Assembly: GCA_003599755.1 (NCBI GenBank)
Contig: QZJO01000012.1
Coordinates: 1 to 57,289 of the forward strand
Reading direction: 5' to 3'
Length of the DNA stretch: 57,289 nt
From: Candidatus Parcubacteria bacterium
GTDB lineage: Bacteria; Patescibacteriota; Minisyncoccia; Sungbacterales; SURF-37
This document shows, piece after piece, positions 1-57,289 of this stretch (position 1 is its first letter; each line of letters starts with the position of its first letter). The position numbers and the translations under genes are program-made. The notes under the pieces were generated by a model, which was not told the origin of the DNA, searched no databases, and was given only the letters and a program-made list of their open reading frames with translations.

Positions 1-1
1 G

Positions 2-1729
2 CCCTATGCGTTCTCGCTCGACACAACGACGCTTGCCAACGGCGCGCACACCATTTCGGCCCGCGCGCGGGACGCGGCGGGGAATACCGGGGTGGCGGCT
101 TTGGTGAATGTTACGGTAACCAATACCGCGCCCGATCCTTCGAATCTTATCCTGAACCCCTCGTTGGAAACGCTTGGCACTGACGGCAATCCCGAACACT
201 GGTTCAGCAATGCCTTCGGCCAAAACGATGCCGTATTCAGCTATCCCGTGGCGGGATTTAACGGCGCAAGCGCAGCGCGCGTGGATATAACCACCCACAC
301 CGATGGCGACGCCAAATGGTATTTTGCCGACGTACCGGTAACGCCGGGGGAAACCTACACCCTTTCGCACGCATACCGCTCGAATACAACTACGAACATT
401 ACGATCGTCTATACCATGAGTGTCGGCGAACCCCTGTACGTATGGCTTCAGGATGCGCCAGCCGCAACCGATTGGACTCGTACGTCGAGCGTATTCGTCG
501 TTCCCGACGGCGCGACTTCCATGACCTTCCTGCACATCCTGCATTCCGCCGGGTGGCTCGAAGTGGATGATTTCTCGCTCGCGAGCGGCAACCTGAATCA
601 ATTTGCGCGTCCCATGATCTCGTACACGTTCGATGACGGCTGGCTGACGCATTACACCCAGGCACTGCCGATTCTTGAGGCCGCAGGCGCAACGGGCGTG
701 TTCTACATCATGAGCCAGCCGACCCAGCAGGCGGAATCGAATGAGTTGATCGCAAATCCATCTTTGGAAGATGCCGGCACCGGCGGCGACCCCGTGAACT
801 GGTTCCGCGGCGGATGGGGGACGAATACGCGTACGCATACTTATCCGGTCGCGGGCATCGATGGCGCGCATGGCGCACGGGTGGAAATCACCGCATACAC
901 CAGCGGCGATGCCAAATGGTATTTCGGTGACGTGCCGGTAACACCGGGCGATAACTATACGTTCTCGGATCGCTATCAAGCGGATATCCCGTCCGAAGTC
1001 ATCACTCGGTACGCGATGACCGATGGCACGCACCAATACGGGCATTTGAACACGCTCGCCCCCACGAACGGCGCATGGAATATCTACACCAAAGACATCG
1101 TCATACCGGCAGGCACAGAATCAATGACGATCTTTCATCTGATCGCTGGCGTGGGATCGCTGACGGTTGATCAATTCAGTTTGCGCGACGGCAAAGAATC
1201 CGAGCTCTATATCAATCCCTCGCAAGCGCTCGCGCTGCAATCGACAGGACATGAAATCGGCGCGCACACGCGCACGCACGCCGACCTTACAACGCTCACG
1301 CCTGCAGAGCGGCAGAATGAAATCGTGGGCTCGCGCACTGAACTGCTTGCCATGGGCGTCGGGAGCATCGAGACGATCGCATATCCGTTCGGCGCGTACA
1401 ACGACGCGGTTCTTGCCGACACCCAGGCCGCCGGATATGCGGCGGGCCGCGGCGTGGAGCGCGGCAACAACACGACCGGAACGAACAAGTACACGCTGCG
1501 CGTCCAGCAAGTTGCCCGAACGACGACCATGGCGGATATTCAGGGCTGGGTCACCGACGCCATCAGCAACAATGCATGGCTCATTCTCATGTTCCACCAG
1601 ATCGATCATGACCCAGCCAATACGTTCGGCAATTCGCCCGAACTCCTGCAAGAGATCATGGCCTATGTGAACGCCGCGAACATCGATATCGTCACCATTA
1701 CGCAAGGTCTCGCGCTGATGAACCTGTAA
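2..1729 (+). CDS. Secreted polysaccharide deacetylase (NodB fold) with Ig-like and duplicated carbohydrate-binding-like domains; 5'-truncated by window edge
   Basis: Frame open to position 2 (PYAFSLDTTTLANGAHTISARARDAAGNTG is Ig-like); NodB motifs TFDDG, HTRTH, AYPFGAYND, ILMFHQID. Confidence 0.88.
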   Translation, partial: PYAFSLDTTTLANGAHTISARARDAAGNTGVAALVNVTVTNTAPDPSNLILNPSLETLGTDGNPEHWFSNAFGQNDAVFSYPVAGFNGASAARVDITTHTDGDAKWYFADVPVTPGETYTLSHAYRSNTTTNITIVYTMSVGEPLYVWLQDAPAATDWTRTSSVFVVPDGATSMTFLHILHSAGWLEVDDFSLASGNLNQFARPMISYTFDDGWLTHYTQALPILEAAGATGVFYIMSQPTQQAESNELIANPSLEDAGTGGDPVNWFRGGWGTNTRTHTYPVAGIDGAHGARVEITAYTSGDAKWYFGDVPVTPGDNYTFSDRYQADIPSEVITRYAMTDGTHQYGHLNTLAPTNGAWNIYTKDIVIPAGTESMTIFHLIAGVGSLTVDQFSLRDGKESELYINPSQALALQSTGHEIGAHTRTHADLTTLTPAERQNEIVGSRTELLAMGVGSIETIAYPFGAYNDAVLADTQAAGYAAGRGVERGNNTTGTNKYTLRVQQVARTTTMADIQGWVTDAISNNAWLILMFHQIDHDPANTFGNSPELLQEIMAYVNAANIDIVTITQGLALMNL

Positions 1730-1742
1730 CAAGGCGCGTGAT

Positions 1743-1780
1743 ACTAAAATCTCCTCCGCCGCGGCGGAGGAGATTTTAGT
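1743..1780. terminator. Bidirectional terminator, perfect 38-bp palindrome
   Basis: actaaaatctcctccgccg|cggcggaggagattttagt between convergent genes, T/A tracts on both sides. Confidence 0.8.
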
Positions 1781-3186
1781 TATTCCGGCAGAGCGTCCTG
1801 GAATGCTTTGAGCGAGGCGGAATCGGACCAGATACGCCAATCCTGCTCTTTGTTCTCGTTGAACCAGACCCAGCCCTGCACGAGCGGGTGCTTGGGTAAT
1901 TGCACGGTCAATGCATCGGTAATCCATGACGCCTTTTGCGGGCCCGCAGCCGACGCGAACGATGTGATATAAATCGGCTTTCCGTAATTCGCGAGTTTTT
2001 CCAAGGCGCTGCCGAAGATTTGCGAGAACGAAAGCCACGGATTGCCGAAATTAAATCCATCCACGCCGACGATATCGACATAGAGATTACCCGGATAAAA
2101 GTTCTCAATGGCGTTGGCGGCGGTATTCGGCACCGATACCTGATTCGGACTCCATCCGAATTTCACGTTCGGGACGTTCGCGAAGTAGGAGCGAATATGG
2201 CGGTAGGCCGCGACGTGCTTTTCGGACGTATTGCCGTTGAGCGTGATGGAACCGGGCATCCAACTGCCATTAAACTCCGAAAAGGGAATCAGGATGACCG
2301 GCCCCCCAAATGCCTTGGCCTGTGCGGCAAAGCTCGCGAGATACGCATTCCAACTGCCGGCAAGAATCGCGTCGTACGAAAAACGGGGATCGTTGGCGCC
2401 GACGTTGTAATCCATAGCTTCCCAGAAGATCAGAAGCGTATCGCCGCGGTCGCGCGTGTAGGGAGCAAGATGTGCGGGAAAGGCGTTGTTGTTTCCCCAA
2501 TGGACGAACGTCGCCAGAATATCCGGCTCATCACCGACTTGCTGGTGGAATTCGGCGATGTCGCTATCACGCCAGCCGGCGTACGCGCCCCACTGTATCG
2601 CGGCAGCCGCAGGCGGCGGCACCGGTGTCGGGGCAGGCGCTGGGGCAGCTGCAGGCGGCGGCGGAACGGGAATTGGCGCTGGCAGTGGAATCGGCGTCGG
2701 CAGAGGAGCCGGAGGCGGGGGAGTCGGTGCTGGCGGAGGAAGCGGCGTGGGTGATGGCGGCGGTATAGGCGTGGGCGCCGGATTCGCGCTGCACGAATTC
2801 GTGACAATAAAAATGGTGTTGGAAAGCGTCATGCGCTCGGGATTCGAGGCGCGAACGCGATACACGTATGGAGTTCCGGCACGCGCGGTTTTGTCGGTAA
2901 ATTGATCGCCCACAGTCGCGCCCACGCGCCACCAGCGCCGTTCGCTCGGAAGTTTCCGTTGGATTTGGTAAATTTCGGCATTCGCCGATTGCGTCCATGT
3001 CAGGCGAACCTCCGAAACCGCTCCCGCGCACTGCGGCGCAACCGAAAGCGTAAACGGTCCCGGCTGGACCGGCGCCGACACGGCCAGGTGTTCTGCTGCC
3101 GTGAAATTTGCAGTGCTAAAAAATGCCGCCAATACCGCCAGTGCCGCAAGACCGACCCGTCCGTCCATCGCAGGGAATGTTTTCAT
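1780..3186 (-). CDS. Secreted Fn3 / Pro-rich linker / GH26-like (mannanase-type) protein
   Basis: Signal peptide from MKTFPAMDG; Fn3-like repeat; Pro/Ala linker; GH26-like FSEFNGSW and KPIYITSFASAAGPQKASWI regions. Confidence 0.8.
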   Translation of the reverse strand: MKTFPAMDGRVGLAALAVLAAFFSTANFTAAEHLAVSAPVQPGPFTLSVAPQCAGAVSEVRLTWTQSANAEIYQIQRKLPSERRWWRVGATVGDQFTDKTARAGTPYVYRVRASNPERMTLSNTIFIVTNSCSANPAPTPIPPPSPTPLPPPAPTPPPPAPLPTPIPLPAPIPVPPPPAAAPAPAPTPVPPPAAAAIQWGAYAGWRDSDIAEFHQQVGDEPDILATFVHWGNNNAFPAHLAPYTRDRGDTLLIFWEAMDYNVGANDPRFSYDAILAGSWNAYLASFAAQAKAFGGPVILIPFSEFNGSWMPGSITLNGNTSEKHVAAYRHIRSYFANVPNVKFGWSPNQVSVPNTAANAIENFYPGNLYVDIVGVDGFNFGNPWLSFSQIFGSALEKLANYGKPIYITSFASAAGPQKASWITDALTVQLPKHPLVQGWVWFNENKEQDWRIWSDSASLKAFQDALPE

Positions 3187-3417
3187 CCGCGCTACCCTAG
3201 CACTCATCCGAAAATTTTTCCTGTGGATAACTGCGTGGACTTTTATACGCTTTATTGCAGAAAACCGACGCGCTCAAAATTATCGATTTCATCGGGCAAA
3301 TAAACCGCCGAGACGCCAATGCCGAAACTGGCCAGACCACAAAACCCCATGCTACCCTCGGCATGCGCCAAGAGGCGATACATCCGCTCCCCCACAACGC
3401 AAAAGGAGGCCCGAATC

Positions 3418-4710
3418 ATGCTCACCGTGCAGCGCGGTCCGAAGATCGCCGAGGGCAAGACCAAGATCCTGTACTGCGAAGAAGGCCGACCCGGCCGCGT
3501 CGACATCGAGCAGAAGGACGATATCACGGCCGGCGACGGCAAGAAGCACGACATCCTCTCCGGTAAGGGCGCGGCCGCGAATCAGACCGCGGTCAACATC
3601 TTCAAGCTCCTGCAGTCCAACCCGATGATCCCCGTCGCATTCAGGGGACAGTCATCGGCCACGAGCTTCGCAGCGCCGCTGTGCGAGATGCTGCCGCTCG
3701 AAGTGGTCGTGCGGCGCCGGAATTTCGGTTCCTTCGGCCAGCGCAACCCGCACGTGCCGGAGATGACCGTGTTCCCGCGCCTCGTGCTCGAGTTCTTCCT
3801 GAAGACCAAGGGCAAGCAATGGAACGGCATGGGGCTTCCGGAGGACGACCCTTACATCCGGTTCTCGAGCGATGGCATGATGAACCTCTACCATCCGAAG
3901 AAGCCCCTCGGCTCGGACTGGGCGACCGGCGAGCTTTCGGTGCCGGAGATCATCACCTCGAAGCGTCTGGATGAGATCAGGCATGTGACGCCGTATCTCT
4001 TCCTCATCCTCGAGAAGGCCTTCTTCCTCGCCGACGGCCTCGAGCTCATCGACTTCAAGCTCGAGTTCGGCATCGGCCCAGACAAGCGCCTCTATTTGGC
4101 CGACGTGGTCACGCCCGACGAAGTGCGGCTCCTGAAGGATGGCCGGCACGAATCCAAGGAGTTCTATCGCCGGAACGGCCAGCTCGACAAGGTCCTCGAG
4201 ATCTACCAGCGCGTGGCCCGGGCGACCGAGCGGTTCCCCGATGCCCCGCCGCAGACCGTCATCCTCTGGCGCGGCTCGACGAAGGACGACTTCACGCCGT
4301 TTGCCGACGCCCTCAAGTCGGGCGCGGTGCCGGGGCTCGCCATGATCCCCGTGACCTGCTCCATGCACAAGGAAGCGGAGCGGGGATGCCGGCTCTTGGC
4401 CAAGGCGATCCAGGAGCATCCCGATGCGGTAGTCATCGCCTACGTGGGCCGGTCCAACGGCGCGGGACCGACGCTCGCGGCACACACGCATGCGCCGGTC
4501 ATCACGGTTCCGGCCGGATGGGAGCGGTTTCCCGAAGACGTCTGGTCGTCGCTGCGCGCGCCATCCGACGTGCCGGTCATGACCTGCCTCACGCCGGCCA
4601 ACGCGGTCTTGGCCGCGCTCAATATCTTCGCGATGAAGAACCCCTTCGTCTACGCCGCGGTGCGCTCGAAGCTCGAAGCGCGCCTCACCAACACCATCGA
4701 GATCGCGTAG
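3418..4710 (+). CDS. Bifunctional SAICAR synthetase / AIR carboxylase fusion (PAICS-like)
   Basis: PurC: KIAEGKTKILY, APLCEMLPLEVVVRRRNFGSF.QRNP; PurE: AYVGRSNGAGP, DVWSSLRAPS; SD aaaggagg at about 3402-3408. Confidence 0.9.
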   Translation: MLTVQRGPKIAEGKTKILYCEEGRPGRVDIEQKDDITAGDGKKHDILSGKGAAANQTAVNIFKLLQSNPMIPVAFRGQSSATSFAAPLCEMLPLEVVVRRRNFGSFGQRNPHVPEMTVFPRLVLEFFLKTKGKQWNGMGLPEDDPYIRFSSDGMMNLYHPKKPLGSDWATGELSVPEIITSKRLDEIRHVTPYLFLILEKAFFLADGLELIDFKLEFGIGPDKRLYLADVVTPDEVRLLKDGRHESKEFYRRNGQLDKVLEIYQRVARATERFPDAPPQTVILWRGSTKDDFTPFADALKSGAVPGLAMIPVTCSMHKEAERGCRLLAKAIQEHPDAVVIAYVGRSNGAGPTLAAHTHAPVITVPAGWERFPEDVWSSLRAPSDVPVMTCLTPANAVLAALNIFAMKNPFVYAAVRSKLEARLTNTIEIA

Positions 4711-4729
4711 CAGTTCTTCGGACAGCCCT

Positions 4730-4767
4730 GCCGGGCGGAGTTGCGACTCCGCCCGGCTCTTTTTTTA
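4730..4767 (+). terminator. Intrinsic terminator after purC-purE
   Basis: gccgggcggagt-tgcg-actccgcccggc followed by tcttttttt. Confidence 0.9.
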
Positions 4768-4768
4768 T

Positions 4769-4797
4769 TTGACTATTTATTAATTTTATGATATATC
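4769..4797 (+). promoter_or_regulatory. Sigma70-like promoter for the phosphotransferase gene
   Basis: TTGACT-N17-TATATC. Confidence 0.65.
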
Positions 4798-4860
4798 TTT
4801 GCCGGGTATATCGCTCTTACGTAGCGCGAAAACGCCGCATATGCGGCAGAGGAGACGCCG

Positions 4861-5832
4861 GTGAAAGGAATTCCGACCGCGGATCAGGTCAGAGCCCACA
4901 TCAGAGCCCACTATGCGGACTTCCGCGACGCGGATGTCGAGCTGTTCGACGCCCACAATCACGTGATCTATCGGGTCATCCTTCCCGGCGGCCGAACGTA
5001 TGCGATTCGGATGATCAATCCGGAAAGCTATCGCCGCGGCGAGTGGATCTCGGTGGCCGAGGAACACGACATTCTCGCGGCTATCGCGGGCACCGGACTC
5101 GGTCCCAAGACCTACGGCTGCGATGACCGGCTCGTGGAACCGTTCATCCTCCAGGAGTTCGTCACCGCAACCTGCTACAACGACCTCAAGCCGCTTTCGG
5201 ATGAGCATCTCGCGAGCGCGGCCCGCGCAATCGCGCTTCTCAACGAGGAGCCGATATCGCCGGACAGGTTTCCGTTCATGCGGCAATACATCCACAAGGG
5301 CTACGCACGGGCAAGTGCCGCGTGGTACTTCCGGCTCGCGGATTCGATCCGCCGGCTGCCGCGCCGTGATGTGCTCCGATGGACGGCCCGCATCCTGCCG
5401 CTTGCCCGGAAGGCATCGCGTCTTCTCGCGAAAGCCGAATATCTGCTGCCGTCGGAATTCTCGTTCCATTTCGACGGCGCGCATACCGGCAATACCTACT
5501 GGCGCGACGGCAAAACGATGTTCCTCGACTGGCAGAAGGTAAGCTGGCGCAACGATCCAAGCTTCACGCTCGTGCGCTTCGCCACGTCGACTGCCGAGCA
5601 GGGCATCGTCTCGGAGCGCGTTTTCGAGACGCTGGTCAATACGTACCAGCAGGTTCGGCCCGTGCCTGAGTTCGATGAGATTGCCGTGTTCCGGCTGATG
5701 GAACGGCAGGTTGCGGATCTGGTCTTCGTGCTCTGGGATCATACGCGCCGGCGCGACGCCCAGCCCGTAGAAGAGGGGACGAGTATCGTCCCGCGCTATC
5801 GAGAAGTACGGCGCGCGCTCCAACGGTACTGA
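4861..5832 (+). CDS. Aminoglycoside/choline phosphotransferase (APH) family protein
   Basis: GTG start, SD agaggag; Brenner-like FHFDGAHTGNTYW and FLDWQ motifs. Confidence 0.75.
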   Translation: MKGIPTADQVRAHIRAHYADFRDADVELFDAHNHVIYRVILPGGRTYAIRMINPESYRRGEWISVAEEHDILAAIAGTGLGPKTYGCDDRLVEPFILQEFVTATCYNDLKPLSDEHLASAARAIALLNEEPISPDRFPFMRQYIHKGYARASAAWYFRLADSIRRLPRRDVLRWTARILPLARKASRLLAKAEYLLPSEFSFHFDGAHTGNTYWRDGKTMFLDWQKVSWRNDPSFTLVRFATSTAEQGIVSERVFETLVNTYQQVRPVPEFDEIAVFRLMERQVADLVFVLWDHTRRRDAQPVEEGTSIVPRYREVRRALQRY

Positions 5833-5842
5833 GCGATTACAG

Positions 5843-5878
5843 ACAGCGGGCACCAGTCGGTGCCCGCTGTTCCTTTTC
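5843..5878 (+). terminator. Intrinsic terminator
   Basis: acagcgggcacc-agtc-ggtgcccgctgt then tccttttc. Confidence 0.8.
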
Positions 5879-5911
5879 AAGGGTTAAACGCGCTACCATG
5901 GCAGTATCCCC

Positions 5912-6376
5912 ATGAAGCTAAAAGCCGGACAAAAAGCGCCGGATTTCAAACTTCCGGACCAAGACGGGATCATGCACGCGCTCAAGGACTACCGCGGCAA
6001 ATGGGTACTGTTGTATTTCTATCCCAAAGACGATACGCCCGGCTGCACGCGCGAGGCCTGGGACATCCGCGACCGCCTCCCGAATTTTACGAAGCTCAAA
6101 ATAAAAGTTTTCGGCGCGAGCGTGGATCCGATCAAAAAGCACAAAAAATTCGCCGAGAAATACCATTTGCCGTTCACGCTTTTGTCCGATGAACAAAAAA
6201 CGCTCGTGAAAGCATACGGCGTCTGGGGCAAGAAGAAATTCATGGGCCGCGAATACGACGGCACGTTCCGCACGTCCTTTCTCATTGATCCGGACGGGAA
6301 GATCGCGCATATCTACGAAAAGGTAAAACCTGAAATCCACGCCGAAGAAGTCCTGGCATACTTCCGCGCGCGCTAG
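5912..6376 (+). CDS. bcp: Thioredoxin-dependent thiol peroxidase (Bcp-type peroxiredoxin)
   Basis: LYFYPKDDTPGCTREAWDIRD motif. Confidence 0.92.
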   Translation: MKLKAGQKAPDFKLPDQDGIMHALKDYRGKWVLLYFYPKDDTPGCTREAWDIRDRLPNFTKLKIKVFGASVDPIKKHKKFAEKYHLPFTLLSDEQKTLVKAYGVWGKKKFMGREYDGTFRTSFLIDPDGKIAHIYEKVKPEIHAEEVLAYFRAR

Positions 6377-6467
6377 CCGCCGTTCATGAAAACGCTCATC
6401 CCGCGGCATCATTCATAAGCGTGAAAATTTCGCCAAGATTGATCCGGCGGCGAACATCGTTCCAACT

Positions 6468-7829
6468 ATGAGCGAAAAAATTCCTCCTTTCCCAAACACG
6501 CCAGAGACGGAAGTTCGCTTAAAAGATGCGGAGCTCGTTGAAGCGCCCCAAAAACTCTCGCCCAAAGAGGCATCAAAAGAATTGATGACGCCTGAGCGTC
6601 TCGAACTTGCGCATGCCATTCGAACGGAACGTCGCGAGAATTTTCAGCGCCTGCGGGAACTAAGAGCCAAGGCGCTTCTGCTTGAGCACCAGCTGCAGAA
6701 CAAAACAGCAGAGGCAAATAGGATACAGGAAGAACTAAGCCAGCTTTCTTCCGAGCGCGCCGATGAAGCTACGGTGCTCGCCGAAAGAATTTCTCAATTG
6801 CTTGAAGAGCAGGAATTGCTGCGCGGAGAACGAGAGGGATTACATCAATTACTGGAAGACGACGCAGCAATTGAAAGTATCAGAACAAAAGTTCAGGAGC
6901 ATTACGGAAAGGCAGAAGAGTTGGGGAATAAAAAATTCGAAGGGGAGTTGAAAACCGTACAGCAGGTCATGATGCGAAATGATGCGTTTGTCGTCCATAC
7001 GATTGAATGGAATCCGGAGCTTCGTCATAACGCGAATTCGAACGTAAGCCAGGCCACGACGTTTGAGGATGACCTGAAAATTTTATTGGCCTTCGAACCT
7101 ACGATATCCGCTTCTTCGGTAAAAACCGGCGTAAACGAGGAAGGAAAGGTAAGCGGCCTTTGGAGCCAAGCCGGCGGCGTTCTGTTAGGCAAGGGTGAAA
7201 TCCGTTCCGCTTCAGCGATTGATGCGGGAACTGTTTCCCGGGGCATCAAAAATCGCTGGAATACCGAAGAAGGACAAACGCCGGAAGAAATCGATGCGGT
7301 TGTGCGGATGCGGCGCGCGGCTTTCGATGAGCGCGCTCAGGCCGAAGGTATTCGGAAAGTCGAACTCGGCGGATACAACGAGCTCGTGATCGATAATCCG
7401 GAGGTATTCGGCTATTTCAAACCCGCGGACGTCGATGAGAATGGAATTTTTTGGATACATAATTTACGTACAAAAAAAGAGCTTGAAAAAATGCATGAAT
7501 TACACGGGCGGGGCAGGTCCTATACTATGGAACTCGAAGTATTTAACCGAAATCTAGAAAGCTACCGAGAAGAAATGAACAGGGTAAAGCAAGTAGGTTT
7601 GCCCGTGTTTGTGATGACGCCGGATCGCCGGGTCCTCGAATGCCTTGATATTACAAATTCAGGACAAGTGATCGTAGGAAGGGAATTGAGACCCGAGGAT
7701 GTCGCAAATGGCAGGAGCGGCGTGGTTATCGAAGACCGAAAAAAGCTTGGGGAGGAGCTTTTGAGCAAACAGGTATTCCGAGACGAAAAAACAACTCAGG
7801 AAGCGAAAAAAATCGTCGAAGAACTCTAA
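6468..7829 (+). CDS. Hypothetical protein with N-terminal coiled coil
   Basis: 453-aa ORF, heptad-rich residues about 35-130, no recognised domain. Confidence 0.7.
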   Translation: MSEKIPPFPNTPETEVRLKDAELVEAPQKLSPKEASKELMTPERLELAHAIRTERRENFQRLRELRAKALLLEHQLQNKTAEANRIQEELSQLSSERADEATVLAERISQLLEEQELLRGEREGLHQLLEDDAAIESIRTKVQEHYGKAEELGNKKFEGELKTVQQVMMRNDAFVVHTIEWNPELRHNANSNVSQATTFEDDLKILLAFEPTISASSVKTGVNEEGKVSGLWSQAGGVLLGKGEIRSASAIDAGTVSRGIKNRWNTEEGQTPEEIDAVVRMRRAAFDERAQAEGIRKVELGGYNELVIDNPEVFGYFKPADVDENGIFWIHNLRTKKELEKMHELHGRGRSYTMELEVFNRNLESYREEMNRVKQVGLPVFVMTPDRRVLECLDITNSGQVIVGRELRPEDVANGRSGVVIEDRKKLGEELLSKQVFRDEKTTQEAKKIVEEL

Positions 7830-7847
7830 TCATTTCCCAAAATTGCT

Positions 7848-8393
7848 ATGAGCGGCGACATTGCGGTCATCCTGATACTGATATTGCGCCTCGTGGTGCC
7901 GTTTTCGCTGTTCCGCTGGCCATTGGCCGGCATATTTTTGTGCATTGCAGCCGACGCCTCGGACGTGATGATTCTGCAGGCCACGGGCTACGGATTCCTC
8001 GACGGCGGGTACTATCACCATTTCGACAAGATCGCCGACATTTATTATTTGTTCTTCGCCTGGCTCGTAGCCAGGAAGTGGGACGATCCTTTGGCGCGCG
8101 GCACGGCTACGTTTTGGTTCTGGTGGCGCATGGCTGGCGTGGCCGCGTTCGAGCTCACCGGCTGGCGGCCGATATTCCTGATCGCGCCGAGCATCTTTGA
8201 AAATTTCTACATCGCCCGCCTTGTCATCACGAAATTCAAACCTTCGTTCCGGTTCCGCCCGAGCACGCTCATCGTTATACTATTGCTCGTCGGCATCCCG
8301 AAGATCGTCCAGGAATATATCATGCATTTTGCCTACATCGACCAAACGTGGACCTTCATCCGCGAGCACTTCTTCTGGTGGCTCTACGAGTAG
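7848..8393 (+). CDS. Polytopic membrane protein, unknown function
   Basis: Several hydrophobic segments. Confidence 0.7.
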   Translation: MSGDIAVILILILRLVVPFSLFRWPLAGIFLCIAADASDVMILQATGYGFLDGGYYHHFDKIADIYYLFFAWLVARKWDDPLARGTATFWFWWRMAGVAAFELTGWRPIFLIAPSIFENFYIARLVITKFKPSFRFRPSTLIVILLLVGIPKIVQEYIMHFAYIDQTWTFIREHFFWWLYE

Positions 8394-8458
8394 CGCCGCT
8401 CTGGCGCCCCAGATAAGATTCGCGCCGTTGAAACGTCATTATCCCATCTTCCCTAAGG

Positions 8459-8857
8459 ATGGGTTTATTTCGTTTCCTCCGTATGCAATTACCCGCGCTT
8501 GCGAGAAACTACGGTTATCTTTGGGTAACGCTCATACTGTTTCTCGGCAGCATCATCGGCCATTGGACGTTCGCGTGGTACGCGTTCGTACGCGAGCAGG
8601 AAGCGCATAACCAACCCGTACAGGCACGCGAGTATTTCATCGAAGTGTCGCGGGACACGCTTGAGAATTGGCAATCAGAATTCCTCCAGCTCATCTGGCA
8701 GGTCGCGGGCCTTGCATTCCTCTTGTACGTCGGGTCGCCGCAATCCAAAGAAGGGGATGAGCGCAAGGAAGAAAAAATCGACCGCATTCTTGCCGCGGTG
8801 GATAAAAACGGTGAGAACATCATCAAAGCACTCGATAAGAAATATCCCCGGAAGTAG
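8459..8857 (+). CDS. DUF6766-like membrane protein
   Basis: Two TM segments; WTFAWYAFVREQEAHNQP...ENWQSEFLQLIWQVAGLAFLLYVGSPQSKE. Confidence 0.65.
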   Translation: MGLFRFLRMQLPALARNYGYLWVTLILFLGSIIGHWTFAWYAFVREQEAHNQPVQAREYFIEVSRDTLENWQSEFLQLIWQVAGLAFLLYVGSPQSKEGDERKEEKIDRILAAVDKNGENIIKALDKKYPRK

Positions 8858-8866
8858 AATACGGAT

Positions 8867-9019
8867 ATGGAAAAGATCAAAATCGAGCAGCATAGCATGT
8901 CGGGCCTGTTCTGGATCGCCGGGTGGCTCTTTGCCATCGGCTTTCTGGGGCTAACATTTTGGCAGGGCGTTCTGGCGATTGCTATCTGGCCGTATTATCT
9001 GGGCATCGCGTTCCGCTAG
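8867..9019 (+). CDS. Small (50 aa) membrane protein
   Basis: MEKIKIEQHSMSGLFWIAGWLFAIGFLGLTFWQGVLAIAIWPYYLGIAFR; not in the supplied ORF track. Confidence 0.55.
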   Translation: MEKIKIEQHSMSGLFWIAGWLFAIGFLGLTFWQGVLAIAIWPYYLGIAFR

Positions 9020-9042
9020 AGAACAGCCCCTTCAATGAGAAC

Positions 9043-9070
9043 CGGCCCGCCGTCTTCTGACGGCGGGCCG
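9043..9070. terminator. Strong hairpin between convergent genes
   Basis: cggcccgccgtc-ttct-gacggcgggccg. Confidence 0.5.
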
Positions 9071-9080
9071 TTGGGTTCGG

Positions 9081-9689
9081 CTACGTTCTGGCAGCCGGTT
9101 CGTACTCTCGGAGCGCGAGCACTTCGCAGGCGCGGAGGATCGGCGCGATGCGCCGTTCGCCTCGGCTGTCCCGCCGCCACTCGAGCTTGATGCGCGCGGG
9201 CTGATCACCTGCTTCTTCGCGCAGGAACGGCGCTCCGTGCCAGGGCTCCAGGGCAAGTTCGCACCGGGCCTCGTTGTCGGATCGATCGTCGATGCTGCAG
9301 TTGCTGTAGAACGATAGCGTCCCCCGGTATCCGTACTTGATGTAGACCATGGCGATGCGTCTGGCGAGCGTCAGCGTCATCAGCTGCTCTTGGTAGCCCG
9401 CGTCATCGAAGCGGATGAACCCGGGCAATCGCCGCAATGCCAGCACGGCGTAGAGATCGGGTTCTTGCTTCTCCCGATCCCATGCCGTCTCGCCGATGAA
9501 CGTGGGCCTGATGCTGTGCGAACGGCTCAGGAAGAGACCCGTGCCGGCCACCGCTTGCCGGGTAGCGATGAGTTGGGCGGGCGCATTGAGGCGTCCGTTG
9601 ACGAACGACCAGTCGAGCGGGATGCTCTCGACGAGCTTCAGCATGACGAACATGTCGCCTTCGGGAATCAGGAACCGTTTAACGTTCAT
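9081..9689 (-). CDS. Hypothetical protein downstream of purB in the same operon
   Basis: GGAGG SD before ATG; 14-nt gap from purB. Confidence 0.7.
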   Translation of the reverse strand: MNVKRFLIPEGDMFVMLKLVESIPLDWSFVNGRLNAPAQLIATRQAVAGTGLFLSRSHSIRPTFIGETAWDREKQEPDLYAVLALRRLPGFIRFDDAGYQEQLMTLTLARRIAMVYIKYGYRGTLSFYSNCSIDDRSDNEARCELALEPWHGAPFLREEAGDQPARIKLEWRRDSRGERRIAPILRACEVLALREYEPAART

Positions 9690-9703
9690 CGTGTCCTCCG
9701 TAT

Positions 9704-11137
9704 CTACAGGATCTCTTCGGGAACGTACGCGGCCGCGTCCGGATACCGGTCCGTGATGTCGGCGATGCGGGCCGAGACCCTGTCCACGTGCTCGTGCGCA
9801 AGGCCGTGCACCGGTGTCTCGACGAGCGCCTGGATCTGGTCCGATCCCAAGGGATAGTCCGGATCCGCGGCGAGCGCATCAATGAATCCGCTGAGCTGGC
9901 CGCGGCGCAGCACGCCGACCGCGTGGCGCTTGATGATCGCATGCGCTTGTTCGCGGCCCATGCCGGCCTTGAGCCCGGCCATGAGCAGGCGCGTGGACGA
10001 CAGAAACGGCAAGAACCGGTTGAGCTCGGCAGTGATCATGCCGGGAAACACTTCCATCTCGTCGAGCACCGTCAGGAACGCCTGGAAGATGCCGTCGAGC
10101 GCCATGCACACACCCGGCAGCACGATGCGCCGCACGGCCGAGCAGGACACATCCCCCTCGAGCCACTGCTCGCCGGAGATCTCGGCCGCCATGGCAAGAT
10201 ACCCGTTCAAGATCACCTTGAGCGCCCGAATCCGCTCGCACGTGCGCGCATTGAGCTTGTGCGGCATGGCGGTCGAGCCGGTCTGATCCGACCCGAAGCC
10301 CTCATGAAGAAGCTGATGCCCTGCCATGAGGCGGACCATGAGCGCGAAATTGGCGGGTGCTGCCGCCAGCTGCGCGAGAACGCTCGCGACTTCCAGATCG
10401 AGCGAGCGAGGATAGACCTGGCCCGTGCTCTGGAGCGCGGCCGGGAAGCCGAGGTGCTCCCGGATGTCGGCCTCGAGCGCCGCAACGTTCTCGGCGCTAC
10501 CGAGAAGATCCAGCATGTCCTGCTGCGTGCCCATCGCGCCCTTGATGCCGCGCAGCGGATAGCGCGCGATAAGATGCTCGAGCCGATCAAGCGCGATGAG
10601 CAGCTCCTCGGCAAAGGTCGCGAAGCGCTTGCCCAGCGTCGTGACCTGGCCCGGCATGTTGTGCGAACGGCCGGTCATGGCAAGGAGCTGGAATTCCTGG
10701 CTCCGCATACCGAGACGCGCGAGTACGGCAACCGTACGGTCGCGGAGGAGCAGGAGCGACGCGCGGACCTGGGCCTGCTCGATATTGTCCGTCAGATCAC
10801 GCGAAGTGAAGGCCTCGTGGATCAGCTGAAGCTTCCGGCGGGCGTACAAGCTTGCCAGCGCATTGAATTCCTCGATGCGCGCCTTCACGTCCTGGCGAAG
10901 CCGGATTTCCCGCTCGCGAATCGATGCCAGATTGACCGTGGAAAGGACGCGTTCATACGCGGCGATATCCTCGGTCGCGAACGGAAGCCCGAGCCGCTTT
11001 TGGGATTTGAGCACGCGGACCCAGAGCCGCCGTTCGTCGATGACCTTCTGTTCCGGGGACCAGATCACGACCATTGGCGTGCTCGGGTACCGGCTTGCGA
11101 GTACGTCTTCGATGACGGGCCGTTGCTTCGTATGCAT
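9704..11137 (-). CDS. purB: Adenylosuccinate lyase
   Basis: Signature GSTAMPHKLNARTCERI, TGRSHNMPGQVTT, SD aaggagg. Confidence 0.93.
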   Translation of the reverse strand: MHTKQRPVIEDVLASRYPSTPMVVIWSPEQKVIDERRLWVRVLKSQKRLGLPFATEDIAAYERVLSTVNLASIREREIRLRQDVKARIEEFNALASLYARRKLQLIHEAFTSRDLTDNIEQAQVRASLLLLRDRTVAVLARLGMRSQEFQLLAMTGRSHNMPGQVTTLGKRFATFAEELLIALDRLEHLIARYPLRGIKGAMGTQQDMLDLLGSAENVAALEADIREHLGFPAALQSTGQVYPRSLDLEVASVLAQLAAAPANFALMVRLMAGHQLLHEGFGSDQTGSTAMPHKLNARTCERIRALKVILNGYLAMAAEISGEQWLEGDVSCSAVRRIVLPGVCMALDGIFQAFLTVLDEMEVFPGMITAELNRFLPFLSSTRLLMAGLKAGMGREQAHAIIKRHAVGVLRRGQLSGFIDALAADPDYPLGSDQIQALVETPVHGLAHEHVDRVSARIADITDRYPDAAAYVPEEIL

Positions 11138-11306
11138 GACAAAGATCCTCCTTATCGTTCGTGACGGACGGTCGGAAAACCTAGAACGACCCTAGCATAG
11201 GATCGAGGCGGCCGATAGTTCGAACGCTCTATATTTAAAAACATACGGCGCAGAGGAATCTTCTCCCCTGCGCCGTTCTTCTTCTGGGCGCCTCCTAGAG
11301 CGCCTA

Positions 11307-11969
11307 CTACTGCTTCACGGTCGTGATGCGGACCTGGCCGAAGCCGCCCTGGTGGCCGTTGGGCTGCGCCGGCCGGCTGTTCGAGATCGCGCGCGGCCCC
11401 GCCTCCGCCCTCCAGCAGAGCTTGAGGAAGTCCGTACGGGACTTCCTGAGCTCGCGCTCGGCCTCGGCGCGCACCTGCTCGCGGGCCGCGGCCGCGTCGT
11501 TGTGGATGGTGCCGGCGAGCCCGAACACCTTGGCGCCGGCCTCGCGGGCGAACTCGACGCACGCCATGCAGATCGGCGCCCGCCGCTGCTGGCCGTCCCC
11601 GACGAGGATGAGGTTCGACATCTTCGCGGCCGGCTGCGGCTCGGACTGGCAGCCGGGCATGCCGCACAGGTACAGCGCAGCCGCGAAGTACGCGTCCAGC
11701 TCCTTGGCGCGCACCCGCTCGGCCGCGATTCGCGCCTGCTCGGCCCGGTGCCGCTCCTCGGCCTCGATGTACGAGACGAGGGGCTTGGTCGGGATGCCGC
11801 GCTTCTGAGCCTCCGCGCCGTGGTTGGCGCACAGCGCCTCGAGCTCGGGCTTGCCGTTCGCCATCCGGATGATGGCGGAGAAATTCTCGGCCGTCGCCTC
11901 GACGACCGAGCAGCCCACGGTGACCGCGCAGCTGTACAGCCGACTCGGAGTGAGGTCGGAAAGGTTCAT
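11307..11969 (-). CDS. Hypothetical protein with paired Cys motifs (possible Zn site)
   Basis: CGMPGC and CMAC pairs; SD aaggag; consensus promoter upstream. Confidence 0.65.
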   Translation of the reverse strand: MNLSDLTPSRLYSCAVTVGCSVVEATAENFSAIIRMANGKPELEALCANHGAEAQKRGIPTKPLVSYIEAEERHRAEQARIAAERVRAKELDAYFAAALYLCGMPGCQSEPQPAAKMSNLILVGDGQQRRAPICMACVEFAREAGAKVFGLAGTIHNDAAAAREQVRAEAERELRKSRTDFLKLCWRAEAGPRAISNSRPAQPNGHQGGFGQVRITTVKQ

Positions 11970-12068
11970 GAGCCGCTCCTTTCGGGCAGGATGCGCATCC
12001 GGTCATCCTGCCGCTTCGCACGTGCGCTGCTTTTACTGCAGTTCCAGAGAACAAATATCTTAATATAT

Positions 12069-12097
12069 ATTATACTAATAACATATATTTATGTCAA
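12069..12097 (-). promoter_or_regulatory. Perfect consensus sigma70-type promoter
   Basis: Minus strand TTGACA-N17-TATAAT in an AT-rich island. Confidence 0.8.
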
Positions 12098-12205
12098 TAG
12101 TAGCTCTTGCGCCGCACGGCGAGATGCACCCGCTATTGTTCTCCAGAACGCTTTCGTGCGATAAGCAACCATAGCAGAACCAAATCCATAATCCGAGGAG
12201 GCGCC

Positions 12206-12694
12206 ATGGAGCGCATCGGAAAGGTCATCGCCGTCTGCCTCAGCAAGCAGGGCAACGTCCCGAAATACCCGCAGGCCCGGGTCATCGTGGACCAAGGATT
12301 CACCGGCGACTTCCACGCGGGCGCGACCCGTATCAGCCGCACGACCGGCCAACCCAAGCTGAACGACCGGCAGTTGAGCTTGGTCGCCGACGAAGTACTC
12401 GATGCCCTCGAGGAAGAACTCGGCATCTTCCTGCCGGCCGGCTCATTCGGTGAGAACATCACCACCCTGGGGCTCGGCAACCTCGCCGACATCCCGAACG
12501 GCGCGATCATCGCGATCGGCGACGCCGTGCGACTCCGCGTCATGGCGCAGAATACGCCCTGCGCGAATCTCAACATCTACCATCCGCAGATGGTGCGGCA
12601 CAGCTACGGCCGCCGCGGGATCCTCGCGACGGTGCTGGCCGGAAACGGGGCCGAGCTGCGGCCTGACATGCCGATCCGCGTCACGGCGCGATGA
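12206..12694 (+). CDS. MOSC domain-containing protein
   Basis: LPAGSFGENITTLGL, IGDAVRLRVMAQNTPC; SD gaggagg. Confidence 0.85.
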   Translation: MERIGKVIAVCLSKQGNVPKYPQARVIVDQGFTGDFHAGATRISRTTGQPKLNDRQLSLVADEVLDALEEELGIFLPAGSFGENITTLGLGNLADIPNGAIIAIGDAVRLRVMAQNTPCANLNIYHPQMVRHSYGRRGILATVLAGNGAELRPDMPIRVTAR

Positions 12695-12710
12695 TGCCGG
12701 AGAAGACAAC

Positions 12711-12742
12711 AACGTCCGTCAGCCGAGGGCTGGCGGACGTTT
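12711..12742 (+). terminator. Intrinsic terminator-like hairpin
   Basis: aacgtccgtcagcc-gag-ggctggcggacgtt. Confidence 0.6.
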
Positions 12743-12759
12743 GCACAGCTTCGCGTTTC

Positions 12760-13107
12760 TTATCGATCCTCGTACGAGCGGGGCGCGATGCGGTTGTCGA
12801 TAAATCGTCCAATATATATAGAGAGAATCACGGCGTTCGCCGCGATCGGCCCGAGCGCCAAGATATACAGCAAGATTCCTTCGGCGCGGAAGTATTCGAA
12901 CGCCGCAAGCGCGAGCGTCCAGGGCAAACCCAGGATGAGGGTAACGAAGCTTTCCCCGAACAGGCCTTGCGCTAGAATAAGGTAAACCGCGGCGAGGAGG
13001 TAGACGAGCGCGAGCCCCAGCCGATGACCGAGAAGTTTGATCTCATAGATTAATAATAACACCGCGAAAACAGAGCCCTTTAGGGGTAGCATGAAAACCA
13101 CAACCAT
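12760..13107 (-). CDS. Small polytopic membrane protein
   Basis: 115 aa with several TM segments; start uncertain (overlaps the Nudix gene). Confidence 0.55.
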   Translation of the reverse strand: MVVVFMLPLKGSVFAVLLLIYEIKLLGHRLGLALVYLLAAVYLILAQGLFGESFVTLILGLPWTLALAAFEYFRAEGILLYILALGPIAANAVILSIYIGRFIDNRIAPRSYEDR

Positions 13108-13555
13108 TTCATTTCTTGTGGACGATAGCCGAGTAGTACTTGCTGAAAAGAAGCGCGGATTCGGCCAAGGATTCCTGAACGGCTACGGCGGCAAAGCGCA
13201 GGAGGGGGAGACGCCCGAGGACGCCGCAATCCGTGAGCTTCGCGAGGAGGCCGGCGTCGCGGCCGCGCCGGATGCGCTCGAGAAAGTCGCGGTGATCGAT
13301 TTTTTCGACGGCAAACAGCCGGTCACCGAATGCCATATATTTTTCGCATCGGCCTGGGACGGCGAGCCGCGGGAGACGGAGGAAATGGCCAAGCCAGCGT
13401 GGTTTGATCGCGCGAACCCGCCGTTCGAGCGCATGTGGGCGGCCGACCGAACATGGTTGCCGCTCGTATTCAACGGGCAAAAAATCCGCGCCAAAGCATA
13501 TTACGAGCAGGGGATGAAAAAGATGGATCGCTTCGAGCACAAACCATTGTCATGA
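13091..13555 (+). CDS. MTH1/NUDT1-like Nudix hydrolase
   Basis: Nudix box GYGGKAQEGETPEDAAIRELREEAGV; MTH1-like KRGFGQGFLNGYGGK and FERMWAADRTWLPL. Confidence 0.88.
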   Translation: MKTTTISFLVDDSRVVLAEKKRGFGQGFLNGYGGKAQEGETPEDAAIRELREEAGVAAAPDALEKVAVIDFFDGKQPVTECHIFFASAWDGEPRETEEMAKPAWFDRANPPFERMWAADRTWLPLVFNGQKIRAKAYYEQGMKKMDRFEHKPLS

Positions 13556-14130
13556 ACAAGAGAATCATCGTCGTCCACGGCTGGGATGGCTATCCCGAAG
13601 AAGGATGGTTCCCATGGTTGAAAGGATTATTGGAGAGTCGCGGCTTCACGGTAATCATTCCTGCCATGCCCTCACCGGCCTATCCGAAAATCGAAGAATG
13701 GGTTCCCTATCTTTCGCACATCATTGGGACGCCGGATGAACAGACATACCTTATCGGCCACAGCATCGGTTGCCAGACGATCATGCGGTTTCTCCAAACC
13801 AAGAATCAGAAGGTTGGGGGAGTCATTTTCGTCGCCGGATGGTTCAATCTGCTTCCCGAAAGCATCGCTGACGAGGAATCGCAGGCCATTGCCCGGCCGT
13901 GGATAGAAACGCCGATCAATTACGAGCGTGTAATGCGTGCGGCCAATGTCATAGTTGCCATTTTCTCGGATGACGATCCGGCCGTGCCGCTCTCTGATGC
14001 GGAATTATTCAGAGAACGACTCGGGGCAACAATCATCGTGGAACGGGGTAAGGGGCATTTCAGCGGCAGCGATAACATCACGACGCTGCCCGTCGTAGCG
14101 GAACAATTATTCGCCCTAGCGGCCGCGTGA
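13552..14130 (+). CDS. RBBP9/YdeN-like alpha/beta hydrolase
   Basis: VVHGWDGYPEEGWFPWL, GHSIGC nucleophile elbow, GKGHF; ATGA overlap with previous gene. Confidence 0.85.
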   Translation: MNKRIIVVHGWDGYPEEGWFPWLKGLLESRGFTVIIPAMPSPAYPKIEEWVPYLSHIIGTPDEQTYLIGHSIGCQTIMRFLQTKNQKVGGVIFVAGWFNLLPESIADEESQAIARPWIETPINYERVMRAANVIVAIFSDDDPAVPLSDAELFRERLGATIIVERGKGHFSGSDNITTLPVVAEQLFALAAA

Positions 14131-14205
14131 TGCGCCGCTAAGAATACGCGCTCCGTATCGTCGTACGTACTGTATCCGTAACGGAGCTCGTTTTATTTTT
14201 TGCCT

Positions 14206-14751
14206 ATGAAACGCATCATTATCGGAACATTCGCCTCCCGTGATAATGCGGAAAATGCCATCGGCCATCTGAAAGAGGAAATGGACATCAGCGACGATGA
14301 CATTTCGTTCATCTACCGCGACACTTCCGGCCGCACGCGGGAAGAAGATACCCGGAGTATGGGCGAACGCGGCGATACGCCGGCCGAAGGCGCGAAGCAG
14401 GGCGCGATCGCCGGAGGCGCACTCGGGGCGCTCGCGGGCATCGCGACGGTCATGGGAGTTATTCCGGTCATCGGCCCAATTTTCGCCGCGGGGCCCCTCG
14501 TCGCCGCGCTCGGTATCGGCGGCGCGGCGGGCACCACGGTCGCCGGCGCGGCCACGGGCGCGGCTGCGGGCGGCCTGATCGGGGCGCTGGCGAACATGGG
14601 CGTCGCGCGGGAACGCGCGGAACAATACGCGAGTCAGATCGTCGAGGGCAGCATCCTGGTTATTGCCCACGACGAGCGAGCCGATGAGGTTGCGGACGCG
14701 TTCGTACAATCCGGCGCGATCGAAGCGGAAATTTATATGCCGAACCCGTAG
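14206..14751 (+). CDS. DUF1269/YflT-like general stress-type protein with Gly-rich membrane segment
   Basis: IIGTFASRDNAENAIGHLKEEM...GALAGIATVMGVIPVIGPIFAAGPL. Confidence 0.65.
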   Translation: MKRIIIGTFASRDNAENAIGHLKEEMDISDDDISFIYRDTSGRTREEDTRSMGERGDTPAEGAKQGAIAGGALGALAGIATVMGVIPVIGPIFAAGPLVAALGIGGAAGTTVAGAATGAAAGGLIGALANMGVARERAEQYASQIVEGSILVIAHDERADEVADAFVQSGAIEAEIYMPNP

Positions 14752-14906
14752 TTCCACCGGGCCGTATACGTGCTCCATCTTTTGCAGCCAACGCGCATGC
14801 CAATGATAAAAATTTGAGCGGCCCGCTGCAGCGGCCCGTGGCCACCCTGACACCGAATCATCTCGGACTAGACGCACTGCAGCAGGTAATAAGGGAAACG
14901 CCTAAA

Positions 14907-14935
14907 TTGCTCGAAATTCTACTACCGGGTATGCT
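14907..14935 (+). promoter_or_regulatory. Promoter of metal ABC transporter operon
   Basis: TTGCTC-N17-TATGCT, 12 nt before ATG. Confidence 0.5.
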
Positions 14936-14947
14936 GGCGGTATTCGC

Positions 14948-15658
14948 ATGCCCGCAAACCCGTCCGAATCCATACTGACCGCCCGGAATGTCGGCGTTGT
15001 CCTGAACGGACGCGTCATTCTTGAAGACATCAGTTTTGCCGTCGATCGGCAAGAATTTTTTACGATCATCGGTCCCAATGGATCGGGAAAGACCACGCTC
15101 TTTCGCGCGCTCATCGGCATGATCCCGCACACCGGCGAAATCCGCTGGGCGCCGGACGTACGCATTGGGTACGTGCCGCAGCAGCTGGATTTGGAACGAA
15201 ACCTCCCCTTATCGCTCCGTGATTTTCTCCGAACCAAGAGCGGCTCCGCCGACAATCTCGAGGCATACCTCGAACTCGTACACCTTGCGCCCGAACTCCT
15301 TGACCGTCCGCTCGGGGCGCTGTCGGGCGGGGAATTCCAGCGAGCGCTGGTCGCTTTCGCTCTGATCGGAGATACCACTGTCCTTTTATTCGACGAGCCG
15401 ACCGCGGGCATCGACCGGCCGAGCGAAGAGCAAATTTACGAGACCCTGCACCGGCTGCAGGATGAGCGCGGCCTGACCATCATCACCATCTCGCACGACT
15501 TGAGTTTGGTGAACCGCTACGCCACCAAAGTCCTCTGCCTCAACAAGCGCAATATCTGCTTCGGCACGCCCGAAGAAGCGCTGCAATCCAAAAATCTTGC
15601 GGAGCTGTACGGCGCGGAGCATTTCAAATACTTCCACCACCAACACTATGACCATTGA
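14948..15658 (+). CDS. Zn/Mn-type metal ABC transporter ATP-binding protein
   Basis: Walker A GPNGSGKTT, LSGGEFQR, LLFDEPTAGID; His-rich C-terminus FKYFHHQHYDH. Confidence 0.9.
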   Translation: MPANPSESILTARNVGVVLNGRVILEDISFAVDRQEFFTIIGPNGSGKTTLFRALIGMIPHTGEIRWAPDVRIGYVPQQLDLERNLPLSLRDFLRTKSGSADNLEAYLELVHLAPELLDRPLGALSGGEFQRALVAFALIGDTTVLLFDEPTAGIDRPSEEQIYETLHRLQDERGLTIITISHDLSLVNRYATKVLCLNKRNICFGTPEEALQSKNLAELYGAEHFKYFHHQHYDH

Positions 15659-16433
15659 ACCGTTCGCGCTCGCGCTGGCGGCCCTTGTCGCCGTGGCCTC
15701 GGGCCTCGTCGGCTCGTTCGCGCTTATGCGGCGCATGACGCTGGCCGGCGACGCGCTGTCGCACGTCGCGTTGCCGGGCATCGGCCTGGCGATCCTGTAC
15801 AGCATCAATCCCGTGCTCGGAGGAGCGATCACGCTGATCATCGGCACGCTGATCATCTGGAAAGTCGAGCGAATATCCGCGCTCAATACCGATGCCGTAA
15901 TCGGAGTGCTCTTCGCCCTGAGCTTGGCCGTCGGCGCGATCGCATTCGAAGAAGAGCACGAACTTATTGAAGCGCTCTTCGGCGGGATGGAGCCGGTATC
16001 GGGTATCGAGTTCGCCGTGGGGGCGCTGGTCGGCGCGCTCGTGATCGGGTTCATTCTCCGCTACCGCCACGCGCTCGTACTCTCGCTCGTATCGCGGGAG
16101 CTCGCCAAGACCGCGGCAGTGCCGATCGACCGCCTGCAGCTCGGTTTCCTCATCGCGTTCGCGCTGACCGTGATCGTCGGCATGAAATTTTTGGGCGTGC
16201 TCTTAATGGGCTCGCTCATCATCGTGCCCGCGGCCACGGCACGCAACGTCGCCACGGATTTGCGGAGCATGCTTATGATCGCTTCGATTTCAGCCCTTGT
16301 TGCGGTTCTGTCCGGCCTGATCCTGGCCATACCGCTGGCATTCCAGCCCGGACCGGTAATCATTCTCATCGCCGGTATCCTCTTTATCGGCTCGCTCGTC
16401 GTCAATGCCATCCAGTCGCGCCGTATTGGATGA
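15648..16433 (+). CDS. Metal ABC transporter permease (ABC-3 family)
   Basis: GLVGSFALMRRMTLAGDALSHVALPGIGLA. Confidence 0.9.
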   Translation: MTIEPFALALAALVAVASGLVGSFALMRRMTLAGDALSHVALPGIGLAILYSINPVLGGAITLIIGTLIIWKVERISALNTDAVIGVLFALSLAVGAIAFEEEHELIEALFGGMEPVSGIEFAVGALVGALVIGFILRYRHALVLSLVSRELAKTAAVPIDRLQLGFLIAFALTVIVGMKFLGVLLMGSLIIVPAATARNVATDLRSMLMIASISALVAVLSGLILAIPLAFQPGPVIILIAGILFIGSLVVNAIQSRRIG

Positions 16434-16479
16434 AATCGCTCATTTTATCGCATATATAGGCGCATACCCGCTCAAGGAC

Positions 16480-16508
16480 TTGCAATAAAATATCATTTGG
16501 GTTATACT
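16480..16508 (+). promoter_or_regulatory. Promoter of cold-shock gene
   Basis: TTGCAA-N17-TATACT. Confidence 0.6.
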
Positions 16509-16568
16509 GAAAATGTAGTAAGAGACGGGTCGAGTTTCTGAAGTATTGTTGTAATTCCCCACGCAGAT

Positions 16569-16769
16569 ATGCAGCAAGGAACCATCAAAACGCTGACCCC
16601 GCGCGGATTCGGATTCATCGCTCGCGAAGGCGAAACGAAGGATCTGTTCTTCCACTCGAAGGACCTCCAGGGCGTCACGTTTGAAGAGCTGAAAGTCGGC
16701 GACACCCTTACCTTCGACGTCGTCGAAGGCGAAAAGGGCCCGGCAGCGGTCAACGTATCGCGCGCCTAA
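16569..16769 (+). CDS. Cold-shock domain protein
   Basis: GTIKTL.PRGFGFIAREGETKDLFFHSKDL. Confidence 0.93.
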   Translation: MQQGTIKTLTPRGFGFIAREGETKDLFFHSKDLQGVTFEELKVGDTLTFDVVEGEKGPAAVNVSRA

Positions 16770-16777
16770 GCCAACGC

Positions 16778-16812
16778 AAAAACCGTCCCGATCCGTCGGG
16801 CGGTTTTTGTTT
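16778..16812 (+). terminator. Intrinsic terminator after csp
   Basis: aaaaaccgtcccga-tccg-tcgggcggtttttgtttt. Confidence 0.85.
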
Positions 16813-16927
16813 TGCGCTCGCGCGACCACATCCGCTATACCGTGGCAATCACGCCGCGTAGGGCAAAGAACCGTTATATTCCCTTCTATCATCCGTCACC
16901 ATCTCCAAAGCCATAATCGCAAACATC

Positions 16928-17296
16928 ATGCCTACCTCTACCCGGCGCAAGCGGAGCACTGACCGGACCGAGATGCCGCGCACGATCCGCGCATCAGAAC
17001 CCAAGGCCCAGCGCACGTGGCAAAAGACCCACGATAGCGCGGTCGAAACGTACGGCGAAGGGGAGCGGGCGCACCGGGTCGCGTACGCCGCGTTGAAGCA
17101 TTCCTTTAAAAAGGAGCGTGGTATTTGGGTGCGAAAAGCGCGAAAAGGCCCGTCGGATCCGCAAGCGGCGCAAAGATACGGCGCGCGGCCAAAACTCACG
17201 GCCGGCGGCAAAGTCGCCAAGACCGAGTCAGAGGCGCAGCGCAAAGCGCAAGAGGCGCGACGGGAATATCGCGCGTTTCGGAAGCGCCGAGGATAA
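16928..17296 (+). CDS. ChaB-like domain protein
   Basis: HDSAVETYGEGERAHRVAYAALKHSFKKERGIWV. Confidence 0.65.
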   Translation: MPTSTRRKRSTDRTEMPRTIRASEPKAQRTWQKTHDSAVETYGEGERAHRVAYAALKHSFKKERGIWVRKARKGPSDPQAAQRYGARPKLTAGGKVAKTESEAQRKAQEARREYRAFRKRRG

Positions 17297-17308
17297 CCGA
17301 CTGGGGAA

Positions 17309-17647
17309 TCAGAACCCGCGGCGGCGCCGGTCGCCCCCGCGCTCGTCGCGGAAACCCTGGTCACGCCGCGGCCCGCCTGCCGGACGGGCAGGCCGCTCTT
17401 CCATGGGCCGCGCTTCGTTGACCGCGAGCCGACGGCCCTCGTAGTCCTTGCCGTCGAATTGCTGAACCGCGGCTGCGGCTTCCGCTTCGGTTGCCATTTC
17501 GACAAAACCAAAACCGCGCGAGCGTCCGGTCACGCGGTCCAAAATAATCGCCACGTCGATCACCGTACCCGCCTCGGAAAAGAGATTCTTGAGCTCGTCT
17601 TCCGTCATCCGATACGGCAAGCCCCCTACATATAACTTTTTAGCCAT
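17309..17647 (-). CDS. RRM-type RNA-binding protein
   Basis: KLYVGGLPY (RNP2), GRSRGFGFVEM (RNP1), Arg/Gly-rich tail; true start MAKKLYVGG. Confidence 0.92.
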   Translation of the reverse strand: MAKKLYVGGLPYRMTEDELKNLFSEAGTVIDVAIILDRVTGRSRGFGFVEMATEAEAAAAVQQFDGKDYEGRRLAVNEARPMEERPARPAGGPRRDQGFRDERGGDRRRRGF

Positions 17648-17801
17648 ATACGCGCAGTCGCTATCATTACGGAAGACGGACGAGCTCTCGGAATATTTCA
17701 AGGGCCGCGCCGCCGCCCTTCCGCGCCTGTGATTAGTCGCGGCCCAGGATGCCCGCATCCGTGCTATACTACATAGCGTACTTATCCATTATCCGTTGCC
17801 T

Positions 17802-17936
17802 ATGATGGGCTATGGCAATCCCATGGGCTGGGCAGGGGGATACGGCAATTCGCTCGGCGTATTGAGCCAAATCGTCTGGCTCATCGCCGGCATCCTCCTT
17901 GCGGTCTGGCTCTGGAAGCAGATTCAAAAGGCATAA
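17802..17936 (+). CDS. Small (44 aa) single-TM protein
   Basis: MMGYGNPMGWAGGYGNSLGVLSQIVWLIAGILLAVWLWKQIQKA; not in the supplied ORF track. Confidence 0.55.
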   Translation: MMGYGNPMGWAGGYGNSLGVLSQIVWLIAGILLAVWLWKQIQKA

Positions 17937-17963
17937 CCGATTACACCGCGACCCGAGATTCGG

Positions 17964-17987
17964 CATCCGCGCGCATGCGCGCGGATG
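17964..17987. repeat. Perfect 24-bp palindrome with alternating purine/pyrimidine core
   Basis: catccgcgcgca|tgcgcgcggatg. Confidence 0.9.
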
Positions 17988-18035
17988 TGGTTGCATCTGC
18001 GACGTATAACCAGTCATCCATACGACCCGCCAATC

Positions 18036-18800
18036 ATGTTTGATCTCAAAGGAAAAGTAGCGCTCGTCACCGGCGGCCGGCGCGGCATGGGCCGGACGCA
18101 CGCATTGGCACTTGCCGCGCAGGGTGCGGCAGTCGCCATCACCGACGTCAACGCCGAGGATTGCGCCGCCGTGGCCCAGGAAATCGCCGCCGGCATCGGC
18201 GGCAAAACCGCATGCTATGCGATGGACGTATCGGACGCCGCGAAGATCAACACGACATTCGACGCGGTCATCGATGAATTCGGCCGGCTCGATATCCTCG
18301 TCAACAACGCCGGCGTCTATATACCGAAGCCGGCGCTGGACATTACCGAGGTCGAATGGGACCGGATGCTCGCCATCAACTTGAGAGGGCAGTTCCTCTG
18401 TGCCCAGCGAGCGGCCAAAGAAATGGCCAAAACCAAATGGGGCCGCATCATCAATATCTCCTCCATCGCATCGGGCCAGATCGGCGTCGGCATCGCGGGC
18501 GGCGCGCACTACACGGCCTCCAAGGGCGGCATCATCGGCATGACCGAGACGCTCGCCGTGGAATGGGCCGCACTCGGCATTACAGTCAATGCGATCGCGC
18601 CGGGCGCCATTGATACGCCGATGGTGCAAGCCGCCCAAATGCCCGCCGAGGCGCTCGCGGGCCTGATCCAGCGGATCCCGCTCAAACGGATCGGCAAACC
18701 CGAGGAGGTATCCGCTGCCGTGGCATTCTTGGCATCCGAAGAAGCAAGTTATATTACCGGCGCGACGCTCGCCGTCGACGGCGGATGGCTTGCGACCTAA
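18036..18800 (+). CDS. SDR-family oxidoreductase (FabG-like)
   Basis: ALVTGGRRGMGR, NNAG, S..YTASK, NAIAPGAIDTPM. Confidence 0.92.
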   Translation: MFDLKGKVALVTGGRRGMGRTHALALAAQGAAVAITDVNAEDCAAVAQEIAAGIGGKTACYAMDVSDAAKINTTFDAVIDEFGRLDILVNNAGVYIPKPALDITEVEWDRMLAINLRGQFLCAQRAAKEMAKTKWGRIINISSIASGQIGVGIAGGAHYTASKGGIIGMTETLAVEWAALGITVNAIAPGAIDTPMVQAAQMPAEALAGLIQRIPLKRIGKPEEVSAAVAFLASEEASYITGATLAVDGGWLAT

Positions 18801-18821
18801 GTTCCTCGGCAGCATTGCTGC

Positions 18822-19109
18822 ATGGAATTTATCGGCCAAACGATTCGCGTAATGACGAAACAAGAACCGGGCTGGCTCCGGCCCGTTTCGTTCCGCCTCG
18901 ACGGCAAAGAACATACGGTCGTGCGCGTGGATGAACGCTGGGAAGAACATACGCTCGGCGATTCCTGGTGGCAGCGGCGCCACCGCGTGCATTATGCCGT
19001 GACCGTCGCGGACGGGCGCCGATTCGAACTCTATTGGGACCGCGGTGCCCGGGGCCAAGGCGAGACCTGGGTGCTCCTCAAGGAACTTGCCGATGAGTCG
19101 GCCGATTGA
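18822..19109 (+). CDS. DUF6504-like protein
   Basis: PVSFRLDGKEHTVVRVDERW...RRHRVHYAVTVADGRRFELYWD. Confidence 0.6.
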   Translation: MEFIGQTIRVMTKQEPGWLRPVSFRLDGKEHTVVRVDERWEEHTLGDSWWQRRHRVHYAVTVADGRRFELYWDRGARGQGETWVLLKELADESAD

Positions 19110-19152
19110 CATATCTTCGGTATCCAGACGTCTCACGCTATACTGAAATCCT

Positions 19153-19554
19153 ATGAACAAGTCACTCATCATCACGATCCTCGTTGGTATTGCCCTCGCT
19201 GCAGGCGCGTATTGGTATTGGACGAACGCCGCCGATACTAACGGCGCGCTAACGCCGCCGGCCGCGACGCCGACGCCAACACCGACACCTCCCGCAAATG
19301 TCTCCCCGGCAGCTGCGGCTGCCCGGAAAGATCTTGCCGGCCGACTCGGCGTGCCCGAAAGCGATATCACCGTCGTCATGGAAACGGCCCGCGATTGGCC
19401 CGACGCCTGCCTCGGGCTTTCGCTGACCGATCGGGTGTGCGCCCAAGTCATTACGCCCGGCTTCGAAATCACGCTCCACGCCCACGGCGAGGACTTTTTC
19501 TACCGAACGAATGCCGACGGGTCCGTGGCCTATCTCATAGATCCGAAAGGGTAA
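19153..19554 (+). CDS. Membrane-anchored extracytoplasmic protein, unknown function
   Basis: N-terminal TM, Pro/Thr linker, ARDWPDACLGLSLTDRVCAQVITPGFEI. Confidence 0.75.
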   Translation: MNKSLIITILVGIALAAGAYWYWTNAADTNGALTPPAATPTPTPTPPANVSPAAAAARKDLAGRLGVPESDITVVMETARDWPDACLGLSLTDRVCAQVITPGFEITLHAHGEDFFYRTNADGSVAYLIDPKG

Positions 19555-19562
19555 CATTGCCA

Positions 19563-19596
19563 AAAATGCCCTCCGCCGGAAAGCGGAGGGCATTTT
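19563..19596 (+). terminator. Intrinsic terminator
   Basis: aaaatgccctccgc-cggaaa-gcggagggcatttt. Confidence 0.85.
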
Positions 19597-19703
19597 GCGT
19601 TGCCCCGACAGCTGTTCCGCGATATACTGACATTGACGAACAGCCGTAGGGGACGCCCGATAATCTCCCGTCGTTCGCACGCGCGAACCGGTGTGCACGC
19701 AGT

Positions 19704-20195
19704 ATGCTGCATGTGGGAGACAAGGCACCGCTGGGGCTCCACGTACTGGATAGCGAAGGCAAGCGGGCATCGCTTGCGCCGTTCGCCGGTCGGTATGTGA
19801 TTCTCTATTTCTATCCGGAAAACGAATCGGCCGACTGCGTGCGGCAGGCCCGTAGCGTCCGGGACGTACACGACCAGATCAAACGGTACGGTGCGGTGGT
19901 TATCGGCGTATCGCCGGATCCGCCCGCCTCGCACCGCGCCTTCCGAACCCGGCACGACATCAACTTTCCGCTATGGTCCGATCCCGCATACGCGCTGATG
20001 GAAGCGTTCGGCGCGCGGCGCACGATACAGTTCATGGGCGATACTTACTCGTACCTCGCGCCTTCAACCGTTGCCATTCATCCGGATGGCACGGTCGCGC
20101 GCATTTGGGAAACCAACCACCCCGAGCGCCACGGCGAGGACATCGTGGCGTTCCTCCGGAGCGCCGATCCGAAAGCGCCTTCGCGCTCGGCCTAG
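19704..20195 (+). CDS. Second Bcp/AhpC-like peroxiredoxin
   Basis: LYFYPENESADCVRQARSVRD; peroxidatic Cys context P(X3)S(X2)C. Confidence 0.8.
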   Translation: MLHVGDKAPLGLHVLDSEGKRASLAPFAGRYVILYFYPENESADCVRQARSVRDVHDQIKRYGAVVIGVSPDPPASHRAFRTRHDINFPLWSDPAYALMEAFGARRTIQFMGDTYSYLAPSTVAIHPDGTVARIWETNHPERHGEDIVAFLRSADPKAPSRSA

Positions 20196-20270
20196 CGATT
20201 ATCATTGAAAACGACGCATGCATATGGTATGCATACGCGCGTCACTATCCGTAGCCGCGCGCACTCGTTC

Positions 20271-20711
20271 ATGGAATTGCCTCTGAGCAAAGCCGACGCC
20301 GAGCGCCTACTCGAGATCATATACCTCGGCGCAACGGTGATTAACGAAAGCCGGGAAGACGATCGGCTTGCCGAATACGACAAACTGGAACAACTAATGC
20401 TCAAAGCCGCGGCTGAGTCGGGCGCGCGCGGCGTTTTCTTCAATACCGAAACGAACGCATACGAATACACCGGAGCATTTCGGGAAGGCCGGGTCCGAAA
20501 ATTCCGCGAAGACCATGACGACTACGTGTTTTGGGAAGAACTGGTCGACCGTCTCGTGCATCGGGATCTCGAACGCCGCAACACCGTGCAAAAACCGGAC
20601 AAACCCTTCGCGCCCGGTCTTGATCCGGCGCACGACGAGATCGCGACCGAATATTGGCGCGAATTCGAAGAGCACGGCATTGACCGGCTCGGTATCTGGG
20701 AAGGCATGTAA
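20271..20711 (+). CDS. Hypothetical cytoplasmic protein
   Basis: ORF with host-like codon usage; start uncertain. Confidence 0.6.
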   Translation: MELPLSKADAERLLEIIYLGATVINESREDDRLAEYDKLEQLMLKAAAESGARGVFFNTETNAYEYTGAFREGRVRKFREDHDDYVFWEELVDRLVHRDLERRNTVQKPDKPFAPGLDPAHDEIATEYWREFEEHGIDRLGIWEGM

Positions 20712-20743
20712 CGCCGGGTGCAACCGTTTCGTTAATTATTAAT

Positions 20744-21280
20744 ATGAAAACCTCGAACATAATGCTTGCCGCCGGCCTGGGGATCGTTATCGCAATCGGC
20801 GCATTTGCCGCATACGACAGCATGCGCTCGCCCCGCCAACCCGACAGCAACGGCACTGTCTGCACGCTCGACGCGTTCGTGTGCCCGGATGGCACCGTGG
20901 TTGGCCGCATACCGCCGAGCTGCGATTTTGCGCCCTGTCCCGCGCCAGCGCCGGAAACCCGGCTTGAAACGCGTATCGACCAAGGCGCGAGCGGCCTCGA
21001 CGTGAAGGTAACGCCGCACGAAGTACTGGAAGATAGCCGCTGCCCGATCGGCGCGACCTGCGTCTGGGCCGGAACCGTGCGCGTACGCGCGACCTTGGAA
21101 AGCGGTCTTGGCACGGCAAACCAAGTGTTTGAACTCAACGCGCCGGTCACGACCGAAGCCGAAGTGATTGAACTGGTCCAGGTAATGCCCGAAGCCCGGC
21201 TCGATGTCGCCATCAGGCCGGCCGATTATCGGTTCATCTTTCGCGTAGCGAAACGGCCGCCGCTTGCTGCGCCGCGCTGA
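20744..21280 (+). CDS. Membrane-anchored extracytoplasmic Cys-rich protein
   Basis: N-terminal TM; CPDGTVVGRIPPSCDFAPCP and CPIGATCVWAGTVRV motifs. Confidence 0.7.
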   Translation: MKTSNIMLAAGLGIVIAIGAFAAYDSMRSPRQPDSNGTVCTLDAFVCPDGTVVGRIPPSCDFAPCPAPAPETRLETRIDQGASGLDVKVTPHEVLEDSRCPIGATCVWAGTVRVRATLESGLGTANQVFELNAPVTTEAEVIELVQVMPEARLDVAIRPADYRFIFRVAKRPPLAAPR

Positions 21281-21285
21281 CGTTT

Positions 21286-22008
21286 CTAGTAGCCCGAGAA
21301 TTCCTCGGTACGGATATTATCTTCGTTCACGCCGAGTTTGGCCGCCAGCGCGCGCATGGCGCCAACCATGGCCGCAGGCCCGGCAAGATACCAAATAGGT
21401 GCGGTCGGATCGGCAACGTGCCGCTGCACCATAGCCGTATCGATGTATCCGGTTTCGCCACTCCAGGGTTGTTTTGCACCGGCCATGTCCGTCATCGTTG
21501 CCACGAGCTTGAAGGTCGGACTCTGCGATTCGGCCCGCTGCAATTCCGCCAGAAATGCGGCGTCCTCGGGCCGGCGATTCGAATAGAAGAGCGTAAGCGA
21601 ATGGGGTAGTTTACGCTCGATCGCGTCCAGGATCATGGCGCGGGCGGGCGTGACGCCGATGCCGCCCATCAGGAATACGGCCGGCTTTGCCGCGTCGGTG
21701 TGAAGCGTGAACGATCCGATCGGTGCTTCCCATCTGACCGCGGTGCCGAGCGGCATGGTCCTGAGTACGCGTTTGAAAGCGGTATCGCGCATGCGCGAGG
21801 CGATCATCAGTTCCGACTCGTGGGGTGCCGCCGCAATGGAAAACGCCCGGTTCGGCCCTTCGGCGTCGGATTCGGGCGGATCGATCAGCGTCACTTCCGC
21901 GTACTGGCCGGCCCGATACGAAAAACTTGCCGGTTTTTCAAAATAAAACGCCATGGTCCCTTCCGCAATCTCGTCCCGCCGCACCAATTTGACTTCATAC
22001 GTGTTCAT
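21286..22008 (-). CDS. Ferredoxin-NADP reductase-type FAD/NAD(P) oxidoreductase
   Basis: YRAGQYAEVTL, RAFSIAAAP, GGIGVTPARAMI, FYSNRRPEDAAF. Confidence 0.87.
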   Translation of the reverse strand: MNTYEVKLVRRDEIAEGTMAFYFEKPASFSYRAGQYAEVTLIDPPESDAEGPNRAFSIAAAPHESELMIASRMRDTAFKRVLRTMPLGTAVRWEAPIGSFTLHTDAAKPAVFLMGGIGVTPARAMILDAIERKLPHSLTLFYSNRRPEDAAFLAELQRAESQSPTFKLVATMTDMAGAKQPWSGETGYIDTAMVQRHVADPTAPIWYLAGPAAMVGAMRALAAKLGVNEDNIRTEEFSGY

Positions 22009-22142
22009 AGATGTTGCGGCATCCGCCCGAAAGATGCGGCCCGCGAACCCGTCGCCCGGCATATACCAGGGCTCGCAATTCAGCGCTCGTTCAAGTGCTA
22101 TACTAGTATGAGACACATTATACCGCATAATCCATACCCGTT

Positions 22143-23126
22143 ATGAAACGTATCATTGTGGCAACCGCAGCACTCGCGCTCCTCGTGCCGCTCGCAGCCG
22201 CAGCGGCGACGTTCCGCACCGACGGCACCTACACGCTTGGGCGCGAGGAGACGATTGAAGGAAATCTCTATGCGGCGGGAGGGAACCTCGTGTTCGAAGG
22301 CAGGGTGAATGGGGATCTCATTGCCGCGGGCGGCAACGTCGTGGTCTCAGGACCGGTAGCCGGCGATATCCTGATCGCCGGCGGGAACATCACGGTCCAA
22401 GGGCCGGTGGACGGGGATATCCGCGCCGTGGGCGGTACGATCGTTATCTCGAATGCGGTCGGCGGCGAAGTGGTTGTAGCCGGCGGCCAAGTGCATGTGG
22501 CTGAGGGCGCGGTCATTGCCGGAGATTTCGCCGTCGGCTCGGAGACCATCACCATTGACGGCGAAGTACGCGGCTCGGTCATTCGGCCGCCCGAGCGCCC
22601 CGAAGACCGCGATGGCGCGGGCATTGCGGCGTTTGTGAGTTTCTTCCAGGTCGCGATGGCCGTGATGCTCTTCACGGCGGGCATTTTATTCGTAACGCTC
22701 TTCGGCCGCGGCACCCGCGCGGTGGTCGCGCGCGCCGAGGCCAATTTCCTCGGCGAGGCGATCCGCGGATTCGTCGTCCTCGTCGCATTGCCGGTAGCCG
22801 CGATCATCGCCGCCGTATCGCTGATCGGCATGTATTTGGCGATTCTCGGCGGACTCGTTTATATTGCCGCGCTGCTCCTCGGCTCGATCTTCGGGAGCAT
22901 AATTCTCGGCAGCCTGATTCTGCGCTATACGGTGCGCAAAGAAGGGGAGCGCGTCGGCTGGCTCGCGGTACTCGTCGGCGTCATCGCCTTCGAAGCGCTC
23001 AAATTCATTCCGATCGTGGGCTGGATCGCCTGCTTCATCTTCTTCCTTGCCGGGTTCGGCAGCGTACTGTACTTCGGATGGAAGAATACCGAGCGCGCGT
23101 GGCGGCAGGAGCACGCGCTCCTCTAA
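22143..23126 (+). CDS. Bactofilin-like beta-solenoid fused to polytopic membrane domain
   Basis: Signal peptide; repeated GNLVFEGRVNGDLIAAGGNVVVSGPVAGDI units; 4+ TM C-terminal half. Confidence 0.75.
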   Translation: MKRIIVATAALALLVPLAAAAATFRTDGTYTLGREETIEGNLYAAGGNLVFEGRVNGDLIAAGGNVVVSGPVAGDILIAGGNITVQGPVDGDIRAVGGTIVISNAVGGEVVVAGGQVHVAEGAVIAGDFAVGSETITIDGEVRGSVIRPPERPEDRDGAGIAAFVSFFQVAMAVMLFTAGILFVTLFGRGTRAVVARAEANFLGEAIRGFVVLVALPVAAIIAAVSLIGMYLAILGGLVYIAALLLGSIFGSIILGSLILRYTVRKEGERVGWLAVLVGVIAFEALKFIPIVGWIACFIFFLAGFGSVLYFGWKNTERAWRQEHALL

Positions 23127-23222
23127 CAACAGGGTTGAATGCGTGTCAACGGCGGATGTTATGCACATCCGCCGTTGCATTTTCTTGCGATTGGCGCGCG
23201 AGTATGCGATAACGTTCGGGTG

Positions 23223-23780
23223 ATGACCGAAAAAAACCGTCTTATCATTATCATCGGCGCGCTCGGTATTCTGATTGCCGCGGGTGCGTTTTATTTTGCC
23301 GGCTCCGAATTGCTCGGCTTCGGCACCGCTTCCCCGGTGCTATCCTCGCACATACCGGACTGGAAGACCTACGAGCAGCCGCGCTACAAATTTTCCATAC
23401 AGTATCCACCCGACTACGAATTCGCCGAATCAGCGGACGCGAACCAAAACGCGTTTTACATCGGATTCGCCGGCCCATCGGCGTCAGGACCGGCCATCGC
23501 GTATATCGCCGAGGCGCGAAAGACCACAGTGAGTGATATCCGGCGCGCGCTCCGCGGCCAGGATGATTTTTCCGAAAGCACGCTCGTAACCGACCAAGGG
23601 ACGCGCATTACGGTCTACGGGTACGAGCGCGGAGAAGACGACGCCGAGCCGAACGCTCCGGCCGGCCGCTATGAAGTCGCCGTATTCGAGCATGGCGAAT
23701 ACGTAATCAGCGTTTCCTCGGCTCATCCCGCGCTGTTGACGCAATTCCGCCAAGCCATCGGCACGGTGGTCCTGAAGTAA
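23223..23780 (+). CDS. Membrane-anchored extracytoplasmic protein
   Basis: N-terminal TM then DWKTYEQPRYKFSIQYPPDY (PsbP-like opening). Confidence 0.65.
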   Translation: MTEKNRLIIIIGALGILIAAGAFYFAGSELLGFGTASPVLSSHIPDWKTYEQPRYKFSIQYPPDYEFAESADANQNAFYIGFAGPSASGPAIAYIAEARKTTVSDIRRALRGQDDFSESTLVTDQGTRITVYGYERGEDDAEPNAPAGRYEVAVFEHGEYVISVSSAHPALLTQFRQAIGTVVLK

Positions 23781-23843
23781 AAATTCCCAGCAGAACGTCG
23801 ACTCCGTCGGTGTTCTTTAAATTTAAAAATCATGAGCTGCCGA

Positions 23844-24083
23844 TCAAGCAGCAGCCCATGGAATCATCGACCAACGACCGCCGGCATCGGTATCTTCCAG
23901 AATCCAGAGCTGAAGTAGCATATGATTCGGCCGATCCATCGGTCGGTGCTTCTCGATGAAGAACTCTCCCGCCATTTGCGCTGCAGCAATCGTCTCGACC
24001 TCTGCGATAAATCGCCATGCGATGACCGGCGGCGCCTTCGGAGCGCCATCTATGGTGCGCACGGTCGCAAGCCAGGCCTCCAT
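23844..24083 (-). CDS. Hypothetical 79-aa protein
   Basis: SD ctggagg 8-9 nt before ATG (MEAWLATVRTIDGAP). Confidence 0.45.
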   Translation of the reverse strand: MEAWLATVRTIDGAPKAPPVIAWRFIAEVETIAAAQMAGEFFIEKHRPMDRPNHMLLQLWILEDTDAGGRWSMIPWAAA

Positions 24084-24159
24084 GACATACCTCCAGACAT
24101 GGTACCGAACCACGGGAATCTTTGTTTCCCATTTCGTATCCGCGTCTTATAGTGCAATC

Positions 24160-25071
24160 ATGTCGCGCATGTCCCGCCGCAACCGAGTCATTCACGGCGA
24201 TAATCTTGCGGCGCTCAAGACGCTCGCGCCGGATTCGGTGGCGCTCATCTACATCGATCCGCCGTTTAATACCGGAAAAACGCAGCGGCGCAAACGGCTC
24301 AAGACCGTCCGCGCGGCCGGGGGTAGCCGTATCGGTTTCCAAGGCCAAAACTATCGGACGATACTCCTCGGCGAGCAGCGCTACGCGGATCAGTTCGATG
24401 ATTATCTCGGATTCCTGGAACCGCGCCTCAATGAGGCGCGCCGCGTACTCGCGCCCGGCGGCAGCATCTATTTTCACAACGATTACCGGGAAGTGCACTA
24501 CTGCAAAATTCTCCTCGATCGGATCTTCGGCCGTGAAAATTTTCTCAATGAGATTATCTGGGCCTACGACTACGGCGCGCGGACCACGAAGAAATGGCCG
24601 ACCAAGCACGACACGATTCTCTGGTACGCGAAGAATGCCGCCAATTACATATTCAATTACGATGCGATCGCGCGGATTCCCTACATGGCGCCGGGCCTCG
24701 TGGGTCCGGAAAAAGCCCGACGCGGCAAGTTGCCGACCGACACCTGGTGGCATACGATCGTCAGTCCGACGGGTAAGGAAAAAACCGGCTACCCGACGCA
24801 AAAGCCGCTCGGCATCCTGGAACGCATTGTCCAGGCCTCATCGCACCCCGGAGACCTGGTCATGGATTTTTTCGCGGGCAGCGGTTCGTTCGGCGAGGCC
24901 GCGCGGCGCCTCGGCCGCCGATTCATTCTCATCGACTCCCATGCGCCGGCGATCCGCGTCATGGAACGGCGATTCGCCCGATATCCGGACGTGCGGTTCG
25001 AGCGGTTACGTGCGGTCATTTCCCGTACGCCGCGCCGGCACAAGAAGCCGATCCTCGGCGCGCGATCCTAG
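24160..25071 (+). CDS. Site-specific DNA methyltransferase (N6_N4_Mtase, beta-class order)
   Basis: IYIDPPFNTGKTQ (motif IV) before VMDFFAGSGSFGEAARRLGRRFI (motif I), YPTQKPLGILERI. Confidence 0.9.
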   Translation: MSRMSRRNRVIHGDNLAALKTLAPDSVALIYIDPPFNTGKTQRRKRLKTVRAAGGSRIGFQGQNYRTILLGEQRYADQFDDYLGFLEPRLNEARRVLAPGGSIYFHNDYREVHYCKILLDRIFGRENFLNEIIWAYDYGARTTKKWPTKHDTILWYAKNAANYIFNYDAIARIPYMAPGLVGPEKARRGKLPTDTWWHTIVSPTGKEKTGYPTQKPLGILERIVQASSHPGDLVMDFFAGSGSFGEAARRLGRRFILIDSHAPAIRVMERRFARYPDVRFERLRAVISRTPRRHKKPILGARS

Positions 25072-25167
25072 CACGTCCCAAACGACGCCGAATCGCACAC
25101 GGCGTCAACTGCGCCGTTATGCACCGCCTGGTTGCCGCGCGGAGTGCCTGTGGCACAATTGAATCGT

Positions 25168-25761
25168 ATGGCAAAAGTATTGGTGGGTCTGATACTCGGA
25201 CTGGCTGCGGCCGGCGGCGTCTGGTGGTTCGTGTTCGGTCCGGAAGAAATCAGTACATCGAATACACCTCCGCCCCCTCCGGCAGCTACCGGTACAACGC
25301 CGCCCCCAGCCGCTCAGGCGGAACCGGCCTATCCCGATGACTTCGTACTCCGATCAGGCGAGATTCCGGCGCAATTCATCCTCGCACCTATCGATGAAGA
25401 AACGCTCGCGATGGGCGTGACCGGCAATCCCGGCTATATCACCGACCCGCAATTCATCCAATTCGCGATCGGCGAAGACGTCGATATCGCCAAAGTCGAC
25501 AAAGTATATTTGATCGGCTATACCATGCCGGGCGCGGAACTCGGCGAGATGGGAATGTACGTCGTGCGTTTCAAATCCGAAGCGGATCTAGCGTCCCAAA
25601 TCGCGAAATTGCCGCCCGCGGCGAACAATAATCTGGAATACTACCGGCGGGGCAGGGTGCTGGTCATCGTCTGGAGCGCCCTGGAGGCATATGCATCCGA
25701 GCGCGCGGCCGTGGGCACGATCATGACCGGGCGCCTGGGCATGAGCACCGTCGCCCGATAA
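25168..25761 (+). CDS. Membrane-anchored extracytoplasmic protein with Pro-rich linker
   Basis: TM + PPPPPAATGTTPPPAAQ linker. Confidence 0.65.
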   Translation: MAKVLVGLILGLAAAGGVWWFVFGPEEISTSNTPPPPPAATGTTPPPAAQAEPAYPDDFVLRSGEIPAQFILAPIDEETLAMGVTGNPGYITDPQFIQFAIGEDVDIAKVDKVYLIGYTMPGAELGEMGMYVVRFKSEADLASQIAKLPPAANNNLEYYRRGRVLVIVWSALEAYASERAAVGTIMTGRLGMSTVAR

Positions 25762-25770
25762 CTACTGCGC

Positions 25771-26409
25771 ATGCAGCGCACAGGCCTTATCATCACGCTT
25801 CTTGTCGTCGCTGCCGTGGGAGCAAGCGCGGCCTATTTTGCGTTTCAGGATCGCGCGCCGTTCGGCGGCAAACCGCCGCTCGACATTCCGGATGAGCCGA
25901 CGGATTTTGCCGAGGCCGGCGTGGTCGTATTCAACAATCCGGGCCTCAAACCCGATACGCCGTATTTGATCTACGAAGAACCGGGCAAACCCGCGCTCAG
26001 CGTCCAACTCATACTAGATGCCACGAGCGCCTGCGCCGCGCCCGATGGCGCCGCACCGTGCATGGCCATAAGCACGTCCCTCGAGGCGGGATTCGGCGGC
26101 AAACGGGCGACGGTAGAGGGCATCAGCAACGACGGCGCGGTGCTCGTGCGCAAGCTCTGGGTTCTGGATGAGAACGAAACGCCGCGATTGCCCGCGCCCG
26201 GTGATACATTTATCTCGTGGACCCAAGCCCGCGAGCTTATCCGCGGCTGCCATGCCACGTTCGTCATGCAAACGCATACGCTTGATGTTTACATCACGCT
26301 CCCCGATGAGCGCACGGTGCGCGCGGTAGAACCGGCGATCGATGAAGTGTTTCGTGCGCTCGCGGACGTCCGCGACGCCTGCGGCCCCATACCGGTCGCG
26401 ACAGAGTAG
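25771..26409 (+). CDS. Membrane-anchored extracytoplasmic protein
   Basis: N-terminal TM; Cys-containing ectodomain. Confidence 0.65.
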   Translation: MQRTGLIITLLVVAAVGASAAYFAFQDRAPFGGKPPLDIPDEPTDFAEAGVVVFNNPGLKPDTPYLIYEEPGKPALSVQLILDATSACAAPDGAAPCMAISTSLEAGFGGKRATVEGISNDGAVLVRKLWVLDENETPRLPAPGDTFISWTQARELIRGCHATFVMQTHTLDVYITLPDERTVRAVEPAIDEVFRALADVRDACGPIPVATE

Positions 26410-26467
26410 GGTCGAGCGCCACCCGGGATCGCCGAAAGATTGACGCCGCCTCGGCGTCAGTCGTTGC

Positions 26468-26734
26468 ATGTCGTTGTTCGAAGTATTCCTGCTGGTCGCG
26501 ACGATCGCGCTTGCGCTCGTCACCATCCTGATCGCCGCGTTTCTCATCCTTGCGTGGCGGCTCGCGAACGATATCCGAGATCTCATCCGATCGTTCAAGG
26601 AAGAGTGGCGCGCTGCCATGCGCGAACGCCGGGACTCAAGTCCCGCCGCGTTCGCCGCCCTGATCCCGGTGGCAGGAAAAATTCTCGGCGCGGTTTGGGA
26701 CGCCATCAGCCGTCGGCAGCGGCGTTGGTTTTGA
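26468..26734 (+). CDS. Small single-TM protein
   Basis: MSLFEVFLLVATIALALVTILIAAFLILAWRLANDIRDLIRSFKEEW. Confidence 0.55.
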   Translation: MSLFEVFLLVATIALALVTILIAAFLILAWRLANDIRDLIRSFKEEWRAAMRERRDSSPAAFAALIPVAGKILGAVWDAISRRQRRWF

Positions 26735-26740
26735 CAATCA

Positions 26741-26769
26741 TTGACTATAAACTGGAGTAATTGTATAAA
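26741..26769 (+). promoter_or_regulatory. Sigma70-like promoter
   Basis: TTGACT-N17-TATAAA. Confidence 0.7.
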
Positions 26770-26826
26770 AGATCCAGCAGCTCCTCGCGCAGGAGCAGTG
26801 TTCCAACTCAAACCGGGAGGTGGCCC

Positions 26827-27120
26827 ATGAGGATGTTCATCCTCGTCCTTACCGCCCTGGCGCTGGCCGTCGCCGGCCCGCCTGGAACCGCACTCGCGGA
26901 TCCGTATCTGCAATGCGAGCCCGCGCCCACGGCCGGCCTCGCCGCGGCCCGTTCTACCCAAGATCGGTCGGCCGCCGCGATGATCCTGCCCGCATTCGCC
27001 GTCAGGACCTTGCGCTACGACTACCCGCCCCTGACCGCCAAGCTCGTGGATCCGGCGGCTGCCGACACCTGGACCATCGATCCGGGTCCGCCGACGCCGC
27101 GCCATCCGCCGCGGTTGTAA
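26827..27120 (+). CDS. Small secreted protein, unknown function
   Basis: Signal peptide MRMFILVLTALALAVAGPPGTALA; SD gggagg. Confidence 0.6.
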   Translation: MRMFILVLTALALAVAGPPGTALADPYLQCEPAPTAGLAAARSTQDRSAAAMILPAFAVRTLRYDYPPLTAKLVDPAAADTWTIDPGPPTPRHPPRL

Positions 27121-27188
27121 CGACTGCGCGACCCGGGCGCCCGGAACAACCCTGCCGCAAGGGAAGCTCCGGGCGCCTCATTTCTTTC

Positions 27189-28283
27189 ATGCCGCCGCAT
27201 ATGGCCATGACCGTCAAACAACTCATGCATTGGTATGAACGCTACCTCGCGCCGGTGGCGTTTTTCGCGGGCTTTATGCTCGATGCGTTCACGCTCACGC
27301 GCGTGGACGTAGCATGGGAAAATATCATTCTCGTCGGGCATTTGTGCATCGCCGCGGCCGGCATTCTTCTCATCAATGCGCTCGAGGCCAACCGCTTGCC
27401 GGCATGGATCAGCGAGCGCTTCGCGCCGCTCTTTCCGCTCATGGTGCAATTTTCGTTCGGCGCCCTGTTCAGCGGCTTTACGGTGCTCTATTTCCGCAGC
27501 GGATCGCTGACGGCAAGCTGGCTCTTTTTGCTGATCCTGGCCGCGTTCTTGATCGGCAACGAATTCTTGCGCGAGCGCTATCGGCATCTGGCGTTCCACG
27601 GCAGCATCTATTTTCTTGTGCTCTTCGCGTATCTGATATTCGCGGTTGCGGTCGCGATGCGCGAAGTCGGCCCGCGCCCGTTTCTGGTCGCCGGCCTCGG
27701 AGCGCTCGGACTCATCGCGTTGCTCATGACCGCGCTTTGGCGTATCGCGCCCGCTCGCTTTCATGAGAACCGCGCGAAGTTTTTCGCCGGCGTGGCCAGC
27801 GTATACGCGGCATTCAATATTTTATATTTTACGAATGAGATTCCGCCCATCCCGCTCTCGTTGAAGCATGCGGGGATCTATCACTCGGCGGCGTACGAAG
27901 GCGCGGCGTTGCGGACCACGTACGAGGCGCCGCCCTGGTACCGCTTTTGGCAGGAAACCAACTCGACGTTCAACTGGCAGCCGGGCGAACCGGTATACGC
28001 GGTCAGTGCGGTGTTCGCGCCGGCCGCGATCCAGGCCGACATCGTACACCACTGGCTGTTTTACGACGCGTCGGCGGGGGACTGGGTGGAGCGCGGTCGC
28101 TATAGCTACGCAATCGTCGGCGGCCGTAGCGACGGCTACCGGGGCTTTTCTTTCAAACAGGCAATCGAGCCGGGCCGCTGGCGCGTGGATATCCGTACCG
28201 GGCGCGGCGAACTTCTGGGCCGCGTGCGATTTACCATCGTAACCGCCGGCGGCGCGATTCCGCTCAGCGCGCGCGAGCTGTAG
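27189..28283 (+). CDS. Membrane protein with C-terminal DUF2914-like domain
   Basis: About 7 TM segments then VHHWLFYDASAGDWVERGRYSYAIVGGRSDGYRGFSFK...GRWRVDIRT. Confidence 0.75.
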   Translation: MPPHMAMTVKQLMHWYERYLAPVAFFAGFMLDAFTLTRVDVAWENIILVGHLCIAAAGILLINALEANRLPAWISERFAPLFPLMVQFSFGALFSGFTVLYFRSGSLTASWLFLLILAAFLIGNEFLRERYRHLAFHGSIYFLVLFAYLIFAVAVAMREVGPRPFLVAGLGALGLIALLMTALWRIAPARFHENRAKFFAGVASVYAAFNILYFTNEIPPIPLSLKHAGIYHSAAYEGAALRTTYEAPPWYRFWQETNSTFNWQPGEPVYAVSAVFAPAAIQADIVHHWLFYDASAGDWVERGRYSYAIVGGRSDGYRGFSFKQAIEPGRWRVDIRTGRGELLGRVRFTIVTAGGAIPLSAREL

Positions 28284-29100
28284 CCGCCTGCATAGCCGCG
28301 ACGTCATCGTGCAATCGCGCCAAGCGAGGCCCGAGCGCGTCCACGAGGAACCGGGCCGTATCTGCAAGCGCGAGAAACGACGCGCGATCCAGGGTCTGAC
28401 CCTTTTTCACCGCGTAGAGTTTATTGCCAATGAATTCGAACGAATAGCCGTTCCGCTCCGGCCGCAGCAGCTCAGCGATGATTTCGGGCGTGAATATCTC
28501 GAACGCTTCGATTTTGAGATGCTCGTTGACGTGCACTTCGAATTGATCATCGAAATCTGCTCGGATGGAGATGCGCCGCTGGTGCGGCCATTCCAGATCC
28601 AGATCTTTCAAAAACGACTTCGGATCGACTGTCATATCGGGCACGAGGCCATCGAACGAAATTTCCGATACGGCGAAATAATACGTATGCTTGCGCTTGC
28701 CATGGCCGACCACATAGCGATATTGAAACAACCGCATGGGCCGGCCGCGGTATACGCCTTCCAGGATATGACTTGCCGCGCGATTCCTGCCGCGAGCGAA
28801 TAGATTCCCCGCCGCATCCGCGGCATTGCCGTGTTGCGCGTACGTAAACCCGAGCTCACGGGCGAGCGCGCGGAAAAACCGCTCTTCCATACGCATGCGC
28901 GCCAGCGCTATGCCGCCGACAAGCCAGAGCGCCGCCGCGACGAAGCCCCAGAAGGCATTGAACGCCGCTGCGGCAGCGACGCCGAGTGCGAAAAGGCCGA
29001 GCGCGGGACCGAAGAATTTCCAGCCCCAGACGTCAACGATATAGCGCCACACCGCGACGTTGACATCGTGAATCGTGCCGAACGATTGGGCATCATCCAT
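28264..29100 (-). CDS. DUF3137-like membrane protein
   Basis: MDDAQSFGTIHD start, TM pair, ILEGVYRGRPMRLFQYRYVVGHGKRKHTYYFAV. Confidence 0.65.
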   Translation of the reverse strand: MDDAQSFGTIHDVNVAVWRYIVDVWGWKFFGPALGLFALGVAAAAAFNAFWGFVAAALWLVGGIALARMRMEERFFRALARELGFTYAQHGNAADAAGNLFARGRNRAASHILEGVYRGRPMRLFQYRYVVGHGKRKHTYYFAVSEISFDGLVPDMTVDPKSFLKDLDLEWPHQRRISIRADFDDQFEVHVNEHLKIEAFEIFTPEIIAELLRPERNGYSFEFIGNKLYAVKKGQTLDRASFLALADTARFLVDALGPRLARLHDDVAAMQAATARAR

Positions 29101-29148
29101 TGCCGCCAGTATACTATTCTCTGACGAAAGAATCCGTCGCGCCCGCCT

Positions 29149-29604
29149 ATGACCATGTTCAAAACCACCACCGCCAAGACGCCGGCCGAATACATCCGCA
29201 TGCAGCCCGAGCCGCGCCGAACCGATATCGCCAAGCTCCATGCCTTGATCCGGAAAACCGTGCCCCACCTCAAGCCGCACATCCAGATCGGCATGCTCGG
29301 ATACGGATCCTACCACTATCGCTACGCAAGCGGCCGGGAAGGGGATTGGGCGATCATCGGACTCGCCAACCAGAAGAATTACATTTCGCTTTATGTCATG
29401 GCGGCCGAAGGCGGCCGATACATCGCCGAGAAATATAAAAAAGAATTGCCCAAGGCCAGCATCGGCAAAAGCTGTATCCGATTCAGGCGCCTTCTGGATG
29501 TCGATGCGGCCGTGCTCGCGCGGTTGATCAAGGAAGGCGCTCAGGTCATGCAAAAGGCAGGCGCGCAAAGCGCGGAAGCGGTTCGATCCGCACGCGCCAA
29601 ATAG
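29149..29604 (+). CDS. DUF1801 family protein
   Basis: PAEYIRMQPEPRRTDIAKLHALIRKTVPHLKPHIQIGMLGYG. Confidence 0.75.
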   Translation: MTMFKTTTAKTPAEYIRMQPEPRRTDIAKLHALIRKTVPHLKPHIQIGMLGYGSYHYRYASGREGDWAIIGLANQKNYISLYVMAAEGGRYIAEKYKKELPKASIGKSCIRFRRLLDVDAAVLARLIKEGAQVMQKAGAQSAEAVRSARAK

Positions 29605-29623
29605 CCGCCGAATACGACGATCT

Positions 29624-29652
29624 TTGACAGATCGCCGTATTCGGTATATCCT
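29624..29652 (+). promoter_or_regulatory. typA promoter
   Basis: TTGACA-N17-TATCCT, -35 inside inverted repeat cgatct-ttgac-agatcg. Confidence 0.65.
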
Positions 29653-29661
29653 TAGTACATT

Positions 29662-29805
29662 GTCCCCGGGGCAGGGACTTTTTTCATGGATCCCGTTAGA
29701 GGCCGCAGTTCGCCGCTTGTCCGCGAACTCTACGGATCCGTATGGGCATCATTCACTTCTAACAGAATCTCTGGCAGATCGACCGCGACCTGCCTCTAAC
29801 GGGAT
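29662..29805 (+). promoter_or_regulatory. Structured typA leader
   Basis: gtccc/gggac hairpin + T6; atcccgttagaggc (29690-29703) perfectly complementary to gcctctaacgggat (29792-29805) overlapping ATG. Confidence 0.6.
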
Positions 29806-31594
29806 GGAAATACGAAACATTGCCATCATCGCGCACGTGGACCACGGCAAGACCACGCTGACCGACGCGCTCCTGCGCCAAACCGGCTTCATGGGCGAAG
29901 TCGGGTCCATGGATTCCAACGCTCTGGAGCAAGAGCGGGGGATTACGATTTACTCCAAAAACGCCTCGATTCTCTATCGGGATACCAAAATCAATATCGT
30001 CGATACCCCCGGCCATGCTGATTTCGGGTCCGAAGTGGAGCGGGTGCTGCGCTCGATCGATTCAGTGCTTTTGGTCGTGGACGCGCAAGAAGGCCCCATG
30101 CCGCAGACCCGGTTCGTGCTCCGCAAATCGCTGGAACTCGGCATCCGGCCGATCGTCATCATCAACAAGATCGACAAGCCGGCCGCGGATCCCGCGCGCT
30201 GCGAAGAGCAGGTGCTCGAATTGTTCCTGGAGCTCGGCGCGAACGACGCCCAGGCCAATTTTCCGGTCGTCTACGCGATCGGCCGCGACGGCATTGCCAA
30301 ACGGACGCTTACCGAAACATCCGACGATCTGACGCCGCTTTTGGAAACGATCTTGGAATTCGTGCCGGCCACGGACGCGGCCAAAAAGGAAGAACCATTG
30401 CGCTTCCAGCCGTTCAACCTCGGCTACGATAACTTCCTCGGGCGCCTCGCCATCGGCCGCATCCACGAAGGCACGGTGACCGTAGGCCAGCATGTGGTGA
30501 TCAAAAACCAGGCCGGCGCGACGCGCTCGGGAAAAATCATTAAAATATTCACGTTCCGCGGATTGGAAAAAATTGAGGCCGACCGGGCCGAAGCGGGCGA
30601 TATCGCCATGCTCGCGGGCCTCGGCGACATCGATATCGGCGAGACTGTGGCCGAAACCGCGGACGCCGAACCGCTGCCGGCCATCGCCGTGGACGAACCG
30701 ACGATCGTACTGAAATTTTTGGTCAATAATTCGCCGTTCGCCGGCCGCGAAGGGAAATTCGTCACGTCGCGCCAGATCCGCGAGCGGCTCGAACGCGAAC
30801 TTCAAGTCAATGTCGGATTGCGCGTCGATTTTGCCGAGGCCGACGCGTTTACGGTCTACGGCCGGGGCGAGCTGCACATCGCGATCCTCCTCGAAACCAT
30901 GCGCCGCGAAGGGTACGAGCTGCAGGTCTCGCAGCCGCAGGCGATTTTGCAACACCGGCCGGACGGTATCTATGAGCCGTTCGAGGAAGTGGTCGTGGAT
31001 ACGCCGAGCGCCTGGCAAGGCACGATCATCGAGCGGCTCGGCACGCGGGGATTCGTGGTCCAGAACATGCACGTCGCCGGCGATGCCGTACGCCTCATCT
31101 TCGAGGGACCGACGCGGGGATTGCTCGGCTATCGAAACCAGTTCGTCATCGATACCAAAGGCGAAGGAATTTTATCATCGCGCTTCCTCGCGTTCCGCCC
31201 GTATGCGGGCGACATCAATAAGCGCCCCACCGGATCCATGATTTCCATGACCACGGGCAAAGCCCTCGCCTACGCGCTCTGGAATCTCCAGGAGCGGGGC
31301 GCGATCTATATCAAACCTAACACCGACGTGTACGAGGGCATGGTGATCGGCAACACGGCCAAAGGGGAGGAAATGGCGGTCAACCCGACCAAGGGTAAGC
31401 AGCTGACTAACGTCCGCGCCGCGGCGTCGGACGAGGCGATCGATTTGGTGCCGCCCCAGGAGCTGACGATCGAGCGGGGGCTCGAAATCATGGCTGCCGA
31501 CGAATACCTTGAGATCACGCCCCAAGGCGTGCGCCTGCGCAAGCAGCATCTGACCGCCGTGGACCGCACGCGCGCCAAGCGCGATGGCCGCTAA
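29804..31594 (+). CDS. typA: Translational GTPase TypA/BipA
   Basis: [37 protein letters not shown]-terminal [17 protein letters not shown]. Confidence 0.97.
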
Positions 31595-33261
31595 TACGGC
31601 CGGACTGCCGAATACTCGTCGGCGATGTCCACCACCTCCGGATCGCCGCGATAACGAATCCGGCTTGCGTTCTGGGCGGTTCCGGTCAACTGTTTGATTA
31701 CCTGCACGGTGATGCGCGATCCGTTTTTCGCCGTGGCCGTGACCCGGTCACCCGCGAATCCAAGCGCGCTGATGTGCGAACCATTTTGGGCGATGAACTC
31801 CGTGCTCGACGCTGCGCCGAAAAGATCCGCATTCGAAGCGTTCTCGAGCGCGAGCGCGAGCGACCCGACGAAAAGATCGGCATCGAGAAAACTGGCGTTT
31901 TCGACGGTCGCGCGGAATTCTTCTGCGCGCCATGATTCCACTTCGACGGCCGAACCATTCGCGATCGACAACAGATCAAGCTCGGGCAGCGTGACGTGCA
32001 CGGTCGCGCTCGAGAGAAAACAAAACAAGCAGATTTTTTCTTCGGGAATATCGGCGATAAAAAGCGTACCGTCTTGGACTCGCACGTCGGTGCGCTCGAT
32101 GGCGCGCTCGGTGCCGGTCACCCGAACGGCGTACGCCTCGCCTTGGGTAACCACGGCCCGCCGCCCGCCGCTGACCGCGATCGAGCGAAACTCTGCCGTG
32201 GCGACGGTTTTCTCGCCTTCACGATACATCGGACTCTCGGCCCGCAGCCGTTGGTATTCAACGGCGAGCCGCGAGCCGTTCACCGTGCCCACCGCAATCG
32301 CGCCGAACCACACCACGAGAAGCGCGAAGCCGGCGACTGGGGGTAGCGAACTTCGGCGTCGCATGAGTGCGAGCCCGAGGAACGAAAGGAACAAGAGCGG
32401 GATGCCGACGATGAGCCACGCCGCCCCAAGCGTCGCATACAGCATCCCCGACGAGACATATTCGCGGAGCGGGAATTCAATGACCGATGAATCGATATTG
32501 GAAACGCTTGCCGCCAGCGCGACGGTTACGGCGACGAGCCCGAGGAGTGCGGCAAGAAACAAAAGCGCGCCAACGATACCGACAAGCACCGGAAGCAGAA
32601 CGCCGAGTACGACCCCGATGGCCCGCACGACGCGTCCCAACACGAGGAAGGGGAGCGCGATGGCGCGCCGGAGGGCGCTGGGCGTATCCTGCGACGAATC
32701 GGCGCCACGGTCTTTCATAAAATCCGCGACCGAGGCAAGCGTGATCGGATCGCCGCGCATCTGCAATTTTTCCGTGGCGGTCTTGGCCTCCGGCACGGCA
32801 ATCCAGAGCACGATGTAGGCAAGGATCCCCGCACCGCCGAACACCAGCGAAAACGCGAAGATCAAGCGCACGATAACCGGATCAATGCCAAGGTACGCCG
32901 CTAATCCCGCGGCAACGCCAGCGACGACGCCTGTCTCCGTATCGCGGTACAGTCGCCGACCGCCCGCGCCGCGCGCCGGCGCAGCCGGCGACGCGCCGCC
33001 GCCGAGTTCTTCGGGCGAGCCCATTGCCGCGCGAAGTGCGGCGACGTCGTCCACGGTCAGGATGCGGTCCGGACCGCCGATCTTGGATTCCAGGAATCGT
33101 TCGGCGATGCGCGTCTCGATATCGGCGACGATTTCATCGCGATCATCGAACGCGGCGAAATGGCTGCGGATGGAGTCCAGATATTCGCCGAGCATCTCGT
33201 ACGCGTCCTCCTCCGCGTGAAAGAGCCGGCCGCCGATCGTGATGCTAATTGCTTTTTTCAT
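31591..33261 (-). CDS. PspC-domain membrane protein with C-terminal GIN/DUF2807-like domain
   Basis: RRLYRDTETGVVAGVAAGLAAYLGIDPVIVRLIFA; later FRSIAVSGGRRAVVTQG...NGSRIT repeats. Confidence 0.88.
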   Translation of the reverse strand: MKKAISITIGGRLFHAEEDAYEMLGEYLDSIRSHFAAFDDRDEIVADIETRIAERFLESKIGGPDRILTVDDVAALRAAMGSPEELGGGASPAAPARGAGGRRLYRDTETGVVAGVAAGLAAYLGIDPVIVRLIFAFSLVFGGAGILAYIVLWIAVPEAKTATEKLQMRGDPITLASVADFMKDRGADSSQDTPSALRRAIALPFLVLGRVVRAIGVVLGVLLPVLVGIVGALLFLAALLGLVAVTVALAASVSNIDSSVIEFPLREYVSSGMLYATLGAAWLIVGIPLLFLSFLGLALMRRRSSLPPVAGFALLVVWFGAIAVGTVNGSRLAVEYQRLRAESPMYREGEKTVATAEFRSIAVSGGRRAVVTQGEAYAVRVTGTERAIERTDVRVQDGTLFIADIPEEKICLFCFLSSATVHVTLPELDLLSIANGSAVEVESWRAEEFRATVENASFLDADLFVGSLALALENASNADLFGAASSTEFIAQNGSHISALGFAGDRVTATAKNGSRITVQVIKQLTGTAQNASRIRYRGDPEVVDIADEYSAVRPY

Positions 33262-33604
33262 ATTTCCTGATAAGCGCGGTTATGGATTTCGACAGTGATT
33301 CCCATCCTTCTTCGAGGTTCGCGAGCGCGGCGCGTCCCTGATCGGTGAGCGTATAGTACTTGCGCGGCGGACCCGCCTCGGATTCCACCCAGCGGTACCG
33401 AAGCAGGCCATCGGTGCGCAGCCGGCTCAAGAGGGGATAGAGCGTTCCTTCGACGACCAAAAGGTCGGCGTCTTTGAGCTCGACGAGGATGTCGGACGCG
33501 TAAATTTCGCCCCGCGCGATGATCAGGAGAATGCAAAATTCAAGCGTGCCTTTGCGCATCTGGGCGATCGTATTTTCGCTCGGTATGCGGGTTTCTTGAC
33601 CCAT
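33245..33604 (-). CDS. PadR family transcriptional regulator
   Basis: MRKGTLEFCILLIIARGEIYASDILVEL...VVEGTLYPLLSRL. Confidence 0.93.
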   Translation of the reverse strand: MGQETRIPSENTIAQMRKGTLEFCILLIIARGEIYASDILVELKDADLLVVEGTLYPLLSRLRTDGLLRYRWVESEAGPPRKYYTLTDQGRAALANLEEGWESLSKSITALIRKYEKSN

Positions 33605-33616
33605 AGGAAAACCCTA

Positions 33617-33651
33617 ACACCTAGTACCTTGTTTTGCAAGGTACTAGGTGT
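33617..33651. promoter_or_regulatory. PadR-type operator, perfect inverted repeat (15-bp arms, 5-nt spacer)
   Basis: acacctagtaccttg-ttttg-caaggtactaggtgt between divergent genes. Confidence 0.85.
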
Positions 33652-33681
33652 GTATAAGTTACATCCTGCTGCAACCTCTTG

Positions 33682-33687
33682 TATAAT
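33682..33687 (+). promoter_or_regulatory. -10 element TATAAT, 7 nt before ATG
   Basis: tataat-gggacat-ATG. Confidence 0.65.
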
Positions 33688-33694
33688 GGGACAT

Positions 33695-34333
33695 ATGACT
33701 ACGCGAACCGCTACCATCGTTATCGGCGCGTTGATCGCCGTCGTTATCGGCGCGGCGTGGTATTGGTACGGATCGCTGCCCGACCCGATCGCTTCGCATT
33801 GGAACGCGGCAGGGGAGGCGGACGGCGTCATGGCGAAATTCTGGGGACTTGCGCTCTTCCCGCTGGTTATGGGCGGATTGTTCGGATTATTTCTCCTGAT
33901 ACCGGTCATCGACCCGTTGCGGCGCAACATCGAAGGATTCCGGCGAGAGTTCAATATATTTTTCATCGCCATCATCGCATTTTTCACGTACCTTTTCGCA
34001 TTGGTACTTGCTTGGAATTTCGGCGCGCGGTTTCCATTCGGCGGCGCAATCGCGCCGGCACTTGGCGCTCTCATCTTCCTCATCGGCGTCATTCTTCCGC
34101 GCACGAAGCGGAATTGGTTTTTCGGCATCCGCACGCCCTGGACGCTTTCGTCCGATCGCGCCTGGACCGAAACGCACCGCCTCGGCGGCCGCCTGTTCCA
34201 GATCGCGGGCATCCTGGCGGTCGGCGGCGCAATCGCGCCCTCGTACGCGTTCGTGCTCGCCATCGGGCCGCTCATCGCCGCGGTTCTGATTCTCTTGCCC
34301 TATTCATATATCGCGTACCGGCGCGAACGCTGA
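33695..34333 (+). CDS. SdpI/DUF1648 family membrane protein
   Basis: YGSLPDPIASHWNAAGEADGVMAKF, KRNWFFGIRTPWTLSSDRAWTETHRLGGR. Confidence 0.85.
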   Translation: MTTRTATIVIGALIAVVIGAAWYWYGSLPDPIASHWNAAGEADGVMAKFWGLALFPLVMGGLFGLFLLIPVIDPLRRNIEGFRREFNIFFIAIIAFFTYLFALVLAWNFGARFPFGGAIAPALGALIFLIGVILPRTKRNWFFGIRTPWTLSSDRAWTETHRLGGRLFQIAGILAVGGAIAPSYAFVLAIGPLIAAVLILLPYSYIAYRRER

Positions 34334-34434
34334 TATCCATCCGGTCCCGATGAGCGGATGCCGCATGGTCGCGCGGCGGCTTTTGCTTGAATCGGCGCTG
34401 GTTTCATGCGATCATTGCGCAGCTGCAACGTATC

Positions 34435-35733
34435 ATGCATCGTCTCTTCGCCCTCAAACGGGAATACACGCGCGCCATCCGAGTCGGATGGTTTTTGGCG
34501 CTTCGCCAAATCAAGCGCTCGAACAAAGGCACAACCGCGCTCATCATTTTCATCATGGTACTGACGTTTCTTAACCTGGTGGTCGTATCCGGACTCTTGG
34601 TCGGCCTGATTTCCGGCTCATTCAAACAGTACCGCGAAGGGTATTCGGGCGAAGTCATCATCACCTCGGCTCCGGGCCGCGACTATATCGAAAACTCGCC
34701 CGCGCTCATCTCGTTTCTTGGGCATCATCCAAACGTCACGGCCATGTCTCCGCGCTACACCACATCGGCCCAGATACTCGGCACGCTCAACGACAACCCG
34801 GAAAAAAACGAGCGCCCGAACAGCATCGGCGCCCGCATTGTCGGCATCGATCCGTTGCGCGAGGAAGCGGTAACCGGCTTTTCGCGCTTTATCCTTTCCG
34901 GTTCGCCGCTTGCGGCGGGGGAGGAAGGCGCGATTCTCATCGGCGCCAATCTCATTAAAAAATATTCCTCGTTCGCCGATGCCAATATTCCCGGCCTCAA
35001 TTTCCTTGAAGACGTCGACGTGGGCACGCGCGTACGGGTCACGCTCACGAGCGCGGACGGCAGGGCGGTGCGCAAAGAATTTATCGTGCGCGGCATCGTG
35101 AAAAGCAAAGTCGACGAAATATCAACCCGGGTATTCATAACGTCCAACGAGCTGCGCCGGATGCTGCCCGTCCATAAGGAACAGGTTCAGGAAATCGCCG
35201 TGAAGACCGATGCCGCTTACGCGTCGGCACTCGTCCGGCAATCCAAGCAATTCATGGGGTCGAATGCCGCGCGCATTCAGACCGCGGACGAGGCCATCCC
35301 ATCGTTCCTGCGCGACATCGAGGCCACCATGACGGTACTCGGCAATGCACTGTCATCCATCGCGCTCGTTGTCGCTTCTATTACGGTATTCATTGTGGTC
35401 TTCATCAACGCGGTGACGAAGCGCAAATTCATCGGGATCATGAAAGGCATCGGCATTAGCCCGCGCGCGATCCAATTTTCCTATATTTTCCAGGCGCTAT
35501 TTTACGGTATCGCCGGTTCCATCATCGGCCTCATACTCACGTTCGCCGTACTCCGGCCGTATTTCAATGCGCATCCGATCGACTTTCCGTTTTCCGACGG
35601 GATTCTGGTCGCCACGCCGGCGGGCGCGGCCGCGCGCGTTGCGATCCTGCTCGCGGTGACCTTGATCGCCGGCTACTTGCCTGCGAAGCTTATCGTGCGC
35701 AAAAATACGCTCGACTCTATTCTCGGCCGCTGA
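34435..35733 (+). CDS. FtsX/MacB-type ABC transporter permease
   Basis: MacB-like periplasmic domain, four TM, RKFIGIMKGIGISPRAIQ. Confidence 0.88.
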   Translation: MHRLFALKREYTRAIRVGWFLALRQIKRSNKGTTALIIFIMVLTFLNLVVVSGLLVGLISGSFKQYREGYSGEVIITSAPGRDYIENSPALISFLGHHPNVTAMSPRYTTSAQILGTLNDNPEKNERPNSIGARIVGIDPLREEAVTGFSRFILSGSPLAAGEEGAILIGANLIKKYSSFADANIPGLNFLEDVDVGTRVRVTLTSADGRAVRKEFIVRGIVKSKVDEISTRVFITSNELRRMLPVHKEQVQEIAVKTDAAYASALVRQSKQFMGSNAARIQTADEAIPSFLRDIEATMTVLGNALSSIALVVASITVFIVVFINAVTKRKFIGIMKGIGISPRAIQFSYIFQALFYGIAGSIIGLILTFAVLRPYFNAHPIDFPFSDGILVATPAGAAARVAILLAVTLIAGYLPAKLIVRKNTLDSILGR

Positions 35734-35863
35734 CCCGCCTGCGTTTTTGTCCTACTATGCGTTTGCGTTCATATGCATCTCGAAGAACGGGTGATATGAG
35801 ATTCACCACCCAAAGCGATCATGCCCTATTCCGTAAGGACAGAAATTTAGGCGGGCTGATTCC

Positions 35864-36538
35864 ATGATCCGCGCCACGCAACTGGTCAAAACTTACGGCA
35901 GCGGCGAACTCTCGCTGACCGTGCTGAAGCATCTAAATCTGGAAATTCAAGACGGCGAGTTCGTCGCGGTGGTCGGCCCGTCGGGAGCCGGAAAATCCAC
36001 GCTCTTGTATCAGTTGTCGCTCTTGGACGAACCGACCGAGGGCGAGGTATACCTCGACGGCATCAAAACCTCGGGGTTGAGTCAGGCCGAAAAGACGCTC
36101 CTGCGCCTGCATAAACTCGGCTACGTATTCCAAGATTACGCCCTGCTGCCGGAGCTCAACGCGATAGAAAACGTGACTCTGCCGATGCTGATGCAGGGCC
36201 TCGCGGAATCCGAAGCAAAAGACCGCGCGCGCCATGCACTCGGCCGCATCGGACTTTCCGACAAACTTCAAAATCTGCCGAGCCAGCTTTCCGGCGGGCA
36301 GCAGCAGCGGGTTTCCATCGCCCGCGCGATCGCGCACGACCCGCATATCCTCTTTGCCGACGAGCCGACGGCGAACCTCGACTCGGCCAACGGCCAGCGG
36401 GTCATGGAAGCGTTTCGAGATCTCCACGCCGAAGGCCAAACCATCATCATGGTGACGCACGAAGAGGAATACTCGCGCCATGCCCGGCGCGTGATATCGC
36501 TCAAAGACGGTGCTATTGTTTCGGATACCCGGACATAA
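35864..36538 (+). CDS. LolD/MacB-type ABC transporter ATPase
   Basis: Walker A GPSGAGKST, LSGGQQQRVSIARAIAHDP, LFADEPTANLD. Confidence 0.93.
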   Translation: MIRATQLVKTYGSGELSLTVLKHLNLEIQDGEFVAVVGPSGAGKSTLLYQLSLLDEPTEGEVYLDGIKTSGLSQAEKTLLRLHKLGYVFQDYALLPELNAIENVTLPMLMQGLAESEAKDRARHALGRIGLSDKLQNLPSQLSGGQQQRVSIARAIAHDPHILFADEPTANLDSANGQRVMEAFRDLHAEGQTIIMVTHEEEYSRHARRVISLKDGAIVSDTRT

Positions 36539-36547
36539 CGACTCCCC

Positions 36548-36727
36548 ATGCATCCTCGTACGGTGTTATATATCGGCGCCGGCATCGTCATCCTTCTCGT
36601 GATCGGCGGCATGGTGTTCGAGCCCGAACCCGCGCCGGCCGATCCCGATCCGCGGTATCCCGTTGAACCGCCGTTTGCGGAGCCGAAACCGCGGCCGATC
36701 GAAGCGGCCGACATGTCCAATCCATGA
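36548..36727 (+). CDS. Small single-TM protein (59 aa) with Pro-rich tail
   Basis: MHPRTVLYIGAGIVILLVIGGMVFEPEPAPADPDPRYPVEPPFAEPKPRPIEAADMSNP; ATGA overlap with next gene; not in supplied track. Confidence 0.55.
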   Translation: MHPRTVLYIGAGIVILLVIGGMVFEPEPAPADPDPRYPVEPPFAEPKPRPIEAADMSNP

Positions 36728-37716
36728 ATAGAACATCGCTCATTACCCTTGCCGCACTCGTTGCCATCCTCGGCGGCGCTGCGGTTTGGTATGCCCAAAA
36801 TCGCACTGACGCCGCCGAACGCGACGATGCGGCAGTACGCTCACGCGTCGAGGAATTCGGTCGTCGGCTCGCGAGCGTTCCGCTGCTCGCGCCCGCCGAT
36901 GCTGCCGCGGCGGCCATGGAGGAGCAATACCGGGAATTCGTCGCCCCCGATCTCTTGGCCGCATGGCAGCGCGAACCGCTCGCCGCGCCCGGACGCCTAA
37001 CCTCGAGCCCATGGCCGGATCGCATCGAAATCACCGGCTTGGATTACGCTCCGCCGGGCGTCTATACCGTGCGCGGCAACATCGTCGAGGTCACGAGCGC
37101 CGATATCGCATCGGGCAGCGCCGCAGCCGTGCGCCGACCGGTTACGCTGATCGTCGAATGGCGCGGCGGCCGTTGGCTCATTACCGGGTTTACCAGCGAA
37201 TCCGCGCTGCCGGAGGGCTGGCAGGCGTTGGACCACGAGGGAATCCGTTTCGCATATCCGCCGGGATTCAGCGTGCGCACCGGCGCGGATCTGGGCGGAG
37301 GATTCGTCACGCCGACCATCGCCCGCGCCGACGCGCCGGCCAGCGCGTTTGATGCCGAGCAGACAAATCTTATCGACGCCGCGTTCGTCATCGCCGCCCG
37401 GCCGGGTGCCGATTCCGCATGCCTTTCGTTTGCCGATGCGCCGCAGCCGCCGAATGAGGACGCGATCAGCGAAGGAACGATCAACGGCGTCGCATTCATG
37501 ATGTATCGAACGGTGGGCGCGGCCGCGGGCAATCGCTACGTGAGCGAGCTCTTTCGCACCGTACAGAACGGCCGCTGCTATGAAATCGCATTAGTCGTCC
37601 ATACTGGGAATATCGGCAACTATCCACCCGACACGGTCGCAGAATTTGATGAACGCCGGGCGTTCGACGTGTTGGAACGGATGCTGGATTCGCTGCGCCT
37701 CCCGCCGAATCAGTAA
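36724..37716 (+). CDS. Membrane-anchored extracytoplasmic protein
   Basis: N-terminal TM MNRTSLITLAALVAILGGAAVWYAQ. Confidence 0.7.
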   Translation: MNRTSLITLAALVAILGGAAVWYAQNRTDAAERDDAAVRSRVEEFGRRLASVPLLAPADAAAAAMEEQYREFVAPDLLAAWQREPLAAPGRLTSSPWPDRIEITGLDYAPPGVYTVRGNIVEVTSADIASGSAAAVRRPVTLIVEWRGGRWLITGFTSESALPEGWQALDHEGIRFAYPPGFSVRTGADLGGGFVTPTIARADAPASAFDAEQTNLIDAAFVIAARPGADSACLSFADAPQPPNEDAISEGTINGVAFMMYRTVGAAAGNRYVSELFRTVQNGRCYEIALVVHTGNIGNYPPDTVAEFDERRAFDVLERMLDSLRLPPNQ

Positions 37717-37758
37717 GATCGCTCGGCGGGCATCGTCACAGTAGGGGAGTCAAAAGGT

Positions 37759-37785
37759 CGAATTGCATTTCAATTCGTCTTTTTA
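37759..37785 (+). terminator. Terminator-like hairpin just upstream of candidate sortase substrate
   Basis: cgaattg-cattt-caattcg-tcttttt. Confidence 0.65.
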
Positions 37786-37796
37786 ATTTCTCTCCT

Positions 37797-38030
37797 ATGC
37801 GCACCTCCTCCATCGCACGCACTGCCGCGCTTGCCGCGATTATGAGCGGCGCAACGCTTGGCGTAGTACATGCCCAGCAGGCCACGCCGACGCCACCGGG
37901 AACACCCACGCCAACGCCGCCCGACACCGGTCTTGGCGGGGATGCGATGGGCATCCTCGTGACGCTCGCCGTATCGGGCGCGATCGCTCTGGTCGGTCTT
38001 CGGTACGCCTTGGGCAGCGCACATCGATAA
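37797..38030 (+). CDS. Candidate sortase substrate: signal peptide, Pro/Thr stub, PPDTG signal, TM, basic tail
   Basis: MRTSSIARTAALAAIMSGATLGVVHAQQATPTPPGTPTPTPPDTGLGGDAMGILVTLAVSGAIALVGLRYALGSAHR. Confidence 0.7.
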   Translation: MRTSSIARTAALAAIMSGATLGVVHAQQATPTPPGTPTPTPPDTGLGGDAMGILVTLAVSGAIALVGLRYALGSAHR

Positions 38031-38044
38031 CCGGTATTCGCGCG

Positions 38045-38073
38045 CCGGATGCCCCTGCAGGCGGGGCATCCGG
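38045..38073 (+). terminator. 11-bp-stem hairpin between substrate and sortase
   Basis: ccggatgcccc-tgcaggc-ggggcatccgg, only a short T run. Confidence 0.45.
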
Positions 38074-38096
38074 TTTCGCACGGAACCATAGGCATT

Positions 38097-38711
38097 ATGC
38101 AGCCCACGCCGCAGGCGGTTTCAGCAGCGGGTATCGGCGCGATCGCGGTCGCGGTTTTTGCCGCGACCGCCGTGCGCGCGCTCGTGCCGCTCGGCGCGGT
38201 TGAATTCGATCCCAGCGTCCGCGCCGAATCGCCGCGCGCCAACACGGCATCCCGGCCCATGACCACCGAGGACCAGCCGCGCGAACTGATCATTCCGAAC
38301 CTCGGTATCGGCGCGGCGATCGAACCGGTCGGCGTGACGCCGAAGGGCGCCATGGCCGCGCCCGCAAGCTTTCGCGACGTCGGCTGGTATCGCTACGGCC
38401 CCGCGCCAGGGCAGGAGGGCAGCGCGGTTATCGCGGGCCACGTGGACAATGCCCTCGGGCTTTCGGGCGTATTCAAACGGCTCGACGAACTCGAGCGCGA
38501 AGACGATATCGTGATCCGCGCCGATGGCGGCAAAACGCTCGTATTTCGCGTAACCGAAATCCGCACCGTGCCCCTCGATGAAGTCCCGGCCGAACGCGTA
38601 TTCGACACCGCCGGCGAGCCGCGCCTCGTGCTCATTACGTGCGCGGGCCGCTGGCTCCGCGACCGCAGCACGTACGATCAGCGCCTGCTTGTATTTGCGA
38701 CGCTGCGCTAG
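38097..38711 (+). CDS. Class F-like sortase
   Basis: IPNLGIGAAIEPVGVTPKGAMAAP, VGWYRYGPAPGQEGSAVIAGHVDN (His), LVLITCAG (Cys), STYDQRLLVFA (Arg). Confidence 0.9.
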   Translation: MQPTPQAVSAAGIGAIAVAVFAATAVRALVPLGAVEFDPSVRAESPRANTASRPMTTEDQPRELIIPNLGIGAAIEPVGVTPKGAMAAPASFRDVGWYRYGPAPGQEGSAVIAGHVDNALGLSGVFKRLDELEREDDIVIRADGGKTLVFRVTEIRTVPLDEVPAERVFDTAGEPRLVLITCAGRWLRDRSTYDQRLLVFATLR

Positions 38712-38788
38712 CGGCGCGGCATTGGTCTGGGCAAGCGGAATCCGCCGGACGGCGGCTTTTTTGCGTCACCGCATGCTATGCTGACGGT

Positions 38789-39385
38789 ATGCAACGGATG
38801 CTGAATTCGCCATGGTTCCTCGCCGGCGCAGCGTTTCTTGTTCTTGCCGCAACAGCCGCCGTCCTTGCGGCTATGGACCAGGTCCTGATATGCCGTTGCG
38901 GATACGTCAAAATTTGGCACGGCATAGTGGCAAGTTCTGAGAATTCTCAGCACCTTGCGGACTGGTATACGTTTTCCCACATCATCCACGGCGTTGCCTT
39001 TTACGGCATCGGCCATCTGGTACGGCGGACGCTTGCACGGCGGGGGATTGCCGTGCCGCTCGGCGCCATATTCATCGGCGCGCTGGGGATCGAGGCGGGA
39101 TGGGAAGTATTCGAAAATACCGATTACGTCATCAACCGCTACCGCGAGGTCACGATTTCCCGCGAGTACTATGGCGACAGCGTCATCAACTCGATCGCCG
39201 ACGTCGCGGCGATGATCGCGGGGTTCGCGCTTGCCGCGCGCCTGCCGATCTGGACAACGCTAGCCCTGGTCGCCGCCCTGGAAGTCGGCGTGGGCTGGGC
39301 CATCCGCGATAATCTGACGCTCAACATACTTATGCTTTTGTACCCGTTGCCGTTCATTCTCGAATGGCAGCGGGGCGGGGGGTAG
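38789..39385 (+). CDS. DUF2585-like membrane protein
   Basis: ICRCGYVKIWHGIVASSENSQHLADWYTFSHIIHG...EAGWEVFENTDYVINRYR. Confidence 0.85.
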   Translation: MQRMLNSPWFLAGAAFLVLAATAAVLAAMDQVLICRCGYVKIWHGIVASSENSQHLADWYTFSHIIHGVAFYGIGHLVRRTLARRGIAVPLGAIFIGALGIEAGWEVFENTDYVINRYREVTISREYYGDSVINSIADVAAMIAGFALAARLPIWTTLALVAALEVGVGWAIRDNLTLNILMLLYPLPFILEWQRGGG

Positions 39386-39437
39386 CGCGCCGTATGAAAG
39401 AATACGGCAAGGGCCTCGTCACCCCTGGGCGAAAGGT

Positions 39438-39466
39438 CGGATCGTATCCGTGATCCGCATTTTTTT
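39438..39466 (+). terminator. Terminator-like hairpin abutting next start codon
   Basis: cggatc-gtatccgt-gatccg-ca-ttttttt. Confidence 0.7.
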
Positions 39467-39472
39467 ATTCGT

Positions 39473-39673
39473 ATGGCTCGATCGACGCCAAGCCCTGTCG
39501 CGGTGCAAAAATTCCTGAGCGGCGTGGATTATCCGGCGACCAAGGACGATCTCATCGAGCGCGCCGAGGACGAAGGCGCTGATGAGGCGATCGTTGAGTC
39601 CCTGCGCCAGCTGCCGATGGACGAATTCGCGTCGCCGACCGATGTGACCGAAGCCATGAGCAAGCGCGCATAG
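39473..39673 (+). CDS. DUF2795 family protein
   Basis: VQKFLSGVDYPATKDDLIERAEDEGADEAIVESLRQLPMDEFASPTDV. Confidence 0.8.
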   Translation: MARSTPSPVAVQKFLSGVDYPATKDDLIERAEDEGADEAIVESLRQLPMDEFASPTDVTEAMSKRA

Positions 39674-39697
39674 CATCGCGACCCGATACCGCACCGT

Positions 39698-39742
39698 ATA
39701 CCGCCGGACAGATCCGTTGCAGCGGATCCTGCCCGGCGGTAT
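39698..39742. terminator. Long two-stage hairpin
   Basis: ataccgccgg/ccggcggtat outer and gatccg/cggatc inner stems. Confidence 0.6.
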
Positions 39743-39779
39743 CATGATCTCTGGTTGTCCGCACTAACGATTACGACTC

Positions 39780-40250
39780 ATGAAAGCAGTCATCGCGATC
39801 CTCGTTGTCGTCATCCTCGGCGTAGGCGTTTGGTATTTCATGCAGAATTCCGCCGCGCCCGCTGCCGAAACTCCGCCCGCGGCCGCGCCGACGCCGACAC
39901 CTTCGGCTGGCACGGAGCAAACGCCGCCCGCCCAGACGCCACCGACCGCGCCGCCGCCGGCAGCTCAAGGAACAGTGAAAGAATTTACCGTGACGGGAAC
40001 GAACTTCGAATTTTCGCCCAAGGAGATGCGCGTGAAGCGCGGCGATCGCGTCCGCGTGACATTCGTCAGCGCGGGCGGCATGCATGATTGGGTTCTCGAA
40101 GAATTCAACGCCGCGACTCAACAGCTTGCCGCCGGCGAACGCGAAACCGTGGAATTCGTCGCCAGCAAAACCGGAACGTTCGAATACTACTGCTCGGTCG
40201 GCGCGCATCGCCAGATGGGCATGACCGGAAATCTTATCGTCAGCGAATAA
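39780..40250 (+). CDS. Membrane-anchored cupredoxin (plastocyanin/azurin-like)
   Basis: Cu ligands: MHDW His, YYCSVGAHRQMGM Cys/His/Met; long Pro/Thr linker. Confidence 0.88.
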   Translation: MKAVIAILVVVILGVGVWYFMQNSAAPAAETPPAAAPTPTPSAGTEQTPPAQTPPTAPPPAAQGTVKEFTVTGTNFEFSPKEMRVKRGDRVRVTFVSAGGMHDWVLEEFNAATQQLAAGERETVEFVASKTGTFEYYCSVGAHRQMGMTGNLIVSE

Positions 40251-40276
40251 GCGGGCCACATCGCCCCAGCGACAGC

Positions 40277-40308
40277 AAACCCATCCCGGCGGCCGCCGGG
40301 ATGGGTTT
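40277..40308. terminator. Bidirectional terminator, perfect 32-bp palindrome
   Basis: aaacccatcccggcgg|ccgccgggatgggttt. Confidence 0.8.
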
Positions 40309-40383
40309 GATTTGACGATACGGTGCCGCAACGGCATCGCGCATGCGCACCGCGTAAGGAGGCCTCTCCCAGGGCGTCTAGGC

Positions 40384-40770
40384 ATGGATATGGAAAACAA
40401 CCGTACTCCATCACTCGTGCATGACTTAGAGCGCGATGAGAGCATCGGGCCAACCGCGCGCACGACAAACCATGGCCGCATCCGGCAATGGGCCGAAGAA
40501 CGCGGCGGCAAGCCGGCGATCATTGCGACGGCCGGCCGCGACGCGAGCGGCATACTGCGCATTGATTTCGGCGAGGCCACCGAACATCTGCAAACGCTCT
40601 CGTGGGACGATTTTTTCAACATTTTTGAGGAGCAGGGCTTGGAATTCCTCTACCAAGAACGGATGGCCGATGGATCGCCAAGCCGCTTCTTCAGATTCGT
40701 GACGCGCGAATTGGAAAGCGAAGAAGAGGAGGACGCGCGCATCGAAGATGGGGGTGATGAGGACACCTGA
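40384..40770 (+). CDS. Conserved hypothetical protein
   Basis: RIRQWAEERGGKPAIIATAGRDASGILRIDFGEATEHLQTLSWDDFFNIFEEQGLEFLYQ. Confidence 0.7.
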   Translation: MDMENNRTPSLVHDLERDESIGPTARTTNHGRIRQWAEERGGKPAIIATAGRDASGILRIDFGEATEHLQTLSWDDFFNIFEEQGLEFLYQERMADGSPSRFFRFVTRELESEEEEDARIEDGGDEDT

Positions 40771-40839
40771 ACGGAGTATACTGAGCGGCCAAAACGCCGT
40801 AGTATATGAACGGTGCGCCGCGAGCGGCGCTCCATTCCC

Positions 40840-41814
40840 ATGGCAACCGCCCAGCCAGCTACCCAGCTTCATATACCCGAACGCCTCCAGCGCCGGCTTG
40901 TCCTTGATGAACTATTCGATCTGACGCTCTACCAGCGGCTGCGTGCATTCGCGTCGGCCGATACCGCCCGAATGCTCGATGCTTTGATTCCGGTCGAGAC
41001 CGGCCATTTGCGATTCTGGCAGCAATTTTTCGGCATCCGCGAGGCCAAGCTCGATATGCGGCGGCGCATGCAGCTGGGAGTGATGGTGCTCGTTGCCCGC
41101 GTGTTCGGCGAACGGGGGATTCATCTGGTCCTGCAAGCCATCGAGGTCTACGGCGTAAAAAAATACCTCGATGTATGGGACGCGTATCGCGGCGGGCCGC
41201 TCGGCGAAGCGGTGCGCGGCATCCTGATCGACGAATTCAAACACGAAGACGATATCGTCACCGAAGCCGCGGCCCGCAAACTCCACCCGGAACGCGTGCG
41301 GGATATTTTTCTCGGCTTCAACGACGGCATGGTCGAGATCCTGGGCGCGGTCAGCGGATTTTTTGCCGCATTCCCAGCGACTTCGACAGTACTCGTGGCA
41401 AGCGCAACGGTCGCGGTTGCCGGCTCGATTTCCATGGCCGCCGGCGCGTTTGCCGCCTTGAGTTCGGAGCGCGAGATCGAACGTATCGAAGAACGCCGCA
41501 AACAATTTCTCGGTACTGCAGGAAACGGCCCGAAAAAAAGCCATCCGCTCGCGTCGGGCGCCGTAGTGGGGATCTTCTATTTCATCGGCGCCATGGTGCC
41601 GGTCGTGCCGGTCCTGTTCGGCGCCGAGTCGCTTACCGTATCCATCATCGCCGCAACCGTCGTGGTCGTGATCGTTTCCTATATCCTTGCCTTTCTTTCG
41701 GGCATGAGCGTGGCGCGCCGCATCGGGCTCAACCTCGTGATCATCGCCATCGCCGTGGGCGTGACCTATACCATCGGCTCGATCGCCAACCGCGTCTGGG
41801 GCCTCGCGCTCTGA
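40840..41814 (+). CDS. VIT1/CCC1 family transporter with ferritin-like N-terminal region
   Basis: VRDIFLGFNDGMVEILGAVSGFFAAFP, SISMAAGAFAALSSEREIE. Confidence 0.85.
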   Translation: MATAQPATQLHIPERLQRRLVLDELFDLTLYQRLRAFASADTARMLDALIPVETGHLRFWQQFFGIREAKLDMRRRMQLGVMVLVARVFGERGIHLVLQAIEVYGVKKYLDVWDAYRGGPLGEAVRGILIDEFKHEDDIVTEAAARKLHPERVRDIFLGFNDGMVEILGAVSGFFAAFPATSTVLVASATVAVAGSISMAAGAFAALSSEREIERIEERRKQFLGTAGNGPKKSHPLASGAVVGIFYFIGAMVPVVPVLFGAESLTVSIIAATVVVVIVSYILAFLSGMSVARRIGLNLVIIAIAVGVTYTIGSIANRVWGLAL

Positions 41815-42051
41815 CGGACGATGTTAAATGCAAACACCGAGGGATGCTTCCCCCGGTGTCGGTGTATCGTGGGTGCGGCGCTTGCCGCTCATTGTAGCGG
41901 AACAGTCCTTGCTGGCTTGCTTTGGGATCGAGTCCCGCCGCGCACCAGATCTCGCCCCGAGGACGAAACGGTTTTGCTTGTGGTGATCTGCCGCGGCAGA
42001 TCCCTCTGCGCCACCCGTGAACTGTCATGATCGATATGCCTTACTCAGGCG

Positions 42052-43068
42052 TCAGGCGGTAGCCGGCGCCGCAGGCGGCGCGGGATGCGTGCCATTCAGG
42101 CCGGAATGTTCGAGCAGGTGGCGCCGCATGTTGCGCGGCAGCACCTCGGTGGGACCATGACGGTCATGCGACGAACTGGCGTTCTTGTAGCCGGGACACC
42201 ACAACTGGAGCTTGTAGATCTTGGACGAGTCGCCGTGAGGCCACGTGTAGACGCCATCGTCGCGGAAATCATACACGGAGCCCTTGTACTCCGCGCGATG
42301 CCGCTCTTCGGCACTTGAGCGCGGCGCGGAACCGGGCTGCGACTCGCCGGCAACAGGAACGACCACGGCAGGCCGCTCGCTATCGCCCATGGTCCTCTGG
42401 TGCTCCTTCTGGAGCTCGCGATTCGCTCGCTTGAGCCCCTGATTCTCCGCTGCGAGATCCTGGTTCAGCTGCCGCTCGGCAATGAGCTCCCGGCCGGTCC
42501 TGCGACTCCGGCGGTACCCTTCCTGCACGATGGCGACAGCCGCGACGAGAAGACCGAACGCGACGAGCACCGCGGTCCAGAGGCCGGTGAGCCACCGATC
42601 CTTGCCCGCGGCCATGGCCTGGAGCGCTGTTCGATCCTGCTCCAGAAAATCCTTGTCCCTGCCCAGGGTCGTGACGCGATCGGTGAGCTCGCGATTCTCC
42701 TTGAGCACCGCTTCGGCCTTCTGGCCGAGCTCTTGGTTGACCTTCTGAAGGTCCGCGATCTCGTCCACGCGGGCGTTATGCCGCTGCCGCAGCTCGACGT
42801 AATCGCGCTGCAACGCCTGGTAGGCGTTGTGCTCGTTGTCGAACGCGAGCGCCATCTTGCCAAGACGGCTCTGCAAGCAGACTGTCAGCGCATCAAGGCC
42901 GCCGTAGCTCCCGTAGGCCGGGTTCTGCGGATCGCACAGGGGGTCGTACTGCCGTTCGGCGAGAGCCGAATCGGTCGCGACGGTGACCGGGCCCCCGGAT
43001 GCCGCCCAAACCTGAACAGCGATGCCGAGAACGAGGACGAGTGCGAGGGTGAACGCGCGTAGTATCAT
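42052..43068 (-). CDS. Secreted/membrane coiled-coil protein, unknown function
   Basis: Signal peptide MILRAFTLALVLVLGIAVQVWAA; central coiled coil and TM; SD ggagg. Confidence 0.7.
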   Translation of the reverse strand: MILRAFTLALVLVLGIAVQVWAASGGPVTVATDSALAERQYDPLCDPQNPAYGSYGGLDALTVCLQSRLGKMALAFDNEHNAYQALQRDYVELRQRHNARVDEIADLQKVNQELGQKAEAVLKENRELTDRVTTLGRDKDFLEQDRTALQAMAAGKDRWLTGLWTAVLVAFGLLVAAVAIVQEGYRRSRRTGRELIAERQLNQDLAAENQGLKRANRELQKEHQRTMGDSERPAVVVPVAGESQPGSAPRSSAEERHRAEYKGSVYDFRDDGVYTWPHGDSSKIYKLQLWCPGYKNASSSHDRHGPTEVLPRNMRRHLLEHSGLNGTHPAPPAAPATA

Positions 43069-43358
43069 CTCTGCCTCCTCCGGTTTGTAGGTGCGTAACG
43101 CGTTACTGTCAGTTGTCAGGGTACCCAGGGCACCCCGCGCGAGAACCGGCGCATGCCGGAAGAGCAGGGAGGGGTCGGCGCGATTTCGCAACATTCCGAC
43201 GGATCCTACTCAATACGAAAACTTCCGCCGGAAATGGTGCCCGCGAAATCTACCCTAGAGAGGACGGGTATGTCAAGGCCGTCTTTCAGCGATACGGCCC
43301 CGCAAGAAGCCGTGCGGCAGGCCGTCAGCCGATATGCGGAATCATTCGCATCCTCGCC

Positions 43359-44435
43359 ATGACTGATCAACCCTGGCATCTGACGTTTACCGGCAACGAC
43401 GCGTGGCAAGAAATGCTCGCGGCGATTTCGACCGCCACCGTATCGATCAAACTCGCGCACTATATCCTCAAAGACGTGAAGCCGGGAAAAATCGGCTACG
43501 AATTCGCAACCGCATTCATCGAGAAAGCCCGCGCCGGGGTAGCGGTGGAGTTGATTCTTGACGCGTTCGGCAGCCACCCGATCTACACCGATTGGAAGCT
43601 GCGTCGGGCGTTTGCCCAAGCCGGCGTGCGCCTGCGCTTCCACACGATCCGCCGCACCACGCCGCATCCATTATTTTTCTTCGCCCGCGACCACCGCAAG
43701 CTCGCGCTCGTGGACAGCCGCGTCGCGTTCCTCGGCGGCATCATTATCGAGGATCGCGCGCGCTCCTGGCGCGACACCCAGATCCGCCTCATCGGCCCGG
43801 CCGCGCTCGAGGCCGGCCGGGCATTCGACCGCTCATGGCATTCGATCGCCGAACGCGGTTCGTCGGTCGCGGACAATATGGGATCGGGAAACGGCGTGAC
43901 ACGCATTTTACAAAGCGGTCCGCATCGCGCGCGCCGGGCAATTCTGAATACCTATATCGAAGCAATCGATGGAGCCGCCGAATCGGTGCTGGTTACGTCG
44001 CCCTACTTCGTCCCGCCCCGATCGCTGTTTCGGGCGCTCCGGCGGGCTGCCGCCCGCGGCGTCGCGGTCCACATACTCGTCCCCGAGCGCCAGATGGAAC
44101 GGATCATGGAATTCGCCAATGCTTCATTCTTCGAAGCGGCGTTAGCCGGCGGCATGCGCGTGCATCTGTACCCGTCGTACCTGCATGCAAAAACCGTCAC
44201 CGTCGACCGGGAATGGGCGAGCGTCGGTAGCTGCAACATCGATCGCCTTTCCTTGGAATATAATTACGAATTCACGGCGATCTCCCGCGATCCCGCGCTT
44301 AACCGCGCGCTCGTCGAACAGTTCGGGCGTGATCTGCGCGTGGCGCGCGATCTGGAGCTCAATGCGTGGCGTCGGCGACCGTATTGGCAGCGCGCCCTCG
44401 AGACCATCGGCGCCTTGGCGCGGCCCATGCTTTGA
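43359..44435 (+). CDS. Phospholipase D / cardiolipin synthase family protein
   Basis: Two HKD motifs: DHRKLALVDSRVAFLGG and LHAKTVTVDREWASVGSCNID. Confidence 0.92.
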   Translation: MTDQPWHLTFTGNDAWQEMLAAISTATVSIKLAHYILKDVKPGKIGYEFATAFIEKARAGVAVELILDAFGSHPIYTDWKLRRAFAQAGVRLRFHTIRRTTPHPLFFFARDHRKLALVDSRVAFLGGIIIEDRARSWRDTQIRLIGPAALEAGRAFDRSWHSIAERGSSVADNMGSGNGVTRILQSGPHRARRAILNTYIEAIDGAAESVLVTSPYFVPPRSLFRALRRAAARGVAVHILVPERQMERIMEFANASFFEAALAGGMRVHLYPSYLHAKTVTVDREWASVGSCNIDRLSLEYNYEFTAISRDPALNRALVEQFGRDLRVARDLELNAWRRRPYWQRALETIGALARPML

Positions 44436-44486
44436 AACGGATACCGGTTCGTAAGAACCGCCGCGATGTGCCGTCGTTCACCCTAT

Positions 44487-44660
44487 ATGGCACGGTATGG
44501 CAAGGGAGCTCCGCGCGAAGTGGCAAAAGCCATGCGCCAACACAAGCGCACGAGCGGCCGCATCAAAAACCGGCGGCAAGCCATCGCCGTAGGACTCGCG
44601 AGGGCGCGCCGCCGCAACGCAAAGGTACCGCCGCGTCGCCAGCGCAGCAGCTCTCGTTAA
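44487..44660 (+). CDS. DUF6496-like small basic protein
   Basis: MARYGKGAPREVAKAMRQHKRTSGRIKNRRQAIAVGLARARRRN. Confidence 0.7.
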   Translation: MARYGKGAPREVAKAMRQHKRTSGRIKNRRQAIAVGLARARRRNAKVPPRRQRSSSR

Positions 44661-44673
44661 TTTCCATCACCCT

Positions 44674-45027
44674 ATGGCACCACTCGCACCGACCGCTTCG
44701 ATTCTTGTCACATGGCTCGTGCTGACGCTCGCGGTGATCGCGGGCGCTTATGTCCTTCCCGGCGTGCGCGTTACCGGATTCGTCGCCGCACTCGTGACCG
44801 CGCTGGTGCTCGGCATCATCAATGCCCTTGTACGCCCCGCCCTCCTCGTGCTGACGCTGCCGATCAACGCGCTGACGCTCGGTCTTTTCACGTTCGTCAT
44901 CAACGCGCTTCTTATTATGCTGGCCGCGGTCATCGTCCCGGGATTCGAAGTTGATTCATTCTGGTCCGCGCTCTTGTTCAGCATCGTGCTTGCTATCATC
45001 ATTGCCGTGCTCGCGTACATTTTCTGA
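44674..45027 (+). CDS. Phage holin family 4 / YvlD-like membrane protein
   Basis: ALVTALVLGIINALVRPALLVLTLPINALTLGLFTFVINALLIML. Confidence 0.9.
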   Translation: MAPLAPTASILVTWLVLTLAVIAGAYVLPGVRVTGFVAALVTALVLGIINALVRPALLVLTLPINALTLGLFTFVINALLIMLAAVIVPGFEVDSFWSALLFSIVLAIIIAVLAYIF

Positions 45028-45063
45028 CCGCTGCCGATCATTATTAGTGGGGTTGGAAACCGA

Positions 45064-45100
45064 AAACGGAACCGCGTTCCCGCGATTCCGTTTTTGTTCT
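45064..45100 (+). terminator. Intrinsic terminator
   Basis: aaaacggaaccgcg-ttcc-cgcgattccgttttt. Confidence 0.8.
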
Positions 45101-45118
45101 TGAGGATGTCCGCATGCG

Positions 45119-45916
45119 CTATGCCGCGTGCAGCGGATCAAGCGTCCATCGGATATCCTGCCAGGCGCCCGCTGCCGTAGGGCTTACCGCCACGATCGAC
45201 GTTCCAATTCGGTCTTCGATCGCGGCATGCACCACGTCCAAGCTCCTCAGTTCGCGGCGGATGGCCGCCAATCCGCGGCCGCTCGTGCCGTAGAGCGCCA
45301 ACATCCGATCGTGGAAAAACCAATCGGCGACCTCGGGTTCCAGCTTCCCCAGATCACCGCCGGCCATATCGATCGCGCGCAGCACCACTCCGAAGCTTGC
45401 ATCCGTGATGTCTTGGATGAGCCGCCAATCAGACGCGACGGCTCGATCATTGCGCACGATAATCGTCATGGCCGCCCGCTTCATTTTGAAACGGCCGAGC
45501 GTTACGCCGGGTACCGCGACCACTACCACGCCCACGACGATGCGTTGCGGCGCAGGATCGCGCGCGGCCTCGGCTCGAAGCCATGTCGCAAGCACGTCGA
45601 TCGCCGCGTCTGCTCCCGGCAGCGTGCCGTCTTCCAGACGACCCACAAGCCATTCCAGTCGACGGGCGGCAGCTTCGCTATCATCCGGCACAAGCAAGCG
45701 AAACGCATCGCCCGCACGCGGCGATTCATAGGTGTCGCGTGATGCATCCGCGCGCGGCGTCAGCGCCGAGCGCAACCGCGCGGACAAATGCGCCGCGAAT
45801 GCCGCGTCCCGTGCCGCGTAGGCGATCAACGATGCAGCAAGCGTTTCGCCGTACTGCCACGCGCGGCGCGCCGGATCGGCAATGACTCCGTGATGAAGAG
45901 GAGATTGGTACGGCAT
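45119..45916 (-). CDS. Hypothetical protein
   Basis: Continuous ORF from MPYQSPLHHGVIADPARR. Confidence 0.6.
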   Translation of the reverse strand: MPYQSPLHHGVIADPARRAWQYGETLAASLIAYAARDAAFAAHLSARLRSALTPRADASRDTYESPRAGDAFRLLVPDDSEAAARRLEWLVGRLEDGTLPGADAAIDVLATWLRAEAARDPAPQRIVVGVVVVAVPGVTLGRFKMKRAAMTIIVRNDRAVASDWRLIQDITDASFGVVLRAIDMAGGDLGKLEPEVADWFFHDRMLALYGTSGRGLAAIRRELRSLDVVHAAIEDRIGTSIVAVSPTAAGAWQDIRWTLDPLHAA

Positions 45917-46179
45917 ACGCGCGATGCACAGGGCATGCAGTGTGAAGACGCCCGAAACACGCATGCCTTACCGCCGCGGGCCTGCATTTCACGCGATGCG
46001 CCTTCCCAATGCGCCTCCGGTAATATTCGACCGAGCGTCCCGTCGTCCATGGGCACGACACGTAAGGGCGCGCGCGCCATGCGTGGGCGCACCGAACGTG
46101 GCATACGACGCCCGGGCGTGCCGGTGGTCGCGGCAGCGCCCGATGCGCCGAAATCATTATTGAGCTATGAAATCAATCC

Positions 46180-46437
46180 ATGGCCAATTACCATACGACG
46201 GAGCGGATTGCAGAACAAGATGAAGCAACGGATCAGCGCGACGGCGACGATGAGGTGGGCGATGAGGATGAGCAGGACCTTACGATGGTTACCGCTGAAG
46301 TCAGCGGCGCACCATCCGCCGCTGCCGGACGCGCTTCGCGCGGCGCGCGGTCTCCCAAGCGAGCAAAGTCCGGCGGCACGCGGTCGCGCAGCAGGGGACG
46401 ATCGTCCCGAGGCCGCTCGCGCGCGCGACGCGGCTGA
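46180..46437 (+). CDS. Small bipartite acidic / Arg-Ser-Gly-rich protein (tentative)
   Basis: MANYHTTERIAEQDEATDQRDGDDEVGDEDEQDL...RSRSRGRSSRGRSRARRG. Confidence 0.4.
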   Translation: MANYHTTERIAEQDEATDQRDGDDEVGDEDEQDLTMVTAEVSGAPSAAAGRASRGARSPKRAKSGGTRSRSRGRSSRGRSRARRG

Positions 46438-46584
46438 GCGGCGCGGATCGCCGCATCGGAAAATCCCGAAGACGGCCAGGTCTTGCGGACGAGCCACTGC
46501 CGCCTCTATAAATAGGGGAAGCACACGCTCGCGGCGCCGGCGCAGGCGCATGCCTGCCTTCGCCGGTTCCGCGTCTTTGCGGCA

Positions 46585-48666
46585 ATGCGGCAGTTTCCGG
46601 TATACATCGGTTCGCGCATACGAGACATGCGGACGGCCTTAGCTCCGTCCGCGCTTGATATTGAACGCGGCGCGCTCGTGTTCATCCTGTATTTGGGCAC
46701 CGCGCTTTTGGGGCTTTCGTTGAGCGCAGTCGGCGATTTTGCCGCGCTCATCTGGCCGCCGACCGGCATCGCGCTTGCCGCGGTGTTGCTCGGCGGCTAC
46801 CGCCTCTTGCCGAGCATTACGCTTGCGGCATTTGCCGCGAATCTTATCACCGGCGCTCCGGTCATTGCGGCAGCCGGCATTGCGCTCGGCAATACCCTCG
46901 AGGCGCTTGCCGGTGCGTTTCTTTTGCGCCGCTGGGGATTTCGATCGACGCTGGATCGGCTGGAAGACGTTCTCGGGCTTTTGCTGACCGCAGTGCTCGC
47001 CACGATCATTAGTCCCATTATCGGCCTGGCAAGCTTAGTCGCCGCGGGCGCGATTGAACCGGAACTCATTCCCACCGCCTGGCGCGCATGGTGGCTCGGC
47101 GACGCGCTCGGCATGATCGTCGTCGCTTCGCTGATTTTGACCTGGCAGCGTCGACCTTCCTGGTCCGGCATACGCCGCGCCCTGGAGACCGTATCCCTGT
47201 TCGCGTTTCTGGCCGCCGTCGGCCTGACGGTGTTTTGGACGTCACAAGGCCCGCAATCCGAGCTTGCGGCCGCGTATCTTGCGTTCTTGCCGCTTCTCTG
47301 GGCGGCGGTCCGCTTCAATCAGCGCACCGTCGCTACCGCGGCATTCGCGCTTGCCGCGCTCGCGGCATGGGGGACGCTGCGCGGCGGCGGCCCCTTCATG
47401 GGAATGACGCCGTTCGAAAGCTTGTTCGGCCTGCAGGTGTTCATCAGCGTGGCGACCGCAACGACGATGATTCTTGCCGCCGCGGTTTCCGAGCGGGGAC
47501 ACGTCGTGACCGCGCTCCAGGGCTACACGGGCGAACTGGAGCGGCACCGCACGTCCCTCGAGCTTGAGATGGCAAAGGGCGAAGCCCTGCTCGAAAGCTT
47601 GGGCGAGGCGATCTTAGCCGTGGATCAAACCGGAAAAATTTCCATCACGAACCGCGCGTTCGATAATCTTTTGGGCGTGAAGAGCGGCGAGGTGATCGGC
47701 CGAGATCTCCTGGACGTCATTGACGTATACACGACCGACGGCGCGTTTCTTGAGCGCGCCGGCCGGCCTATTTTCCGCGCGCTCGGAGGCGAGCGCGTGC
47801 GTATCAATTGCTACGTGGCGCGGCGAGCCGGTGCCGAGCGCATTCCCGTATCGGTGGTCGCAAGCCCTTTGTGGTTCGGCGGGGAAGTGATCGGCGCGGT
47901 GGACGTGCTCCACGACATCCGGCGCGAAATGGAAATTGATCGGGCCAAGAGCGAATTCGTGTCGCTTGCCTCGCATCAGCTGCGCACGCCGATCACGGCC
48001 ATCAATTGGCACCTCGAAGCGGTGATAAACAAAAACGCGTACCGGAAGCTGCGGCCGAAACACCGCCGGTACTTGCGCGAATCGCATCGCGCCACGCAGC
48101 GGCTGCTCGGCATGGTCGGCGCGCTCCTTAATATCTCGCGCATCGAGGCCAACACCTTCAGCATCCAGCCGCGGCCCATGCATCTGGGGCGTCTCGTTGC
48201 GAGCGTGATCGAAGAATTTTCCGAAGAGATCGAGAAAAAGAAACTTCACGTCCAGACCAAACTCGGCGCGCCGTTGCCGGCGATTCCGCTCGATGCGGGC
48301 ATCATGCGCATGACGATCGAAAACCTCGTCTCCAACGCCGTCAAATACACCCCGCCGGGCGGAACGATCAAAATTACCCTCAAGCGCAACCAAGCCGATG
48401 CGGTGCTGACCGTAGCTGATACCGGCTGCGGCATTCCCAAGGCCGATCAAGGCAACGTGTTCTCGAAATTCTTTCGCGCGCAAAATGTGGCCCAGGCGGT
48501 TCCCGACGGCAATGGCCTCGGGCTTTATATCGCCAAATCGATTCTCGAGCGGGCCGGCGGCGCCATTCGCTTCACGTCAAGTGAAAAACGTGGTACACAA
48601 TTTCGTATATCGCTGCCGCTCTCGGGGATGCGAAGCCAGGAAAAATCCTCTTCATTGCTGATCTAG
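46585..48666 (+). CDS. MASE1-PAS sensor histidine kinase
   Basis: MASE1-like FAALIWPPTGIALAAVLLGG; PAS; SLASHQLRTPITAINWHLE (H box); NLVSNAVKYTPPGG (N), GNGLGLYIAKSI (G). Confidence 0.92.
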   Translation: MRQFPVYIGSRIRDMRTALAPSALDIERGALVFILYLGTALLGLSLSAVGDFAALIWPPTGIALAAVLLGGYRLLPSITLAAFAANLITGAPVIAAAGIALGNTLEALAGAFLLRRWGFRSTLDRLEDVLGLLLTAVLATIISPIIGLASLVAAGAIEPELIPTAWRAWWLGDALGMIVVASLILTWQRRPSWSGIRRALETVSLFAFLAAVGLTVFWTSQGPQSELAAAYLAFLPLLWAAVRFNQRTVATAAFALAALAAWGTLRGGGPFMGMTPFESLFGLQVFISVATATTMILAAAVSERGHVVTALQGYTGELERHRTSLELEMAKGEALLESLGEAILAVDQTGKISITNRAFDNLLGVKSGEVIGRDLLDVIDVYTTDGAFLERAGRPIFRALGGERVRINCYVARRAGAERIPVSVVASPLWFGGEVIGAVDVLHDIRREMEIDRAKSEFVSLASHQLRTPITAINWHLEAVINKNAYRKLRPKHRRYLRESHRATQRLLGMVGALLNISRIEANTFSIQPRPMHLGRLVASVIEEFSEEIEKKKLHVQTKLGAPLPAIPLDAGIMRMTIENLVSNAVKYTPPGGTIKITLKRNQADAVLTVADTGCGIPKADQGNVFSKFFRAQNVAQAVPDGNGLGLYIAKSILERAGGAIRFTSSEKRGTQFRISLPLSGMRSQEKSSSLLI

Positions 48667-48682
48667 TTCCGAACGATATCGT

Positions 48683-49132
48683 ATGCCATCACCGACCAAA
48701 TCTCGGCGCACGCCGCCGGCAAAGCCGCATGTCGAACGCAAGCGTATCCTCATCGTGGAAGACGAGGCGGCATTGCTCGCGCTCCTGGCCGATACGTTCG
48801 GTGAAGAACATTTTGCGGTCTTTACCGCCAAAAGCGGGCGCGAGGGATTACGCGTCGCGTTCCGCGAACGGCCGGACCTCATCATCCTCGATCTTTTGAT
48901 GCCCGATATGGACGGTCTCGCGATGCTCGCCGCGCTCCGCCGCGATCGCTATAAGTGGGGCAAATACGTGCCGGTTATCATTCTTTCGAACCTCTCGAAT
49001 CCCGAAACCGTCGCGGCCGGCATGCGGCAAGCCGACGACTACCTGATCAAGGCCGACTGGAGCATGGCCGACCTGGTCCGCAAGGTAAAAGAAAAACTTG
49101 CCGCCGGCGCGACGTCGCGCGTGCATCCGTAG
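48683..49132 (+). CDS. Single-domain response regulator
   Basis: ILIVEDEAALL, LIILDLLMPDMDGLA, IILSNLSN. Confidence 0.9.
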   Translation: MPSPTKSRRTPPAKPHVERKRILIVEDEAALLALLADTFGEEHFAVFTAKSGREGLRVAFRERPDLIILDLLMPDMDGLAMLAALRRDRYKWGKYVPVIILSNLSNPETVAAGMRQADDYLIKADWSMADLVRKVKEKLAAGATSRVHP

Positions 49133-49135
49133 ACA

Positions 49136-49309
49136 AACACAAATCCCGGCGATCGCTCGCCGGGACCCGTATCACACGTTCTCGGAACCGGGATCCGCTT
49201 TCTTCGCACGTGAACCAGTAATTGGTGCCCATACTGCCCGAAGGCTAAGGACACATAAAATTTTGGTGTTACGACTTAGTCGAAGTGCGGCGCTTCCGAA
49301 AACGTGCTA
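49136..49309 (-). ncRNA. Candidate structured small RNA, unknown class
   Basis: Promoter TTGACT-N18-TATACT; 13-bp closing helix; internal helix; UUCG apical hairpin; terminator tcccggcga-gcga-tcgccggga-tttgtgttt. Confidence 0.55.
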
Positions 49310-49314
49310 GCTTT

Positions 49315-49344
49315 AGTATACTTCGCCGGAATTTAAAAAGTCAA
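49315..49344 (-). promoter_or_regulatory. Promoter of candidate small RNA
   Basis: Minus strand TTGACT (49344-49339), N18, TATACT (49320-49315). Confidence 0.6.
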
Positions 49345-49469
49345 TAGCACCGCTATCCATGGCATACTCACAACTTCTGCACAAGGTGTTCGATGCGCGC
49401 GTCGCATAGGTAGGGCGCGATAGAACGGCTTGCCTCCGGTGGAATTTCGTGCGGCAACTGAAATATACC

Positions 49470-50063
49470 ATGCAGCAGCAACCCAAACCAGGGCCCGCGC
49501 CGGCAAAAAACGGCAAATTGCAGTCGATCGTATTCGGCGGCGGCTGCTTCTGGTGTACTGAGGCGGTATTTTTACGTCTCAACGGCGTCCGGTCGGTCAC
49601 ATCCGGATACGCCGGCGGCGCCACGCCCCATCCTACGTATGAGGCCGTATCGTCCGGCCGTACGGGGCATGCCGAAGTCATTCGCGTGGAATATGATCCG
49701 ACCGAAGTATCGCTGCAAACACTCTTGGAAATATTTTTCTCAGCACACGACCCGACGACCAAAGATCGCCAGGGCGCGGACATCGGCTCGCAGTATCGTT
49801 CGATCATTCTCGCGACGACCGAAGAGCAGGCGGCCGCGGCGCGCGCCATGATTGCCGAGCTTGAAGCAGCGCGCGCGTTTCGGCACTCCATCGTCACCGA
49901 AGTGCGGATGCTGGATGCATTCTGGCCGGCTGAAGCGTACCATCAGGATTTTTACGCGAAAAATCCCGATCAGCCGTATGCCGCGGCCGTCATAACCCCG
50001 AAACTAAAAACGGTCGCGAAAAAATTCCCCGCATCGCTCAAACCGCGTCCGCAAGAACCATGA
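49470..50063 (+). CDS. msrA: Peptide-methionine (S)-S-oxide reductase
   Basis: FGGGCFWCTEAVF, GYAGGATPHPTYEAVSSGRTGHAE, IGSQYRS. Confidence 0.96.
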   Translation: MQQQPKPGPAPAKNGKLQSIVFGGGCFWCTEAVFLRLNGVRSVTSGYAGGATPHPTYEAVSSGRTGHAEVIRVEYDPTEVSLQTLLEIFFSAHDPTTKDRQGADIGSQYRSIILATTEEQAAAARAMIAELEAARAFRHSIVTEVRMLDAFWPAEAYHQDFYAKNPDQPYAAAVITPKLKTVAKKFPASLKPRPQEP

Positions 50064-50638
50064 ACAAGCTTCCCGAAATATTTATTCTCTTCGATACCGA
50101 ATACACGAGCTGGGAGGGCGCTATGGACCGGAATTGGAGCGGTCCGAACGAATACCGCGAGCTCGTCCAGATCGGCGCGATCCGGGTTGACGGCCGAACG
50201 CTTGCCGAGACCGCGGATTTCACTGTATACGCGCGACCCGAGAAAAATCCCGAACTTTCGGCATTTTTTATGGAACTGACCGGCATCAGCCAAGCGACCG
50301 TTGATGCAGATGGCTTGCGGTTTCCTGAAGCGATCGGCCGATTCGCCGCATGGGTAGGGGATGATCCGCTCTATTGCTGGGGCGGCGATCGGGCCGTGCT
50401 CGAAGAGAACTGCCGCTTTCACGCCATGGCGTATCCGTTGGCGGACAACCGCCATGGCGATATCCGCGCCCTATTTCAAGCCGCCGGCATCACGACCGTC
50501 GGCTACGCGTCGAGCACGATCGTGCGCGCATTCGGCCAAGAGCCCGCTCGCCGTGCGCATGACGCGCTCAACGATGCCCGCCAAATTCTCGATGCCCTGC
50601 GGCTACTCCAAGCATCGCGCAGCACTCCTCGCCTATGA
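50060..50638 (+). CDS. DEDDh 3'-5' exonuclease (ERI-1/DnaQ-like)
   Basis: FDTEYTSWEGAMDRNWSGPNEYRELVQIGAI; RAHDALNDARQI. Confidence 0.87.
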   Translation: MNKLPEIFILFDTEYTSWEGAMDRNWSGPNEYRELVQIGAIRVDGRTLAETADFTVYARPEKNPELSAFFMELTGISQATVDADGLRFPEAIGRFAAWVGDDPLYCWGGDRAVLEENCRFHAMAYPLADNRHGDIRALFQAAGITTVGYASSTIVRAFGQEPARRAHDALNDARQILDALRLLQASRSTPRL

Positions 50639-51207
50639 CACTCGGGACGAACGCCATCGGAAAAATCGCCTTCCAGGCCGTCGTGCTCATGGCCATCGTG
50701 GGCACCGCGCTTTGGCTCGGCCAAATCGCCGAGAATAATACGCTCATCCAATCCCTGGTCTCGCGCTACGGTTATGCGGGCGCGTTTTTCATCTCCGTAT
50801 TCAGCGGATTCAATTTCATCGCGCCGTTTCCGGCGGTATCGTTTTTCCCGCTGCTCGTCGCGTCCGGCCTTAATCCGGTCGCGGTGCTCGCCATCATGAC
50901 CGTCGGTATGACGATCGCCGATTCCATCGCGTATCTGGCCGGCCGCATCGGCCGGCATATCGCCGGGGCGCTCGAGGAACGCATCCGCGAGCGGCTCGAC
51001 CGTATCCGCCTCCGCAGGCATTGGGAGCCGATCGCGCTCTTGTTCCTCTTTGCGGCATTCGTGCCGTTGCCGAATGAATTAATCGTGATCCCGCTTGGAT
51101 TTATCGGCTATCGGCTGTGGTCGCTCGTACCCGTACTCCTGCTCGGCAATGCCACGTTCAACACACTCGCCGCGTTCGGCATCATCAACCTCGCCGGCGC
51201 GCTCTAA
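50635..51207 (+). CDS. VTT/DedA-type membrane protein
   Basis: SGFNFIAPFPAVSFFPLLVASGLNPVAVLAIMTVGMTIADSIAYLAGRIG. Confidence 0.75.
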   Translation: MTLGTNAIGKIAFQAVVLMAIVGTALWLGQIAENNTLIQSLVSRYGYAGAFFISVFSGFNFIAPFPAVSFFPLLVASGLNPVAVLAIMTVGMTIADSIAYLAGRIGRHIAGALEERIRERLDRIRLRRHWEPIALLFLFAAFVPLPNELIVIPLGFIGYRLWSLVPVLLLGNATFNTLAAFGIINLAGAL

Positions 51208-52204
51208 GCAATACGCCGCTTTCGGCGCAGTCGCGCTCATCGGCGCGGCCGTTGCGGCGGCGTGGTGGCTCGGCGTGCCGGATACCGCCGAATACGAAGC
51301 TCGTCTGCCGCGGGCGCCAGTACCGGCCGCAGAGCCGACACGCGATTCGGCAACGCTGTTGTTCGTCGGCGACATCATGCTCGACCGCGGCATTGATGCC
51401 ATCATGCGGCGCCGCGACGATTGGATATTCCCGTTTCGCCGCATGCAGCCGTTGTTGCGGGAGGCCGATCTTCTGATCGGCAATCTGGAAGGACCGATTT
51501 CGGATCAGGGGACGAATGTCGGCAGCATCTATTCGTTCCGCGCCGATCCGCGGGCGATCGAGGGCCTGGTGGCAGCCGGATTCGATATCCTCTCGGTTGC
51601 AAACAATCATATCTGGGATTACGGCCCGGACGCGGCCAGAGACACGCTCACGCGCCTCGGCCAAGCGGGCATCGCGCCGGTCGGCGGGGGAGTAGACGTC
51701 GCTGAAGCCCACGCGCCCGTCATGCGTACGATCAATGGCGTGCGTATCGCGCTGCTCGCATATACTGACCTCCTACCCGAAAGCCGCGGCGCGGCCGACG
51801 CATCGCCGGCCATCGCGTATTTGGATCCGGCCATCGTGCGAGCGGACATCGCGGCTGCAAGGCAAAATGCCGACGTCGTCATCGTCATGTTACATTGGGG
51901 CAACGAATACGAGCCGCACCCGACGGCTGCGCAACGCGCCCTGGCGCGCGTGCTCATTGCCGAGGGTGCGACGCTCGTCATTGGTCATCATCCGCACGTG
52001 GTGCAGGATATCGAACGGGTAGGGGAAGGCCTCATCGCCTACAGCTTGGGCAATTTCGTGTTCGATCAGAACTTCTCGCCCGAAACGAGCCGCGCGATCG
52101 CATTGCGCGTCATGCTCGATCGCGGAGGACTCGCCGGTTGGCAAGCACTGCCGATCCGCTTTACGGCCGCATTCGAACCGTATCCGGCAACTACTACGCC
52201 ATGA
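51149..52204 (+). CDS. CapA family (poly-gamma-glutamate biosynthesis-type) protein
   Basis: LLFVGDIMLDRG, NLEGPISDQG, SVANNHIWDYG, MLHWGNEYEPHPTAAQ, GHHPHVVQ; start uncertain, overlaps upstream gene. Confidence 0.9.
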   Translation: MPRSTHSPRSASSTSPARSKQYAAFGAVALIGAAVAAAWWLGVPDTAEYEARLPRAPVPAAEPTRDSATLLFVGDIMLDRGIDAIMRRRDDWIFPFRRMQPLLREADLLIGNLEGPISDQGTNVGSIYSFRADPRAIEGLVAAGFDILSVANNHIWDYGPDAARDTLTRLGQAGIAPVGGGVDVAEAHAPVMRTINGVRIALLAYTDLLPESRGAADASPAIAYLDPAIVRADIAAARQNADVVIVMLHWGNEYEPHPTAAQRALARVLIAEGATLVIGHHPHVVQDIERVGEGLIAYSLGNFVFDQNFSPETSRAIALRVMLDRGGLAGWQALPIRFTAAFEPYPATTTP

Positions 52205-52259
52205 GACGAGCTGAATAACGCGGCATGCGCCGTACGCCCGGGTGCGCTACGATAGAAGC

Positions 52260-52781
52260 ATGCGACTCGCGCGCCATCGGTATCCGGCATCCTATGTCCG
52301 CAGTTTCGTGTTCGGCGTCGAAGACAGCATTGTCTCGACGGTCGGGCTTATTTCGGGCATTGCCGCGGCCGGCGTTCCGATCCAGACCATCGTGCTGACC
52401 GGATCGGTCCTCATCCTCGTGGAAGCGTTTTCCATGGCCGTGGGCGATTTTTTGTCCGAAGAGTCATCCGAGCGCTATGTGCGCCGGCGCGCCGTACCGC
52501 TGCGCGGACCGCTCATGGCCAGCGCGATCATGTTCGGCTCGTACCTGGTTTCCGGCATGATCCCGCTCGCACCGTACGTGCTGCTCGGCGCCGAGCGCGC
52601 ATTCTGGCCCTCCATTGCGTTCTCGCTTGCCGCGCTCGCGCTTCTGGGCGTCGTCGGCGGCCATACATCCAAAACATCCATGATCAGAGGAGCGGTACGC
52701 GCCGCCCTCATCGGTGGCGCGGCGATCCTCGTTGGCATTACCGTGGGCGCATTGGTAGAGTACATACGCCATGCCGTATAA
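52260..52781 (+). CDS. VIT1/CCC1 family transporter
   Basis: VRSFVFGVEDSIVSTVGLISGIAAAG, EAFSMAVGDFLSEESSE. Confidence 0.85.
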   Translation: MRLARHRYPASYVRSFVFGVEDSIVSTVGLISGIAAAGVPIQTIVLTGSVLILVEAFSMAVGDFLSEESSERYVRRRAVPLRGPLMASAIMFGSYLVSGMIPLAPYVLLGAERAFWPSIAFSLAALALLGVVGGHTSKTSMIRGAVRAALIGGAAILVGITVGALVEYIRHAV

Positions 52782-54003
52782 CCGCCGACGCGTTATCATC
52801 GTAGGATCGCTGTTCGCGCTCGTCCTCGCGGGCGGATTTCTATGGGCGCGCTTCGCGCCCGCGATCCGGCCGGTACTGTTTCCCGCACCCAGCGACATCA
52901 CGCAACAAATTCCGCCCGCGTCGAACGAGCCGCTTCCGCCCGGTGAGAACCAAACGAATTTTCCACTCAAACTTCCGGACGGGTTTTCGATTTCGATATT
53001 AGCCAAAGACCTTGCCGGCGCGCGCGTCATGCGGCTCGACGATTTCGACAACCTGTGGCTCTCGCGCACGACCGCGGGCGCGGTCACGCTCTTGGAAATC
53101 GACCGGGATACGGGCCTCGTACGCAATCAGGGTGACGTATTCAGAAACCTCAACAAACCGCATGGCCTGGCGTTCGCGCCCGATAACCAGAATCTTCTCT
53201 ACATCGCCGAAGAGCACCGCATCTGGCGCGTCACGACGTATAGCGAAGACGTTGGACAGGAGATCGCGCGCTTGCCGACCGGCGGCGGCCACTATACCCG
53301 CACCATCGGCTTTGCCCCGAACGGAGAATTGTTCGCGTCCGTCGGCTCATCGTGCAATGTCTGCCGTGAAGAAGATGAGCGGCGCGCAACGATTCTCGCG
53401 GTAGATGATCGGCCATCGGGCTCCACGCGCGTCTGGGCAGAAGGATTGCGCAACACGGTATTTTTCACCTGGGACGATGCGGGTCGCATGTGGGGCACCG
53501 ACATGGGCCGCGATTGGCTTGGCGACGATTTGCCACCCGATGAGATCAACATTATCCGCGAAGGAGGGGATTACGGCTGGCCTATTTGCTACGGCAAAAA
53601 CGTCCACGATACGGAATTCGATAAGAATACATACATCCGAAATCCCTGCGAAGAACCGTCAACCATACCGTCGCACGTTAATCTTCCCGCGCATTCGGCG
53701 CCCCTCGGCCTCGCGTTCATACCCGCCGATGCGGGCTGGCCGGCCGATTACGTCGGCGACTTGCTCGTCGCATTGCACGGTTCGTGGAACCGATCGGAAC
53801 CCGACGGATACAAGATCGTACGCATGAAGCTCAATGGGGCAGGGGAGCCGGAGGGGATCGAAAATTTCATCACCGGATGGCTCACGACCGACGGCGCGGC
53901 GCTGGGCCGGCCAGTGGACCTCGTATTCCGGCCCAACGGCGATCTTTTGATCAGCGACGACAAGGCCGGGGTAATTTATCGCGTTCAACCGCCGCGGCAA
54001 TAG
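52771..54003 (+). CDS. PQQ-dependent sugar dehydrogenase-like beta-propeller, membrane-anchored
   Basis: LNKPHGLAFAPDN, GGGHYTRTIGFAPNGELFASVGSSCNVC, GGDYGWPICYG, GSWNRSEPDGYKIVR. Confidence 0.87.
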   Translation: MPYNRRRVIIVGSLFALVLAGGFLWARFAPAIRPVLFPAPSDITQQIPPASNEPLPPGENQTNFPLKLPDGFSISILAKDLAGARVMRLDDFDNLWLSRTTAGAVTLLEIDRDTGLVRNQGDVFRNLNKPHGLAFAPDNQNLLYIAEEHRIWRVTTYSEDVGQEIARLPTGGGHYTRTIGFAPNGELFASVGSSCNVCREEDERRATILAVDDRPSGSTRVWAEGLRNTVFFTWDDAGRMWGTDMGRDWLGDDLPPDEINIIREGGDYGWPICYGKNVHDTEFDKNTYIRNPCEEPSTIPSHVNLPAHSAPLGLAFIPADAGWPADYVGDLLVALHGSWNRSEPDGYKIVRMKLNGAGEPEGIENFITGWLTTDGAALGRPVDLVFRPNGDLLISDDKAGVIYRVQPPRQ

Positions 54004-54012
54004 AAGGGAGGC

Positions 54013-55032
54013 ATGGCCACCACACATGATTTAGGAAAAATCGGCCTCGTGCTCCCCGGCGGATTCCTCCGCGGCGCGTTTCAAGTCGGGGCGCTGCGCG
54101 CGATCCGAGAATTCGGCATCCGGCCCGCGTATATCGTCGGCGTATCGGTCGGCGCGCTGAACGGCGCGGCGTTTGCCGCGGGCAAGCTCGACGAGCTCGT
54201 CGATACGTACTGGCGCGTATCGCCCCATCCGGCAAAATTCATCTATGACTGGAATCTTTCGGCGCTCTTCCACTTCTTCAGCCATTCGGATTCAGTGTTT
54301 TCGAATATCCCGCTCCACCGGCTCATCGAAGAAACGATCGATTTTGCGTCGCTCGTGAACTCGCCCACGCGGCTTGATATCGTAACCACCGATTTCCAGG
54401 ACGGCGCCGAAGTCGTGTTCTCGACCAAGAATCCCGCGCACCGCGACCCCGAACTCCTAACCCGGGCGCTCTTGGGATCGGCCGCCATGCCGGTCGTGTT
54501 CCCGCCGTTCGAGCGCGGGGGGCATCAGTTGTTCGACGGCGGCATCATCGCCGAAAATCCGATCTCGCACGCCATTCGCGAGGGCTGCGATACGATTTTC
54601 GTTATCCTAACCGACGCATCGGAGCATGTGCGCACCAAAATGCAGTTTCGTACCATGGCGCATATTGCCCGGCGCACGGGCAATCTCTTTTCCTGGCGCG
54701 CCACCAAGAAAGATATCCGGCGGGGGAATGAGATCAATCAAGATCTCGACGAGCTAGAACGAATCAAACGGGACATCGCGCTGGAGATCGCCAAGCACGA
54801 CCGCTCCGCCGCGCTCCAAGAAGCCGTGACCGCGAAATTCCAAGAAGCGCGGTTCTCGTTTTCCGGAAAACGGCGCGTCGCGCTCCATATCATCGAACCA
54901 GAGGCCGAAGAAGATAACACATCGTACACCATGTTCCATTTGCGCCGGCGCACGGTGCCCGAATACATCGCCGACGGCGATGAGCGCATGGCCGCAACGC
55001 TTTTAGCGCTCGGTCTCGAGCGTCCGTATTGA
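54013..55032 (+). CDS. Patatin-like phospholipase
   Basis: GGFLRGAFQVGALR, GVSVGALNGA, FDGGIIAENP. Confidence 0.92.
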   Translation: MATTHDLGKIGLVLPGGFLRGAFQVGALRAIREFGIRPAYIVGVSVGALNGAAFAAGKLDELVDTYWRVSPHPAKFIYDWNLSALFHFFSHSDSVFSNIPLHRLIEETIDFASLVNSPTRLDIVTTDFQDGAEVVFSTKNPAHRDPELLTRALLGSAAMPVVFPPFERGGHQLFDGGIIAENPISHAIREGCDTIFVILTDASEHVRTKMQFRTMAHIARRTGNLFSWRATKKDIRRGNEINQDLDELERIKRDIALEIAKHDRSAALQEAVTAKFQEARFSFSGKRRVALHIIEPEAEEDNTSYTMFHLRRRTVPEYIADGDERMAATLLALGLERPY

Positions 55033-55057
55033 CTATTCGAATATAATACGGTATATT
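55029..55057 (+). promoter_or_regulatory. Sigma70-like promoter
   Basis: TTGACT-N17-TATATT. Confidence 0.7.
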
Positions 55058-55110
55058 ATATATCCGCGGCATGCCGCTGCGGCTGTTCTCGAACAAAGGA
55101 GGGATCGCGC

Positions 55111-55590
55111 ATGCAACTGTGCTACGCGCTCGTGATGCTCGGCATCATCATGCTGCCGACCGCCGCTCGGGGAGAGGACGGGCCTCCGACAGAGCCCCTC
55201 GGAAAGATCTGCAATCACCCCGGCGGCCTGCCCGCGGCCGAGCGTCTCACTGTGGCCATCAGCTACCAGGACGCGACGCCGGAGTTCATCAACTTCGCCG
55301 GGATCCTCAACCTGGTGCTCATCAACTGGTGGCAGAATCACGGCAAGCAGGAGACCGACGGCATCTGGTGTGTTTCGCTCGCGTCCGCCACGACCGATAC
55401 GGCATCGTCAGAGCCGCGAGCCGGCATCACGGTCTACGGTCTGCTCGGCGGAAAACCGATGCTGCCGCGGCCGGCCGTGTTCTCGACGAGCTTGCGAAAC
55501 CGTATGGCTGCGGCCGATATCGTATTCGAAGGCATCCGCGGCACATTCGCACGAGCAACCGCTGATCACAAGACGGCGGTGCAGCGGTGA
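55111..55590 (+). CDS. Secreted protein, unknown function
   Basis: Signal peptide MQLCYALVMLGIIMLPTAARG; SD aaaggaggg. Confidence 0.65.
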   Translation: MQLCYALVMLGIIMLPTAARGEDGPPTEPLGKICNHPGGLPAAERLTVAISYQDATPEFINFAGILNLVLINWWQNHGKQETDGIWCVSLASATTDTASSEPRAGITVYGLLGGKPMLPRPAVFSTSLRNRMAAADIVFEGIRGTFARATADHKTAVQR

Positions 55591-55943
55591 TGGCGCGGGT
55601 TCTGGTCGTGGATGACAACGCTGGCGTCCGCAACATGCTTGTCGATCTCATCTCCATGAACGGCCATGACGTTACCCAGGCCGCCGACGGCATCGCGGCG
55701 CTCGAGATGCTGCGGACAAATCCGTTGCCGAATCTTTTGGTTACGGATGGAAGTATGCCGAGGATGGACGGCATCGAGCTCGCACGCCGCGCGCGCCGAC
55801 TCGGCGTTCTCAAGATCCTCATGGTCACTGGCGATAGCCATATCTATCGCGATGGCGCACTCGCCGCGGGCGTTGACCGCGTCATCGAAAAACCGGTCGA
55901 CTTCGCCGAGCTCTCCCGCACCGTCGCTGAACTGCTCATCTAG
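55590..55943 (+). CDS. Single-domain response regulator
   Basis: VLVVDDNAGVRNML, LLVTDGSMPRMDGIEL, VIEKPVDF. Confidence 0.9.
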   Translation: MARVLVVDDNAGVRNMLVDLISMNGHDVTQAADGIAALEMLRTNPLPNLLVTDGSMPRMDGIELARRARRLGVLKILMVTGDSHIYRDGALAAGVDRVIEKPVDFAELSRTVAELLI

Positions 55944-55960
55944 CTCCCTCAGCCCTTCAA

Positions 55961-55997
55961 CGGGCGTCCGCATCTGCGGACGCCCGAATCCTTTTTA
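55961..55997 (+). terminator. Intrinsic terminator
   Basis: cgggcgtccg-catctg-cggacgcccg-aatccttttt. Confidence 0.85.
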
Positions 55998-56009
55998 TAC
56001 ATACATGCG

Positions 56010-57212
56010 CTAAGCCTCCGCGGCATCGAGCGGCGAATCAACGGCCTCGGGCTTCGGTACGCGCTTTAAGCTTGCCGAGATAACGGTGTATTCGCGCAGC
56101 GGCAGGCGAGCGGCCGCGATTGCTTCGCGCGCTTCGGCCGGCAGATCGGCCAAGAGCGCCTTAAGCCGTTTTTCATCGGCTGCCAATACCGCATCCCACT
56201 TGCCGAGCGGCTCCAAAATCGCGCGCACGCGTTCAAAATCATAGGCAAACCGCTTTTGCACGCTGCGAGCGAGCACGCCTTCGTCGCCGAACACCCGGTC
56301 AAACCCTTCGCGCGCCATGTAGTCGGCAATCTCGCCCTTGAGTTCGGCCATACGCGCGGTGGCTTTGCGCTGCGACTTCAGTAAATCGAAATATTCTCGA
56401 ATAGCCGCGTCCATCGCCGCTTGATCCGGACGCGCGGCTGCGGATGCGCGATACAAATGCTTCCAGGCCGGACACTGCTTTTGATAGGGGCACGTGGCAC
56501 ACCATGCGCCCGGCACCGGCTCAAAGGGCTTCGCACTCGCGATCCCGCCCTGGATTTCGGCGATCGTGCCGAGAATCTGGTCGCGCGTTCCTTCGTTGGC
56601 CTCGGCGGTGCGCCGCGTGGAGAGTTTTTCGCCGTGTTTCAAAAAATAGAGCGACAACGTAACCTGCTCGGGCGCGACATGCGGCCAGCGCCGGGCGAGG
56701 CCGAGGGAATAGACCGCAAGCTGCAGATTCGAATCCACTGCGGCCTGCGACGGCAATTTACGGTTGGTTTTGTAATCGATGACTTCGAATCCGTCCTCGG
56801 TCTTGTCGATGCGGTCGATCCGGCCGGCGAGCACATGCGTGTCCTTGCGGCGCGGATCTTCGATGAGCACCTCGAAATGAGATTCCAGATCCACGACCGA
56901 AAAATTCCATGGCGGATTTTTCGCGTAAAAATTACGGAGCATCTGCTCGCCGGCTTCCTGATACAGCGCCCGCTCGGAATCGGCGAGGGGAAACTTCTCG
57001 TACGGCGGCCAATTGGCGCGAAAGTAGCTGATCGTCTCGTCGAGCGTGGGAAACAGGGGATCGCGGGAAAATAAATACTGGAGGGTTTTGTGCACCAAGG
57101 TCCCGAATATCGCCGCCGGGGGCTTGGGCGCCTTGATACGCTCCAGTTCCTGGAATTGGTATTTCCGGGGGCAGAGCTTATATGTTTCGAGTGCGGAGTA
57201 GGATGTACGCAT
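56010..57212 (-). CDS. PD-(D/E)XK nuclease (RecB/Cas4-like) with putative Fe-S cysteines
   Basis: SALETYKLCPRKYQF, FGTLVHKTLQ, LAGRIDRID, EVIDYKTNRK, CATCPYQKQC. Confidence 0.92.
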   Translation of the reverse strand: MRTSYSALETYKLCPRKYQFQELERIKAPKPPAAIFGTLVHKTLQYLFSRDPLFPTLDETISYFRANWPPYEKFPLADSERALYQEAGEQMLRNFYAKNPPWNFSVVDLESHFEVLIEDPRRKDTHVLAGRIDRIDKTEDGFEVIDYKTNRKLPSQAAVDSNLQLAVYSLGLARRWPHVAPEQVTLSLYFLKHGEKLSTRRTAEANEGTRDQILGTIAEIQGGIASAKPFEPVPGAWCATCPYQKQCPAWKHLYRASAAARPDQAAMDAAIREYFDLLKSQRKATARMAELKGEIADYMAREGFDRVFGDEGVLARSVQKRFAYDFERVRAILEPLGKWDAVLAADEKRLKALLADLPAEAREAIAAARLPLREYTVISASLKRVPKPEAVDSPLDAAEA

Positions 57213-57289
57213 ACGGCCGTTGCGCTGTGTTCTGATTCTAGAGTACGCTCTTGGCAACAGCAACCGCGAGCACAGCTTGCTCAAAGGGG

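Follow-up and report, generated by a model that had tools for sequence, protein, structure and literature searches.

The locus and its features

The window, by which is meant the whole stretch of 57,289 nucleotides of contig QZJO01000012.1 from a Candidatus Parcubacteria bacterium, carries a candidate RNA gene on its minus strand, in the intergenic region between a response regulator gene and msrA. The three neighbouring genes, which encode a MASE1-PAS histidine kinase, the response regulator and MsrA according to Pfam, all lie on the plus strand. The locus is composed of the following features.

48683..49132, plus strand: response regulator receiver protein (Pfam PF00072, E 7.9e-21), convergent with the candidate RNA
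49135..49165, minus strand: putative intrinsic terminator TCCCGGCGA-GCGA-TCGCCGGGA-TTTGTGTTT (sequence, fold, genome-wide unit scan)
49175..49309, minus strand: structured core, made up of closing stem, inner stem, central bubble and apical hairpin (RNAfold)
49175..49187, minus strand: 3' arm of the outer closing stem, TTCCGAGAACGTG as DNA and UUCCGAGAACGUG as RNA (sequence, RNAfold)
49195..49206, minus strand: 3' strand of the inner closing stem, CGAAG-AAA-GCGG (sequence, RNAfold)
49207..49224, minus strand: 3' strand of the central bubble, CAAUUACUGGUUCACGUG (alignments)
49225..49254, minus strand: apical hairpin GUGUCC-UUA-GCC-UUCG-GGC-AGUAU-GGGCAC (sequence, RNAfold)
49255..49280, minus strand: 5' strand of the central bubble, ACUAAGUCGUAACACCAAAAUUUUAU (alignments)
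49281..49290, minus strand: 5' strand of the inner closing stem, CCGC-A-CUUCG (sequence, RNAfold)
49294..49306, minus strand: 5' arm of the outer closing stem, CACGTTTTCGGAA as DNA and CACGUUUUCGGAA as RNA (sequence, RNAfold)
49315..49320, minus strand: -10-like hexamer TATACT, 18-nt spacer to the -35-like hexamer (sequence, consensus scan)
49339..49344, minus strand: -35-like hexamer TTGACT (sequence; consensus scan, 10/12 jointly with the -10-like hexamer)
49449..50063, plus strand: methionine sulfoxide reductase MsrA (Pfam PF01625, E 2.4e-62), divergent from the candidate RNA

The coordinates, pairings, promoter and terminator of the original prediction can all be read in the sequence, and its helices are those of the RNAfold minimum free energy structure. 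The outer closing stem has 13 bp, including one G-U pair. Folded as a single sequence, the 135-nt core forms one interrupted rod of -49.2 kcal/mol, and the rod with its closing stem, central bubble and apical stem-loop is present in both the minimum free energy and the centroid structures. None of 200 dinucleotide shuffles of the core was equally stable (z -4.06). The z score reaches -6.46 for the whole unit with its terminator, and the opposite strand of the core folds less strongly than the minus strand (z -2.06).

Transcription would start near 49308. At the other end, the terminator hairpin (49165-49144) is followed on the minus strand by the T tract TTTGTGTTT (49143-49135), the tail of which ends 3 bases from the stop codon of the response regulator gene. 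This tract is present on the minus strand only, in agreement with the earlier claim that the terminator is one in that orientation alone. An automated terminator scan did not list it, we think because G-U pairs lengthen the stem into the T tract. The small open reading frames that overlap the candidate RNA have no Pfam match, and a protein-coding reading of the locus was rejected.

Rarity of the transcription unit in the genome

Taken by itself, the promoter match is at chance level, with one found and 0.8 expected in 2 kb. Rods are frequent in this genome, which has a GC content of 59%, and at least 20 long-range pairs were counted in 212 of its 5770 intergenic windows. The locus could accordingly be read as no RNA gene at all, that is, as a rod that arose by chance in GC-rich DNA, or as what is left of an inverted-repeat element, next to a chance promoter match, with the hairpin at 49144-49165 merely ending the convergent response regulator message. 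That single-sequence folding is weak evidence, as stated in PMC8250186, also speaks for this reading.

Since promoter hexamers occur at chance and rods are common, the genome was scanned for whole units in which a promoter (9/12 or better) is followed by 90-300 noncoding nt and then a terminator. The scan covered 928,662 bases with tiles joined; its criteria were our own, and its gene calls were crude (longest open reading frames of at least 100 aa). Two units passed in the whole genome, and the candidate RNA is the only rod of the two, the other unit folding no better than its own shuffles (z 0.01). A promoter, a rod and a terminator in register are thus an unusual feature of this genome and, within the in silico evidence, the strongest argument for a gene. 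The candidate RNA is single-copy, and its two arms never recur as a pair elsewhere in the genome, as they might in an inverted-repeat element. Together with the exact and rare promoter-terminator register, the T tract confined to the minus strand and the stronger fold of the transcribed strand, these observations make the absence of an RNA gene unlikely. The locus very probably holds a real stand-alone orphan RNA gene.

Searches for known families and relatives

The original prediction had left room for a match to 6S, SRP or another Rfam family and for relatives detectable by blastn, and neither emerged. Rfam gave no match in the whole window at gathering thresholds, and at the locus, with E up to 10, it gave nothing except a partial chance match lying outside it. 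A blastn search with the unit in 55 relatives, in phages and in plasmids returned short chance matches only, and a covariance model made from the candidate RNA itself (R1) found no relative in 23 genomes of the order or 384 of the class. A 16-base pattern of the 5' bubble had two matches in viral contigs, both without the fold and attributed to chance. MsrA was too widespread to serve as a synteny anchor and led to unrelated phyla; the response regulator has numerous paralogues, and usable synteny was not found with it. The description of the locus as a minus-strand orphan gene for a structured small RNA is therefore upheld by a rare transcription unit, a strong rod, and the lack of an Rfam family, a second copy or a relative in these searches.

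Among housekeeping RNAs, the RNase P RNA (C8:6304-6864) and tmRNA (C2 from 19705, truncated by the end of the scanned tile) of this genome are encoded elsewhere, and their covariance models have no match at the candidate locus, which supports the earlier remark that their signatures are not recognised here. SRP RNA was not located in the Rfam-scanned parts of the genome (all except C11, C6 and part of C1), which leaves room for the candidate to be a diverged copy of it. However, the locus has no SRP match at E up to 10, and its apex is a UUCG-capped GCC/GGC stem that lacks the SRP domain IV arrangement. An SRP RNA at this locus is therefore very improbable.

6S RNAs in the class and phylum

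With E up to 0.1 allowed, the Rfam 6S model had matches in eight of the 286 class genomes searched, one of them above the curated cut-off. A covariance model built from these eight RNAs (R2) located 6S in 170 of the 384 genomes searched for the class. In the order, 10 of 23 genomes matched it at E up to 0.01, among them G001, which is the single same-family genome among those searched. A second model built from 99 members (R3) identified 6S in 11 of the 23 order genomes at E < 0.001, G001 again among them, did not confirm the weakest of the ten R2 matches (G019), and gave no match at E < 0.1 in 12 of the 23. It also found 6S in 123 of 380 phylum genomes, mostly of other classes. When ten loci of the R2/R3 type were rescanned with Rfam, a single weak 6S match was obtained. 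That the family modelled by R2 and R3 is 6S rests on the locus L152, whose Rfam score lies above the cut-off, together with a shared core, fold and within-order neighbourhood. Our literature search found no paper on 6S in these bacteria, subscription papers being mostly beyond its reach.

Members of this family across the class and phylum (loci L152-L263) are about 120-160 nt long and share the core GGGAG...ACCCACYUGG. The 99 class 6S RNAs measure 121-159 nt (median 138); a promoter scoring 9/12 or better lies immediately upstream of 75 of them, and 88 are followed within 80 nt by a T run. A competing 5' hairpin was considered as a further class trait and was not used as evidence, at least three of its four pairs being formed in only 34 of the 99. 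The motif ACCC(C)AC is kept even in the most diverged 6S RNAs of the order (L168, L272, L268 and L329). Two of these, L168 and L272, form a tandem pair on the minus strand of one small genome (G003:C16:14205-14333 and 14377-14496), 43 bp apart and both with ACCCAC. The G021 6S (L329:1567-1721, minus strand, G021:C34) is diverged, has the canonical core and lies at the ancestral site; known from its position and core motif, it escaped R3 also when the filters were switched off. In family f2 (for example in G002, G005, G010, G012, G014, G017 and G022), R3 found no convincing 6S although the genes beside the site are conserved. Within the order, 6S appears to have been lost or to have diverged more than once.

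Comparison of the candidate RNA with 6S

The candidate RNA shares with 6S RNA (SsrS, RF00013) a rod with a closing stem, a central bubble and an apical stem-loop, a similar size class and the organization of a stand-alone gene with its own promoter and terminator in silico. It differs in being shorter, in having no Rfam model match and in its unrecognisable conserved bubble bases. In the modelled fold, the closing stem, bubble and apical stem follow one another in the 6S order. Run with filters off, neither R2 nor R3 matched the locus in the candidate's own register, and comparison with the alignment of 99 members showed that the conserved core GGGA(G)...ACCCAC is missing. The length of 135 nt, span of 132, 27 long-range pairs and 10/12 promoter are all within the class-6S ranges; the interrupted T tract fails the T-run count used for class 6S.

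Against a sequence profile of the class 6S RNAs the candidate scored 9.7 (z 2.7), a value equalled by 12 of 1000 pair-preserving shuffles, and the score of its reverse complement was equalled by 205 of 1000. Among 5772 intergenic windows, with overlapping windows counted apart, the candidate's score ranked 37. The mean alignment to twelve 6S RNAs of the order gave z 1.8 (78/2000) for the candidate, and six further rods from the genome lay between -1.4 and 0.6. These scores are no more than suggestive of a weak, strand-specific sequence similarity to class 6S.

Compared with class and phylum members such as G001:C7:29955-30095 (L163), the candidate is alike in length, promoter spacing and a terminator placed right after the closing stem, and it likewise has an inner stem followed by an ACUAAGU-like bubble strand, with GGGCACC and CUGG in matching order. 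However, GGGA(G) and ACCCAC are replaced, the genomic site is another one, and the 5' bubble strand is longer, with 26 nt versus about 17 nt by eye in L157. This 5' bubble weakly resembles class strands such as CUAGACUAAGU in L175 and UUCGACUGAA in L168, and the 3' bubble is a partial match to the class sequence ACCCACYUGG...UGC that does not keep the ACCCAC core. By eye, ACUUC-GACUAAGU is common to the candidate and L175-type RNAs, and UUCGACURA/UGCGAA to the candidate and f3-type RNAs. The 6S RNAs of family f3 (L168 and L272 in G003, L268 in G006) share with it a UUCG/CGAA inner stem, a UUCGACURA-like 5' strand and a UGCGAA-like 3' strand, and the closing stem has 13 bp in both L168 and the candidate; f3 members keep ACCCAC, but the candidate does not. 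The likeness to f3, striking by eye, is not significant alone (313/2000). From the proposed 6S-type architecture, therefore, the shape, length and transcription unit stand and the weak strand-specific similarity is suggestive, whereas the Rfam 6S, R2 and R3 models and the core speak against it.

The ancestral 6S site in this genome

In the order, 6S is encoded near an ndk or nudix gene adjoining a cluster of M50 protease, rpsL, rpsG and fusA (neighbourhood genes were named by eye, save those from Pfam). The candidate RNA is not in this neighbourhood. The same cluster lies here on one contig, and the 6S slot between the nudix gene and the cluster, C2:72456-74181, is filled by other open reading frames, terminators and tRNA-Pro; a search of the slot for 6S with filters off gave chance-level scores. 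On this evidence, 6S was lost or moved in this genome. One of the open reading frames in the slot is GC-rich and DksA/TraR-like by eye, and a second has promoter-like and terminator-like sequences of its own. Between two conserved genes of the neighbourhood lies a further long rod-shaped intergenic hairpin (G000:C2:67668-67802, plus strand), which showed no 6S resemblance in the alignment test. Another contig has a tRNA gene within the long inverted repeat CCCCGCAC...GTGCGGGG (G000:C13:39803-39937).

Rfam gave no 6S match across this genome, and neither did R3 across its 928,662 bases (100% complete). The best competitors, among them an AT-rich locus at C13:44.6 kb considered as an alternative 6S, scored at chance level with filters off, and no second 6S candidate was found. 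Failure of a model is no proof that 6S is absent, because R3 missed the canonical-core 6S of G021, and a canonical 6S could sit in a gap of the assembly, which comprises 13 contigs.

As 12 of the 23 order genomes have no R3 match below E 0.1, this genome may simply have lost its 6S. The candidate would then be a lineage-specific structured small RNA unrelated to 6S, sequestering a protein or pairing with mRNA for example, and possibly connected with MsrA or with the kinase and regulator encoded next to it. The failure of every 6S model, the missing core, the confinement of the candidate to this genome among 384 class genomes and the many order relatives likewise devoid of detectable 6S make this reading fairly plausible, if less likely than not. 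Yet promoter and terminator, length, bubble and the weak similarity on one strand all agree with 6S, and no other candidate fills that role in the genome.

Proposed function and implications

6S RNA is a rod with a central bubble, in which the apical arm is the -35-like and the 3' bubble strand the -10-like region; polymerase copies a product RNA from the 5' bubble strand, and in vitro a 6S-1 trimmed to the bubble and two short arms is still able to run through the whole cycle (PMC8876501). By analogy, the single-copy gene described here would be transcribed from its own sigma-70-type promoter and stop at the intrinsic terminator, yielding a noncoding RNA of about 172 nt that starts near 49308 and ends near 49135 on the minus strand. 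Its predicted rod, opened by a large central bubble, would imitate an open promoter and occupy the RNA polymerase holoenzyme under nucleotide shortage; release would come when polymerase synthesizes a short product RNA on the 5' bubble strand as template. The fold, the rarity of the unit, the lack of a recognisable 6S, the replaced ancestral site and the weak similarity on one strand were computed, and transcription, polymerase binding, the product RNA and descent from 6S are inferred from them.

We tentatively regard the candidate as the diverged and relocated 6S of this genome or a functional stand-in for it, which is the best explanation and has a nearly even chance of being correct. The candidate is the best choice for the missing 6S, its sequence having drifted too far for proof. 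It seems improbable that a new, independently arisen and lineage-confined class of rod RNA replaced a lost 6S and binds RNA polymerase via a different bubble sequence. If the candidate is the 6S of this genome, it shows how far sequence can drift and a gene relocate while the open-promoter shape is kept.

As a by-product of the comparison, a 6S family emerges that, judged from covariance models, extends across the phylum and is largely missed by Rfam. The class-derived 6S model provides a testable tool, detecting 6S in 44% of class genomes and also in other classes, versus about 3% of class genomes by Rfam. Given this difference, what looks like a lack of 6S in these bacteria would mostly reflect a failure of detection.
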